Positions 1-64,000 of a DNA stretch of 64,000 nt are shown in pieces (the stretch's first letter is position 1; every line of letters begins with the position of its first letter). Position numbers and translations under genes: made by a program. Source of the DNA: Owenia fusiformis (Eukaryota; Annelida; Polychaeta; Sabellida; Oweniidae). The notes below the pieces were generated by a model that ran no database searches, was not told the origin of the DNA, and saw only the letters and a list, made by a program, of their open reading frames with translations. Location of the stretch: the NCBI GenBank assembly GCA_903813345.2, contig CAIIXF020000010.1, positions 13,151,181 through 13,215,180 of the forward strand, written 5' to 3'.

Positions 1-1560
1 ACATTCCCATGTTAACCAATGGGAAATGGTAGGTTTGCCGCAAGTCATTTGGCAGAATATCCATCCATCCGAGTCCTTGCAAAAAATACGAGTTAGGTAG
101 GCAATTGAATTTGCTAACTTTATTTAACAAAAAATTGATATGTTTCTTCAGGTTCAACAACGTTATAGGGTTTTAAAGTGAAAATTGTTTTTCAAAAAAC
201 CTCTCCCATTGAAATAACACAGGAGGCGAAAAAATATTTTCAAAAATGACTTTGAAGCGCTGTAACTTTAATATTCATCAAATAAACTAAACACTTAGTG
301 ATCAAAAAAGTTAGAGAATTCAATTTTCTATATAAAAATATTTTTTGCTGAATCTTTTACTGAAAATATATCCTGATTTTTGATTTGCCCCGAACCCTCC
401 ATTTCCCATTGGATTACATGGGAATGACGATTTTCAAAAATTCATCAAATTTATCATCAATTTTCGACCTATTGTAATTCAGGAAAAAAAATTGAGAAAA
501 TTTGGAGGTATTGGAAATAAAGTCAAGTTACGTTTCCATCGATATTATAAGTTATTTCATCGCCGGTTAAGTAAATAGAAATTCAAACGTAAAGAGGCTT
601 TAACACGTAGTTCAATGGGGAAAAAAGGTTGCCAAACTTATGGAGGGGAGTGTAAGTTTCATTAATAAGCTTTATACTAAATAATCTATATTTATGACGT
701 GCACGGACCTGGGGACAATTCAAGAAATACGGGCTAATCTCAGCTTTAAGCGTAATATCTGCCTTATTTAAAAAGCTAACTATGTGCTTTATATATCATT
801 TTAAAGTACTTTTATTCTCATTTCAGTGAAGTTCGATGGGATCTACCATATTTCTAGAGTTAAATTTACCCAGACATCGTAAAATACGCTGTAAGACGTA
901 ACATTTCACGGTTCGTTGAAATCGGGATAACTTTTGAAATACTGATCAGAATTTTATTAAAATTTCACATTTTATTCAATAGAACATGTGCATTTATGAC
1001 GTCACAATTGCACAACGGCTACAGTTCAAATTGTCTTATATGAACGTTGTGTAAAATTGTGTAAGGTTTTGAAGGCGAGGAAGACAGGCAATAAGTTTAC
1101 CTTTATTTAACCTTCTAATTTAGGTCTGATTTCAAAACAAATTAATTGCACAATATTGTCATGACGGAATTAACAAAACAATAACCGATTTCTTTATTTT
1201 TCAAATAATATGAAAATAAGAGTTGCTTTTAGGGACTTGGAAAAATGTAACGCATCGATTTTTTACCACAATCCCATACATATCAATTTTTACTAACGTC
1301 CCGGGTGGATTTCCTCACCGTTTTTCAAAAATCAAAAACATTTTAGAAATATTGTCTTCGAGATCTTGTTGCTCTTTGAATTTTACCAAGATTGGATAAG
1401 AATAAACCATCTTATTTTTAGGCTGACTAAACTAAAATGTAACGCTTGTCGGTTTTGACGTTATAAGGCTGATTGCGCCCTATACTCCTCGTTGTTTTGT
1501 TTTGGTATTTTGACGCCATAATTTTACGCTATTTGTCCCCTGTTCGTGCGACGTGTAATT

Positions 1561-1926
1561 ACATTTAAACATTTAGACTACATTCCAAAAAAATAATCAA
1601 ATATGCTAAAGTGTAGTTTATATTATGATCATATTTTACAAGAAAAATAATTATATATTGTTCTACCTATTGGATGTGCAGTCAGCGTCTTTTCTCCACA
1701 ATGACCTTCCACTTACGGCAAATAACTTATCTATCTTCACGACCTTGGCTGTTAAACCAAACTTGCAACGTACAACTGCATGCTTCTTTAACTAATTTAA
1801 TTCATGTGTAGCTTATATCACAGTAGGGATCCCGTCCATGTACAATGACCTCTTCGTGTAAATAAAAACTGAAAATGTACCGTCACGCTTTGAATGAATT
1901 CGGAGCTTAGATTAAACGTATTATTT
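1561..1926. repeat. Dispersed repeat R1, copy 1
   Basis: Nearly identical in the same orientation to 28754-29127. Both begin ACATTTAAACATTTAGACTA and both contain TTGGATGTGCAGTCAGCG. No coding potential seen. Confidence 0.85.
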
Positions 1927-2234
1927 AAGGATCACGAGGATATGTTTTCTTGGATATTTTCTATGAAATCCCATCCAATGGTCAAGGTAAAATTTTGATT
2001 TTGATTAGGTATTAGGTCACGTGTTCGAAAGATCCATATTAGGCCCATAGAACCATACAGGAACGTCATTTTGAATGTCACGTGATAGATCCATATAAGG
2101 CTTTTGGAACCATGTCGGGAAAGATGATGGGGACACCTGTTTCACGATTTTATCCGAACGTTGTTCGAATCATTTCGGTTTTTATGAACTTCATTATTGT
2201 ACCGAAGTTTGCCGATTCGATTCGTCGTATTTTG

Positions 2235-2430
2235 GAATCCTGGTGACAATTTTATACTCCATTGGAGTATTTTTTGATCTACTTCTTATGACGAAAATCC
2301 CCGAACCTTGTTCGGATTAATCCGGATTTTCTGACCTACTTTATCTTCCGAGATTTCACGAGTTAACATTCGTCTCATTTCGGAATCCTAGTGACAATTT
2401 ATACCCAATTGGAGTATTTTTGATCTACTT
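2235..2430. repeat. Short direct repeat pair
   Basis: GGAATCCTGGTGACAATTTT.. at 2235 recurs with small changes at 2381 (about 50 bp each, 147 bp apart). Flanking words such as GATCCATATAAGG (2088) recur at 63127. Old repeat DNA. Confidence 0.6.
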
Positions 2431-2489
2431 TTTCTGGATTTTGCTCTATTTATTATATCTTGACAACAAGCAAATCAAAAAGTTCGACA

Positions 2490-2565
2490 TGAACGGGTCT
2501 CGGTCGACTAACCTAGAGCGTGGAAGCTAGGCACGTTAACCACGAGGCCAACGTGCTACCGATAT
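2490..2565 (-). repeat. tRNA-derived SINE remnant
   Basis: On the minus strand a box-A-like TTGGCCTCGTGGTTAACG is followed by a weak box-B-like segment. Too diverged to be a tRNA gene. Confidence 0.35.
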
Positions 2566-3137
2566 GAAAGAACAAAAGTATTATATAATATTTATACCGA
2601 GCGTCAATTCAAAATGATCTTCACATTTGACCCCACTTAAATACAACTCTTCAGTTGTATCCAGAATAGATGAACGCCTATGGTCAAAACAGTTTAGAAA
2701 CATTAACTAAATATCACATTTTGGATTTCATTGATATCCTGTCATTGTCATAGTATAAGGAACCAACTCTGAAACTAGCAGGGAGTAGAATTCAAGATCT
2801 TGCTTAAAAAATTGAGCAGCAAAAATCACAAATAAACAGAAGCAATTGCACATAAAAACAACTGGCCTAGATCTTGACATTATCTTGATACTGGATCAAT
2901 GAATTACATAATAATGACCTGATGTAAAACTTGACTTGAATAGAGCTGATACAATAACTGTCCTATATAATTCATGGTTCAAGACTGAATGACATAATAT
3001 TGAACTGAACTTTATCTGAACCAACAATATATTGAAAATAGTGGAGAACGTTATGATAAACTTTCTTGAGGGACCATCTCAAGAACATTAATATTTGAAT
3101 ACAACATATATAAATACTAAAGTTAAGAGTGAACACA

Positions 3138-3904
3138 ATGGCTGAAGGCTACAATAACACATCACTCTGGGTAAAAATAGAATTAGATAGAGTATTTGCA
3201 AAGGAAATGGACATAACAAAGATTATATATGATGAATTATGATCTGACAGTGTCAGTAATGAGGATATTAAAGGCGTTCAAATGGTGCAAGTAAAAGGGC
3301 GTAGCATAGCTATTGTTTACTGCAAAGACCCTAAGGTAAAACGCACACTACTCGCGATAGGCCAGATTACAAAACTTGTGCAAATAGGTAGCTATACCAG
3401 GGAAGTGTATAAGCCCCCTGAGCGAGAGTCATCTTTCCACGTTACAACACCTATTCTACTTCGGACCCGTTTGATGAGGATGACATTGTTGATCTTGATG
3501 TCACCATCTATATCAACAGCAAGCCTATCAACTGCACTCGGTGCAAGGCCTTGGATCATTTTTGTCGTGAGTGTCCAAATAATCACAAACGTGGCAACGA
3601 TAATGCTTGTCGAAAAAGTTTAAAAGAAGGGCACTTCGCTCGGGAATGCCCAGAGAACAAACAGCCTAAAGAAGAAACTGTGACAATTGCGACAGATGAG
3701 ATTGAAGAAACTGAAGAAATAGAAACATCAAGTGAAACGAGAGACAGTAAACAAGATAATATTGAGCCTAAGATAAGTCAGATTAGAAGATCAGATGAAG
3801 TCAAAGCGAAACCCACAAAAAAAGAAACAAACATCACAACACAACAGAGCAAAAATGTAGAAACTCCGAAACTAGGTGGGAAGCGTGTGCAGAACTTAAA
3901 GTAA
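3138..3904 (+). pseudogene. Zinc-knuckle (CCHC) Gag/ORF1-like retroelement relic
   Basis: Begins with an ATG at 3138 but has an in-frame TGA at 3240-3242, then a frame change between about 3430 and 3550. The last part encodes a CCHC knuckle (CxxC-x4-H-x4-C), a second knuckle whose second Cys reads Ser, and a charged Glu/Lys-rich tail ending at 3904. This is the usual makeup of a retrotransposon nucleic-acid-binding protein. No reverse transcriptase was found nearby, so this is an old fragment. The exact retroelement class is not resolved. Confidence 0.6.
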
Positions 3905-4611
3905 AAAGACACCAGTCTTGTGCTCTAGAACTAACATGAAACATGGGCCAATTTACGGTAATTGATATTTCAAAAAAGACAAAATTCGAAAATTAAAATA
4001 TTCATACAAATGGCAATATTTTCTAGGGAACACGAATATATTTTATAATTTCGTAAGCGGCATCATTGGTATTATATTGGCATTTCGTAACCTGAGCAAT
4101 TCTCAAAGGAATAAAAAATCAATATATTTTGTTAATCGTTCAATAAGCCTGAATAATTTCAAATAAAATATTTTATTTATCACCTTTGTGTGTGTCAAAC
4201 AAACAATAAACACGTTTCCATGGATATAATATTGAATTGTAAAAATAAAAATGTAAATGTTCTTACCCGATGCCCTCACTGTAGGACAAAGTTTGTGGCT
4301 TCATTTAATATGTTTTTTTCCAGAAAAAAGGTCTAATAATCATGAATTCTCCAATACATCTGTTTTGGAGGATACATTTACATTATAAATAATGTTGAAA
4401 AGTAAAATATTTATTCATTTTCACTCGTATAAAAAATATATGGCATTTTTTTTATTTAATGTTATATATCCATTTCGCCTTGTTAATATTATATAATTTG
4501 TTAATTGTCTTTCAATTAGTTTGATTTTGAAGGTGAATGGAGCGTGTCCTTTTGTTATAGGGTGTGTACCAAATTAAGCGTGACAGGTGAACGCGCAGGG
4601 TAGGTACAATA

Positions 4612-4792
4612 CGAGCAAACTGATATTTTCATCGTTTCAGAAAGATCTGATCTAGTTTCTAGATATTGTTATATGTAAAGTCTGTAACAACATCCTAGAC
4701 AGTGAACTTGACCGTGAATTTTATAGTTCTAACTTCACAGTAACTAGAAACTAGACCAGATCTTACTGAAACGATAAAACATCAATATGCTC
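4612..4792. repeat. Small hairpin (MITE-like) element
   Basis: Two arms of about 50 bp (4612-4662 and 4743-4792) are inverted copies around a 80-bp centre; the arm includes TTTCATCGTTTCAGAAAGAT. 3905-4611 and 4793-5441 are otherwise AT-rich with no gene seen, apart from poly(A) signals of the glutaminase. Confidence 0.6.
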
Positions 4793-5171
4793 ATATTTCA
4801 CTTGCCTTGTGTTGTAACTTGTTTATCCCTCCATAAATTGAGATAGAGATGTCTCAACTGTGGGGAATGATCCAACTTTGCACATGATGATACGAGACAG
4901 TATAGTCGAGGTTTATGACTTGTTTCTTTTTACTGTATGTTTTATACTTTCTGCCCCACTCTCGTTGGCGCTCGTGTTTACAATTTACGAAGTTCGCAAA
5001 CAAACAAATGTATCCAAAATACAGTTATATATCAGATTTATTGTTAGAATTGCAATACAAAAATATGTAGCTCTAGAATATAATATTGTGCCATTATGTT
5101 CTCCTTCACCCAAATCAAAGATAATGATTTTGTTAGAAAAATTTCCCTAACACCAGCGTGCAAAACGTATT

Positions 5172-5177
5172 TTTATT
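5172..5177 (-). terminator. Possible poly(A) signal of the 13b glutaminase isoform
   Basis: AATAAA on the minus strand about 265 nt past the 13b stop. An ATTAAA variant nearer the stop (5401-5406) is an alternative. Confidence 0.4.
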
Positions 5178-5441
5178 GTGCCCGTGGTGCACGCAGCGCA
5201 CTCACTCTAAGTCAGTGTCTAATATGACATTTAGTATTTAAAATACAGTACTTGTGTGTTACATATAAAAACATGACATATTTGCTCTCTCATTCTCTAT
5301 AATGTTCTCATCGGGCCTTGAGGGTGAGCTTTATCCTGCTATACAACCGAATGATTATGTCTGTTCATGAACTTTTCCTGTCTTTTTGGCCCAACTTGCA
5401 TTTAATTTGATTATATTTCCTGAACTGACATAAACGTCCAG

Positions 5442-5598
5442 TTACTCTATAGAATTTGATTCATCATCGGCTTCTATCCCCGATTCTGCCAGTGACAGAG
5501 ACCCTATGTCGATGTCCCCTGCGATAAATTGCCTGAGGTAATTCGTAATTTCTTTATGTCCAAAGCGCTTGGCGTCATCCATCGGCGTAAAGTCCCAT
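5442..5598 (-). CDS. GLS: Glutaminase exon 13b (alternative last exon)
   Basis: Acceptor TACTTCCAG. Encodes [20 protein letters not shown].. LRQF, which is closer than 13a to the vertebrate C-terminal ankyrin helix. An acidic tail follows (..[10 protein letters not shown]) with TAA at 5444-5442 (51 codons plus stop). An ATTAAA lies 36 nt beyond the stop and a canonical AATAAA at 5177-5172. Enters in the same phase as 13a. Confidence 0.9.
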
Positions 5599-8500
5599 CT
5601 GGAAGTACACGAGGCGAAGTGTGAAACTATATGACCTTTTTATTGTCCAGTATATTAATAATAATTGTTTTTATTTAAGGTTAAGGAGAATCGATGGTGA
5701 TACATACATGTACATCATATTAATCCAAAACACGCACAACGTATCACACTTTATTCTGACAGGACCACAGATTGAACAAGATCTTTCAGAGATGTCTTGT
5801 TTTCAGAACGTTCATTCTGCCCAGGTTTGTATTTCCAGAAGTACTCCTCGACTTCACTTTGTTGAAATTTCTTAGCGTCGTCCGATGGAGTAAAGCCCCA
5901 CCTATGTATAAATATGGAGCCTTCTCCAGTCCAAGTATGGCAAATATTTATATAACGATAGCGTGTTTTCCTTTCATAATATTATTCCAAATAATCTTCA
6001 AGCCAAAGTGTGTTAAAGGATAAGGGAAATTAGTGCAACAGATTTTGGACAGTCATATGTTTGATTTTGGCCATTTTCTGGGGATTTAAACATGTGCATA
6101 TGTCCATTTAGATAAAGTGGAAAACAATATTTCCCATGTTATTTTCCCATAGGGAAAAATCAGTTTGGTCACCCATAATGGGTATCTTTAAAACCCCTAG
6201 AGGGATCACTTATTCCTTTTAAGTGGTTAACTATGTGTCAAAACGCAACATATTGATGCAAGAAAAATTAAAAAAGCAGGAATGGAAGGGGTCAAAAATC
6301 AGAAAAACATTTCAGAAAATACATGTGGGTGGGTTGTTTGCATCTACCCTGTCTCAAAGTCGAAATTATTTTACCATCTCTAGAAGTGATTTTCCTATAG
6401 GCAATGCATTGGCCTAACATATGTAATTGTTTAAATCCTCAGAAAATGGCCAAAATCCAACAAATGACTGTCCAAAATCTGTTGTGCTAATTTCAATCCT
6501 CCTTTAAGAAAGGATATTGAGAGGTACAGTATCATTCTCAGGAGATGATCCGGGATACTTTTGATTTTGGTGAAGTTATTTTCAAAGAACGTAAGATAGA
6601 AACCAAAACGTTAGATAAAAATTATAAAAGGCAAGTCACTCTTTTAAATTACATTAGTGAAAAATATCTAGGCAAATAAAGCACCGTACCTGTCTTTTGG
6701 GTCAACTGGGACTTTACATTTTTCTAGAAGAAACTTGACAACATTTAGCCTCCCCTCTGCTGCCGCAAGATGCAACGCCGTACGACCATCGTAATCTCCT
6801 TCAGTAAGGTCCATTCCAGAAAGTGCAAATCTAAAACACATTTACATGAATCAAAAGCAGGAATAAAACCCATCAGTGACCATTCCGTATGAAAAAAGGA
6901 CAAATCAAAAGCTAATTGCGGTTAACCTGCATTGGTCTGATGGTAATTAATAACTCGAGTCTCTAGCCAATTTCTCGGCTAGAGGTAATTTCATCTGGAA
7001 TACTGTGAACTCCTTTTGAAAAAAGCTGGCCGGTGTGTCATAAATTTATTGAATATTCCAAAAAATCGCCAGATAAACAAATCATTAATTAAAATGGGAC
7101 CGGCTCAGCTCCTTGATGAGATATTGTATGATTTCGTCTAAAATCAAAACAAAATGGCTCCAAGAAAAATAGCGATATTCGAAAACTGAACGAAATGTCG
7201 TTAATGTCTGACAATAGTAACTGGCTGTAAATTCTACGTTAGCGATCCAGAAGATGTGAACTAATACATTGATCAATTCATGTGTGTTTTGGAATTTTGG
7301 GTGAGGTAATAAGACCAAAACTCGCAATCCAAATTGTGATGCGGAAAAATGGCGGACATTTGATTTCAAATTTATGATTACGACATGACCCGTTATACAT
7401 GCAGGGATTTATCTTTGGACGAAGGCCACGATACAGTGGCCTTAGAAGAAGGTTAGTAATTAACATTCATCTACCTCCTCATGGCAGATAGGTCTCCATT
7501 AGAGGCAGCAAAAAGCAAGGCAACAATGGAATTGGCCGAGACGTCTCCTTTCCTCACTCGGGGGTCCATCTTCTTGGTAGTGTGCTTCAGGTTGTCATAG
7601 TTGTGGAAGCTAAACTTGTCAATCAGTTCCTGCATAGGACAGAAAAAATATGCCAATAACGGGACTGAAAACAAGGGAATATAGGTCAACAGAAAGATTG
7701 TACGACATCTTTCAGTCGATCCAGTATCTATCAAAGACAACACATTGCTGACAACTAATGGGTAGTTCGAACTTTTGCCTTCTGTTCCGTCATGCATTGC
7801 GGGCAAGAACATTTTTCGTAAAATAAATCAAAAGACCTAATACATCTTCAGTAGATGCTAAAAACATATGAACATTGTCAAATAATCATGTCACTATATA
7901 TCGTGCCATATAAATGTTAAAAAGAAAATGTACATTTCAGAGTATGATACACTGGCTCCGTTTTACTCCTAGCATGAAGGTTACCCGCAAATGAGCGACT
8001 ATATTACTCACCTCACAAAACTGGATCCCTCTGTTGCTGTTGCCGTGCTTGTCCAGGGGAGGAGACCAGGTACAAATGCCCATTAGGTTGGGAACAACCA
8101 ATAGGACTGCCCCAGCTACTCCCGATTTTGCTGGTAAGCCGACCTGTAAGAGAACGAACCACATACTGTATAGCTATATAACTTCTTTGAATCGTCATTC
8201 CTTTTCTTGTATTTGTATAAGCTGAAATGGGTTGTGCATAAAATTATTCACATAGGGAAGATATACTCCGTAAAGTTGAAAGATCTCATTTGATTTAATT
8301 AGGAGATATCTAGGCTGGTATATTTTCTAAAAGAACATGCATGGGAAAGACTTTAATTGGCAGATTGGTTTCGATACTACAAAGGTAGGCAGGCCTACGT
8401 GTATATTATAAACTTAGATTTAATAGTGTCGTGATTATACTTACGTGGAAGGCGAATTGACCAGAATAATCATACATTCCACATGAATACATAAGCGAAA

Positions 8501-11500
8501 GTGTGTTCCTGACAGCGTCTCCTGAGAGGACCTTTTCTCCTGTAATGGGACAAATCCCCCCGTTGGCTAAAGTGGCCGCTATAACAGCTCCAGACTCCGC
8601 TGTTATCTCGATTGAACACAGCTGTAATGAAGAGGCGTCTTACAAACAGATCTCTCAAAAGACAAAATAATCAAGGGGGGAGTTATGAAGTTAATGCCAA
8701 TAAAAATGAAAATCATAAAAAAGTGAACGAAAATGTTTAGTAATCATGCTTGATCAGTTTGATAATAATTGAGCACATTGATTTCCCTAAAGCTACGTTC
8801 ACACCAACGGCGCTTTGATGGCGCTTTAAAGCGGCTTGTAAAGCGGCACCAAATCGGCACAAAGCTTGATTAAAGCGTCGGGGTCGTAATAGGTCGTAGA
8901 AAAGCTTGGAGTAAAGCGAGATATTCGACAAGAGCGCCAAAAAATTGTAAACTGTTTAAAAAATTTGGGCGCTCTGTTACGAATTGATTAAAGCGCCGAG
9001 AGTGTATAGCTCAGCAAAGCTTGACCCAATGCGAAGGAAAGCTTAACAGAGCTTGGTTCAAAGCGGGGACCCCAGTCTCTTCACGTTCTGTTACCACTTG
9101 ACACGCTTCGTTAAGATGTCTCAAGATTTGCTCCGATCTGGCATGAAGATCTGACACAATGAAGGACTCTGAAGATTTCCAACAAATTGAGACGCTTTAA
9201 TCAAGGATTGAACGCTTTGTTAGGCTTTGTTACACTTGACAAGCTTCCTCACGCTTTCTCACGCTCTTTCACGCTGGGCGACAAAGATCATGTCTTCTTC
9301 AGATAGGTCATATTCTGGTCCATCTGGAATATCTGGATCTTGTTGTTCTGCCATCGTGTTTTCGAGTCAAAGATGCAATGGTTTTATGGATCTACTACAT
9401 CTTTATATAGTCATTGGATCAAAAGCGGCATGAAATCGGCGATCTCGACATTTTTCAATGCGTGATAGAGCTTAACAGAGCGTAACAATGCACAACAGAG
9501 CTTGGCAATCGTATCAGAGCCTGATTTGAAGCGTCATAATCGCATCAAAGCGTAATAAAGCTTATCAAAGCGTAATTTCAAGCGTATTCAAAGCCTGGTC
9601 GAAGCGGGATCAAAGCGTGAGGAACCGTAACAAGTCGGGAAATCAGAGCGTATCAGAGCTTATCAGAGCGTAACATTACTTAGGAGATCGTAATATTATT
9701 GGGAAAGTAAACAAAAATGACGGCGCTTTGCTCGCCGATTTAAAGCGTGGCATTTGCTGTTGGTGTGAACATAGCTTAGGATCCAACATTCATCTTTTGT
9801 ACATGAGAATCTCTAAAGGTACGTTCACACCAACGGCGCTTTGATGGCGCTTTAAAGCGGCTTGTAAAGCGGCACCAAAGCGTAACAAAGCTTAATTAAA
9901 GCGTCGGGGTCGTAATAGGTCGTAGAAAAGCTCGGGAGTAAAGCGGGATATTCGGCAAGAGCGCTAAAAAATTTAAACTGTTTAAGCGTTCGCTCCAACG
10001 GCGCTTTGATGGCGCTTTAAAGCGGCTTGTAAAGCGGCACTAAAGCGTAACAAAGCTTGATTAAAGCGTCGGGGTCGTAATAAGTCGTAGAAAAGTTCGG
10101 AGTAAAGCGGGATATTCGGCAAGAGCGCCAAAAAATGTTAAACTGTTTAAAAATTTTGGGCGTTCTGTTACGAATTGCTTAAAGCGCCGAGAGCGTATCA
10201 AAGCTTAAAAAACCGTAACAAAGCTCAGCAAAGCTTGACCCAAAACGTAGGAAAGCTTAACAGAGCTTGGTTTAAAGCGGGGACCCCAGTCTCTTCACGG
10301 TCTGTTATCACTTTAAACGCTTCGTTAAGATGCCTCAGGATTTGTTACGATCTGGCATGAAGATCTGACACGAGGTCAGACGCTTTCATCAATATCTGAC
10401 ACTCTTTGTTACGCTTTCATGAAGGACTCTCAAGCTTTCCAACAAATTGAGACGCTTACATCAGGAATTGAAACGCTTTGTTAGGCTTTGTTACGCTTGA
10501 CAAGCTTCCTCATGCTCTCTCACGCTCTTTCACGCCGTGCGTCAAACGTCATGTCTTATTCAGATAGGTCATGCTCTGTTCCATCTGGAATTTCTGGATC
10601 TTGTTGTTCTGCCGTCGTGTTCTCGAGTCAAAGATGCAATGGTTTTATGGATCTACTGCATCTTTATATAGTCATTGGATCAAAAGCGGCATGGAATCGG
10701 CGATCTCGACATTTTCCAATGCGTGATAGAGCTTAACAGAGCGTAACAATGCACAACATAGCTTGACAATCGTATCAGAGCTTGATTCAAAGCGTCATAA
10801 TCGCATCAAAGCGTAATAATGCTTATCAAAGCATGATTTCAAGCGTAACAAAGCCTGGTCACAGCGTGAGGAACCTATCAGAGCTATGTTAAGCTTTCCT
10901 ACGCTTTGGATCAAGCTTTTCTGAGCTTTGTTACGGTTTGTTAAGCTTTGATACGCTCTCGGCGCTTAATCGATTCGTAACAGAGCGCCCAGAATTTTTA
11001 AAAAGTTTAACATTTTTTGGCGCTCTTGCCGAATATCCCGCTTTACTCTGAGCTTTTCTACGACCTATTACGACCCCAACGCTTTAATCAAGCTTTGTTA
11101 CGCTTTGGTGCCGCTTTACAAGCCGCTTTAAAGCGCCATCAAAGCGCCGTTGGTATGAAGAAAAATGACAAAAATGACGGCGCTTTGCTCGCCGATTTAA
11201 AGCGTGGCATTCGCCGTTGGTGTGAACGTACCTTTAAAGGTAAAACCATAGACATATATTCGCGAATCGCGTTCTCTTCACGAAAAAACGGTTTGACTGT
11301 AACTGAATATTTGTGCAAACTGTGGTAATCGTGTTATGATGATTACCTTATCCAGATTTTAGATATTTTTTTAAATTCTGCACTACCCTCAACTTTTAGA
11401 TTACACTCATTCGTTTCATATTCCTTTGTTATGTGCTGCTTGGCAAAATCATTTTCAAAAATTATGTTGTAACAATACCAAGTCAAGCCACGAACTATTT

Positions 11501-14500
11501 TCTTACTAAACCACCGATTTCTATTTCATATCGTTTAATATGAATGTTTATAAGACAAAAAAAGTTGAAATTGAAATTGATTGATTCCAATGGGTTTTCG
11601 CAATACCCGCTAACTCTAACATTTTAGTTCAAGAAAAGCTTTGCATTGATTTTAATCTGTTTAATGATGATAGATGATTCTTTTATGAAATATAGCATTT
11701 TTGGCGCCAAAATCATTTTGATAAGAATATGAACAATTTATCACTAAATGGCAAAAATGTTCACCCCTATATCACGTTCGCTCTCGATTTGACCTTTGGT
11801 AGCTTACTTTTTCTGAAAAAAACAACACTCTTCTGAAGAGGTAATTGAATTTTATAACAATACCAATATTATTAGTCCAAATGTTCCATCCAGTGTTATA
11901 AAAAAACTTGCAAACATTAAAGGCAACGATGAGTAGAGAGACGAACTGGGGTGAAAGGTCAATCGTTTTGACATCTTAATAATATATGCATTTATTTCTT
12001 TAATTTTGTATTAAATCCATTATTCAGATATGATAAAAAGGGTACTTTACTTTTTGAATATTGCTTCATGTATTTTCCACTCTCTGCCATGTGTTGCCAT
12101 TTTAACGAATTTGGGGTTTCCAAGGAATTTGGAATGATAAAATAGTTAATAGAGAGCTTGGGTATCCATTAGGGTGGTCCAAAATATGGCGAAAAACCAA
12201 CTTTGTTTCGGATCATCTTCCTCATTTGACTTACTGTTGTCCATGACCTAAAACACCTGCACACCAAATATTGAGACCCAAATCCCATGGGAAATTTACC
12301 CACGCTTCGACTGAAAATTCAGTTATTTCATGATTTTTTGCTATTTTCGATAAATTGACATCTCCCTTTTCCTGGTATAATATGTTTCTATTTTTTCATA
12401 GTAAGCATTTTTGGAGGACTCTTTATTACTTCATAATACTAGGAACCCATACACCAAATTTTGAGACCCAAATCCCATGGGAAATTTACACACGCTTCGA
12501 CTGAAAATTTGTGTTTTTAATGATTTCATTTCTTTCAGCAGTAGTTGGGATACGTGCAGCGTCCCAGAGTAACTTCATTTCATCCCAACATTGTTTTACA
12601 TAGTCTGATACAGTGTCTCGTTTGCCTGAGCTTTCACTACAAGATCTTATTCCTCTGTATCTTTGGAGTACTATTTTTTTGATAGGTAAATGCAAATGTG
12701 GTATGGTCTCTCTGCTTGGTCCAACAAACTTCTCCAAAATCTTGGAGGCATTTGATGTTCTATTCAGCTTTCCCATTTCTATTGAACGTTTAGTGCTAAT
12801 GGCTGTATAACAAATGTTTCAAGCATTAGCTCTGAAATGACATAACCAAAGCAAATGATGCAAGGTCGCACAAAGAAGATTGTTACAAACTGGAAATCAC
12901 ATGCAAAACATGATATACTGTACTTGGCCACTACCACAGTATATGAATCTGCATATGTAAATTCAAATATTTTACCAAAAACTATTGTGTTTGTTGTCAC
13001 CTTTGAATAGAATTAAAGTCTTGGTTTTTTGATATAAGGGTTGTAAGAATTAAGAAGGACAGAAAAGGTCTCTCCTGAATGTCTAAAAAATATAGATATA
13101 AGCATATAACGCCAATACTATCAGGAGACAGCAATTTATCGAAAATCGCGAAAAATCATTAAAAACACAAATTTTCATTCGAAGCGTGTGTAAATTTCCC
13201 ATGGGATTTGGGTCTCAAAATTTGGTGTATGGGTTCCTAGTATTATGAAGTAATAAAGAGTCCTCCAAAAATGTTTACTATGAAAAAATAGAAACATATT
13301 ATACCAGGAAAAAGGAGATGTCAATTTATCGAAAATAGCAAAAAATCATGAAATAACTGAATTTTCAGTCGAAGCGTGGGTAAATTTCCCATGGGATTTG
13401 GGTCTCAATATTTGGCGTGCAGGTGTTTTAGGTCATGGACAACAGTAAGTCAAATGAGGAAGATGATCCGAAACAAAGTTGGTTTTTCGCCATATTTTGG
13501 ACCACCCTAGTATCCATTTGTGTATATTAAGACTACCAGGAATTGTAGTCCCCCTATCAATTGTTTTAAAACACATTTGCTCCGATTCATCGATCGGGCG
13601 ACGGCCAATAAATCGGAGGCAATGTGACTTAGGCTTAAGTATGATTAGCATTAAACATGTTAATGATTTCTTAATTTAACGATTAGAATCTGTAAACATC
13701 TTATATATAACCTTTGGAAATGTTATTTAATGAACTGTCACCAAGCAGAAGCGTATTCATAAGCATGTTATCATGTTAATTATGAATTGAAATAATAGGG
13801 TTATTTAGTAAGAAAATTAGTTACAGAGAGATTTCGCAACACACTTATAGTATATGTATCATTCCTGTATAGCATACAAGAGGGGATTAACCCCAAGAGT
13901 TCAAAGATGATATACGCTTATAATGTAAACCTGTATTGAGATGACGTCCACCTCTGATTGGTCCAAATCGATAAACAAAAATGGCGGATTCAAAATTTTC
14001 TAATAACGCTTCGAATAATATTATGTTGATTCCTGGCGTATTTACCAATTGCATAGCTTGGTCTTTCACATCGAGATAAAGAAATATGTAAGGAATATGC
14101 TTACATCGATTAAAACATCACGATTACGCGTTATATTCGAAAACTTACCGGTGAGAATTTGCGCAAACGAAGGTGGTACGCAAGATACGTAATATGTCAG
14201 TCATCGCAAAAGCTCTGGGGGTGGTTACGTCATCATTTAATGCGTAGCTCTATAAGTCCCTATAAGTGTGATATTCTTGTAGCGTGTAGACGACGATTTA
14301 TAAGAATACATTGTATTCCCATATGCTATAAGTGAGTTGAGAAATCTCTCTATTGGCCTTTCTTTAGATTTTGGACTGGCCTGACATACCATGAAATAAA
14401 ATTCTAAAGTTTCCACCAGATCTGAACCTTCAGGAAAACAACCATGTTCCTTCATGTAATAGCCTAGGGCAAAGTTCCTGTCAGCTGTCGCCCTCTCACT

Positions 14501-17500
14501 AAGGTAGGTCGAATTGCTGAATCCAGTGTACTCCCCGCCCGCAAGAAGACTGTACATTAGTTGTGTCTAGATGAAAAAGAATAGTGCATAATGGGTTAGG
14601 AGTGAGGATTGCTTGTGCGTACCGAGTGCGACTCACCATGAAGTAAAACTCAAGGGTTTCTACCATGTCTTCGCCTTCAGGAAAACATTTATGTTCTTTC
14701 ATAAAATATCCCAAAGCAAAGTTCCTGTCTGCTGTTGATCTTTCTGATAAATAAGTTGAGTTGCTAAAACCAATATTTTCACCACCTGCTAAACGTTTGA
14801 AACTTTCCTGAGCCTACAATCAAATCAAACACGTGTTTTCAAATCTTAAAGACTCCAATCAGAGGCAGTTTGAAATGAAAATATTTTCTAATCATCCAAA
14901 TAATGTGTTTTATGACTTAAAAGGTTAAAGATCATTTTTGAAAAGCAAGAAAATCAGCAAACACCTTGTTGTTGAAATCTCTAAAAACTAGACTCTGAAA
15001 AGTTGAGCAGAAATTTGACATATCACATTCTGATTACTAGAATAGTACATTGTGCAACACTACGATACCTGTATTTGCCAAAATGGTTTTCATCGGACCT
15101 TTAATTGTATACACCTTTATTAGGTTCAATGTGTCAATGTGTCAAAGAAAATACATTATAGCATATCTTCTTTTCTTTTTTCCTTACAATATTCAAAAAA
15201 CAAAAAATGTGAGGAATAAAAATATTTTTTAACCTCGATTTCGTCAAAATAGCTGACCGTGTTTCACCTTTTAATTTATGTTTTCAACTGAACTTACATA
15301 TTCGAATCTTTCTGATATCGGATGTTTTCTTTTTAATAGTCCAGCTGTAATTATAGCGCCTGCATTTATAAGAGGATTGTGTGGTTTATCTAAAACACAA
15401 TACGGCAATGTTGGTTCAAGAAAAAACATCAAATCACAAATTCAACAGGTGGTGGAGCGATTGCCGGGAACTGTTAGTTAATACATTAAAATGACTATAG
15501 TTTTTTGTTACGAGATACATAAAATTATAAAATTATATAGTATAAAATATTATGTAGAGTTCTAGGCTGGCAAATTCCCAATTTATTCATTCATTTGCTA
15601 TAATCAATATTTTTCGATAGACGCCAGTCCTTGAAAGCAACTTACTGCGACAATCTAATGTCAGTTCATTGAAGCTACGGCCGCTTGGCTCCTGGCCGAC
15701 ATATTTGTGAGTTTCGTCTACCCCTATCTCACTCATAGCAAGTGCGTATGTGAGAGGTTTACTACAAGACTGGATACTAAATGGTTTCGTTGTATCACCG
15801 ATTGAATGTCTGAAATAAAATACTATCACATAGACAATTATACTTTACTGAAGATAATGCATTAATACAGGGATACAATGAGGTTATAACTATGCTATCG
15901 TATGGACAGCATGGAATACAACATGTTTCTAAGGATACACCATTTTTGGGATAACTTCTAATAAGTTATAGCTACAGTCCAAAATTGTTTTTTGTTTTGT
16001 TTTAGAAATAACTTGGCCGATTGAAAAGAAAAATTTTCAACTTTCGACACATCGTAAAATATGAGAAAAAAATTAAAATTAAACTACAATTGAATATAAG
16101 AAGAAATTCACATGAGTACAAAAACATAAACTATGAAATACAGTTAATTAAAGATACAAATGTCTAATTCTTGAGAGATTAAGACAGAATTTGTGAAATG
16201 CTGTATAAGTGAATCAAGAACTAAGGAATCACAATTTCCAATTCAAATTCGTTTTCGTGCATTACATCTGTATATTCCGTCTGGTATAATTCTATATTGT
16301 TGTTTACTTTTTTTATTCAATATAAAGTGATTTTAGTATTTCCCAAACATATTTACAGTTTACAGTTGGTAAATAACTTGCCTCTGTCCATCCACTGTGC
16401 ACACTGAGATTCCCCACAGATTTGGATCCGCTCTAGCCAGCTGTGGAATGTACTGTGCTGGCTGCATGAAATAAAAGAAAAAATCATGAATATGAATTAC
16501 TTATTAATAACTTTAAATGCATTCCAAACTTAAAGTTTTCATTGAAAAGTAACGTCACGATTTTTTGATATAACCTTTTTTGTGGGGAATACTTATAATT
16601 TAAAATGTTCGAACAAGCAATGCAGAGCGTCACAACAAACAGCATGCGAACAAGCAAACAAACAGTACTCACAGTTCCTTGAGTGTTTTTTTGACACGAG
16701 TAGTATAGCGTGTCTATGTGACCCGTAAAATCCCAGAACTCCGGGATGACCATTTCATTCTTGAAGGCCATTCCAATCAACACAATATTGTCATGAGTAC
16801 ACCTAAACAAATAAATAATACAGGGTGGTCCAAAAAAAAGTGAACCCTGCAACAGGCTACGTTTTTCTTAATACATACATGAATTGGCTCATATTATCAC
16901 ATGTTGTAGAGAAAGGTCTAAAATTTTGGTTGATGCCATAATTTATTCTCAGTCTTAAATTTTGAAGAAATTACAAGCGTTTAACAAACATGCCTGGAAA
17001 TTAAACATTGTACAATGATTCACGGAAATTGTTGAAACACATTGGATGATCTTAAACAACTTTCAGTTAGAGATACAAGTTTAAAACCCTACCATATGAC
17101 AAAAGGGACACTATTAAAGCAGGAAACACATTTCACACTTTCATTGATCATTTTGAAGCATTTTTAACTGTTCAACAGTTCAGGAGTATGTTACCTACAC
17201 CAACAGTTAGAGGGGGCCTCTTATGGAAGGGAGTTGCCCCCTGTGATCAGGAATCTGAAAACCCCTTTATCAAATATCTTTAAAAAATCAAAAGAAAATC
17301 CAATATTCAATGTTTGAGCCATATATCATTAGAACATTTCAAGATTATATAGGGGTACGTTCATGATTTCACTGGATGAAAAAGTTTTCATCTGTTGAAG
17401 CTAGCACATTTGTTTGGATCACAATAACTTTGCAACTAACAAATGCAGGATGCTAGTTTTCAGCCATAATATGCAGGATTTGAAATTGAACAAAGTCAGA

Positions 17501-20500
17501 AAATATTAGTTCTTTATATATATCTTTTATCGACTCTTTAGATGTCATATCATGACATATTAGTCACTTAGGTAGAGCAGTTCTTCCCATTGTCGAGTTG
17601 AAGAACTGGTATCTTTATCCTGGCTAGAACCATAGACAATTCTAGCCAGCGCCAGCCTTTTATCGAGTTAGCAGCACTCTAGTAATCGCCGGTATAGGTC
17701 AGCAGTCATAGGTCAAAGACAAATCACAAGAAGTGCTGTGACCTGGGTTTGAACCCAAGACCTCTACTTTTCAGCTTGAAGCCAGACTTCCTGCTTTTCA
17801 GACCAATGCCTTAACCACTAGGCCAACCCGGCGTCTTTAAGACTGCAGCTTAAAAGATTCTCAGGGGAAGGGTGTTGAAGGGTTGAAGAATCGTGGATAT
17901 TGAAAATCACATTTTGTCCATTTTCAGTAATGTTTGGTAAGGGCTTATAATTTCTGCAAATTTCAAGACTAAGAAAAATGTATGGTACCAACATAAATTT
18001 AAGACCTTCCTCTACAACATGTGAAAATAAAAAAGAATTCCTGCAAGTAATAAGGGAAATATGGCCAGTTGCAGGGGTTCACTTTTTTTTGGACCACCCT
18101 GTATATGTTTTTCTCTCTTACATATTAATATTTAGGATTTTTCACTTTAAGTACAATCAATGTGCAAATAATTAATGACGGTTGTATTTTAAGGAAGTAT
18201 GAGCTCTAGCAAGCAACAAAATGACCATATTTTCATCATCAGGTTGTTAAATCGAGTCTGATAACATGGTAGATATTAGAAAGTTCCCTTAAACTTGAAT
18301 ATTCATCTATTGGTCAATTTTCTTATTACCTATTTGGATATACAAATGAAAGTAAAATATAAGTCACAACAATAAAAGGAACGATATTTCTCTTATTGTG
18401 ATTTTATATCATTGATCTGCCCGACCAAGAAATCACATTTTCAAATAAAATTTGATTTTCAAAGATGATAAACTGTTTTTGAAACCACATTTCACGATAT
18501 AATTTTACATGTCGATTTCAAATAGGATATCACCTTGACTGAATTTTGAATATTCAAAAATGTAAATCAAGATTTCAATGATAACGTGGTGCTCATTCCT
18601 CTATTTTGAGAATTTGGACATTTCAGTTTTCACAAATTGTGCTCTTTGAATTTTAAATAACTTCACCAATGGATAACGTACCGCGTGTCTTTTTTGAAAT
18701 GTTATAGACGGTGTAGTAGTCAGAGACCCATGCCTCTCTATCGTTTCAAAAGATTTGCCCAACGTATCTGTCTCTGTTAATTTATTGCATCTATACTTTT
18801 TTGAAAGGTAACACTTTTAGGTTCAATTTTCTGCCGGATGCCCTTGCAAACTCTCATTGGTTGCTCTGAATTGTAGCATTCCGTTACCATGGTTACGCAT
18901 CTATAGACATCTCACCTTGGAATCTTAAATCATTTGTAACTTTATTTGGTCTATAGAGATTATATTGGTGTCAAATTAAACCTAATTAAATTTTCCATAC
19001 AGTAAAGATATTCATGTATGCAAATTAGATAATTTGCATATATTGCGGCCTCATCAATCAATTTTTGATTCAGAATTTTCAAGTATAGCAACAGGAGATT
19101 TTGGTACAAAACAAAGGAGTTAATCACGTAGTATGATTGACAGAGGTTGAATCTAAGCTATATTAATTTACACTTTTTATAGTTTAGACGCTTAAATATG
19201 GCATGACCTGTAATAAATGCAAACAGATGACGTTATCATCACAAAATGAATGTTCTTGCTGTTATTTTAAATGAAGTTTCTAAAAATATCTTCTTTTGAT
19301 ATTTTTAATTTATAACATTTTGTAAATAATTTAAACAAGGCATAAGCATGCAAAATGTCACCATGTACCATTTTTAACAGATGCTAAGGCCAGGCACCAG
19401 ATGTCAAACGCCGTCTCAAAAATGGAAACCATAATAATATGTCACCGCGCTCTTGGTGGTGACATGAAAACAGCAGACATACATTTTGTGATATGACGTC
19501 ATCAATTTGTATAAACAGGTTATGTAGATGTTTACTGCTGAATTGCAGCACAAATATTAATGTTTGCACCATTCATGCTATAGACTGACGCCTTTGAAGC
19601 AAATCAGTTTAAAAATTCATGGAGCTGTTCACTGTTGAATCGCAACACAAATATTGATGTTTAACCAGTCATGGTGTTTCGCCTTTTTAAATAGATTGAC
19701 GCCTATGAAGCAAATCAATTAAAAATGTATAGATTACATATTACATATTACAAATTTCACCATTCCATTCACCCATTCACTAACTGATTAATCCATAACT
19801 TTCTCACAAACAATAAATCATGTTACAAAATCAAAAAACTGTTTTGACCCCTGCCAATGATAGTCAAAATTACAAATACCCGTATCATTTCTATACACAA
19901 ACTAATTCAGTCACTTGGAAAATATATATTTTTCACTCAATAACCTTGAAGCAGCGTTGTTTCATTTTTGTTATTTTAGTGTTTTATTTATGATTGTCAA
20001 ATAGTAACGTTCATAGTAGCTGCCTCAAAAGCTGAATTACTTTGCTAATGCTAATTCAATTTTGAATCATTTTTATGTTGCTCATACCTCTTCCACTCAT
20101 AGATAAATGACAGAACTATGCAGAAACTACGCCATACAATCTTGGATCTAATAAATATGTTACTATACTTCTGAACCAAAAATAGTTTGATGACATCATA
20201 ATTTATGCAAATTAACTAATTTGCATAATTGAATATCTTTACCATACCGGTTATTCAATTAGGATCAATTCGATACCAAGATCTTCTCTATAGACCAAAT
20301 AATGACAAAACTACCAAACATTTCAATTCTAAGGTAAGATGTTTAAAGTTAATTGGTTAAATGATAACGTTCATGGTAGCTGCCTTGAAAGCGTATAATA
20401 ACTTTGTTAGTTTTAATCCAATTTTGAATCTGTTTTCACTTTTATGTTGCTTATACCTTCTACTCATAGAATAAACGTCATAACATTGAAGAAATTCTAA

Positions 20501-23500
20501 CGCACGGCTTCAGTTCTTAAAGATACATTGCTAGACTTGAAAATTCTGAACCAAAAACAGATTTATAATGTCACAATTGCAAATGAGCTAATATGCATAA
20601 TTCAATATTGTAATTATATGGGAATTTTTTTAGGTTTAATTTGATACCAATTTCGTTTCAATAGACAAAATAATGACAAAGCTACAAATGATTTAAGATT
20701 CCAAGGTAAGATGTCTATAGATGCGTAACCATGGTAACGGAATGCTACAATACAGAGCATCCGATGAGGGTTTGCAAAGGCATCCGGCAGAAAATTGAAA
20801 TTCAAAATGTTACCTTCCAAAAAAGTATGGATGCAATAAACTAACAGAGACCGATACCTTGGGTAAATCTTTTGAAACGATAGAGAGGCATGGGTTTCTG
20901 ACTATAGGATCCAAGGGAGGTCAATTGAAGATGTTACACTTTTTTCAATAAATGATATCATGAGCTGTACACCTGATATTGAAAACGTTTGGCCTCTTTC
21001 CTTATCATTTCACATATGTCTGGCACAAATCCCAAAAGATAATTTTAAAACTGTACTGTACTTCTTAAATGTTTCTCTATCAACTTTTTCATCATTGCTC
21101 TCATCTGTGTCGTAGAGATGTTTCTCCCGTACATCATCTAAATTAGCCTTTGTTTCTTTTAGCCTTGGGTCAGTCTCCCTTAATCCAGTCATTTCTAGCG
21201 CCTGTCAAATTAAAATCAGACTTTTGTCACATTTCAAAAACATGGGAATGATTCGTTGTTTCCTTCTACGATTCTCATTTTAATATCATCATTTTTATAT
21301 CATCACAGTCAATACATTGACTGGTCTTTAATGAAATATATCAGTCATAAACATACAATTACATACCCCATTTTACTAGGCCAGTAAATTTAAATGATCT
21401 GGTCATTGTGAGATCACATACAACAACATTGGTACATGAGTAAGAACAGATAAACGATTGACTGGACTATGCTGAGTGTGCTCACTAAAATTTGGGTTTA
21501 TTTTAGAGGAGTAATACATGTTTTAGGTAAAATAAACAAATGTTCCAATTCATCTCAAACCAAATGAGTCTGGCAAAGCTATACTGATAATTAGAAAACA
21601 ATTAAGAAAACGGCTAAAGGATTTTACTTACAGCCCAGAATTTCTGGATGCTGACCATATCTCCACTCTTGAGAAGATTGAAGAGTACATCTTCAATGTC
21701 TGTTGGCTTGGTAACTCGACTCAGCTGCTCGGCGCTACAAATGGAAATATGGGTGCTACTATGTGTAAGACATGACGTTGAACTCGTTTAATTGGCTATG
21801 GCTATTACAAACAGGAACACATACACGGTACATATTTAAAGTCCCCGTCTAAAGTTGAAAATCTTTTTTTATCATTCATTTACTATTTGTCAGGACTTAA
21901 AAAGTATTTTTAGATATTTTTGAACAAAAAAAAATTTTGAAAAAAAGTTGTGAGCATTTCATTTCTCAAATATTCAAATTTCCCGCCATTTTTCAAAAAA
22001 AGTTGAAATTTCTTAATCATCAAATATTTCTTAATGCATTTCAAAAAAGATTATCTTTTTAACACCAATGCAAAGGTTGAACAAAGGACACACAATTTCA
22101 ATAATAAAATGCCATATTTAATGGGCCACTTCAATGTTTTAACATATCAAAAATATTTTGAAACATTAGTGATGTCACTAAGGTACCAAAAACTTTTTGA
22201 AAAAAATTGAATTTTTTTTTTCGATGTCAATCTTTTCTAAATATGTTAGACTTTCATAAAACACCAATCTTGATTGTCTAACCAGGTTAAAAGGAAGAAT
22301 AAATTATGTTTTAGATATCATTGTACCATTGGTTTCTATGAGAACTAAAATTTTGAAATGCATTTTTCTCAGAACCATTTTCATGCACTGATAAGTTCAT
22401 TTCTCGCTTATTTATGAACCGATTTTCTTGATTTTTTCGACAAAAAAACATGGGAGGATGAATGCTATGCATTGGTATGAATTATGGCTAATTAGAAGAT
22501 ATGAGTGACCTCTAAAAGTTGGTTTAAAATAAATTCACAAATTTGGGAACAAAGAGTCTATCAAAAACCACTTTTTGAAATTTAAAAAAAAAGTTTCACA
22601 TATCACACTTTGATAACATTGGGTAAGACTACAATATAAGCCAAAGTGGTTTAAACTTTATATGGGGCCTTTAAGGATTTAAGCCCTGGACTCATTGCAA
22701 TGTTTGCTGAATCATACTAAAAATGTGTTGTTTCCAAATCTTAACATGACAGCGCAGCGGGAATGCAAAGTTTAGGAAACAACGCCCGAGTTGAATGAAG
22801 CAGCTAAAATGCATTGAATTGGCTTAAATTATTTTCACAAATTCCAAAATTTTCTCCAAAATCATCTAAAAGGAACAAAATCACTAAAAGAATACATTTT
22901 CAATGACATTTTCGCAAGGGTCAAGTTGGCAAGTTATCTAATCCAATGTGAGAAGTCCATTCATCACCATGACAACTGTTTAACTGGTGACCTTGTATGT
23001 GTTATTGATATTTCACACATTGTTCATTATGTAAATACTCTGTTCTGGTTGGCTGAAAATAGCCAAAATACAATTAATTCTCAAAATTCATTGGAGGTGA
23101 TATTGTAAGAATAAATCAGAAAAGTATATTTGCTTGGAAATGGATTAATAAGTGACTTTTCCATTGACGTTGGTTATTTTGACATCCTGACTTTAATTCT
23201 AAAATACACACATAATATGTGACCAATCTCTTACATATTCATAGCACTAGCAGGAATTCCCTAAAGTGCATCGGGTAAAGTTTTTAAAGAATTTGGCTTA
23301 TCTATTGCTGAGAAATAACTTGTCAAATCACTTCTCTGTTTTTGGTACAAACGCTATGAAGTTCTCATTGCGTTGCTCCTGTATTGGATATTATGAGATG
23401 CTATCTTGAATTTCTTTGTACTCACATTACATTTACTTGATTTTTTAATATTTTTTACTTTGTATACAATACTCTTGGGCTGCTTTGTACAAACTTTCAG

Positions 23501-23836
23501 TGAATTTGGTTGATCAGCTGCTGAGATAATACTTGTCAAAAAGTGCCTAATATTTGGGAACACTCGATATAACATTATAGTTAGCTAGTAAAATATCTAT
23601 CAGGAAAGCTATTCAAAATAAAGCACTACTGCCTAGCCCAGATTCATCGGTCGGCGCCCGTTCGATCGAGTATTTTGTTCAGAATTAAATTTCGTTTCTA
23701 AACAGAATACTGAATCGTACGGGCGCCGACCGATAAACCAGGGCTTGCGTGAGCTAGGCATTACTCACCACAGTTTTTTGAAGTCTCCTAATATAAAGTC
23801 TTTGTCAATATTACTGATTTTAGTCGTGGAAGCCAT
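5442..23836 (-). CDS. GLS: Glutaminase gene (GLS family), whole span, 13 exon positions with two duplicated exons
   Basis: Encodes glutaminase, which hydrolyses L-glutamine to glutamate and ammonia. Spliced exons in order (minus strand): 23769-23836, 21632-21734, 21062-21201, 16673-16802, 16382-16461, 15646-15809, 15298-15389, 14637-14813 or 14390-14566, 8445-8621, 8012-8143, 7475-7629, 6690-6830, then 5751-5901 or 5442-5598. Every junction keeps phase, giving 569 or 571 aa. Family landmarks are all present: YIPQLA, the SCSKPL nucleophile motif, INAGAI, SERxTADRNFA, [20 protein letters not shown], then C-terminal ankyrin-type repeats ([11 protein letters not shown]). Counterparts of human Tyr249, Ser286, Asn335, Glu381, Asn388, Tyr414, Tyr466 and Val484 are kept, so an active enzyme is expected. 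The N-terminus is short and has no obvious mitochondrial transit peptide. The family is certain; that all exons are used is inferred from splice sites and reading frame. Confidence 0.96.
5670..5675 (-). terminator. Poly(A) signal of the 13a glutaminase isoform
   Basis: AATAAA on the minus strand, between the 13a stop codon and exon 13b. Its position would let transcripts end before 13b. Confidence 0.55.
5751..5901 (-). CDS. GLS: Glutaminase exon 13a (alternative last exon)
   Basis: Acceptor ATACATAG. Encodes [20 protein letters not shown].. and ends ..SVVLSE with TAA at 5753-5751 (49 codons plus stop). It is a homologous copy of 13b (WxFTPxDDAKxF) with a different tail. A poly(A) signal AATAAA lies 75-80 nt past the stop, at 5675-5670, before exon 13b, as expected of a terminal exon used on its own. 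Another AATAAA overlaps the stop codon. Confidence 0.88.
6013..6507. mobile_element. TTAA-flanked hairpin element in glutaminase intron 12
   Basis: TTAA at 6013-6016 and 6504-6507 flank about 80-bp inverted arms sharing ACAGATTTTGGACAGTCAT and GATTTTGGCCATTTTCTG. TTAA target duplication is typical of piggyBac-type elements; no transposase is present, so this is a non-autonomous copy. Confidence 0.65.
6690..6830 (-). CDS. GLS: Glutaminase exon 12 (ankyrin repeat)
   Basis: 141 nt. Encodes [20 protein letters not shown].. [20 protein letters not shown].., a clear ankyrin repeat. Its donor, GACAG|GTACGG, leaves two bases that fit both last exons 13a and 13b. Confidence 0.95.
7475..7629 (-). CDS. 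GLS: Glutaminase exon 11
   Basis: 155 nt. Encodes [20 protein letters not shown].. MDPR then ..[20 protein letters not shown], the linker and first ankyrin-like helix pair. Acceptor ATGCAG; donor AG|GTAGAT leaves two bases. Confidence 0.95.
8012..8143 (-). CDS. GLS: Glutaminase exon 10
   Basis: 132 nt. Encodes [20 protein letters not shown].. [16 protein letters not shown].., the end of the serine-beta-lactamase-like catalytic domain (human Val484 region). Acceptor TTACAG, donor GTGAGT. Confidence 0.96.
8445..8621 (-). CDS. GLS: Glutaminase exon 9
   Basis: 177 nt. Encodes [20 protein letters not shown].. [13 protein letters not shown] ..[19 protein letters not shown]. It includes the counterpart of active-site Tyr466. 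Acceptor TTACAG, donor GTAAGT, phase 0 at both ends. Confidence 0.96.
8788..9778. mobile_element. AAAGCG-word element, copy 1
   Basis: About 1 kb bounded by inverted ends TAAAGCTACGTTCACACC / GGTGTGAACATAGCTTA. The interior is built from degenerate AAAGCGTAA/AAAGCTT words in both orientations, often about 10 bp apart (clear at 9541-9611). No transposase-like ORF. Open frames inside are by-products of the words. Confidence 0.75.
9814..11236. mobile_element. AAAGCG-word element, copy 2
   Basis: 1.4 kb with near-perfect ends TAAAGGTACGTTCACACCAA and its inverse at 11217-11236. The left end is repeated directly at 9987-10090 and inverted at about 10985-11155, so the element has grown by internal duplication. 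Its centre is about 85-90% similar to copy 1 by eye. Confidence 0.75.
12170..13509. mobile_element. hAT-like fold-back element with 8-bp target duplication
   Basis: Termini TAGGGTGGTCCAAAATATGG and its exact inverse, with inverted arms of about 355 bp (12170-12526 and 13152-13509). GTATCCAT is present on both sides (12162-12169, 13510-13517). An 8-bp duplication and a TAGGG terminus fit the hAT superfamily. Arms this long are unusual for hAT. Confidence 0.75.
12486..12776 (-). CDS. Unknown ORF inside the hAT-like element
   Basis: ATG at 12776, 96 codons. Sequence has real-protein character ([39 protein letters not shown]). The last codons run into the left inverted arm. It may be an N-terminal piece of an element-encoded protein or a captured host exon. 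I do not recognise the family. Confidence 0.4.
   Translation of the reverse strand: MGKLNRTSNASKILEKFVGPSRETIPHLHLPIKKIVLQRYRGIRSCSESSGKRDTVSDYVKQCWDEMKLLWDAARIPTTAERNEIIKNTNFQSKRV
13572..13637. repeat. CCGATTCATCGG MITE family, short copy
   Basis: ACATTTGCTCCGATTCATCG near one end and the inverse AAATCGGAGGCAATGTGACT at the other. A minimal member of the family also seen at 23630, 24497, 45352 and 56515. Confidence 0.6.
13871..14220. repeat. Dispersed repeat R2, copy 1
   Basis: Shares AGTTCAAAGATGATATACGC and TAATGTAAACCTGTATTGAG with 50606-51001 in the same orientation, more diverged than R1. Confidence 0.75.
14390..14566 (-). CDS. GLS: Glutaminase exon 8b (downstream copy of a duplicated exon)
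   Basis: 177 nt, same phase and same length as 8a. Begins [20 protein letters not shown], then [20 protein letters not shown], ends ..VETLEFYFM with donor GTATGT. Acceptor TTTTTCATCTAG. Active-site residues are intact, so this is not a decayed copy. The first eight residues are the most different from 8a, and the Tyr394 position is Tyr here. Only 70 nt separate it from 8a. Confidence 0.95.
14637..14813 (-). CDS. GLS: Glutaminase exon 8a (upstream copy of a duplicated exon)
   Basis: 177 nt, phase 0 at both ends. Encodes [20 protein letters not shown].. through [20 protein letters not shown] to ..VETLEFYFM, with donor GTGAGT. It carries counterparts of human Glu381, Asn388 and Tyr414. The residue matching human Tyr394, at the tetramer interface, is Phe here. 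Exon 8b encodes the same 59-residue segment, so a normal protein should use one copy only. Confidence 0.95.
15298..15389 (-). CDS. GLS: Glutaminase exon 7
   Basis: 92 nt; acceptor GTTTTAG, donor GTAAGT. Encodes [20 protein letters not shown].., with the conserved N-A-G-A substrate-binding motif (human Asn335), then ..SERFEY. Confidence 0.95.
15646..15809 (-). CDS. GLS: Glutaminase exon 6 (catalytic Ser-Lys exon)
   Basis: 164 nt. Encodes [19 protein letters not shown].., containing the S-x-x-K nucleophile pair (human Ser286/Lys289), then the gating-loop segment [18 protein letters not shown]. In human numbering Phe318 and Leu321 are kept, but Lys320 reads Glu and Phe322 reads Thr, so the allosteric dimer interface differs from vertebrate GLS. 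Donor A|GTAAGT. Confidence 0.96.
16382..16461 (-). CDS. GLS: Glutaminase exon 5, followed by a GC donor
   Basis: 80 nt encoding [20 protein letters not shown].., which includes the counterpart of active-site Tyr249. The exon ends CAGAG|GCAAGT: a GC-AG intron. Phase proves this: the leftover AG joins A of exon 6 to make Arg, giving GQR-HSIGD as in other glutaminases. No GT alternative keeps the frame here. Confidence 0.94.
16673..16802 (-). CDS. GLS: Glutaminase exon 4
   Basis: 130 nt between acceptor TTTAG and donor GTGAGT. Encodes [20 protein letters not shown].. and ..[10 protein letters not shown], matching human SNIVLLTQAFRRKFVIP and SHIDELYESA. The acceptor lies only 18 nt from a transposable element (16821-18101), so the branch point may lie inside that element. 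Confidence 0.95.
16821..18101. mobile_element. TA-flanked inverted-repeat element beside exon 4
   Basis: Ends CAGGGTGGTCCAAAAAAAAG and its inverse, then imperfect arms of about 200 bp; TA on both sides (16819-16820, 18102-18103). Fits a Tc1/mariner-type non-autonomous element. It ends 18 nt from the exon 4 acceptor. A SINE is nested in it. Confidence 0.7.
17565..17838 (-). repeat. tRNA-derived SINE nested in the 16821-18101 element
   Basis: Minus-strand head with box A TTGGCCTAGTGGTTAAGGC and box B GGGTTCAAACCC (17735-17838), followed by a body carrying CTGGCTAGAATTGTC. The long internal stretch between the boxes rules out a normal tRNA. Confidence 0.6.
18717..20904. mobile_element. Large TA-flanked fold-back element in glutaminase intron 3
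   Basis: Outer ends GTCAGAGACCCATGCCTCTC and its near-inverse CTCTCTATCG side at 20880-20902, TA on both sides. Arms of about 300-350 bp (18719-19060, 20595-20902). A third related segment at about 20210-20345 shows internal duplication. No transposase seen. Confidence 0.65.
21062..21201 (-). CDS. GLS: Glutaminase exon 3
   Basis: 140 nt; CAG acceptor. Encodes [16 protein letters not shown].., matching the human TGLRTSDPRLKE segment, then ..VDRETFKK. The donor is AAGAA|GTACAG. Reading through it gives a different, stop-terminated tail, whereas splicing to exon 4 restores the family sequence KKC.xxNIVL. Confidence 0.93.
21632..21734 (-). CDS. GLS: Glutaminase exon 2
   Basis: Acceptor TTTGTAG and donor GTAAGT bound 103 nt encoding (C)[18 protein letters not shown].., matching the start of the N-terminal helical domain that precedes the glutaminase fold (human EDLLFYTIAEG region). 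Confidence 0.88.
21735..23768. other. Glutaminase intron 1
   Basis: About 2 kb, very A/T-rich, with no exon or clear repeat except the MITE at its 5' end (23630-23760). Confidence 0.7.
23630..23760. repeat. CCGATTCATCGG MITE family copy touching the exon 1 donor
   Basis: Ends TGCCTAGC / GCTAGGCA, with inner inverted words ATTCATCGGTCGGCGCCCG / CGGGCGCCGACCGATAAA. On the minus strand it begins 8 nt after the exon 1 junction, right behind GTGAGTAA. Confidence 0.75.
23769..23836 (-). CDS. GLS: Glutaminase exon 1 (start codon)
   Basis: ATG at 23836 sits in a good context (ACAATGG) and opens [14 protein letters not shown].., 22 codons plus 2 nt before a GTGAGT donor. The two spare bases pair in phase with exon 2. 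In the same frame upstream there is a stop before any other ATG, so this start is favoured for an unspliced 5' leader. The encoded N-terminus is acidic/neutral rather than rich in Arg and amphipathic like a mitochondrial presequence. An alternative upstream first exon cannot be excluded, so assignment to the glutaminase rests on phase and position, not on homology. Confidence 0.65.
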
Positions 23837-23908
23837 TGTTTTACAGACACCTAGGGTCACACTGCACGCCGAAGCTCTTACGCAATTACAAGCAGAGATA
23901 TCCAAAGA

Positions 23909-23956
23909 TGTTACACGCCAAAGCTGTTACTCGCCAAAGGTGTTACTCGCCAAAGC
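23909..23956. promoter_or_regulatory. Three 16-bp repeats with E2F-like cores upstream of glutaminase exon 1
   Basis: CGCCAAAG occurs at 23916, 23932 and 23948, exactly 16 bp apart (TTTGGCG on the minus strand, an E2F-like core). It lies 80-120 bp upstream of the ATG, in the 5' leader or proximal promoter. Function is inferred only. Confidence 0.35.
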
Positions 23957-24155
23957 TGTCAGACAGCAGGGGTGACAGAAGCTCAGAGGATCTTGCTAAG
24001 TGAACTACTAGCGATGAGTCTACACTGTAGCTGCAAGCCAATGTTTAAAGAATTAGTCGCTAAAATTAAGCATGACATACCAATCACTGGAATTGACGAG
24101 ATCTTGGAAACTCCTCTGTGTTCTTATCCCTGTTTGGACCGCAGTGGTAGGTGTG

Positions 24156-24329
24156 CGGTTGTAGCTCATTGTTACCTATTTTGAGAATAAACAAGCCCAT
24201 TGAATCAATTCAACGGTTGTGCCTCATTGTGACATATTTGAGAATAAACAAGCCCATTGAATCAGTTCAACGGTTGTGCTTCATTGTGACATTTTTGAGA
24301 ATAAACAAGACCATTGAATCAGTACAACG
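24156..24329. repeat. 57/58-bp tandem repeat, three copies
   Basis: CGGTTGTGCCTCATTGTGAC units start at 24156, 24214 and 24271; each contains GAATAAACAAGCCCATTGAA. Few differences between copies. Confidence 0.9.
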
Positions 24330-24496
24330 TGCAAGCTAGTACATTGTATATTGAAGCCATAAATGAGGAATTAATTATTTTTCTTGGTTGACTGTTTCAA
24401 TAATGATTGATCTAATACTTATACAATGATAAAAGAATATCATATATTTTGGTACACAACTTTACAGAACAGATGTTGAAGAAAAGATCCACGACC

Positions 24497-24719
24497 TGCC
24501 TAGGTCACATTTGTTCCGATTCATCGGCCTGTGCCTGGCCGATTGAGTATTTTGTTCAAAAGTGAAGGTCAAATCTCAAATTTGAGGTCAAACGTGAAGA
24601 GAGAGAGCCTGAGAGCTTGTACATGATTAAAAAAGTTCAATTTGAAGCAAGTTGAAATCAAAATTCTGCAATCGGCCGGGCACTAGGCGATTATAATCGG
24701 GTCAAATGTGACATAGGCA
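24497..24719. repeat. CCGATTCATCGG MITE family, full copy
   Basis: Ends TGCCTAGGTCACATTTG and CAAATGTGACATAGGCA are inverted, with CCGATTCATCGGCC next to the left end. Confidence 0.75.
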
Positions 24720-25880
24720 TAATGGATAGTTTGTTGAAATTAATAATAAATTCGCCAGAACAATTAATTTTCAAGCGTAGCCTAGGTGCCTGTAGAGTCA
24801 AAATTCAGCAAACTTCAATGAACACACTCTAGGCGTAAGAACTGTCAATCATCTTTTATAATGCCTACCAAACTAGCCGAACTGCTAAAAATGACAATTG
24901 TTTCATGCATTTATGTGTTTTACCCGGGGTATTTAACATATAAATTAACAAAACATCGCTAAACAAAAATCGTTAAGTGTCACATCTCAACATGTAAGTG
25001 TAACAGAAATGCACTATTTCTGTTTTATATTTATATTTTAGGGAAATCCAAAATGTTTGGACTGGGTCATAATTAAATGTTCACTATTTTAGTGGAGTCA
25101 AATACAAATGTTGGTTTCATAAATTCCCAGTTCATAAATCATTGCGTGTAGATCTGAATTCAATGCTCTGACCATTATAGCCCTTTGTCATAAAGATTCT
25201 AATGTTTGTAAAACAGAGCTGAATATTAAATTCACACGCTCAGTAGCATGTTGTTCAGATTTACTCTTTCACTCGAATTTATTAATTGCCACAAATCAAA
25301 CGAGGCTGACAAGTCATATTTTGTTCACTATCAATTTTATCAGTTCGGATGCCACTCTGAAATATTTAATTATGAAGCCTTTGTTTATTGGAAGACAAAT
25401 ATACTGCTATTGTCCCAAGGTGCGCATGTACATCTGTGAGAATTCTCTCCTTGGTGAAATCATCCCACCCACAGACAAAGAATATTTTATGATGGGTGTA
25501 GTTTATTGCAACTAAATATGTATTTTTAAATGCTTGAATATGCATTGTTTATTAATCATGTAAATGTAATTAGATGTTGTAACTAACTTTGATCTGATGT
25601 GTATCGACAGTTCCTGGAGAAACATTTATTTCTGACCACAGGAATAGATTATATTCACCCCCCCCCCCACTGCAGCAATTAAAGTGATCACTGTACACAT
25701 TCCCTTGTTTGCCAATGCAGACACGTGTTTACAGGAGAGGCAAGGGTAGTGCCCCATAAATTAAACTGTCCCCAAAAATCTCTGTCCAATCAGATCAACC
25801 TGTTCAAATTGAGATCCGCCCTTATTCTAAGAACTCTGAGAACTGTATATATACTGATGTATGACTTTTAAATAATATAA

Positions 25881-26065
25881 TAGCTTTTAGCTTTTTAAAA
25901 GAAAATCATACAAGCTTCTTTAAGGACAACAAAATCATCATGAAGATGTGATTTTGAATAGGATAGCTATTAGCTTTTAAGAATATCACACAAGCTCTTA
26001 AGACAATGTTATAATCAGAAAGATGTGATTTTGAAGATAGTAGCTTTTAGCTTCGTTAAGAATGA
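25881..26065. repeat. About 80-bp imperfect tandem repeat
   Basis: Units start TAGCTTTTAGC / TAGCTATTAGC at 25881, 25964 and 26041 (83 and 77 bp) and include AAGATGTGATTTTGAA. The third copy is partial. Confidence 0.7.
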
Positions 26066-26747
26066 CGCAGATGAGTGTGCTCGAGATGAAATAACAATTA
26101 TGCAAAATGTATCTTATACCAATTAAAAGGAAGATAAAATAAACTTAGAAGTTGTGTCATCTACACAAATTTTATGTTTAGTAATACTATTATGGACTGA
26201 AGCGGTGAACATTATTTTATTAACGTTTAATTCCCGTTAAATGTTACATAAGTATTCTGATAGCATCTCTCTTTGTTGTATTGCATTCTCGAGAAGGACA
26301 GAGTTAGAGAGGGCATGGCAATGACATGTTAAGTAAATGGTCACCATTTTTCAAAATTGCTGGCTTACTGAGAAAATAATTTGGATAGTTACAATATACA
26401 AGCGAGTCACACTTGGTGTGTTCTTAATTACCAATTTGAGTCAATCGAACATGTGATACATGTGGTTGTGGATGCTAATTTAAAGAAATTATCTTGTACA
26501 TAATGGAAAAAACACGCTAATTAAAGGATGGCTGTTTGAAATTGGCTGCACCATCTACCTGTCTACAGAGGTACCCCGATCGTCTATCTGTTTCCTAATT
26601 TGAACGTTTCAAACAAGATTGATAGGATGGATTTATAATATCAGAATGCAATAATGCTAGCTTGAAAAGTTGAACTTGTTTTGAACTATATTGAACTGCT
26701 GTTTGTAATTTGAATGCCACTATTCGTAAACAACATATTCACAACTT

Positions 26748-27122
26748 ACCATCGACGACGTACAGTGACAAAATACACTGTTGTACAATCTGCTAGCTGT
26801 ACGTTGTCATCTTTGAAGCAAAAATGGTGATATAGGTTTTAAAAGGTTTATCTAAGGAATAGAATAAAGTATTTTATGTTTAATTTCATGTGCATGCTCT
26901 TGGCAAGACTTTTAACTTTCTAATTATGTTAATTGAGCAGTGTTCGAATTGTTCTACGTAATTCCATCAACCAGATTGACCGGATGGAAAATGTTGGTTA
27001 TATTCACATGTTCATCATATTCCTTAGAAAAATTTTATTAAATATACATAACAATTTTTGCTTCAAACAGCTAAAGTGTATACCCGTATATTTGGTGACT
27101 GTATGTTGTTGATGGTGAGACG
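26748..27122. repeat. Imperfect inverted repeat
   Basis: CTTACCATCGACGACGTACA at 26750 is inverted relative to TGTATGTTGTTGATGGTGAG at 27101, with a second matched pair (TTTGAAGCAAAAAT / TTTTTGCTTCAAA) further in. An old hairpin element. Confidence 0.5.
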
Positions 27123-28753
27123 TGATATTAGCAATGGTGAATTGATAGCAGTATTTTGAATACATTATTGCATTTTCGTTTATAAATGTTTATAACGAAC
27201 CATACCATTCAAGAGGTGTATTTAAGATTTAGATTAACAAAAGTCGCAACCAGTTAAAGAGAAAACGAACCGTTTAGCCCCTTTCTTTTCATCAAAAACG
27301 GAAAACAGCGATTCTACATATTGCGGCTAGTAATGTTTTATTTTCACATTGTATTTACGTATTCTTGCACAACTTACAAATATTTTACCAAAAAAGATTA
27401 AGAACAAAATCATTTCGGTTTCATTGATTGAAAAGCATGTTCAGAAGGAAACGTTCAGTCGTCGTTCGTGTTAACCAGACACGTTCATAAGGACAAACTG
27501 TGTGTAGTTGAAAACTAAATAATGAACCTGTATAATGATTATATAAAAATGACTTGATTCAACGCCAAATATATTCGGACACCCTTATTATAGCCTATCG
27601 TATGTCTGCACGATAACCTGATTTAAGATAAAAGCACCGGCCCTATGGCTAGATAGCTCTCGCTTGCAATGAATTTGTGCAAACTAAACAAAATGTCAAT
27701 GCTATCTACATACCCGGATGGTGGGAGGGCAAAATATGGGTTTCTCATCAGTGGGGGTCGAACCTTGATTATTTCATTGTCCACATTCTCACTCTCTGTC
27801 TTCCATGATCCAAGGGCGAACGTAATACCCGGAACGTTCGCAAATTGAGCATTAAAACATCAAATAGTACCATGTGTTGCATATTGCGCGTACAGTACGT
27901 GTGCCTATTTTATCAAGAATCTGATTACTGAGAGAATAAGTCTTAGGTCTCGCCATCGTGGCATGAATTAAAGCTGCGTTTTCGACTTTTACAGACTGAC
28001 AGAGCCAATTATTTCCACAACGTAAGTTTCATTAATTAGCTTTGATTTGTTACTTTTCACAGTTTTTCCTTTGAGAAGTTGGGGGAGGGGAAGTCAAGAA
28101 GGTGCTCCTGGTACCGCTGGCATCTTTGTTACAGCGTCTGTATGGTTTAGCAAAATTGTTAGGATATTAATAGTTTTCTTGAACGCCCTATATAGGCACA
28201 GAGAAATATAATTAGATTACCATTCAAAATGTAAATGGATTCCCAATTCAAATCTGGGCCATACTGCATTTTTGACCAGACATGACAGGATAGAGAAGAC
28301 TAGTAGTTAAGTGTTTGATTATCCGGAACATCATAAAGTAGCGATATATACAATAAGAAGAATTAACCAAATGGAACATGAGATACCTATCCAGCTATCC
28401 AACTCTGTATTCCATCTCATAACGAGATAAAATACTTTTTTCACTTTATCCTTTTGGGGTAAAATATGAGGAAATTAACTTATTTTTATATTATTCCTAC
28501 ACATTTTTGCTCAGAATGTTTAAGATGAGATGTTGAAAGTTATAAATGGCCGGGGGTCAAGGGATCTAGTGACCACACCCCTCCTTGGTCAAAATATCAT
28601 TCAAAGTTATGCAGTTTTACCACCAGTTTGAGCATTTTCAAGTGATTTGGTCAAATTATCAAAGACTCTCTCTTGGAATTAAAAACTGAAGCCCTTTGGC
28701 AAAATACAATTTCTAAGTCTTAAATTACAGCTTTATACTAAGTGATCAATATA

Positions 28754-29127
28754 ACATTTAAACATTTAGACTACATTCCAAATAAATAATCAAATATTCT
28801 AGAGTGTAATTTATATTATGCTCATATTTTACAAGAAAAATAAATAGATATTGTCCTACCTATTGGATGTGCAGTCAGCGTCTTTTCTCCACAATGACCT
28901 TCCACTTATGGCAAATAACTTATCTGTCTTCACGACCCTGGCTATTAAACCAAACTTGCAAAGCACAACTGCATGCTTCTTTAACTAATTTAATTTAAGT
29001 GTAGCTTATATCACGGTAGGGATCCCGATCCATATACAATAACCACTTCGTACGTGTAAATAAAAACTGAAAATGTACCGTCTACACACTTTGAATGAAT
29101 TCGGAGCTTAGTTTAAACGTATTATTA
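28754..29127. repeat. Dispersed repeat R1, copy 2
   Basis: Second copy of the repeat at 1561-1926. Few substitutions and a 3-4 base insertion (CGTACGTG versus CGTG), so the copies are fairly young. No terminal inverted repeats seen. Confidence 0.85.
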
Positions 29128-31725
29128 CCACCTTACGGGGCCTGTCCCAAGGGTATTAGTACGAGATTATAAGGCTTATATTTTACTGTATTACACGGTA
29201 GTGTTTATTTCATTTCGTGTTAGTCGTTTTGTTTACATTAATACGGAATAAAACATGCCTTTTTATAAAAATGGTGACCTTGTCCTACGGAAATTGAGAT
29301 TATGTTTCATAGCAATTTCGGATGGCGATACTGTTTAGCACATGCTCATGGGAATAGATTGCATTTTCTATAGACACTAAATACATCCAAATACATGTGA
29401 TGTGTACATGCTTCTTTTTTATGGTGACATGTCATCTCTGCCCAAAATCAGCTGAACCCACAAAAGTCAAGCTCAACCCCATTATTTTCTATAATTCAAA
29501 CAAACAGTTGAAATCAGGAAAAAATCATCTAAGTGTCAATAATATTTGATTTAACACATCTTTTATAATCAAATACTAAATAGTTTAGAAAATATAATGT
29601 TGGCACTTTGCAAGATGATTATATAACGTTTTACTAATGGATATACACAATGTTCAGAATTCAAAGTGATCAAGAAGTTCAACTTAAAGGTATGTAACAT
29701 CAAAGCCAAACAAACCTGTGAAATACGATTAAATCATAAGAGGCTCAATCTATGATAACAACCCCTTGCTGATTTTCCATGTTTGATTGCAATCGGGTAT
29801 ATGTAAGAAGGTAGCCTGGGACGCTGGACTTTTTTACACATTAAAAATGTTTAGCATACACCTGGCCACCGGGCTTGGCCAGTCCCTCATTGGAATAGTG
29901 TGTACCAATTTTCATTTTCAAATTGTTATTTTTATCTTTTTCTCTGTTATTAAGATCTTTTCCATATAAAGAATAGTATTTCATTTCAACATCTAACATT
30001 GAATCATAGGCCTTTACTTAAATTCATGATTTTAAACTGATCAATTCTTCTAGTTCTCACATTTTGCAGATAAGACACATTTTATTTATGGCTGAATTAC
30101 TTAGTTTTCATCTCAGATATTTTGGGTTAATTTCTATATCCTATTTAAAAATATGTGTTTGAATATTTGAAAAAAGAATTCGACAGGTTTATACATCAAT
30201 AGATTGATTGACATTCGTGTTTTCAAAATAAAACAAAAGCGTACTTTCACAAGGATTATATAGATTAAATGAAAACTTCAAACAAAAACATTGGAACCAG
30301 ACATGATTGCGTGTTTAATACGTCTACCTAGTTTTATTTTAATTTGAAATAATCTACTCAACGATCACAATTCGTTGATTGATAAACTTGAGCCATTTAT
30401 AAAGTATTTGTCTCAAAATTCCAAACACTAACTTTTGACATCGACGTTTTTTACGTGCCTATTTCGCAAGCCTTGCATTTAGTGTGTTATCCTGCCAATC
30501 CCATGATGTCATTTTGGAGATTAAAGCCAGAATCTGATCTATAGGGGATGACAAAATAAAATACAAGCAACATGTATAATTGACCTACCAATCAATTCCT
30601 TACAATATCAAATACAATATATCCCAAAAGATTCACAATATGTTATAAATTGGTGAAGTTATTAAGGATTCAAAGTGCAAATATAGTAAAAAATATTTAA
30701 ATTCTCCCAAATAATAAGAATGGGTAACCATTCTTATAGAAAAATAATACATTATAGTAAAAATCTTTAGTTTTCCTGGAATAAAGTATGCACTTTTGTG
30801 ATTTTTAGAAAATAGACATGACAAGGAATGACATGAACCAAAAATATTATAAAATTGAAACAATTTTTTGTTAAGCCTGCTCGCTATATCTGATTCGAAT
30901 TCTCTCTTTAACTTTCACAAGTTTAACTCCGTGTTTAACTATGTTATTAAGGTGTCTTTTAAATATAAGGTAGGTCTAAGAATGAAAATCATGAATTGAC
31001 AAAGGATTGTAAAATCTTTTTTATCATGTACACCAACTTTATTATATACAATTTAATATCATATTAGGAATGAATTTGTCAATAGATAAATAAAGGTTGA
31101 GGTATACGACGTGCTGTTTTTGAGTTTTACTGAGTCAAGTTGACTGCGGGTTGAAATGACATGAACGGCTTTTATTTTCAGGTGTCGTTAATGAAATTCA
31201 TGATTTCGTGTCTGAGTCGGGCTTCCTCGACTTCAAATATATTATATAGGTCTATTAAACTCTAGCTAGGAGTTACTAAAAACATTGGACTAAAAGATAT
31301 GCCTCAATTTGAGATTTTCATAAATCTGAGGCTGCAATACAATAATCAACATCTAGTCTTAAATATACGATCATTGAAACATTCACAAAATCAATTCAAT
31401 CTAAACCGACCATTGTTCAGTAGGCTACATTTGTATCTAATAAAGATTAAAATCTCTTCACTTAAGTAGATTCGGGTGGATGTTTTTGAACGAGCTCAAA
31501 ACTATTATTAAAGAGAATATAGTTAAATGTTTTGTATCAGTTGTATCAGGATTTTACTGTACTTTTCAAATATGTAATCGATTTTTGATAATATTGAAAT
31601 TTAAAGTTATTAAATTTATAAAGATTATTTATAGATAAAAGTGTATTTTTGATTATTATCCAAGAGTGTACTCTCAATACGTACATTCTTTGCCAATTTC
31701 TATTAGAACAGAATTTGAAATGTCT

Positions 31726-31806
31726 TCCTTTTGTGTTCTCGGAGCTTTGATTTCCTTTTGTGTTCTTGGAGCTTTGATTTCCCTTTGTGTTCTTGGAGCT
31801 TTGATT
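31726..31806. repeat. 27-bp tandem repeat, three copies
   Basis: TCCTTTTGTGTTCTTGGAGC units at 31726, 31753 and 31780. The unit is nine codons long, so it stays open in one frame, but there is no other sign of a gene. Confidence 0.85.
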
Positions 31807-34228
31807 TCTCGTGCATCGGGGCCGTCAATTGCGTCTTTTTGTCAGGATGATTTCGTCATTGTCAAATGAATGTCCCAGTTTGGCTTGCTATCTTCAATAT
31901 CAATTCCATATCAATTTAGTGTAGTATATGTTCAAGTATTTCTTACGTGTTTGTGAATGTTTATAATATATAAAGGGATGCGGATGTTGAAGGCATTGTA
32001 GTAGGAAGTAATCCATATTTAACATAAAACTGTTAAAATAAAACTTGTGACATTTATTGCAAGGCGCTGTAACTTTATAAGATTAAACAAAGTGTGATAT
32101 CAGTGGTGTAAAGTACTTAATATTGTGTATCTGTAGAACACGAATCGGTATGTATTTAATTGTATTTAGTGGATATAATTATGAAAAAGTCTAAAGTTCG
32201 GCCTATTTTGCATCCCTCAAAGCCTTGTAGTTTTCTTGCATAGTTATATGTTTGTTTATACCCCTATGCCAGATATCATAGTCTTAATTACTAACCTTAC
32301 AACCCATTTTATCACTTCGCCTAAAATCACGATGGCAACATATTCGAACTGGTTAAAATTACGCGGATCGGGATGCCTACCGTGCGATATGCGGTTTTGA
32401 AATCGAAAATTACTGAACTAGAACAGAAACCAAATAAAGCTTTTTGAAGGATCCACGTGAAATTTCTTTCATCACTAAATTGTCCCTGTCCAAATGAAAA
32501 AGTTTGTTTTTGATACGAGCCAATGTGTCCTTAATTGACATGAGTTAAATTCAGTTCGGGCGTCTCAGTGTAGACCTCAATTTCCCCGTTTCCTTTAACA
32601 GCCAATACCTTTTGCCCTGTTCATTGAATCCATAATCACGTATAGCAGTGTAAATAAAACTGTAGATGGGAGTTAACTTAGAAATCATAAAAAGTGCAGG
32701 CTAGCAGCTTCAATGAACACAATATTCTTTCTTTTTTCGTTCATATGTACATTGTATGCTATATACATTCATACTGGTTAAAAGACGGATTGTAACATCC
32801 ATCTCGAAAAACTCAAATCACGCAAGGTCATATATTGTACCTTTTTTGTAATGGAGATTTGTGAAACTTAATATAATATAAATTCTCAAAGCTGTTCTGC
32901 TCCAAAATGTCGAATTTCTATTTATTGCTTTCTTAATACAATAACGTTTTGGTAATCACACGCATTACATGTCGGCTCTAGAAAATCACTTAGAAATGTG
33001 CCAGAAATTGACTCAAACGTGTCAGTTAGGTCTTCAAGACATGGATCAATGAATTAATCTATCTGATTTCTTTCATTGATCTTTCTAACGTCAAACATTC
33101 AGGTATCACACATATATGTGTTGCATTCGGGTCGGACAACTGCGATCCAAGATAGGTGTCCATGCGCACTATCTTATCCCGTTAATAATATTACCGATGG
33201 AAGGTTGCCCACGAACGATATCCTTATCTAATTGTTCGACGGTAAGTGATATTCATACGTGAACATCCAGGTAGTACAGTGCCTCGAGCAGCTACCTTTT
33301 TAAAGTCACCTCGTGGGTAGTAATACAGCGCCCAAATTCAAATTTTCTTCCAAAAACCATTACAGGGAGTACAGTACCCAGAGCAGCTCTCCCCTCATGC
33401 TATTTAGAAAAGTGATTATGAGACATCTAACACCTAGACTAATTTCAAACTGAATTTACGTATCCAACGTAAGTGATTTCACTTTACATAGGCTTGTAAA
33501 GGCTATTGTATGTTTCTGACGATCGAATGACTGGATTGTAGCCAAATGTATATGTTTAACACATAATTGTAATTAGTAATTTAATAGTTATTATATCTAT
33601 AATTATTATCTTATATCATTTTATGTTGTCTTTCATAAATAGGCAGCATTGTTAACTGTACCAATTTCAAGCAAGCAAGAATAATCTTGAGTTATGACCG
33701 GGGTTATAACCGAAATGCGCAAAATGACCCAAAACAGATGACTGTAATTATAGCAACCCATATGAGCTAATGAAAAGGCCCAAGGATGAGTTTGCATAAG
33801 AAGAGACGGGTCACTGATATTCCCCACTAGGTAATTCACAATGACTTCATTCTACAAAACCATATGAAACACATTGTAATTACTTGGCTGGAAAATGAGA
33901 CAGTAAACATTTTTCGTCTGTTGTTAAAATTGTACATTTTCAATACATCAATGTCATGGATTAGTACTTCGAAGGTAGATTTTGTTTCATATACCATATA
34001 CATGTACACTAAATGTTACCATGGTGTTGATACTTTTGGCGTGTTGTCGGTGATATAATATGATGCTGTAGTTGATTAAACATTTTATAATATGACCATT
34101 GTCCTTCGATAGACATGCCTCTCGGTCAGGTCGACTATCTCTTTGAGGCTAGGTGTGCCACTTTGTGCGTCTCTGACACATGAAGTCTTATATTTTATAA
34201 CACATGGTATAAAAATAAAGATGAAACT

Positions 34229-34660
34229 TCAACTGAAATAGGTGAGACTTATTATCATGACGCACATCATAATGGTTGTTATATACACAAACAACCATAA
34301 TCTGTCAAAAACCATAGCAGTCCGTCTCCACTCATCCTTAATTGATGCCTGCGATTTGTCTTCCATATCACGGGCGAAAAATATTTCTAAATACATCCGT
34401 ATGTCTTTCAATATTCTCAGACTCTCGATATTATCAACGCGGTTGATTGGCGTTGGTCCGGGTGTGCTCGTGTGTTTATTGGTTGGAGTAAGCTTAATGT
34501 TAGTCGAACAGATTTTCGCTCTTCTTATTAAGTCATAAAATTCGAATCCCGTGTTCAGTAAGGACTCTCGTTGAGGCTCGTATATTCCTCCGTGTTTGTG
34601 TTTCTTCTTATTGTTACTGCATGTCATGCACAAGGCCCTCGCCAGAACTGTGAACGTAAA
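34229..34660 (-). CDS. Receptor exon N7 (cytoplasmic loop, M4, stop)
   Basis: 432 nt, 143 residues plus TGA at 34231-34229. Begins FTFTVLARALCMTCSNNKKK.., has a Pro/Thr-rich loop, a membrane-associated helix, EWRRTAMVFDRLWLFVYITT (the pre-M4/M4 signature), and a very short tail ending TYFS. No canonical AATAAA was seen close downstream. Confidence 0.93.
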   Translation of the reverse strand, partial: FTFTVLARALCMTCSNNKKKHKHGGIYEPQRESLLNTGFEFYDLIRRAKICSTNIKLTPTNKHTSTPGPTPINRVDNIESLRILKDIRMYLEIFFARDMEDKSQASIKDEWRRTAMVFDRLWLFVYITTIMMCVMIISLTYFS

Positions 34661-37600
34661 CTGAAAATAAATTAAATGTATTTGTATTTGGAGTATTTTG
34701 GAATTCAATTGACGTCTTTGAAAAGTTCAGTTGAACAATTATTGAGGCAATCTGCGCCAAGTTCGCTTTTCTGGTTTGGTTTTTGCGTACGTGAAACAAT
34801 ATTTTGACTTCATTTTCATCATTCCAGTTGCTTCTCCATATATTAAGTTGCATCACATCTTTCGAAACAATTTTTCATTCTCGAACCTGGGTGATTTTAA
34901 TAAGGCGCATAAAGAATAGATTGCAGCACCATCTAAAGATACAGAACGTTCGCAAACAATTTTACCCAAATGAGTGAAGATTCCCCTTCAGGATTTAGAG
35001 AATCTACTCGTTTTTCCTAATAAGAAATTATTACTGAGAAATTTGACATTTCAGATGTCATGCCCTCAATGACCTCAATCAGAGCTGAATGCAAATCCTA
35101 GCATGAATAAATGGGCTATGAGACGAAAACAAACTTCTCTCTTTATAGCTATATATATATAAGCAGTAAGCACAAGTGCCAAAGGGAAAGGACAAAAAGT
35201 TGTAATGGAAACAATGTCTAATACCCCCTTTCCCCCACCATTCAAGAAGCTTCAATAAATAGAGTAACCTCACCTTTAGACATTGGATTTATGATAAATA
35301 AATTGTCTATCAGATGAGTTAATTTCAAGAATATTCCTTCATCACTCATGGAGTTATTTCATGATGTCTCAGTACAATCTTTTTTTTGGGGGGGGGGGGG
35401 CACCAAACAAAGTTAAATAGGTTTTGGAACTCAACTTCGACTAAAACTAAACAGAGTTTCCAAATGACACTTTCAGATTTTTGTGATTAAATTGTGTGTA
35501 ATAAAATGTTAAGAGTTATTCATTTTGTCTCGGTACTATTTTTGGGACACCCTGTAGTTTCAAAATGACAAGTGCGTGCGTATATGTGATTAAAAAAACA
35601 AACCAAAAAGGGAACCTGGCGCACATCGACCACAAAAAAATTATTTGAAATCTTAAATATGAGATACCCTTAACACAGCTGTTGAGCGCCTTTAATTTGA
35701 AGATTCAGATTCTGAAGATTTAAGAGTAATTAGCCGAAGCCAATTGTTTGGGATTTTTAATTTGCACCTTTGTCAGAATGCCTTAATGTTCCCAGAACAG
35801 CTTGCGAGCTTAGGAAGAAATACGCAAAGCAAACTCTGATCGAGAATTTCATTTAAAGATATGTCATGCATAAACATTTAAAGCGGCCATTTTGAAATGA
35901 AGACAAACTTACGTAACCATTTATCTATAATTAATTCTATATTGAAGTATATGTAAAGCGTTGTGTCAAACGTACATATTTTTTTATACAATGTTAAGTT
36001 GTACTTGAAACAGAAAATGTAACGTTTTCCCCGTATTACTTTTTGATAACATTGTCTTTGGCGTGGTGATTCTTATAACAACTGTCTCTCCAAAATGTGC
36101 ATTTCATTTAGAATTATATCATTTAATGATGAAGTAGCCATTCAAATTAAAACAAAGCGTAATTTAATCAATTAAACCAAAGATCATACACCCGCCATTG
36201 TAAATAACGGCGACTGTAATCTCCGTTTTCAAGGCATCGCAGTTCTAACAGGTATATGATCAAGGTAGAAATACCCATTGTAAAAATATTTTGTTAACTT
36301 AACAAAATGGAATTGTTTGCAGCATATAACAATATATATATTGCAAATAAAGTCAACTTTCCAATGGTATATCATTTGTTATATCTCCTCCGAACAAATA
36401 GAACCTCCATCTCCAGAACAATATATAAGCAGTAGATCGCTTAACATGCAGTTATTACAGCTGTATAAACGAGATTGCCAATTATTTACAACACCTGTAA
36501 CTTAATTATTCACATCTATGTACAATCAGAGGGAGTTTTGTAAAGACTAAACAAAACAGAGTTGATGGAGGTTACCAAATCTATTTGAAATATCATGCAA
36601 TTTTGCTATGACGGATAGAAAAGAGAGGGAGGGGAATTTTTACTTCTATATACGAGGGGTGATCAATAAGTAATGGACGCTTTTTTACACGAATGCTTTT
36701 TATAGACCAATACCTTTGATTTTCTTACCAGTGATACATCATTCAATTATCTCTCAACTCTGAAGATTTGAAAACAAAACATGTAATACATTTTGATATA
36801 TCTTTATTTCCGTGAAGGAGGTATAGGTACCCCGGGACCGACATGACGTCAAACATTCTGAAGCTAGTTTAGCTTGTTTAACATGCAACGCAGTTGAATG
36901 CAGGCTGAACAAAACAAACCATTATGGTCATGAATTACCCCATTTTGTTATGCCATAGGTGATTTTGAATATTTTATCATCACTATGTGGTATTCATGCC
37001 ACATTCATTCTACATGACCCTCTACATAGGTTTCATCAAATGCTATAGGTACACAATCCTTCATCCTCTAAACTCAAGATTGTGAGACAAGGCTGAATCC
37101 ATTCTCTGACATGGTAGCAAGATGCAGTTGCACGGGTTGTTTTATTTCATCAATGTCAATTAACTTGCGTCCCTTCTCTATAGAAATAAGCAGTATAGGA
37201 ATAAATAAGTCATGTGTGGGCAGATCTGGACAATATGGTGCATTGACCAAGGGCTCAATTTTGAGGTCCAGGGATATTGTTTTTGAGATCTGTGGGCAGG
37301 TGCATTGTCCATATGGAGTAGGGTGTTTATTTCTCTCACCAAACCCTTCTTCCAAAACGCCCTCTCAAATTGACCTACAAACCCCGACCATACAACACTC
37401 TGACATCACAATACCTACTGTTTACGTGTTACCAGTCAGAAAATATTTCAAACAACACAACCCTTGTTGCATATAAAAAAAGTTTAATTCTAACTGAAAT
37501 TTGCCAAACTGGCTAAAAACTGAATATGTGACGTAAATGTCGGTCCCGGGGTACCTGTACCTCCTTCACGGAAATAAGGATATATCAACATGTATTATAT

Positions 37601-40600
37601 ATTTTGTCTTCAAATCTTCAGAATTGATAGATAATTGAATGATGCATCACTGGTAGGAAAATCAAAGGTATTGGTCCATAAAAAGTATCTGTGTAAAAAA
37701 GCGTCCATTACTTATTGATCACCCCTCGTACATGTTAATCTGTATATATTGTACATTTACATGATTGTTTCAGGAGAAAAGGCGGGAATGTTGTACTAAA
37801 CCTCGTCCCTTGTGGAGATACCATAGCCAGTCAATATCTAAACACCAAGTTGACAGACTTTTATACAACATGATTAAAACTAGCTATTTTTAAGATTGTA
37901 AAATATTCTCGTATAAAAACAATGAAATAAAGAAAATGGCTGTGTTAATAAAGAGACGCGTGATAATTTTAAGCCTGCTTTGCAATCTGTTGACAAAAAG
38001 TTTCCTCTGATTGGACAAAGATGGCAATATACCGTAATAAGCCTTACCCATTTAAGGAATGGGGGAACATCTTTTCCATGACCTCCAAAATGGATTCGGG
38101 TTGTTATGACAGAGAGTGCCAATGAAAGTGTAACTAACACTAGAGTTATCGTGAAGTACATACCTAGAAAATAATTAACCACAACCTTATGGCATGCAAT
38201 AATAACTGTTAAAAGCGAATGATACCACCTGCATCGTTACCCTCTTAGCAAGCGGCATGCTACAAACAGCCAAACAAGTCCTGGAACAAAGATCCGCATG
38301 CGCAGTGAAAGCAAAGAATAGACATGCGCGTGCACAGATGCGCGTGCACAGGTATGGGAAGTGATATGGTCTTACCCAGTGTAATATATGAGGCACTGGT
38401 TTGCCATGTCCTCCAAAGTGTATTCTCGTCGTTATAACAGAAAGTGCCAGTGAAAGTGTTACCAGTACAAGGGTTAGGATGAAGAATACTCCTATAATAC
38501 AAAATTATATTTACCCATGCATTTCATCAGAAATAGGATTCATATTATAAGAGACAATAATGCTGATATCTTTCAGGGAAAGCCATTAGGGTCCAAGTTT
38601 AACAACTCTATTGTCACTTATCACATTCTCATTTTTTGTTTATGCAAACATGCACAATAGAGGCTTTTCCATATAGCTTTAAAATCTCGTAAAAGTCTCG
38701 TTTATAATGAGATTTTAGGAGATCTACATTTTAACCACTAAATACTAACATTCTCTTCCATTTGATGGCATATTTGAATTCTGTGTGTAATTCTCTATCA
38801 AAACAACTTTGATTTGCAATTGTCATTTACCTTTATTCAAATTTCAAGTTCTCTTCTTTCTGGTCGGGCTAAATCCCCATTGACACAATGTTGAAAAACC
38901 TTTAAAATTTCATTTACTCTTATAAAGATCACAATTTTAATATGAACCCACATGTCATTAATATCATATAGTTACATTCCAATGGTGTTTTAAGTTGATC
39001 CAAATGGAATTACATGCTAAATCAAGAAATTAATTAAGCGACTCTTGCTATTAAGTTGCCATGTTATTTAGCGCTACCGATACCCATGATGCCATCTATT
39101 TTTCCATTTATATGGAAAAGAGTCAATTGTAACAGACAATCAAATCTAAGAAAGTTAAAGGCGACAACAAAGAGTAGAGAATGTACACCGTGTATATTGT
39201 TGAGAGTTATCTTAAAAAATGGCAGTATTTTCCTGACAATGCTTATGTAGATAAAAAAAAAACTGATGTACAGTAGCTTATGAAATATTGGACTTTTTGA
39301 ACATTTAAAGCTTTCTGCAGTCAATAACTTAACAAATAATCATCATGATATAGAGTCAGTACTCTTGGAATGTACTTTGAAGAGTAAGCCAGGAATGTGA
39401 TCAAAACTGAAAAAAGTAAAATTACAACATCACTTTAAAAAGAAAGAAAATTACTCTGCCTTGCCTCTACTCTCTGTTGTACCTTTATATTTTTAAACCA
39501 TTCGCTTTTCTAAGATTAAAAGAAAAATAAATGAAGCAGTGATATTATTTAGTATTCTCTAAATCCAACTATTAAACACCTACAAAACGGTCAATTCTTC
39601 AAACATACGCCCTGTATAAATCTAAAACAGTCATAGTAGCCGGGACAGAAGTCGTCAAGCGTTTCTGTTATCCTAAAAATGTTTTTGATTTTTTAATTGA
39701 AGGATTTGAAAGGATAGATTGTTTAAAATGTTAACTTTTATTTTCCGAAAAAGAGAAAAGCTATTGATGATTATTAAGATGTCTAAAAATAGACATGCAA
39801 TGGAAGGATGAGAGCAAACACTACGTGGTAACAATTTTATTTTCAAGCTAAGTCATGGTCCTTCAATTTAAAACTGCTAAGTGTTCCAGCCACACTACAT
39901 ACATTGAACGCAAGTCATTAATGTTCCTCATAAAATACAATGAACGATACATGTTTTTGGAACCATCGTAACTTACGATTTTGTCGCAAGTCATTAATGT
40001 TCCTCATAAAATACTATGAACGATACATGGGTCCGTTTTTGGAACCATCGTAACTTAAGATTTAGTCGCAAGTCATTAATGTTCCTCATAAAATACTATG
40101 AACGATACATGGGTCCGTTTTTTGAAACCGTCGTAACTTAAGATTTAGTCGCAAGTCATTAATGTTCCTCATAAAATACAATGAACGATACATGTTTTTG
40201 GAACCATCGTAACTTACGATTTTGTCGCAAGTCATTAATGTTCCTCATAAAATACTATGAACGATACATGGGTCCGTTTTTGGAACCATCGTAACTTAAG
40301 ATTTAGTCGCAAGTCATTAATGTTCCTCATAAAATACTATGAACGATACATGGGTCCGTTTTTTGAAACCGTCGTAACTTAAGATTTAGTCGCAAGTCAT
40401 TAATGTTCCTCATAAAATACAATGAAAGGTACAGGGGTCCGTTTTTAAAAATTATAAATACTACTAGCATACGATTATACTAACAACGAAAGTGTCAAAT
40501 TAAAACTTGTTCAAAATGATATGTATACGATTACATAATTGTACATTGTTGTGATAGTATAAGGTACCTAAAATTGGTGTCTTTGTTGCACTTCTTGGAA

Positions 40601-43600
40601 TAAGCTCTACTAAGATTAATAGGAAGACGACTAGCGACGTCCACACAGCTACACCTGGAAAAAACCAAATGTATGAAAATATAAACTATCTTGTATGGTA
40701 AATATATTTCCTCGTGGAATCGTGCAACAAGACATCCTATGGTACACATCATATTATGACACACTTTACTGACTGAAACAAAGAACCACTATATATTCGT
40801 GAAATTCAAAGATTTGACCTGCTCTAATTCAACCCCTTATTGAATTAATTAGAACAAGGGCGAAGTTTCGTTTCATTTGGACAATTAAAGTGAAGAATTT
40901 TGAATGATTGGAATTCAAAGTTGTTGTCAAAATGCGATTAATTGCGGAGTCTATATTGATTTGCTTAACACTATTCAAGTATCATAGCAGCAGTCATGTT
41001 AATTAGCAGGTATTTGGAAAATGCTTTTGTTCAATCATTTACAACTTTGACATCTTACAGACCGTTTCCCTGGTATTTGAGTTATTGCTCATACAGACGG
41101 ACGAACCATTGACCAACTGACAGATGGAGGACATTCCCCACCATACCCACACCTAACTTTGTTAGTGAGGATAAATGTGTTCACTCTAGCGTGTGATAAT
41201 TAATAAATTGTCAATTTTGCTACGGATATATACCAATTGAATTCGTTGCATATCTGGGAGCAAGCTAACACTGATTGATAATACCTTCACAATTCGATTA
41301 CACACTAATATATCGGGCAGTACTAACTTAGCAGTATAATTAACAATTCACTTAGTCAGCCATCAGAAACAGAAGATCTGGTACAATGCCCTTCAGAAAC
41401 AGAACATTGTACTTCATACATTGAACCATTACTCATCTTTACGTGCATACAACACTGCGTGAAATATGGGATTCCAACTCTTGACACGTCTAGAAACTGG
41501 TCTTTACACGCCGGGTTTCTAGACGTGCCAATTATTTACACCTCTTGACACGCGATGAATTCAACTCTTTACACCTCTTTGCACTTCTTGGCACACGCAG
41601 TGCAAAGACGTGTAAAGACCATGTCAAAAAGTCTTTACACGCCCTGTGACAATTAATGGAATCTCTTGACACGCTCTTGGCACACTGAACAACATAATTA
41701 TTTGTAAACAACTAACCTAATTACCAATAGCAATACATACAATATTTTAACGATTGCAAGTATTTTCTCTGATACTTTTAATTGATATATTTTTTAATCA
41801 TTCTTTCGCAGACTGTTTGGAACAAGTACATGTAGCAAATATTAAACAGACTATTTTGTATGTACGCTGACACATTGACTTATTTAAACATTTTGGCAAT
41901 TTCATGCCGCCTTTTGAAAATATAAATCAGTTACAGGCAATGCTAATCGACGCATTGATCCTAAGTGAAGGAAATACATATCATGATAAGAAAAAGAAAG
42001 GCGTTTCAAGGATAAAACGTGCAATAAACTTTGAAAACACTGATACATCAGGCCTATTTATATATTTATTTTGTATTAGCTTAATATAAAGATAACCTTA
42101 CTTTTCGATGAGTATTTGGATTTCGGAGTAATTTGTTTCAAGTTAAGTCAATACAAATTATCGCCGACTTATTTTGTGACCATACATATGATAAATGAGG
42201 GGCATTTTAATACACACTTGGGCAAAACAAGCATATTCAATCGAATGTACCATTCTCTCTGCTGTTCTTTCCCAGCCTATCCATAAGCAGACAGGTACAA
42301 GTTCCCATAGTTTTCGCAACATCTAATTCTATGATCAATTGCTAGACACAGCAAATATACTAATTAATTGTCTGATTGTGATTCGGGAACGTAGGGTTTT
42401 TACATAAACAGGATACTTGGCTGTACATAGCCTGAGAACACTGGATTGACCCCCCCCCCCCCCAATCGACGCCTAGGCGCTGCTTATGTTTTAATAAGAA
42501 ACATTCCCTTGTAAAGAATTATCGGGATATGAATTGATACAAGGTCAAGTATTCTGCCCCTTTTGTGTGATAAAAATATGTATTTAATTGGTGCTTTAAC
42601 TTTTTGAACAAAGAAATGAAATAATCGCACTGAATGTCTCAATATAAACCAGTGATGTTTAATTAATAAATGACACTATTATGTCAGTCTACGCACTTCA
42701 TGGACATGGACGGGGGGGGGGTGTGAGTTACCCATTCTAAAATGGTTAAATTTTGTATTAAAGAGTAATCAATAGGTCGTGAACTCCGATTGATAACCAA
42801 CTGTAGCATACTGCTTAATTTGTTTGACTATTGATATTAAAAAGGAGTGAATTTATGATATTCATAGAGGTACATTGTATTGGTATTAATATAATAATGA
42901 TATTGGGGACCATAAACCACTTTGTTTCGCAAGTAGCTTTAGGATCGCGGTTTTATCTTCACATGTTGCCCTTTGTGCAATTCGAAAATGAAATATTTTA
43001 ATCTATAATTTATATATCATTTGCAAAATAAATGTAATTAAGAGACATGGGGGAGGGGGGGGGGTTAACGGCCAGAATTTGGAATGAATTTGGGAATTTC
43101 AAGGATTGATTCACTTAATGTTGTTCACTGGAGTCGATACACACACCTGCATAACAATCGGAGACAAAACTGACTTAATCTGATATGATAACAAAAGATT
43201 AATAACACAGAAGTCTATGTTTTTGTTTTTATAATTGCGGAAGTGTACCAAAACCACCTTGATTACAGAAGATATCGTCTAGGCTTTAGATTTAATGAAT
43301 AGATTTTTTGCCCTAGTCTCATTTAATAAAACAGGCTATTTGCGTATTTAATTAATATTTGTGACAAAATATTTCAGTTAGACTCAAAATCAAAACGAAT
43401 TTCTCCATTATAGCCCCCCTTGCAACTGTCCCGAGTCTGCATCTGTTTTTCATGCTTCCGATCCACCTTTGGGATAGAGAGAATAGATGTAGATTTGTAA
43501 TTTGGGGGGGGGGTGGCATTAAATGTGTTCTCAAACAAACTAAAATAAACCCCAAAAAGCCATATCAAATGTCCAAACACAAGACCAATGCCATGTCAAA

Positions 43601-46600
43601 CATCCAAATATAGAACCAATGCCATACCCCCGGGTACCAAATATCCAGAGTATAAGACCAAGGCCATTCGAAATATCGAATGCCCTGAGAAGAAGGCAGA
43701 TATTTGAGTAAAATGATCATAAAAACAACCTCAAATGAAGGATATGTGTAACAACTAGACCAATGCTCCGGGACCAATGCCGTACCACAATTGAGGGGTA
43801 ACATATTTTCCACACCGATTCTTATACCAGAAAATGGAAAAATCTGTCTTAAAATGTGGGTCCATTGGCTTGACATACCAAATGTAAAAAAGGTACCCAA
43901 CCTGAGCCGAGTGTGAACCCCCGGGGTGAATGGTGAACACACGGGGCAAGGAATTCTTCGATTTTGATTCAAGTAATTTTTTTATAAAATTCATACTCAT
44001 GTTAATAGCGGACGCCTTGGCCAAATAATCTTTCATGAACCCCTTGGAATATGAACCCTTGGAATTATTCAAAGACGGACCCCCGCCAGCCCATCCCCCA
44101 TTCTTACCTATGCTAAACACTAAGATAAACATATAGAATGGTATCTTACACTTTTTTCTAAATGTTGATATCCAAAAAACATATCTTTTTGGTTTATCAA
44201 CACATACCGCTCACAATATAACAAGTATACAGATTGTAACATAGATAAGCGAATTGGGGAAAATTACAATCCCTTTGATCAAATTATTATAAGATTTAAT
44301 CTCCAGCTGAGGTGCAATCAAAATGTTGATACACATAATTAGCAGTCAGAAAGATGCTCTTACCACTGTAGTTTTCAATATTCCCTTTGTTGTAACATCT
44401 TATTTCAAAAGAATGGATATTGATGGTTGTATGGAAGTATTCATATCAAACATTCACATTATAATTTACAGTGGAATTCCCTCCATAAATGCAACATATT
44501 TACCATTTAAGATTTCATATTGGACTTTCCGCATAATGATAACATGTTGACGATATAGTTTTCGATAAAACCCGAGGGCCGTAGCCAGCTTTCAGTTGGG
44601 GGGAGGGGTGATGCAATCACCAAAATATTTTAGGTTTTCAGTCGGGGGGTGCGATCGTGACATAAATGAGGCAAAAAATATTTGTTTTGAATTTTTACGA
44701 AAATGATGCAACTTCCTTCAAACCTGAGCTAGAAGCTTCAAACAAAAATCAATTTAATGCTCTTTTCTTCCTCTACCTTATGGTACCTTTTATTGCTTGT
44801 AGGAGGGGGTGCGAACCCACCACTTCTCCTCGTTACGCTTATAAACCCAATAACGTATTCCCAACGAATCGACTTTATTAATTTATATGTGAAAAATGAG
44901 CTTGCATGTACAAATTGCATCGTATGCAAACCTTCCCCTGACCGACCCGGTCATGTTTATGCCTTTTGAATGATGTCTACCCCTTGATGCATGCATCCTT
45001 TAATAAGTGGTGTTAAGAATATTGGTGTAGGCCCTGGTGAAGGGATATGTCATAAAGATTTCACGTTATCGCGATAGCCGCGTCCCCTTTGTCTTTATCC
45101 TTCCAAACGCAAACGGCAGATAAGAGGGGTTCTTAGTGATTGATCTGATGCTTAATAAGCCACTTACAAGATACAGTTTTAAATATTGATATGTGTAAAG
45201 TTTTAACATATAGGCGTAACCAGGGGGGGGGGGTGCGATTCGTGAATGATCGCACCCCCCCCCCCTGCTTAACCAATAGAGAAGGAAGAAGAAAGGAGCT
45301 TTGAATGGCTTTCATTTGAAACTTCTAGTTCAATTTTGAAGGAATTTGCAATGTCTGGTTCACATTTGCTCAAATTCATCGTCCGGCCTCCGGCCGATTG
45401 AGTATTTTGTTTAAAATTGTTTTCATGTTTGAAAAAACACTCAATCGGCCGGCCCCCGGCCGATGAATCGGAGCAAATATGACCCAGGCATATGAGGGGC
45501 AACATTTTAGATATAGTATTGTTTGAAATCCTGGGAAAATGCACTCCCCCAATTTTGCAAATCTGGTCTGCGGTGCTAATGAACCCTCTAATTTGTTTTC
45601 GTTTACATGAGCAACTAACAGATATGTTTATTCTCATTCTGTCTCAGCTTGATTTTAATTAAATTTTACCCCCACCCTTCGAACGTCTTTGTCTCTCTCA
45701 TTTTTGCAACCCTACATTCAGTTTCTTTTTAAACCAAATCAAGAAATATCCGTCCACATATCAGATATTAAACCAATAGTTGTTCATTATAAGAACAACC
45801 ATATATTATATTTATAGATCATAAGCTATTTTTAATTTCAGCTATAAAATTAGCCCTCTCTCCCCTCCTCTATCTCTAGATACGCAGAGTTTCTAGACCG
45901 GCTAAGCACGTCAAAAAATTACTAGAAATTCCACAATTTATACAGTGATATGGATTTCATGTTTCTATTGAATCCCTTATTTTGAAGTCTAGCTAAATAA
46001 TCGAGTTTGATTTTAAACGTTTTCGGGGATCCGAGCAGAACTCAGGATATAGTACTTGAGTACATTTGCATTCAAAATAATTCAAAATTCAAAATTGCAA
46101 ATATCATGGAAGTTGATTGCAATTATGTTCGATGATCGTCAACATGAAAGAACAATATGTCTGAATAATTAGCTATTAAACATCTTTATCAAAACTTTCC
46201 TACACTTTTAAATGTTGATCTTGTCAAAGAGTACTCTCCATCTGAGATTCAGATGTAGATCGAAAATCAAATTGATTTCAAAGGTATTTATAGATGGTTT
46301 ACATGAGGGGTTCTGTCCATGGTGTATTCCTTTCATAACAAAGAGTTGTTTTGCTTCCGGGGTCCTAAATTATTCAATTTTAAATAGTAACTAATAAGAT
46401 TAAACAGTTCAAAAAGACTCGGGGCACTGCCGTCGCCCCATCATGATCAATACAGGTGACAATAAGCGACACATGTTTCAGCGTCATGATAGTAAACCAT
46501 GACATCTCAAATCTTCCCAGCCCTTGATTTTTGAGATCTTTCATCCCAGCTCATATTTCATCTAATTGGGGTCATAAAAAACTTGTGTAACTGTGCCTGT

Positions 46601-49600
46601 TGCATCCTCGCTGGAAGGGTATTTTACAAGTATAAATGAAGTCCTTTGAAGAAGGATGTGCCTGTTGTTAAATACATGTACAATGCCTTACTACATTATG
46701 TAATGTATTGACATTAAGGTAGATGATTACATGATAACAATCACACTTATTGACATTCATAACTCTTCCCATCTGATATGCTCAGATCACAGAATATGCC
46801 TCATTATATCAGAGCATGTTTCAGGCGTTTCAGACCCATAGCCAGGATTTGCCAAGGGGTGGGTTACTTTTTTAAGAAATTCCAGGGGGAGTTTACTTTT
46901 GGCAATGTTAGTTCAAAAATGAGCAAAATAATTTAAAAGGTGCTCAGTATGGGGTAAAAAATGCAATTTTGGTCACGGAGGGGGGAGGGGGTCGCTAGAA
47001 CCAATCTATCCCCCCTGTATTCGGGCCTGCATGTGCCATCTACATATTTGACAATTTGATTGACACGGTTCAAAGTGGACTTTGTTAATTATTCAAACTG
47101 TTTTAATATCTAGGAATATGCGTCCAAGTTAAAATCACTCGAAATCAGGGTAGATAAACCTAAGAAAAACACATTTCTTGTTTTCATTTGATCTTTAACA
47201 TGATCCTGTAAAAATGTCAGATTTAGCAAAATACATAGGCGATCTCCATCTGCACACATCTACTCATTTCGACTAAGCTATTGCCTATACTTACACGCAC
47301 ACGCATACTTTTAAATTAATTTTATTTTGATAATGATTTAAAAAACACAAATTATTATTAACACGAAATTAAAATGATTGTTATATTCCAATCCTAGTAA
47401 AGTATAATTAAGCGCGACTATAGGGCATAACAACATGTGGCCGGTCTAATTATACTGTTTGTTTTGATAAGGCTGTGCAAAGAGATATCAAAACTCTTGA
47501 CACGCTCTTTACACGCGAGGTCTTTGCACCTCTTGACACGTCTTGGAATCTCTAGATACGCGGAGTTCCTAGACTATCTTTGCACGTCTAGAAATTGCTT
47601 GGAATTTCACATTTGACGCAGTGCAAATATGTAAAAATAAGAATGATAAAATTCAATGAAGTGAAACATAGGCTATTTAAATCATTTTTTAATAAAGAAA
47701 TGCTAAGCCGACTTCTAAAGTCGGGACAAAATTGCAAAAGTATACATAAAGGGTTGTGTAAATGGTGAAGAATTTCACAGATGGTAAAGGCCCTATGGCA
47801 TAATGAAACAAAGTATCTTACCCAATGATATCTTTTCGCCAGATTCTGGGGGCAGCAAAAACACCATTGTTGTCAATATCGTCAGTAGTATACAGGGGAT
47901 AATTTGTGATATGGTGTAAAAAGACGCTCTTCTATATAACTTTAAAATGAATTTCATCGTAGCATACGCCTCTGGACAGCAGTCAAAATGCTCCAAATAA
48001 AACACGACCTCGCTCCCAAGAACGTGCCACTCGTTATTCTGCTGTATATATTTCGTGGAGAGTGGCTCTGAACCAAACGAAAAGTTCATGACCGTGACGT
48101 CATAGCTCCAAGGTGCGACAAGAAATTCACATTCTTGGTAGTCGAATGGGTATAGCTCTACATCAATCTTGCAAGCGGTTTCAGAGAGAAGTAAAGGATA
48201 CCAGTTTATTTTCCCATCACTGTATACGATCACTTCGCTGACGTCAAACTTAGACGCAAAGAACATCCTCATGCCAGCGCTGAAAGAGAAAAAATGGAAT
48301 GAGCTGTGTGGCTTTAAGCACTAGGTCCTAGATCCTAGTGTCATTTTCTTACTATGAATTTATGAATTTCATCTTGGAATCTGTAATGCATTACATGAGG
48401 ATATTGTCGAGGTTGAAGGAAGGAATAATCCATGAGTGACATATTTTACAAACAAAGCATTGAGTTCAATGCTTAAATACTTTTCATACAGACAGTTTTA
48501 TACAAGGCTTAACATGCAAAATGCTACAACCTGCCATTTGTTATAGACCGCCGACCACCGAATACCAACCGCCGAAAGTACATATCAATCAGATATTTCA
48601 TATTTATTAATTCGAAATATGATTAACAGTTTTAATATCATAAATACGGTTTTAAATATTTTCATCCTTGGAGTTTTTTAAACCGATGTTAAAATACAAT
48701 TAAACCCAATGAATTCTTGGCCATTTATTGAAAGTCCTTCAAAGTCCTCAGCATGGCATGCATTATATTTGACAGCTCATCGTGGTTAATAAGGGAAAAT
48801 TGCAAACAATATGACCTTTCCCTTGTGCGAAAAAACTGAATATTATCATTAATGATAAGCTAGGTGCTTATACCTAATTAGGTAATTATGCAAGTGTCTT
48901 GTTAGAGCTAATAGCACGTATAGTGTTTATGGAAATCATACTGATAGGCTGCTTGCATGATTTTAAAAAACTCCATAAAATAGAAATTTTCGTAAGTAGT
49001 CTACTACGACTCACATGATTGTCATATGGTTCACTTCTAATAGATAAGCAGGACTAATGATGCGTAACATTTGAAGAATAATTGAATAATCCCAATGTCA
49101 CACCGGAATAGCCTGACAACGGCAACAACAAATGGTGGACATGACCGTCTCTTCAATTAAATTTTCTTGACTGTATGTTTAATATAGCACCTAGACTAAA
49201 TCCCTTTGGAACAACAATCAACCAACGTGTCTTAATACTCATTGTACGGTTAATAATGTTCTACCATCGAAATTAAGTCTTTAATTTAATAGATCAAAAT
49301 GCGATACGGGACAACGGACACCCGGTAGTCCACCCGTGTAGCTCAGCGGTAGCGCAGGTTACCTCTTACGCAATAGGTCCCGGATTCGATCCCCGGTTCA
49401 GGCAAGACTAAATTTGCTTGTTTGCGTGAAGTACTTCAGGGTGTTTGACTGAGTGGTCCGCAACTCGTACAAAAGGCTGTGGTGTGTACTTGTATGTCTA
49501 TGTATAAGTGCACATAAAAGAACACAGGGCTCCTTCAAGGAGGGGTTTCTGATCTTTCTGGGTCTATCTTCCATGTTAATTACGTAAATTACGACCGTAT

Positions 49601-52600
49601 ATATAGTATACGGGACAAACCCTAGAGGTATTGCAGGTATTGCTCGCCTTCATTGGTGGTAAACAAAAAAAAAATACAATACAAGACACTGTAATTACCA
49701 TATGCCGTTGTCTTTCTAAATTACTCAAATTCACATTCTGTTGTCATTGACGATATCGCTATATTGAAGTAACATTTGAAGAATAATATATCGCTATATT
49801 GTAGCGATTCACGACCCAATTTGATCGAAATTGGGATTTCATATGAAACGTCATCACAAGAGCTTAATGCATGCACAGAATTAGCAACGATAAAATCCCA
49901 TGAAATGAGGACCAAGTGATTAAACAGTTCGACGGTTATGTCCGCAATTTGTGACAACGGTATCTGACTTTACCGTTGTCATGCTATTCCGGTGTGAATG
50001 TTATAAGATATTTTTACACAGTTACTTACATTCTGGTTGTCCGAGAAAAAAGTACGACTGGAATATATTTTAAAAGACGTTGATTCTATTGGGAATATAC
50101 TTTAATTTCGACATGTTTAGGTTGAGAAAATATAAGATCGTATGTGTCATATCTAATATTGAAGATGCATACTTCGATATAAAAATATATTATGCCAATT
50201 GGACTTATCCAGCTGGACCATAGTCCTGGATACCATTATGGTCACATTAAATGTTTTAAACATGATCAGTATTTCAATAGATCAATATTTCCCCCAGTCA
50301 TTGCGTTCCCTCGGGAAATATTGATACCATCCTTCTGATATTCCCAATATCAAATCCCTCCTGGTGAATAACTACTTTGTATCACAGGTTGACGCTAGTA
50401 ATTGAAGCCCCATATCAGTCCGTATATCATGGCTGCAAAACCTCAATGAATGATTTAATTGAGGTATTCGGTGGTTGAAATAATTTCGATACAAACGATA
50501 AACACACACATCATTGGGGTTTGAACTAGACCTTAACAAGTCTTGAAATATCGGAATTTGATATTATTATGTCACCACCGGAAGTGGTGACATATTGTTA
50601 TAGTTTCCAACAGAGGGGGAATAACACCAGAGTTCAAAGATGAAATACGCTTATAATGTAAACCTGTATTGAGATGACATACATCTCTGATTGGTTAAAA
50701 GTCGCCAGACAAATAATTTCATCAATGGCGGTTTCAAAATTTTCGAAGTACACTTCGAATAATATTTATATTATGTTCATTTCTGGCGTGTTAACCAATA
50801 TCATACTCACATACTGATAGTAGCTTGTTATTTCACATCAAGATGAAGAAAGATGTATGGAATGTGCCTATATCAATTTAAAACATCACATCGAAGTGTA
50901 GAATTTGAAAACTAGCCAATGAAAATTCGAACGAGCGAAGGTGGTAAGCAAGAGACGTAATTATGTCTATCATCTTTTAAAACTCTGGGGCTTTCCCTCC
51001 TCTTAGTTTCCAACTTTTTCTGGACGGCGTTCGGCGTTTGTAACAAATTGCAGGTGGTGACATTTAGCATGGCAATGCCTTGTTGCATATGCTGTTAAAT
51101 GGTTTTTAATCATACGTGTACAAACTTAGGACTGATATATCGTAAAGTTCTCAATTACAATGTAAACTTGATTCGTACAAATGAGTTTTCACCATAAAAT
51201 CGAGATGAATCAACGGAATACGTCTCGATATCAAGATCTATAGAATAACTGAAATGATCAAAGATATTTTGTGTATTTGCTCAACGGGAAATTATTTGAT
51301 TCAAAGTGGTTGATTTTATTGAAGTACCACAACTTCAAATTAAACGACAGACTACCTACAGGCACTCTAAGCGATGGTTAATTACGCGATAATGATCAAT
51401 TTATCATGTTTATATTGACAATTCTTACCAAGTAGGAGTTCCAAATTAACTGATAACCAATCAATATTCAAGTTTCATTTCCTTCATCTAAAGAGAAGAA
51501 TTTGATGGAAAGTTGCAAATGATATTCATAATGTCATCTAATGTGTATTGACGGTAGCAGGCGGTACTATTAATACCACTGGTCAGTATAGATACACTGA
51601 CAGTCGTGACCGTATCAGTCAAAATGGCCGACGACAATTGATCATTTCGATATAAGGAGTTTAAACTTTGAATTGTATTCGCTGCAACATTTGTTGGGGG
51701 TGAGTGATGCTGTAAATATGCAATAGAGTACATGAAGCTCTAAAAACTAAAAACCATATGTCATCTACATAGGGAATTCCTTTGATGGAGAAGGATCTTG
51801 GGCAGGTTGATCTGCTTTATTCATGTCAAAACGTCATGTAAGTGTGCTAATGAGAGCTCTCAACCATATGGATATGAAATCTGGATAATTGAAATCATAC
51901 ATACCATATTTTTGTAGACAGTGTACACGTTTATTCATTATGTAATCATAATATAAAGAACAAGGTGCCCATATGTACTTTTAACCCATGCCATGATATC
52001 ATTTAATCGACACGCCCACAGACCTATAGTGAATACTATAACTATTGCTACCTGTTTCGCATAATCATATCTGGCTTCCAGACCATCTCGTTAGGGACAA
52101 GGACGTGGTCTACACCCCCGTAATCACTGGGATCCCAAACAAGCCGCTCATCTGGCCACATCTGAAAATACAGAAAGGGTGGATCCAAATCAATCATTGC
52201 AGGAATGGACACAATATCTCAGTTTTTAATGATTTAATTAATTTAAACGGCCAGATGTACAATTTCGTAAAATAAAAGCGTTTTAACTAATTAACGAACT
52301 GCCCCCATTTCACTACCCAGGGCTTTATTATAGAATTTGGGTACTGAAATGTTACTATTTCTCAGAGATATGGTATCCTCAAAAAATTAATTGTTCCTTA
52401 AATCAATCGATGTTAAGGGTGGTATTGATTCCAATTATGAAGTAAACATCTTGACTTAATTCATGACTTCAAGTATTTCTACGATTTACATTAATACTGA
52501 ATCGTGCAACTTTTCTTTCAAATGTACTTACAAAGTCAACAAATATGATGGTTCTCAGTATTTGGTTCTTCTCATCCTAAAAAACAATGATAAATTATAT

Positions 52601-55600
52601 TATCAAATGCTTATGATCATTTCAGTCATCTGATTTGTTGATCGTAAACTATACGAATCCGATACGATCAGAACCGAAAATAGTTTTGCGACGATGATGT
52701 CGACAGTGGCGTAATTGTAATTCCATGTTATAAAAAAAACCAGACGTGTACATATCAGATAAAACAAAATCATCACATTAAAACCATCCTTGCTCCAAGT
52801 CTATTTCTCTTCCTTAGTACTAATAAATGAAGTATTTTGAATGAAGGATGCATTACAACCACGATCTTTGATTTCCAACGTGTAATGTTTTCATGAATGA
52901 AAATCATAGCAAACTATTTTAAAAACTGAAACGGTACACAAATGAAAAGATACGTTGAAGAAATGAAAAGTCAAACGTTGGACAACAAACTCGAGTTTGT
53001 CCTATCTAGCTGACCAATGACAATTTGGGGCTATCTTAGGGCACGCGGTTTATCACATGTCGCAAATCCACGTTCGATCCATTGGCTCTAGAGATAATGA
53101 TGCTGTCAAACATAATACGCTCGATAGGGTCAACTGTAATTCATTCCAACCTCTCGATAAGGAACATTCACCATTACTTTCATTCATTAATGTATACTAC
53201 CTTTCAAACGTTTTGCAATCCCTACTCAACGTTTGATGGCCTACTTCCGTCTGCAATTATGTTCAAATTAACACCAAATCGTTAAATCATGACTTAGGTG
53301 AGTTTCGAAATTCGGCAAATATTAAAGGTGCAACAATTAGTGCAGAGGGGCCATTCAACGATCATGGACCAGTGTCAAAATATATTTAAGTTTGAATATT
53401 TCATTTCATAAAAATTATTAAATTTCAGCTGATATTCCTCTTGAAACATGGTGGATCTTAAAAATATATATAAGTGGATTTCAACCTTTTTGAAGCTTTG
53501 AACTGAATTTCCACTTCCTCTATGCTGAAATTGATAGTTTATCCATACATTTTAAGAAAATAGGTATGTCAAAGAAGATGTTAAGCCAAATGTTGCCTTG
53601 ATACACATGTAGCTCAGAAAAAGTTAAAATGTTCCTATTTTCTCTCTATGGGCATTGCTGCCCCTTTAATTAACGGGTTTTAACACAAATTCAAGGTGTT
53701 GCCTTACTTTCGGAGATGGGTTTATCCAAACTTAGGTCTTTATCTATTGATTGATGAATGAGGAGTTCGTGCAGAAAAGACAACTTCTGAAATGCCATCT
53801 CTTCTATTATTTTCTCTATAAACTGACATCGGTTAAGCCTGAATAAATTGTTTTCTGCCCACTGTAAACATGGCTGGTTCATTTCAATTCCAATTTCCAA
53901 GAGCACATAAAGTCCCCCATTCACCAATTGAATGACGGTATCAATACAAGGGTATTCGGTATCCTGTCGTTGCGCTGAAGGCGATATCGTTAATATTTTC
54001 ATGAATGTGAAATCACAGAAATTGTCAATAACTTCACTAAAACGGATATAAAATTCATGAGAGTATATCTTGTAGCCGTATACGTAATTAATGGTGATGA
54101 AATAATATATGACATACAAACAGATGAAGACTGATCGGTGAATCTAGGAATTATGGAGTTGCCAGAGAACAGTCAATACGCTTGACTGCAAATTCATTGC
54201 AGATGAGTCGTGTAGTGGTGCGTAATATATAGAAAATCTGCCACATATAGTGACTGACGTTTTCGGGTGTCATTCATTTACCGATTTCGAATTAAGAGAG
54301 GCTGAGTGCCTGATTCTGAGACACATATACAGTAAAATGAAAATAACCTATAACTTGAGCGACCGATAGCTACATGTAGGTTCTCAAACTTAACCTTGTT
54401 CTCTGCAATGTTCGCATGCGCAGTATATGCATTAATTGCTTTTGAAACAAGAATGTGCACATGTACCCTCTAGAAATGAGCATTTTTGTAGCATTGACAT
54501 GTACAGAAAATAAGGTTCAGAGTATCAAAATATTCAGATGGTGCAAATTGCAAGAAAATATATCGAATATTCAAAATACGTTATTAGGGTGTTTAGGGTC
54601 AGAAATGGCCACTTAACCTGTAATCTCATATCCTTTATTAAAGCCCTTGGGCTAATTAAGTCAAACGTTAAGTCTGGTGATTTAAGGCCAATGGGAGACT
54701 AATAGATCATTTGTAGATTTATATTTCTCAACTGAAATGTTCGAACGAAAAAACCAATAACGCCGGGATACGTAAAATGTATTTTCGCATGAACAATATC
54801 TATATTGGGTCAGTCAGATCTAGAAGTACATTTTCTAAGTTATTCAAGTAGGTTGGTGAGCGAAAAATTCATGATCAGAGTTGATCTACAAGAAATTGGT
54901 GTAACTATAATTATGATTTTCATTGGCGGGCATCTCTATTCTAAGCACGATCTGACAAATTTCAACAATCCTCAAACGTGAGCATAATGAGAAGATAATA
55001 AACCATCGCGATTCTACATCAAATAAAGACATTTCCCAGATGCCACTACACCTATCCATCCGTTATATCAACCAATTAAAGATTGGTATTTTTCCAAATG
55101 TGAACCGCGGAATCGCGGGAGTTGATTAAAGGGGCGTAGTATGCAGCCTTTGTATCGAGACGATACCTGACAAAATACCAATATAAACTAAACTGCAAAT
55201 AATCACTTACTTTGAAACCCAGTTAAGTTTCTAAATCAGTCCCACAACATTCAGAATAAGAAACAAGACAATATATCAAGATCTCTCGTAAGTTCCAATC
55301 TCTTAACTAACTCTGTGTAAATCAAATTCTCCTTAGTGATAAGTGAGTTATAATGTCCAAATGTTATAACGATGACCAATACTCTGTTTTAACCCAATTT
55401 TCATATTTTTGGAGCATTGACTTTGGTATAACGCCCAAACTGGCCAATGTAGAAAAATCTACTCACTAAATCCAAAATTTGCTGGGGCGTCATGGAGGCC
55501 GCAATTGAAATCTGACCAGTGGTTTTATTTGCGGGAATAACTCTTTTATCGTAAGTCCCCTCACCGAACAGCTTCTTCATCAAGCGAGTCGCATCCATAT

Positions 55601-55615
55601 AATTCTGCTTACTCT
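34229..55615 (-). CDS. Cys-loop ligand-gated ion channel subunit, nicotinic receptor-like (5' exon missing)
   Basis: A pentameric plasma-membrane channel subunit. Exons (minus strand): 55467-55615, 52532-52576, 52052-52161, 47822-48279, 40568-40654, 38376-38491 or 38048-38163, 34229-34660. All join in phase, giving 464 residues after an unseen signal-peptide exon. Visible landmarks: N-terminal helix, loop A WKPD, the Cys-loop CKIDVELYPFDYQEC (13 residues between Cys), loop B PWSYD, vicinal cysteines FDCCPEAY (alpha-type), M1, SGEK before M2 (cation-type), M2, M3, a cytoplasmic loop and M4. The 45-nt and 110-nt exons match classic nicotinic receptor exon sizes. Loop D Trp, loop A Tyr and the first loop C Tyr appear as Phe, Arg and Phe, so acetylcholine binding is doubtful. 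The family is secure; ligand and partner subunits are unknown. Confidence 0.93.
36653..37728. mobile_element. Decayed mariner-type element in a receptor intron or 3' intron
   Basis: Ends CGAGGGGTGATCAATAAGTA and its exact inverse, flanked by TA (36651-36652, 37729-37730); arms about 190 bp. It lies in the intron between receptor exons N7 and N6b. Confidence 0.8.
37074..37355 (-). pseudogene. Transposase relic of the mariner-type element
   Basis: The minus-strand frame contains NAPYCPDLPTHDLFIP, a decayed form of the family's PPYSPDLxPxDxxLFP motif, then GRKLIDIDEIKQPVQLHLAT.., typical of the C-terminal end. The N-terminal part is absent or frameshifted. Confidence 0.6.
38048..38163 (-). CDS. 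Receptor exon N6b (M3, downstream copy)
   Basis: 116 nt. Encodes GMYFTITLVLVTLSLALSVI.. TTRIHFGGHGKDVPPFLKW. Acceptor TTTCTAG, donor GTAAGG. Differs from N6a only at the extracellular end of M3 and at the end of the post-M3 segment. 212 nt separate the copies. Confidence 0.93.
38164..38375 (-). promoter_or_regulatory. 212-nt intron between the two M3 exons
   Basis: On the transcript strand it contains TGCATG (38198-38193), a RBFOX-type site 30-35 nt upstream of the N6b acceptor, and a doubled TGTGCACGCGCAT (38324-38351). GCATGCGCAG at 38297-38306 resembles an NRF1 site. Any splicing role is inferred. Confidence 0.4.
38376..38491 (-). CDS. Receptor exon N6a (M3, upstream copy)
   Basis: 116 nt. 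Encodes GVFFILTLVLVTLSLALSVI.. TTRIHFGGHGKPVPHILHW. Acceptor TTATAG, donor GTAAGA. Same size and phase as N6b. M3 core and the post-M3 segment are intact. Confidence 0.93.
39909..40440. repeat. Higher-order tandem repeat (241 bp made of 76+82+83 bp)
   Basis: CGCAAGTCATTAATGTTCCT starts at 39909, 39985, 40067, 40150, 40226, 40308 and 40391. Spacings are 76, 82, 83, 76, 82, 83. The two 241-bp blocks look identical, so recent block duplication followed older unit duplication. It ends about 130 bp from exon N5. Confidence 0.95.
40568..40654 (-). CDS. Receptor exon N5 (M2 pore helix)
   Basis: 87 nt. Encodes GVAVWTSLVVFLLILVELIP.. RSATKTPIL. Aligned from Lys0' to Glu20', position 9' is Thr and 8' is Trp, where nicotinic subunits have Leu at 9'. 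Donor G|GTACCT. Confidence 0.93.
41456..41688. repeat. CTTTACACG-word element, copy 1
   Basis: Made of repeated CTTGACACG, CTTTACACG and CTTTGCAC words. Contains two stem-loops: CACGTCTAGAAAC / GTTTCTAGACGTG (41486-41528) and CGTGTAAAGAC / GTCTTTACACG (41609-41641). Confidence 0.7.
45222..45266. repeat. Homopolymer hairpin
   Basis: An 11-G run and TGCGAT face ATCGCA and a 12-C run across an 8-nt loop: a near-perfect stem, at the tip of the G-rich repeat. Confidence 0.85.
45352..45490. repeat. CCGATTCATCGG MITE family, full copy
   Basis: CACATTTGCTC / GAGCAAATATG ends, with inverted CGGCCGATTGAGTATTTTGT and ACACTCAATCGGCCGG inside. Confidence 0.75.
45880..45943. repeat. CTTTACACG-word element, fragment
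   Basis: CTCTAGATACGCAGAGTTTC, CTAGACCGG and CTAGAAATTCC resemble part of the copy at 47495-47610. Confidence 0.5.
47475..47630. repeat. CTTTACACG-word element, copy 2
   Basis: CTCTTGACACGCTCTTTACA, CTTTGCACCTCTTGACACGT and CTAGATACGCGGAGTTCCTA, the same vocabulary as 41456-41688 in a different order. Confidence 0.65.
47822..48279 (-). CDS. Receptor exon N4 (Cys-loop, loops B, C and E, M1)
   Basis: 458 nt. Contains CKIDVELYPFDYQEC (Cys-loop), PWSYD (loop B), HFDCCPEAY (loop C with vicinal Cys), RRASFYTISQIIPCILL (M1), and LPPESGEKISLG leading into M2. SGEK, with Glu at -1', indicates a cation channel. Vicinal Cys marks an alpha-type subunit. Confidence 0.96.
49099..49997. mobile_element. 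Inverted-repeat element with nested SINE
   Basis: CACACCGGAATAGCCTGACA and inverse TGTCATGCTATTCCGGTGTG form about 25-bp ends; AATGT flanks both sides (49094-49098, 49997-50001), possibly a 5-bp duplication. A SINE sits inside. It lies in the intron between N3 and N4. Confidence 0.65.
49331..49680 (+). repeat. tRNA-derived SINE
   Basis: Head with box A GTGTAGCTCAGCGGTAGCGC and box B GGATTCGATCCC (49335-49404), a body with GTGCACATAAAAGAACACAG, and an A-rich tail at about 49662-49677. Not a functional tRNA gene since it continues into a body and tail. Confidence 0.75.
50569..51070. repeat. Dispersed repeat R2, copy 2, flanked by GTCACCACC words
   Basis: 50606-51001 matches 13871-14220. It sits inside a segment opened by GTCACCACCGGAAGTGGTGA and closed by GCAGGTGGTGACATTTAGCA, which may be the ends of an older element. 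Confidence 0.6.
52052..52161 (-). CDS. Receptor exon N3 (110 nt)
   Basis: Encodes MWPDERLVWDPSDYGGVDHV.. and ..NEMVWKPDMIMRN. Its length equals the conserved 110-nt nicotinic exon. Loop A WxPD is present, but the usual tyrosine after it is Arg. Donor AG|GTAGCA. Confidence 0.93.
52532..52576 (-). CDS. Receptor exon N2 (45 nt)
   Basis: Encodes DEKNQILRTIIFVDF between TTTTTTAG and GTAAGT. Its length equals the conserved 45-nt nicotinic receptor exon. The loop D tryptophan position appears as Phe. Confidence 0.92.
53708..54119 (-). other. Unknown open reading frame, candidate exon
   Basis: An uninterrupted minus-strand frame encodes a plausible protein piece (DTVIQLVNGGLYVLLEIGIE, QFIEKIIEEMAFQKLSFLHE). 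A possible acceptor TATCCGTTTTAG at about 54042 and donor GAAA|GTAAGG at about 53707 would define an exon, in the receptor intron between N1 and N2 and on the same strand. No Cys-loop receptor has such a domain there. It may be a nested or decayed gene. Confidence 0.3.
55467..55615 (-). CDS. Receptor exon N1 (start of mature extracellular domain)
   Basis: 149 nt after acceptor TTTTACAG. Encodes SKQNYMDATRLMKKLFGEGT.. and ..MTPQQILDL. This matches the N-terminal helix and first strand of nicotinic subunits. One NKT glycosylation sequon. It needs one base from an upstream exon, so the signal-peptide exon is upstream and was not identified. Confidence 0.85.
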
Positions 55616-55732
55616 CTGTAAAATATTTTTAAAAAGTGCACAGATTATGAATCATTGAAAGAAATAATGTTCTGTTTGAAGATAAGTTGCAATCAATTAA
55701 AACCAGTTAACTCTCAAGGAATTTCATTTGTA

Positions 55733-56094
55733 ATGTAACGACCTTTGGGTTCGTCCGTCGGGGAGCTGTAGTGTACCGAGCTAGATACCAGACACGAAAG
55801 AGAGAATGCCCCGTACGGGAATCGAACGCAGGACCTTCCAATTAATGTGATGGGAGTTACACCATCCCCCTCTAGAAGACGACGTCCCATAACTGAGTGT
55901 AACTGGGTCACAATGGCAATCCCACATCTGACACCAATGTAACGACCCTTGGGCACGTCCGTCGGGGAGCTGTAGTGTACCAAGCCAGATACTAGACTCG
56001 AAAGAGGGTGTGCTCCCGTACGGGAATCGAACCCAGGACCTTCCGCTCAGAGTCAGACGCTCTACCCCTGAGCCATAAGGGCTAGCCACCACAG
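55733..56094 (-). repeat. Two tandem tRNA-derived SINE copies
   Basis: Minus strand: ATGGCTCAGGGGTAGAGCG (box A) and GGTTCGATTCCCGTACGGGA (box B) at 56000-56080, followed by a body with CTACAGCTCCCCGACGGAC. The body and box-B region are repeated at 55733-55850 with more changes. Confidence 0.7.
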
Positions 56095-56514
56095 CTGAGA
56101 CTGTAGTAGCGACTTGTTATCGAAGGTCATTACAGTAATTTCATCAATTAGATTGCTCGATTTTTATCTTTTGATGTGAATTATTAGGCGACCATGACAG
56201 TTTGACGATAGCCAGGTACGATTTTTGCGTATAATGTAACGTAATTGCATAATTGTCCATTTATCAGATGGAATACAAACTCCCAATCTTATATCTTTAC
56301 TTGTAAACCCAATATGTCGCGCTGACAATTCAACACTATCAATGTGAAGGGTGATCAACTGATCAAGTAGCTAATTAATGGTAAGTACATGGTAGGCTCG
56401 CTCACGCAAGTTCTGAACTTCATTTGAATTAATTTCCCAAATCCACGAGGATTAAACGGATCGTGCTTATTTGAAATGTCGATTGTCTGTTCCCGATCAC
56501 TCGATGGTATTACA

Positions 56515-57035
56515 AATGCCTCGCTCCGATTCATCGTACGGGCTCCGTCCGATTAGTAATTTTTAACATCGGTCGGACATCGTACGGGCATCGAACGGAC
56601 GCCGGCCGATTTTTAGACATAGTACGGGCGTCGAGAGAATTTTATCTCGGACATAAAAGTTGCCGAAGTCTCACAGATTTTTCTCTCGATCAAACGCTTC
56701 AGAGCCTACCCTACCGGCGTCCGTACGGTCATCCTGTGATTACAATGATTTGATAAAACTTGATTCTAATTGGTAAATAGTTATATGAAAGTTATCACAA
56801 ATCAAAATGTATATAACAATTACCTGTATTATGAAATATAAATCAAATGAAGATGTCCATACGGATGCCGCACGGAAATCGTACGATCATCGTGCGATCA
56901 TCGTACGATTTCCATGTATCAATCTTATGCGGCCGCCGTACGATGTGTGAGCACACTCACGATGAAATCCCCGGCAATCGTATGATTTCACAGTAGCTAA
57001 TCGGCCAGCACCCAGCGCTTATGCCTATAGGTCAC
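56515..57035. repeat. CGTACG-rich palindromic member of the CCGATTCATCGG family
   Basis: GCTCCGATTCATCGTACGGG at the left and TAATCGGCCAGCACC.. ATGCCTATAGGTCACATTTG at the right. The interior repeats CGTACGG, ATCGTACGAT and CATCGTGCGATCATCG on both strands. A partial copy adjoins it (57036-57110). Confidence 0.6.
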
Positions 57036-57159
57036 ATTTGCCCCATTTCATTCAAAATTGAAGGTCAAATCTCAAATTTCAGGTCAGATGTGAGCTCCTG
57101 AGAACCTATACACGATTTAAAAAAAAGCTTATTGTATTTTGAATAGATTTATCAAAAGG

Positions 57160-57845
57160 ATGGTGTCGATATGAAGAACTTTTTGAACACACGTTTCTCT
57201 TAAACCAGTCATAAAAAATCTAAAAATTTAAACATCGTCAATTTAATGGTCATCTTTTAAATGGTAACAATATAATTTGAAAAATATATATATATACTTT
57301 CATCTATATTGTTTTAGAAAACACATCAAACACTTGTTTTGTTCTTGGGATCATGTTTCCAGAGTGAAATGAAACATCTTTCCGAACCTCATTGGAACAA
57401 TGAACAAAACGACATAAACACAACATGTTTAGGTCTCTCAATATTGAAATTGTACAAAGGAAATGTTTATCTTGATTTTTATCTATTTTAGGGGCATTTT
57501 GTTTACATTTTTTGAATACTTTTTTAAAATCAACCAAAAATTCCTTTTTATAACTATAATATTGAGAGGTCTAAAAAAATGTTGTATATGCTATTTTGTT
57601 CCAACAAGGGTCGGAAAGACATTTTATTTCATTCTCAAGAATTGGTAGAAAGGAGCAAAAACAATGGAATTAAAAAAATGTTAACAAAAACAGTTAAATG
57701 AAATATTTCTAAAAAAATTTCGCATTAAATTGTTGTCAATCAGTCAACATTACATAAAGTACTGTGTTTTTTACCGAATGTTTTCAATGACTGGTTTAAG
57801 AGAAAAACATTGTTGAATTCAGTTCTCCATATCGATACCAATCCA
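57160..57845. repeat. Long imperfect fold-back
   Basis: GGTGTCGATATGAAGAACTT.. and CTCTTAAACCAGTCAT on the left are inverted at 57775-57841; inner arms also match (TTTAGGTCTCTCAATATTG / ATATTGAGAGGTCTAAA). Arms of about 330 nt, centre near 57500. Confidence 0.65.
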
Positions 57846-60800
57846 TTCTATTGAACTCTTCAATCATTCATGAAAAAGAAGTGGGTCATGATGTGATTTA
57901 GAAAATCAGACTAGCGGAAATAATACTACCAAGGCAACCAGTGAGGTGAGACTCCCGAGCAGAAGATAATGTCTTGCTCTCCTTGGTACTCAAATAAAGG
58001 CTGCGGACAACATCAACAACTAGTTACTATCAAAAGTATTACGTGTTCATTGACTTAGCAAGTTTCTCTATCCCTAAGACGCTGAGATAGGATCAAATAT
58101 ATCAAGTTGTGATTTACAGCATATGTGGTTTTCTTGATTAAAGCCAAATACGCTTCATCTACAAAGGCATCAGATAATCTATCCAATGGTTGTGATTTGT
58201 GAGGTATGGGTCAGTATGATAAAAACGCTGGGTTATTTATTTGATGTATTAGATCGGATGCGCTTAGTATTGATGAGGGAATAGAGATTGGATGCCATGA
58301 CATTGTACACATCAAAAGAGGTGACTGACATTTTGAACCGTATATACATTTAATTTAAACTTGTTCCCCTCCTGTATGTGGAAGACATCCATAAGTGGAA
58401 CATTTTTCAAACAAGTTCCATTACCCATTACTCCAAAGTGGAATGCTATTTAAAGGTACCAATGGTGTTCAAGTTACACAGGTTTTACGACATTTTCAGC
58501 ATCGTTTAATTAGACCTTTAGTGATATTTTATTACCTTATTCTTCGGCCACAATGTGGCTTTACGCTATCATCAAGCCCTGTTTGTTTTATTGCTTTTTA
58601 CGCTATTCCGTGTGGACTTTTGCTATAAATTAACTAAAATGTAATAAACATACCTTCATTGAACTTAGTATGTAGTCTTAGTTCATATGACCATCTACAT
58701 CGGCTTTATTTAGTCTGTTCTAAGAGCAATATTTTGAAAAAGATCCTTCGGTAAAAACGGCCATTTTGTTTTTCGCTATAGCGAGATAAAGATCAGCCTC
58801 AACAGATGTTTTTACAAATGGAAGACCAAATGATTTTAAGTTTAGACGAAAGCATGCAAAATCTCACAAAGGACAGTGTCCGTTTGAATTCTAATTGATG
58901 AAATACTCTTATTACGATATTTAGAATAACATCTGAATTTTTTTTACTCCAGAATAAACGCTTTCACTAGTGCATGGTGGTCCACATGCCATGTCTTCTA
59001 GCCAAGCAATTTGGCAAGAGACTCGAGTAAATATTTTGTGTTCAAATATTTCACCCGTTCGTTTTAATTTGTTAATGAGGATCACGACAAGCCTTGTTTT
59101 TAACGGTTACCTTAAAAGAGCAGTTGTGCTCCTTAGGCCAAGAAAACTGTTTTTCTTTTCAGGATAATAAGATAATCAAAGGTATTTAATGAAATTTACG
59201 CATGCGCCTTAAACGAAAGCAGAAAGTTAAATTTATCAACAATCCATTTGCAGCAGATCCCTTGACATTTAAGAAATTTAAAAATCGACTGAATTCATTA
59301 ATTCTTGGAGACAAAAACTGTAGCATTTGCGATCTATTGAACGAGGCAGGATTTCAAGATTGATTTTATTTGTTAAACGATACGAATACTCCGTTTCGAA
59401 ATGTCACAGTGCTTTGTAGTACATTACATAACAAATGAGTGTCATGTTTCAGGTGAGCATGTTCCGAGTTTAGCGAATGATTAAAAGTATTGACTTCATG
59501 CCATTGACATGCCCTCCAACCAATACTATCCACCCAAACAGTCTTAATTACAAGTAACCCGCATTTTGAACTGGCTGATCGACTTCCACGGACTGCGGGA
59601 GTTCCGAGCTCGAAGCTTCTATCACAGCTCGATGATATCATCAATGCTGTTGAAAGGATTGTATCTCAAAATACAACTGATTAATTATTGACAGCCTGCA
59701 ATTACAAGTTGAAAATCGCCAGCATAATGATTATCATGTTCACAGAATGATGTATCGTATTTATCTTGGTTCAAGCACCATTATTTCGTCGATTTCCATT
59801 TTTCAATTTACAGCGTGTCTATGTGTTGTAAATGATGCTAAAGGATTCATCCTAACATTATAAATGTTACATGCAAAGTCCGTTGCTTTCCTTTTAATTT
59901 CAAAGATCAAGTCCAGAATCCTGTTCTTCGTGAATGCATTATAAAAAATTTTGGAACTGAGCATTACAGGGTGTCTAAGAATTTGTACCCAAATGAAAAA
60001 TGAATAGCATTCCTGAGATAATAGATTTTCCGTAACATTAACAAAAATGAATAAAATGACAAAATCAAGAAAAGGCATAAAGCTATGGGCGTTTTTCAAA
60101 GCCTCGTTTTATTCAAAAGTGTTTCTCTTGAACATGTTATATTCTTTTTTCAACCGTTTAGCTATAATGTGTAGTTCATCTCCCGCATATGTTGATACGA
60201 ACCACCTGCAGCTGTAGGAATGCAACATATGCCCCACACGATCGGTCATTAACGGCCTCTGTTGGCCCGTTGGATCTTGAGATGTGGCTGAATAAAATCA
60301 ATGCTTTTTTAATAAACACAAGTACACTTCTTGAAGCAACAGATGAACGTGAAGAAGCTGAAATGATCTAAGTAGCTTTCAAAGTAGAAGTCAGTTCAGT
60401 TGAATATACATATATACCATACTGTACTATGTAGTCTTTACCTTGTCCTTTCGCGCTTAATGCAATTGAATTTACTCGATTATTAATTATAGTTTCAGGG
60501 ACGTCTAAACCACTTCCAAGATGGCGGGGAATGGCATGTTTTTTGCTCTCCGTCGCTCATGGGTAGCGGCGAAAATGATTTCATGAATTTCTGTCTAGCT
60601 CTTGTCAGTGACAGTCTCTGGTGATTTTGAATGTACACATTGCTTTTTATACTTCTTAAATGTGACGTATGGCTGATTTGCTTTAGTAACGCCAAAATCG
60701 AACTGATGTTTGTGGAAATATATTTATTAGAATCAGGGAAACCGTAACGGTTCACGCGAGGTACACATAGTCATAGCAAGTTTTGCCTACCGTGCTTCCA

Positions 60801-63800
60801 TGCTTCAAAATTCTGCCCAGATACCTAGTTGTTCTCAATTAGAAGTTGTATTTGTTTCAACGTCCACAATTTGCTTTGCAATGTTAACGTGATATTCACA
60901 ATGTATCATAATTAGTTGTTAAAGCTAATAAGCAGTATCACAAAGGCGTGGATCGGAAATAGTGGACTTATTTCTCCAATGTCAATGAGGACACTACAAC
61001 TTCTACAAACGTTTGCAAAATTACGTAATAGATAAAGGGATTTATTAATGATTGATCCCAGTATATGATTGATTATGGGGACTTATCAGGTTTTCATTTA
61101 TTTGGGTTTAATGAAATAAATTTTCTTGTAAAGTAATAATTTAGCTGCGCGGTCTTGTAAAGCTAGATCACGAATAACGAACCTCATATAGGAGCCTAGC
61201 TCTTTCGAACGGATGCAGCATAAGCAGAATGGGAAAGCATTGGAATCTTTGTATTGATTATGAAAAAACGAGGATTTTCGGTACATACTTTTTATAAAAT
61301 TATATACACACAAGATAAAGAAAATATTTATATATATATAAAATCTGTACATTTTCACTGGTGATTGCACTGATATATCTTGATTACAATCAACGATCAT
61401 CCAGATTTTAAATTTAGATTTTTTGTCCTTTTCACGAGCGCTCTCTGTGGAGAAATCCCTAAGATAGGAGATCTATCTAAAAGGGCGCAACGCCACCAGA
61501 GTGAAAGGTCTATATTTTTGCTATAAATCAAGCAGTGGAGGTCTATGTGTAATAAATACGTAAAGATGACGTTGCTGTTTTTCAAATGGGTTTTAAAAAT
61601 AATCAAAGTAATACAGTGACTGAAGTCATTTAAAATCCCCCTCCCTCCACTAATTTATCATTTTGAATTACAACGTTCACTAACTCATTTAAAAAACGGC
61701 AACATAACATTGTGGTAACTGCTGCTTCAAAATTCTTAAACTTTTAATTTCATAGTTATCATTTGAGTGCGAGACGTACGTTCAGCTTGAACATGTTCTT
61801 CTGGGGGATTAAACCTGCCGTTGATGGTACTAAAGTACATGTAGTTCGAGCCGGATTAGTGTCACGGATCGCGTCCACCTTGACTCCCAAGTTTATCCCT
61901 ACACGATATCTTAATTAATCTTAAACAGAATGCAAAAGACTTATGGAGTTTTCTCGGTAACGTTTCAAGTTGCATACATATCTTTGAACTTCCTTGCAAC
62001 ATTAAATGAATTATTGTTAAGAAAAACAACCCAACGGCAGAACTTTTATTAAAATCCGATACCAAGTCGATGAACTTGAATACGTGTTTTTAAACAAGAC
62101 GGGATCATGTCCTGATGAAAATGATAACGTTATTTTGTTTTGTTTCGAATTCAGTAATTCTCTGGGATCTTGCATCGATCTGCTTTTCCCATTTAATTTC
62201 ACTTCAAATACACGTTTATTCAACAAGAAACCATTACAACGTGAGATGCAGTTGTCGCTTAATGGCTAAATTGACATCCTGAAAAATCACTACTTTATAT
62301 CAGTTACTTTCTATATAAAACATATGGATGATTTGAAACGACAGTTGCAGAATTGTTGTCTTGATACCAACTGTCTTTTTTTATTAGAAGGTATCGGAAT
62401 CGAGTCAGTCCTGCAATGGAAGCCTTTGTTTATCAACACCACATTTTAACGAAGTCATACCGGACCAGCGTAATGTTTAGTAACGTTTAGTTGTTCTCAG
62501 GTACCACGTCTCAATAGGATATCTTCACTGATTGTTGGCAATATATTTTCTGTGATAATTCCTTAATTACGTCATCGCCGTTTTTGTTCTTTCAATAATT
62601 TTTCATTTTCTGATTTAGTTTGATTTTTATCGTTAATTTTTAGAATTTACATTGACAAATTATACAATTGTTATCTTGATAATCATAAATTGGTTCCGAG
62701 TAAATGATATTTGGTTGTAACTGCAAAACTGCATTTCAAGAGAAAGAAAATGAGTAGACACTATGAGCCAAATATGTAGATGATTGCATCACTATAGGGT
62801 TGCATTAGGAAAACCAATGTGTTTTCACAACAAAGTTGCAGTTAATTCCACTTTGTACTATGTTGAACCGTCACAAATTAGCCCACAATCGGGTCTTATT
62901 AAGATATCTCTAGAAAGCCTTACGATGGGCATACAATGCACGTAAACATGAACTGTGGAATGTTTAAACAACATGTCAGAATCCTGGGATTAACACAGGG
63001 ATTATAAACATCGAACGCATGGCTAAATAGAAACACTCGTACCCACAATGCATCTGATATAGCCAATCAAAGGGGGAGATCCCCAAAGTTCAGAGTTGGT
63101 ATTGGATCACATGGTATCCATAACATGGATCCATATAAGGCTGTAGAACCATATAGGAATCAAAGTGACTGTTGACACATTTTTCATTTAAAACAGAGAA
63201 ACAAAGCGCAGCATAAAAACATAAAATATCACGCAAATATAAAAATAAACCAGGTATTGAAATAAAAACTATTAAAAAGACGCCTCCTTTCTTTTTTGTG
63301 GTCGTTTGTATGTTACAATATTTTTCAAGGATTGGATAAAGTTCAACGAACTTTACTTCATCTATTCAGATTCAACTCACTCAAGGATCTTCCGGAGAAA
63401 AATATAACTGTACATTAACTTTGATTTAAGAATAATAGATCGAATTGATTTTGACTTTTCATATTTAAAGTAATAATGTATTGAAAGTTCGTTAAATAAA
63501 CACATGGTTTAATTCATCAACCAAACATCAACTAACATCGCACAGATCGATTTGAGATACTTTTGTCAAATTGCTGAAATAGCTGAATTTCCTTGTATCA
63601 TTGTTTGACAACATTATGGCAATTATTTCCAAACAAATTTTATTTTAGGAAACATTTGTGAACCTGTGAATAGGATTGATCTTGTTTAGATTGCTATGCA
63701 AGCTTGTAAAGGAATTTGCCCACGTTTATTTCGATTCGTTCTTTAATCGTTCGCGTTTTTAGCGTAAGAGGAACACGGATCCAATTAAAGATTTGTGTTG

Positions 63801-64000
63801 CGTAAGTCCATGTCAATTTATAAATATCTTAACTTAATTTTACTAGAGCTCTGATAATTGTTTCTGGCAATTTCTGAGACCTATTGATGTTACTCCTTCA
63901 TATAAAAATCTGGGATCATCCATGCCACGTTTGACGTAATGGTAAGCGCATACAGGGAACCTGTCAGAAAGTAGTTAATATGAGTTATTACATAAATAAA
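57846..64000. other. Upstream region of the receptor gene
   Basis: About 6 kb in which the missing signal-peptide exon may lie. Besides the small ORF at 59202, I see no supported exon. CCAAGATGGCGG at 60517-60528 matches a YY1-type motif or a translation start of a 21-codon ORF. 63100-63160 shares short words with 2030-2110. Confidence 0.4.
59202..59363 (+). other. Small ORF, 53 codons, unknown
   Basis: ATG to TGA; encodes a basic peptide with KFINNPFAADPLTFKKFKNR and KNCSICDLLNEAGFQD. Composition looks protein-like, but no splice or promoter signal was confirmed. It could be a terminal exon on the plus strand or chance. Confidence 0.25.

Follow-up and report, generated by a model that had tools for sequence, protein, structure and literature searches.

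Mutually exclusive exon pairs are already known in several metabolic enzymes, namely PKM, OGDH and ketohexokinase. OGDH is an enzyme of the glutamate/2-oxoglutarate route. In vertebrates, OGDH exons 4a and 4b form a tandem pair that arose by an old exon duplication, and exclusivity is enforced by branch points located 25–41 nt from the donor, below a proposed limit of ~50 nt (PMC7969005). Exons 9 and 10 of PKM (PKM1/PKM2) are of equal length and code for 56 residues; the choice between them is governed by hnRNP proteins, and the isoforms differ in tetramer behaviour (PMC6595688). The exclusive exons 3A and 3C of ketohexokinase lie within the catalytic domain, and give isoforms with different catalytic properties (PMC13296549). 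In human glutaminase (GLS), the KGA and GAC variants differ at the C-terminus, and are produced by alternative last exons and an intronic poly(A) site (PMC13296549). The papers surveyed, judged mostly by titles and the openings of abstracts and including work on annelid tandem exons, yielded no report of a glutaminase with mutually exclusive or duplicated exons, and the passages of the OGDH exon study name glutaminase in one reference title only (PMC7969005). The glutaminase case described here is, therefore, apparently unreported.

The stretch of Owenia fusiformis DNA analysed here (the window, 64 000 nt) carries a glutaminase gene on the minus strand, with coding exons 1–13 spanning positions 23836 down to 5442. 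Exon 8 is present twice in tandem, as 8a and 8b, and two related terminal exons, 13a and 13b, are also present. A Pfam scan covering two forms of the product (8a with 13b, and 8b with 13a) placed PF04960 over profile positions 1–286 of 286, with PF17959 (EF-hand_14) and ankyrin families also above the cut-off. The gene is, thus, an animal (kidney/liver type) glutaminase, with an N-terminal EF-hand_14, the glutaminase domain and C-terminal ankyrin repeats. The coding exons are as follows.

Exon 1, coding part: 23769..23836, minus strand; in-frame stop 93 nt upstream of the ATG
Exon 2: 21632..21734, minus strand
Exon 3: 21062..21201, minus strand
Exon 4: 16673..16802, minus strand
Exon 5: 16382..16461, minus strand; GC donor (AG/GCAAGT) in all three linked genes (see below)
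Exon 6: 15646..15809, minus strand
Exon 7: 15298..15389, minus strand
Exon 8a: 14637..14813, minus strand; 177 nt, phase 0, 59 aa; acceptor ..ATTTGATTGTAG/GCT, donor ATG/GTGAGT
Exon 8b: 14390..14566, minus strand; 177 nt, phase 0, 59 aa; acceptor ..TTTTTCATCTAG/ACA, donor ATG/GTATGT
Exon 9: 8445..8621, minus strand; also 177 nt, coding for the next segment and not a copy of exon 8
Exon 10: 8012..8143, minus strand
Exon 11: 7475..7629, minus strand
Exon 12: 6690..6830, minus strand
Exon 13a: 5751..5901, minus strand; the earlier of a related pair of terminal exons; own stop codon, followed downstream by AATAAA motifs
Exon 13b: 5442..5598, minus strand; second related terminal exon, with its own stop

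The original prediction of a duplicated exon 8 held on the sequence in its coordinates, 177-nt length, phase, splice sites and open frames: both copies are in phase 0, and each has an AG acceptor and a GT donor. The two copies are identical at 120 of 177 nucleotides and 46 of 59 amino acids, and six of the 13 residue differences fall within the first eight positions, which had rightly been singled out as the most diverged part. We consider it likely that 8a and 8b are a tandem duplicated, alternatively spliced and, most probably, mutually exclusive pair, in which crowding across the intervening intron would block joint inclusion and from which isoforms differing in activation or assembly would result. 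Like OGDH 4a/4b, this would be a tandem pair from an old exon duplication; like PKM 9/10, it is an equal-length pair in a metabolic enzyme, the glutaminase isoforms being predicted (PMC7969005, PMC6595688). Ketohexokinase 3A/3C, in a different enzyme, is comparable by its description as exclusive exons within a catalytic domain (PMC13296549).

A PF04960 profile search of the genome gave 24 matches, which were grouped into at least six glutaminase loci. Three of these are linked on C10 within about 82 kb: L005 (together with L011), L006 (together with L010 and L012) and the window gene. The 8a/8b pair recurs in both of the others, which lie about 29 and 82 kb from the window gene. In the window gene and L005 the two exons are adjacent homologues, equal in length and phase, and their splice sites are intact; in L006, 8b is broken. 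Exon 1 was found in L006 and the window gene, and the sequence retrieved for the L005/L011 gene did not show it. The remaining loci, L007, L008 and L009, lie elsewhere in the genome, outside the C10 cluster; each contains the exon 8 segment once, with an intron after GFSNAT, and L009 has a second intron.

The joined coding sequence of the window gene is open with one copy of exon 8 (569–571 aa, no stop), and it also stays in frame with both copies (630 aa) or with neither (512 aa). Enforcement of exclusivity by the reading frame is, therefore, ruled out, 177 being a multiple of three. Because the frame is kept with both copies, one or neither, a physical block would be the likeliest device, and the intron between the copies offers a candidate.

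8a–8b intron: 14567..14636, minus strand; 70 nt
Branch-point-like CTAAC (motif match): 14595..14599, minus strand; distance of its A to the 8a donor, 41 nt, and to the 8b acceptor, 29 nt

The intron measures 69 nt in L005. The CTAAC motif is also found in L005 (A 38 nt from the donor) and L006, and much of the intron, including the CTAAC stretch, aligns between the window gene and L005. To put its length in context, we sampled the genome's introns. Among 114 introns of myosin, chaperonin and kinesin genes, estimated from exon-by-exon matches of these three families, the shortest was 118 nt and the median 346 nt, with none under 100 nt. This sample was taken without the 12 rows of the myosin array and, for kinesin, without 17 of the 18 tandem copies on C2 and a further seven rows; these seven, paired by hand, added no intron under 300 nt. 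None of 55 glutaminase introns was under 100 nt either (shortest, 130 nt), after setting aside the 8a–8b intron itself, the 8b–9 join of two genes, and wrong or skipping joins (exons 5–6, 7–9 and 13a–13b, in three genes each). Overall, 0 of 169 sampled introns were under 100 nt, compared with 69–70 nt for the 8a–8b intron; introns of 70 nt are detectable by match spacing, as the window pair appeared as two matches, and frame-keeping short introns could hide within matches that have internal stops. In other animals, introns shorter than the 8a–8b intron are spliced constitutively, which weighs against a steric block.

The CTAAC distances of 41 and 38 nt, for a candidate branch point recognized by motif match, would fall below the proposed ~50-nt steric limit, as do the measured ones in OGDH (PMC7969005). 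The U1 and U2 particles would find no room together at the 8a donor and the likely branch point ~41 nt away. Such a steric block across the 70-nt intron would leave exon 7 to join either 8a or 8b, each of which would then join exon 9. The analogy suggests exclusion through steric hindrance, the type to which alpha-tropomyosin and OGDH belong. The two systems also differ: splicing and branch points were measured in OGDH and are predicted for glutaminase, and the OGDH branch points lie far away from the acceptor, whereas the glutaminase intron is short overall (PMC7969005). Tandem exon copies also occur in the same genome in the exon clusters of muscle myosin heavy chain (PMC3912159), with 12 matches on C9. 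The myosin array is larger, and the gaps between its matches are 164–1788 nt, compared with 69–70 nt in the glutaminase pair; a very short intron is, therefore, not a general feature of tandem exons in this genome.

Exclusivity might instead be set by competing RNA structures, which are known in arthropod multi-exon arrays, or by splicing regulators, an explanation that rivals the proposed mechanism only and leaves the exclusive pair in place. Regulator proteins are known to act in this way in PKM (PMC6595688). However, a pair with so short an intron needs no extra device, and the 100 nt of flanking intron compared on either side of the pair could be aligned between the window gene and L005 only in brief stretches and close to the splice sites; we regard this explanation as unlikely. 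We give still less weight to the idea that 8a and 8b are alternative yet not strictly exclusive, with transcripts carrying both or neither made in quantity and perhaps yielding inactive subunits. Both exon lengths are multiples of three and all combinations are open, as this idea would need, but double inclusion would repeat, and skipping would delete, a catalytic segment of a compact domain, and the 69–70 nt intron would have to be spliced at a length below that of every other intron sampled. Judged indirectly, from the unusually short intron and its candidate branch point, 8a and 8b are probably mutually exclusive.

The pair is both old and constrained, because in the window gene nearly all silent sites (33.1 of 35.3) and few replacement sites (23.9 of 141.7) differ between 8a and 8b. 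In a tree built from the exon DNA, the three b-copies of the linked genes formed one group with a support of 100, and the a-copies grouped weakly (support 63), with L006 8a and window 8a pairing at 94. As L005 8b stands nearer to the b-copies of the other genes than to the 8a beside it, exon 8 was most likely doubled before the genes were doubled. As to the order of events, we infer that exon 8 was fused and then doubled in the linked genes or their ancestor.

Comparison of the window gene with L005 showed that 8b is under strong purifying selection, with changes at 19 of 36.5 synonymous and 7 of 140.5 nonsynonymous sites (omega 0.058; Fisher p 1.7e-10). The evidence for purifying selection on 8a is weaker: 8 of 34.3 synonymous and 16 of 142.7 nonsynonymous sites had changed (omega 0.435), which is not significant (p 0.09), and nine of the 13 amino-acid differences lay in the first 14 residues. 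Between the same two genes, silent divergence was low in 8a and in exons 2, 5 and 9, a pattern that hints at patchy gene conversion.

The sister gene L006 illustrates the loss of one copy. Its 8b is dead, with an acceptor changed from AG to AA and a reading frame shifted by a 1-nt deletion and a 6-nt insertion, whilst its joined coding sequence with 8a is open (569–571 residues); L006 is, thus, predicted to make the 8a form only. Because this copy is dead, at least one gene can do without the 8b alternative. The fate of L006 8b shows that loss does occur in the cluster, and by extension 8b (or 8a) of the window gene could be a remnant that splicing now bypasses, with a single copy in use. We consider this improbable. 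The low omega of 8b between the window gene and L005, where the splice sites are intact in both genes, argues against it, and since the split of the window gene from L006 (with L005 as the outgroup) the numbers, although small, were two substitutions and no indels in window 8b against five substitutions and two indels in the dead copy. For 8a, the corresponding numbers, also small and polarized with L005, were two and four in the window gene and L006, respectively; all three linked genes retain an intact 8a, which is the sole intact copy in L006. Chance or an assembly duplication as the origin of the pair is ruled out by the 57 DNA differences in 177 nt between 8a and 8b, and by the presence of the pair at three loci. 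The interpretation of 8a and 8b as two functional alternative exons is well supported: the pair is shared by all three linked genes, two of which have intact splice sites for both copies, and purifying selection is clear for 8b and weaker for 8a.

Alignment to human GLS in the PDB, with numbering taken from the 669-residue chain, placed exon 8 at positions 358–416, in agreement with the human numbering originally proposed for the active-site counterparts. The counterparts of Glu381, Asn388, Tyr394 and Tyr414 all fall inside exon 8, and those of Glu381, Asn388 and Tyr414 are unchanged in both 8a and 8b. We take Asn388 and Tyr414 to be catalytic residues of human glutaminase. Glu381 has a catalytic role in the human enzyme; in human GAC, Arg387, Tyr394 and Lys398 contact phosphate, Arg387 forms a bridge with Glu397, and these four residues are involved in the phosphate response and the dimer–dimer contact (PMC10912226). 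In addition, Tyr394 contributes to the binding of CB-839 and of a related inhibitor (PMC5295402). All four positions lie inside the exon 8 segment. The Arg387 and Glu397 counterparts are kept, and position 398 is His in both window copies.

Position 394 is Phe in window 8a and Tyr in window 8b, a contrast that had been noticed originally and is real in this pair. It does not extend further: the residue is Tyr in L005 8a, L006 8a and the single-copy paralogues L007, L008 and L009, and Phe394, being private to window 8a, was ruled out as a general difference between a- and b-copies. The three a-copies differ from both intact b-copies at positions 358, 360, 363, 371, 399 and 405. Position 399, which adjoins the phosphate and interface residues, is Lys in the a-copies and Gly in the intact b-copies; Gly399 is also found in the single-copy gene L009. 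Because the catalytic counterparts are the same and the phosphate and interface positions lie inside the 59 residues that are swapped, the 8a and 8b isoforms probably differ in activation or assembly rather than in chemistry.

The original prediction also set exon 8 apart from vertebrate variants, which differ at the C-terminus. That distinction stands for the duplicated internal active-site exon, the human KGA/GAC variants differing at the C-terminus, but was incomplete, as alternative last exons, likewise duplicated, seem to be present in the window gene too. Two related last exons, each with its own stop, are present in all three linked genes, and 13a is followed by AATAAA in the window gene and L006, and by ATTAAA in L005. 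Exons 13a and 13b look like alternative last exons and resemble those of human KGA/GAC, with the difference that they are duplicates of each other (PMC13296549). One copy of the last exon was found in each of L008 and L009, and none in L007, within fetched stretches that end soon after, so that a second copy there may have been missed.

We speculate, tentatively, that 8a and 8b could act as a splice-selected switch for phosphate activation and for tetramer or filament assembly, so that in combination with 13a and 13b one gene might make four glutaminases, adjusted independently at the allosteric site and the ankyrin end. On such a reading, the window 8a form would lack the tyrosine hydroxyl at position 394, where phosphate is met. 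Glutaminase activity hinges on phosphate and on dimer–tetramer–filament assembly, and drugs target the same site. A natural cassette pair, together with a sister gene fixed for one of the two, would provide ready variants with which to probe the residues of phosphate dependence, and glutaminase would join PKM, OGDH and ketohexokinase as a metabolic enzyme that is varied through exclusive internal exons.

We identified two further features of the window glutaminase gene:

Window 5442-5901, minus strand: terminal exons 13a and 13b, duplicates that each carry a separate stop.
Window 16376-16388, minus strand: GC donor of exon 5.

The 13a/13b terminal duplication is common to the window gene and its linked sister genes L005 and L006 (the latter including locus L012), and 13a and 13b are probably alternative last exons in these three glutaminase genes. 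The GC donor at exon 5 is likewise found in 3/3 of the linked genes. On the minus strand, exon 8b of L006 is inactivated: its acceptor is lost, 1 nt is missing and 6 nt are inserted. The coding sequence of this sister gene is otherwise open.

By eye, several repeat copies, both direct and inverted, were seen at window 8790-11240, in the intron between exons 8b and 9; this repeat is rich in GCGCTTTAAAGCGGC-like sequence and resembles a mobile element. The same intron contains a long inverted repeat (arms at 12170-12510 and 13170-13510), which carries identical frames on opposite strands, encloses a 110-aa open frame and looks like a terminal-inverted-repeat element.

Tandem series of matches were observed elsewhere in the genome assembly (G000):

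C2:23266359-23269174, minus strand: 18 copies of one kinesin exon match.
C9:37985500-37995000 (L013), minus strand: a single N-terminal myosin-motor segment, matched 12 times in tandem.

The 18 kinesin copies are regularly spaced, with a period of ~159 bases. The myosin-motor matches lie 164-1788 nt apart, and L013 is likely to be an array of alternative muscle myosin exons.
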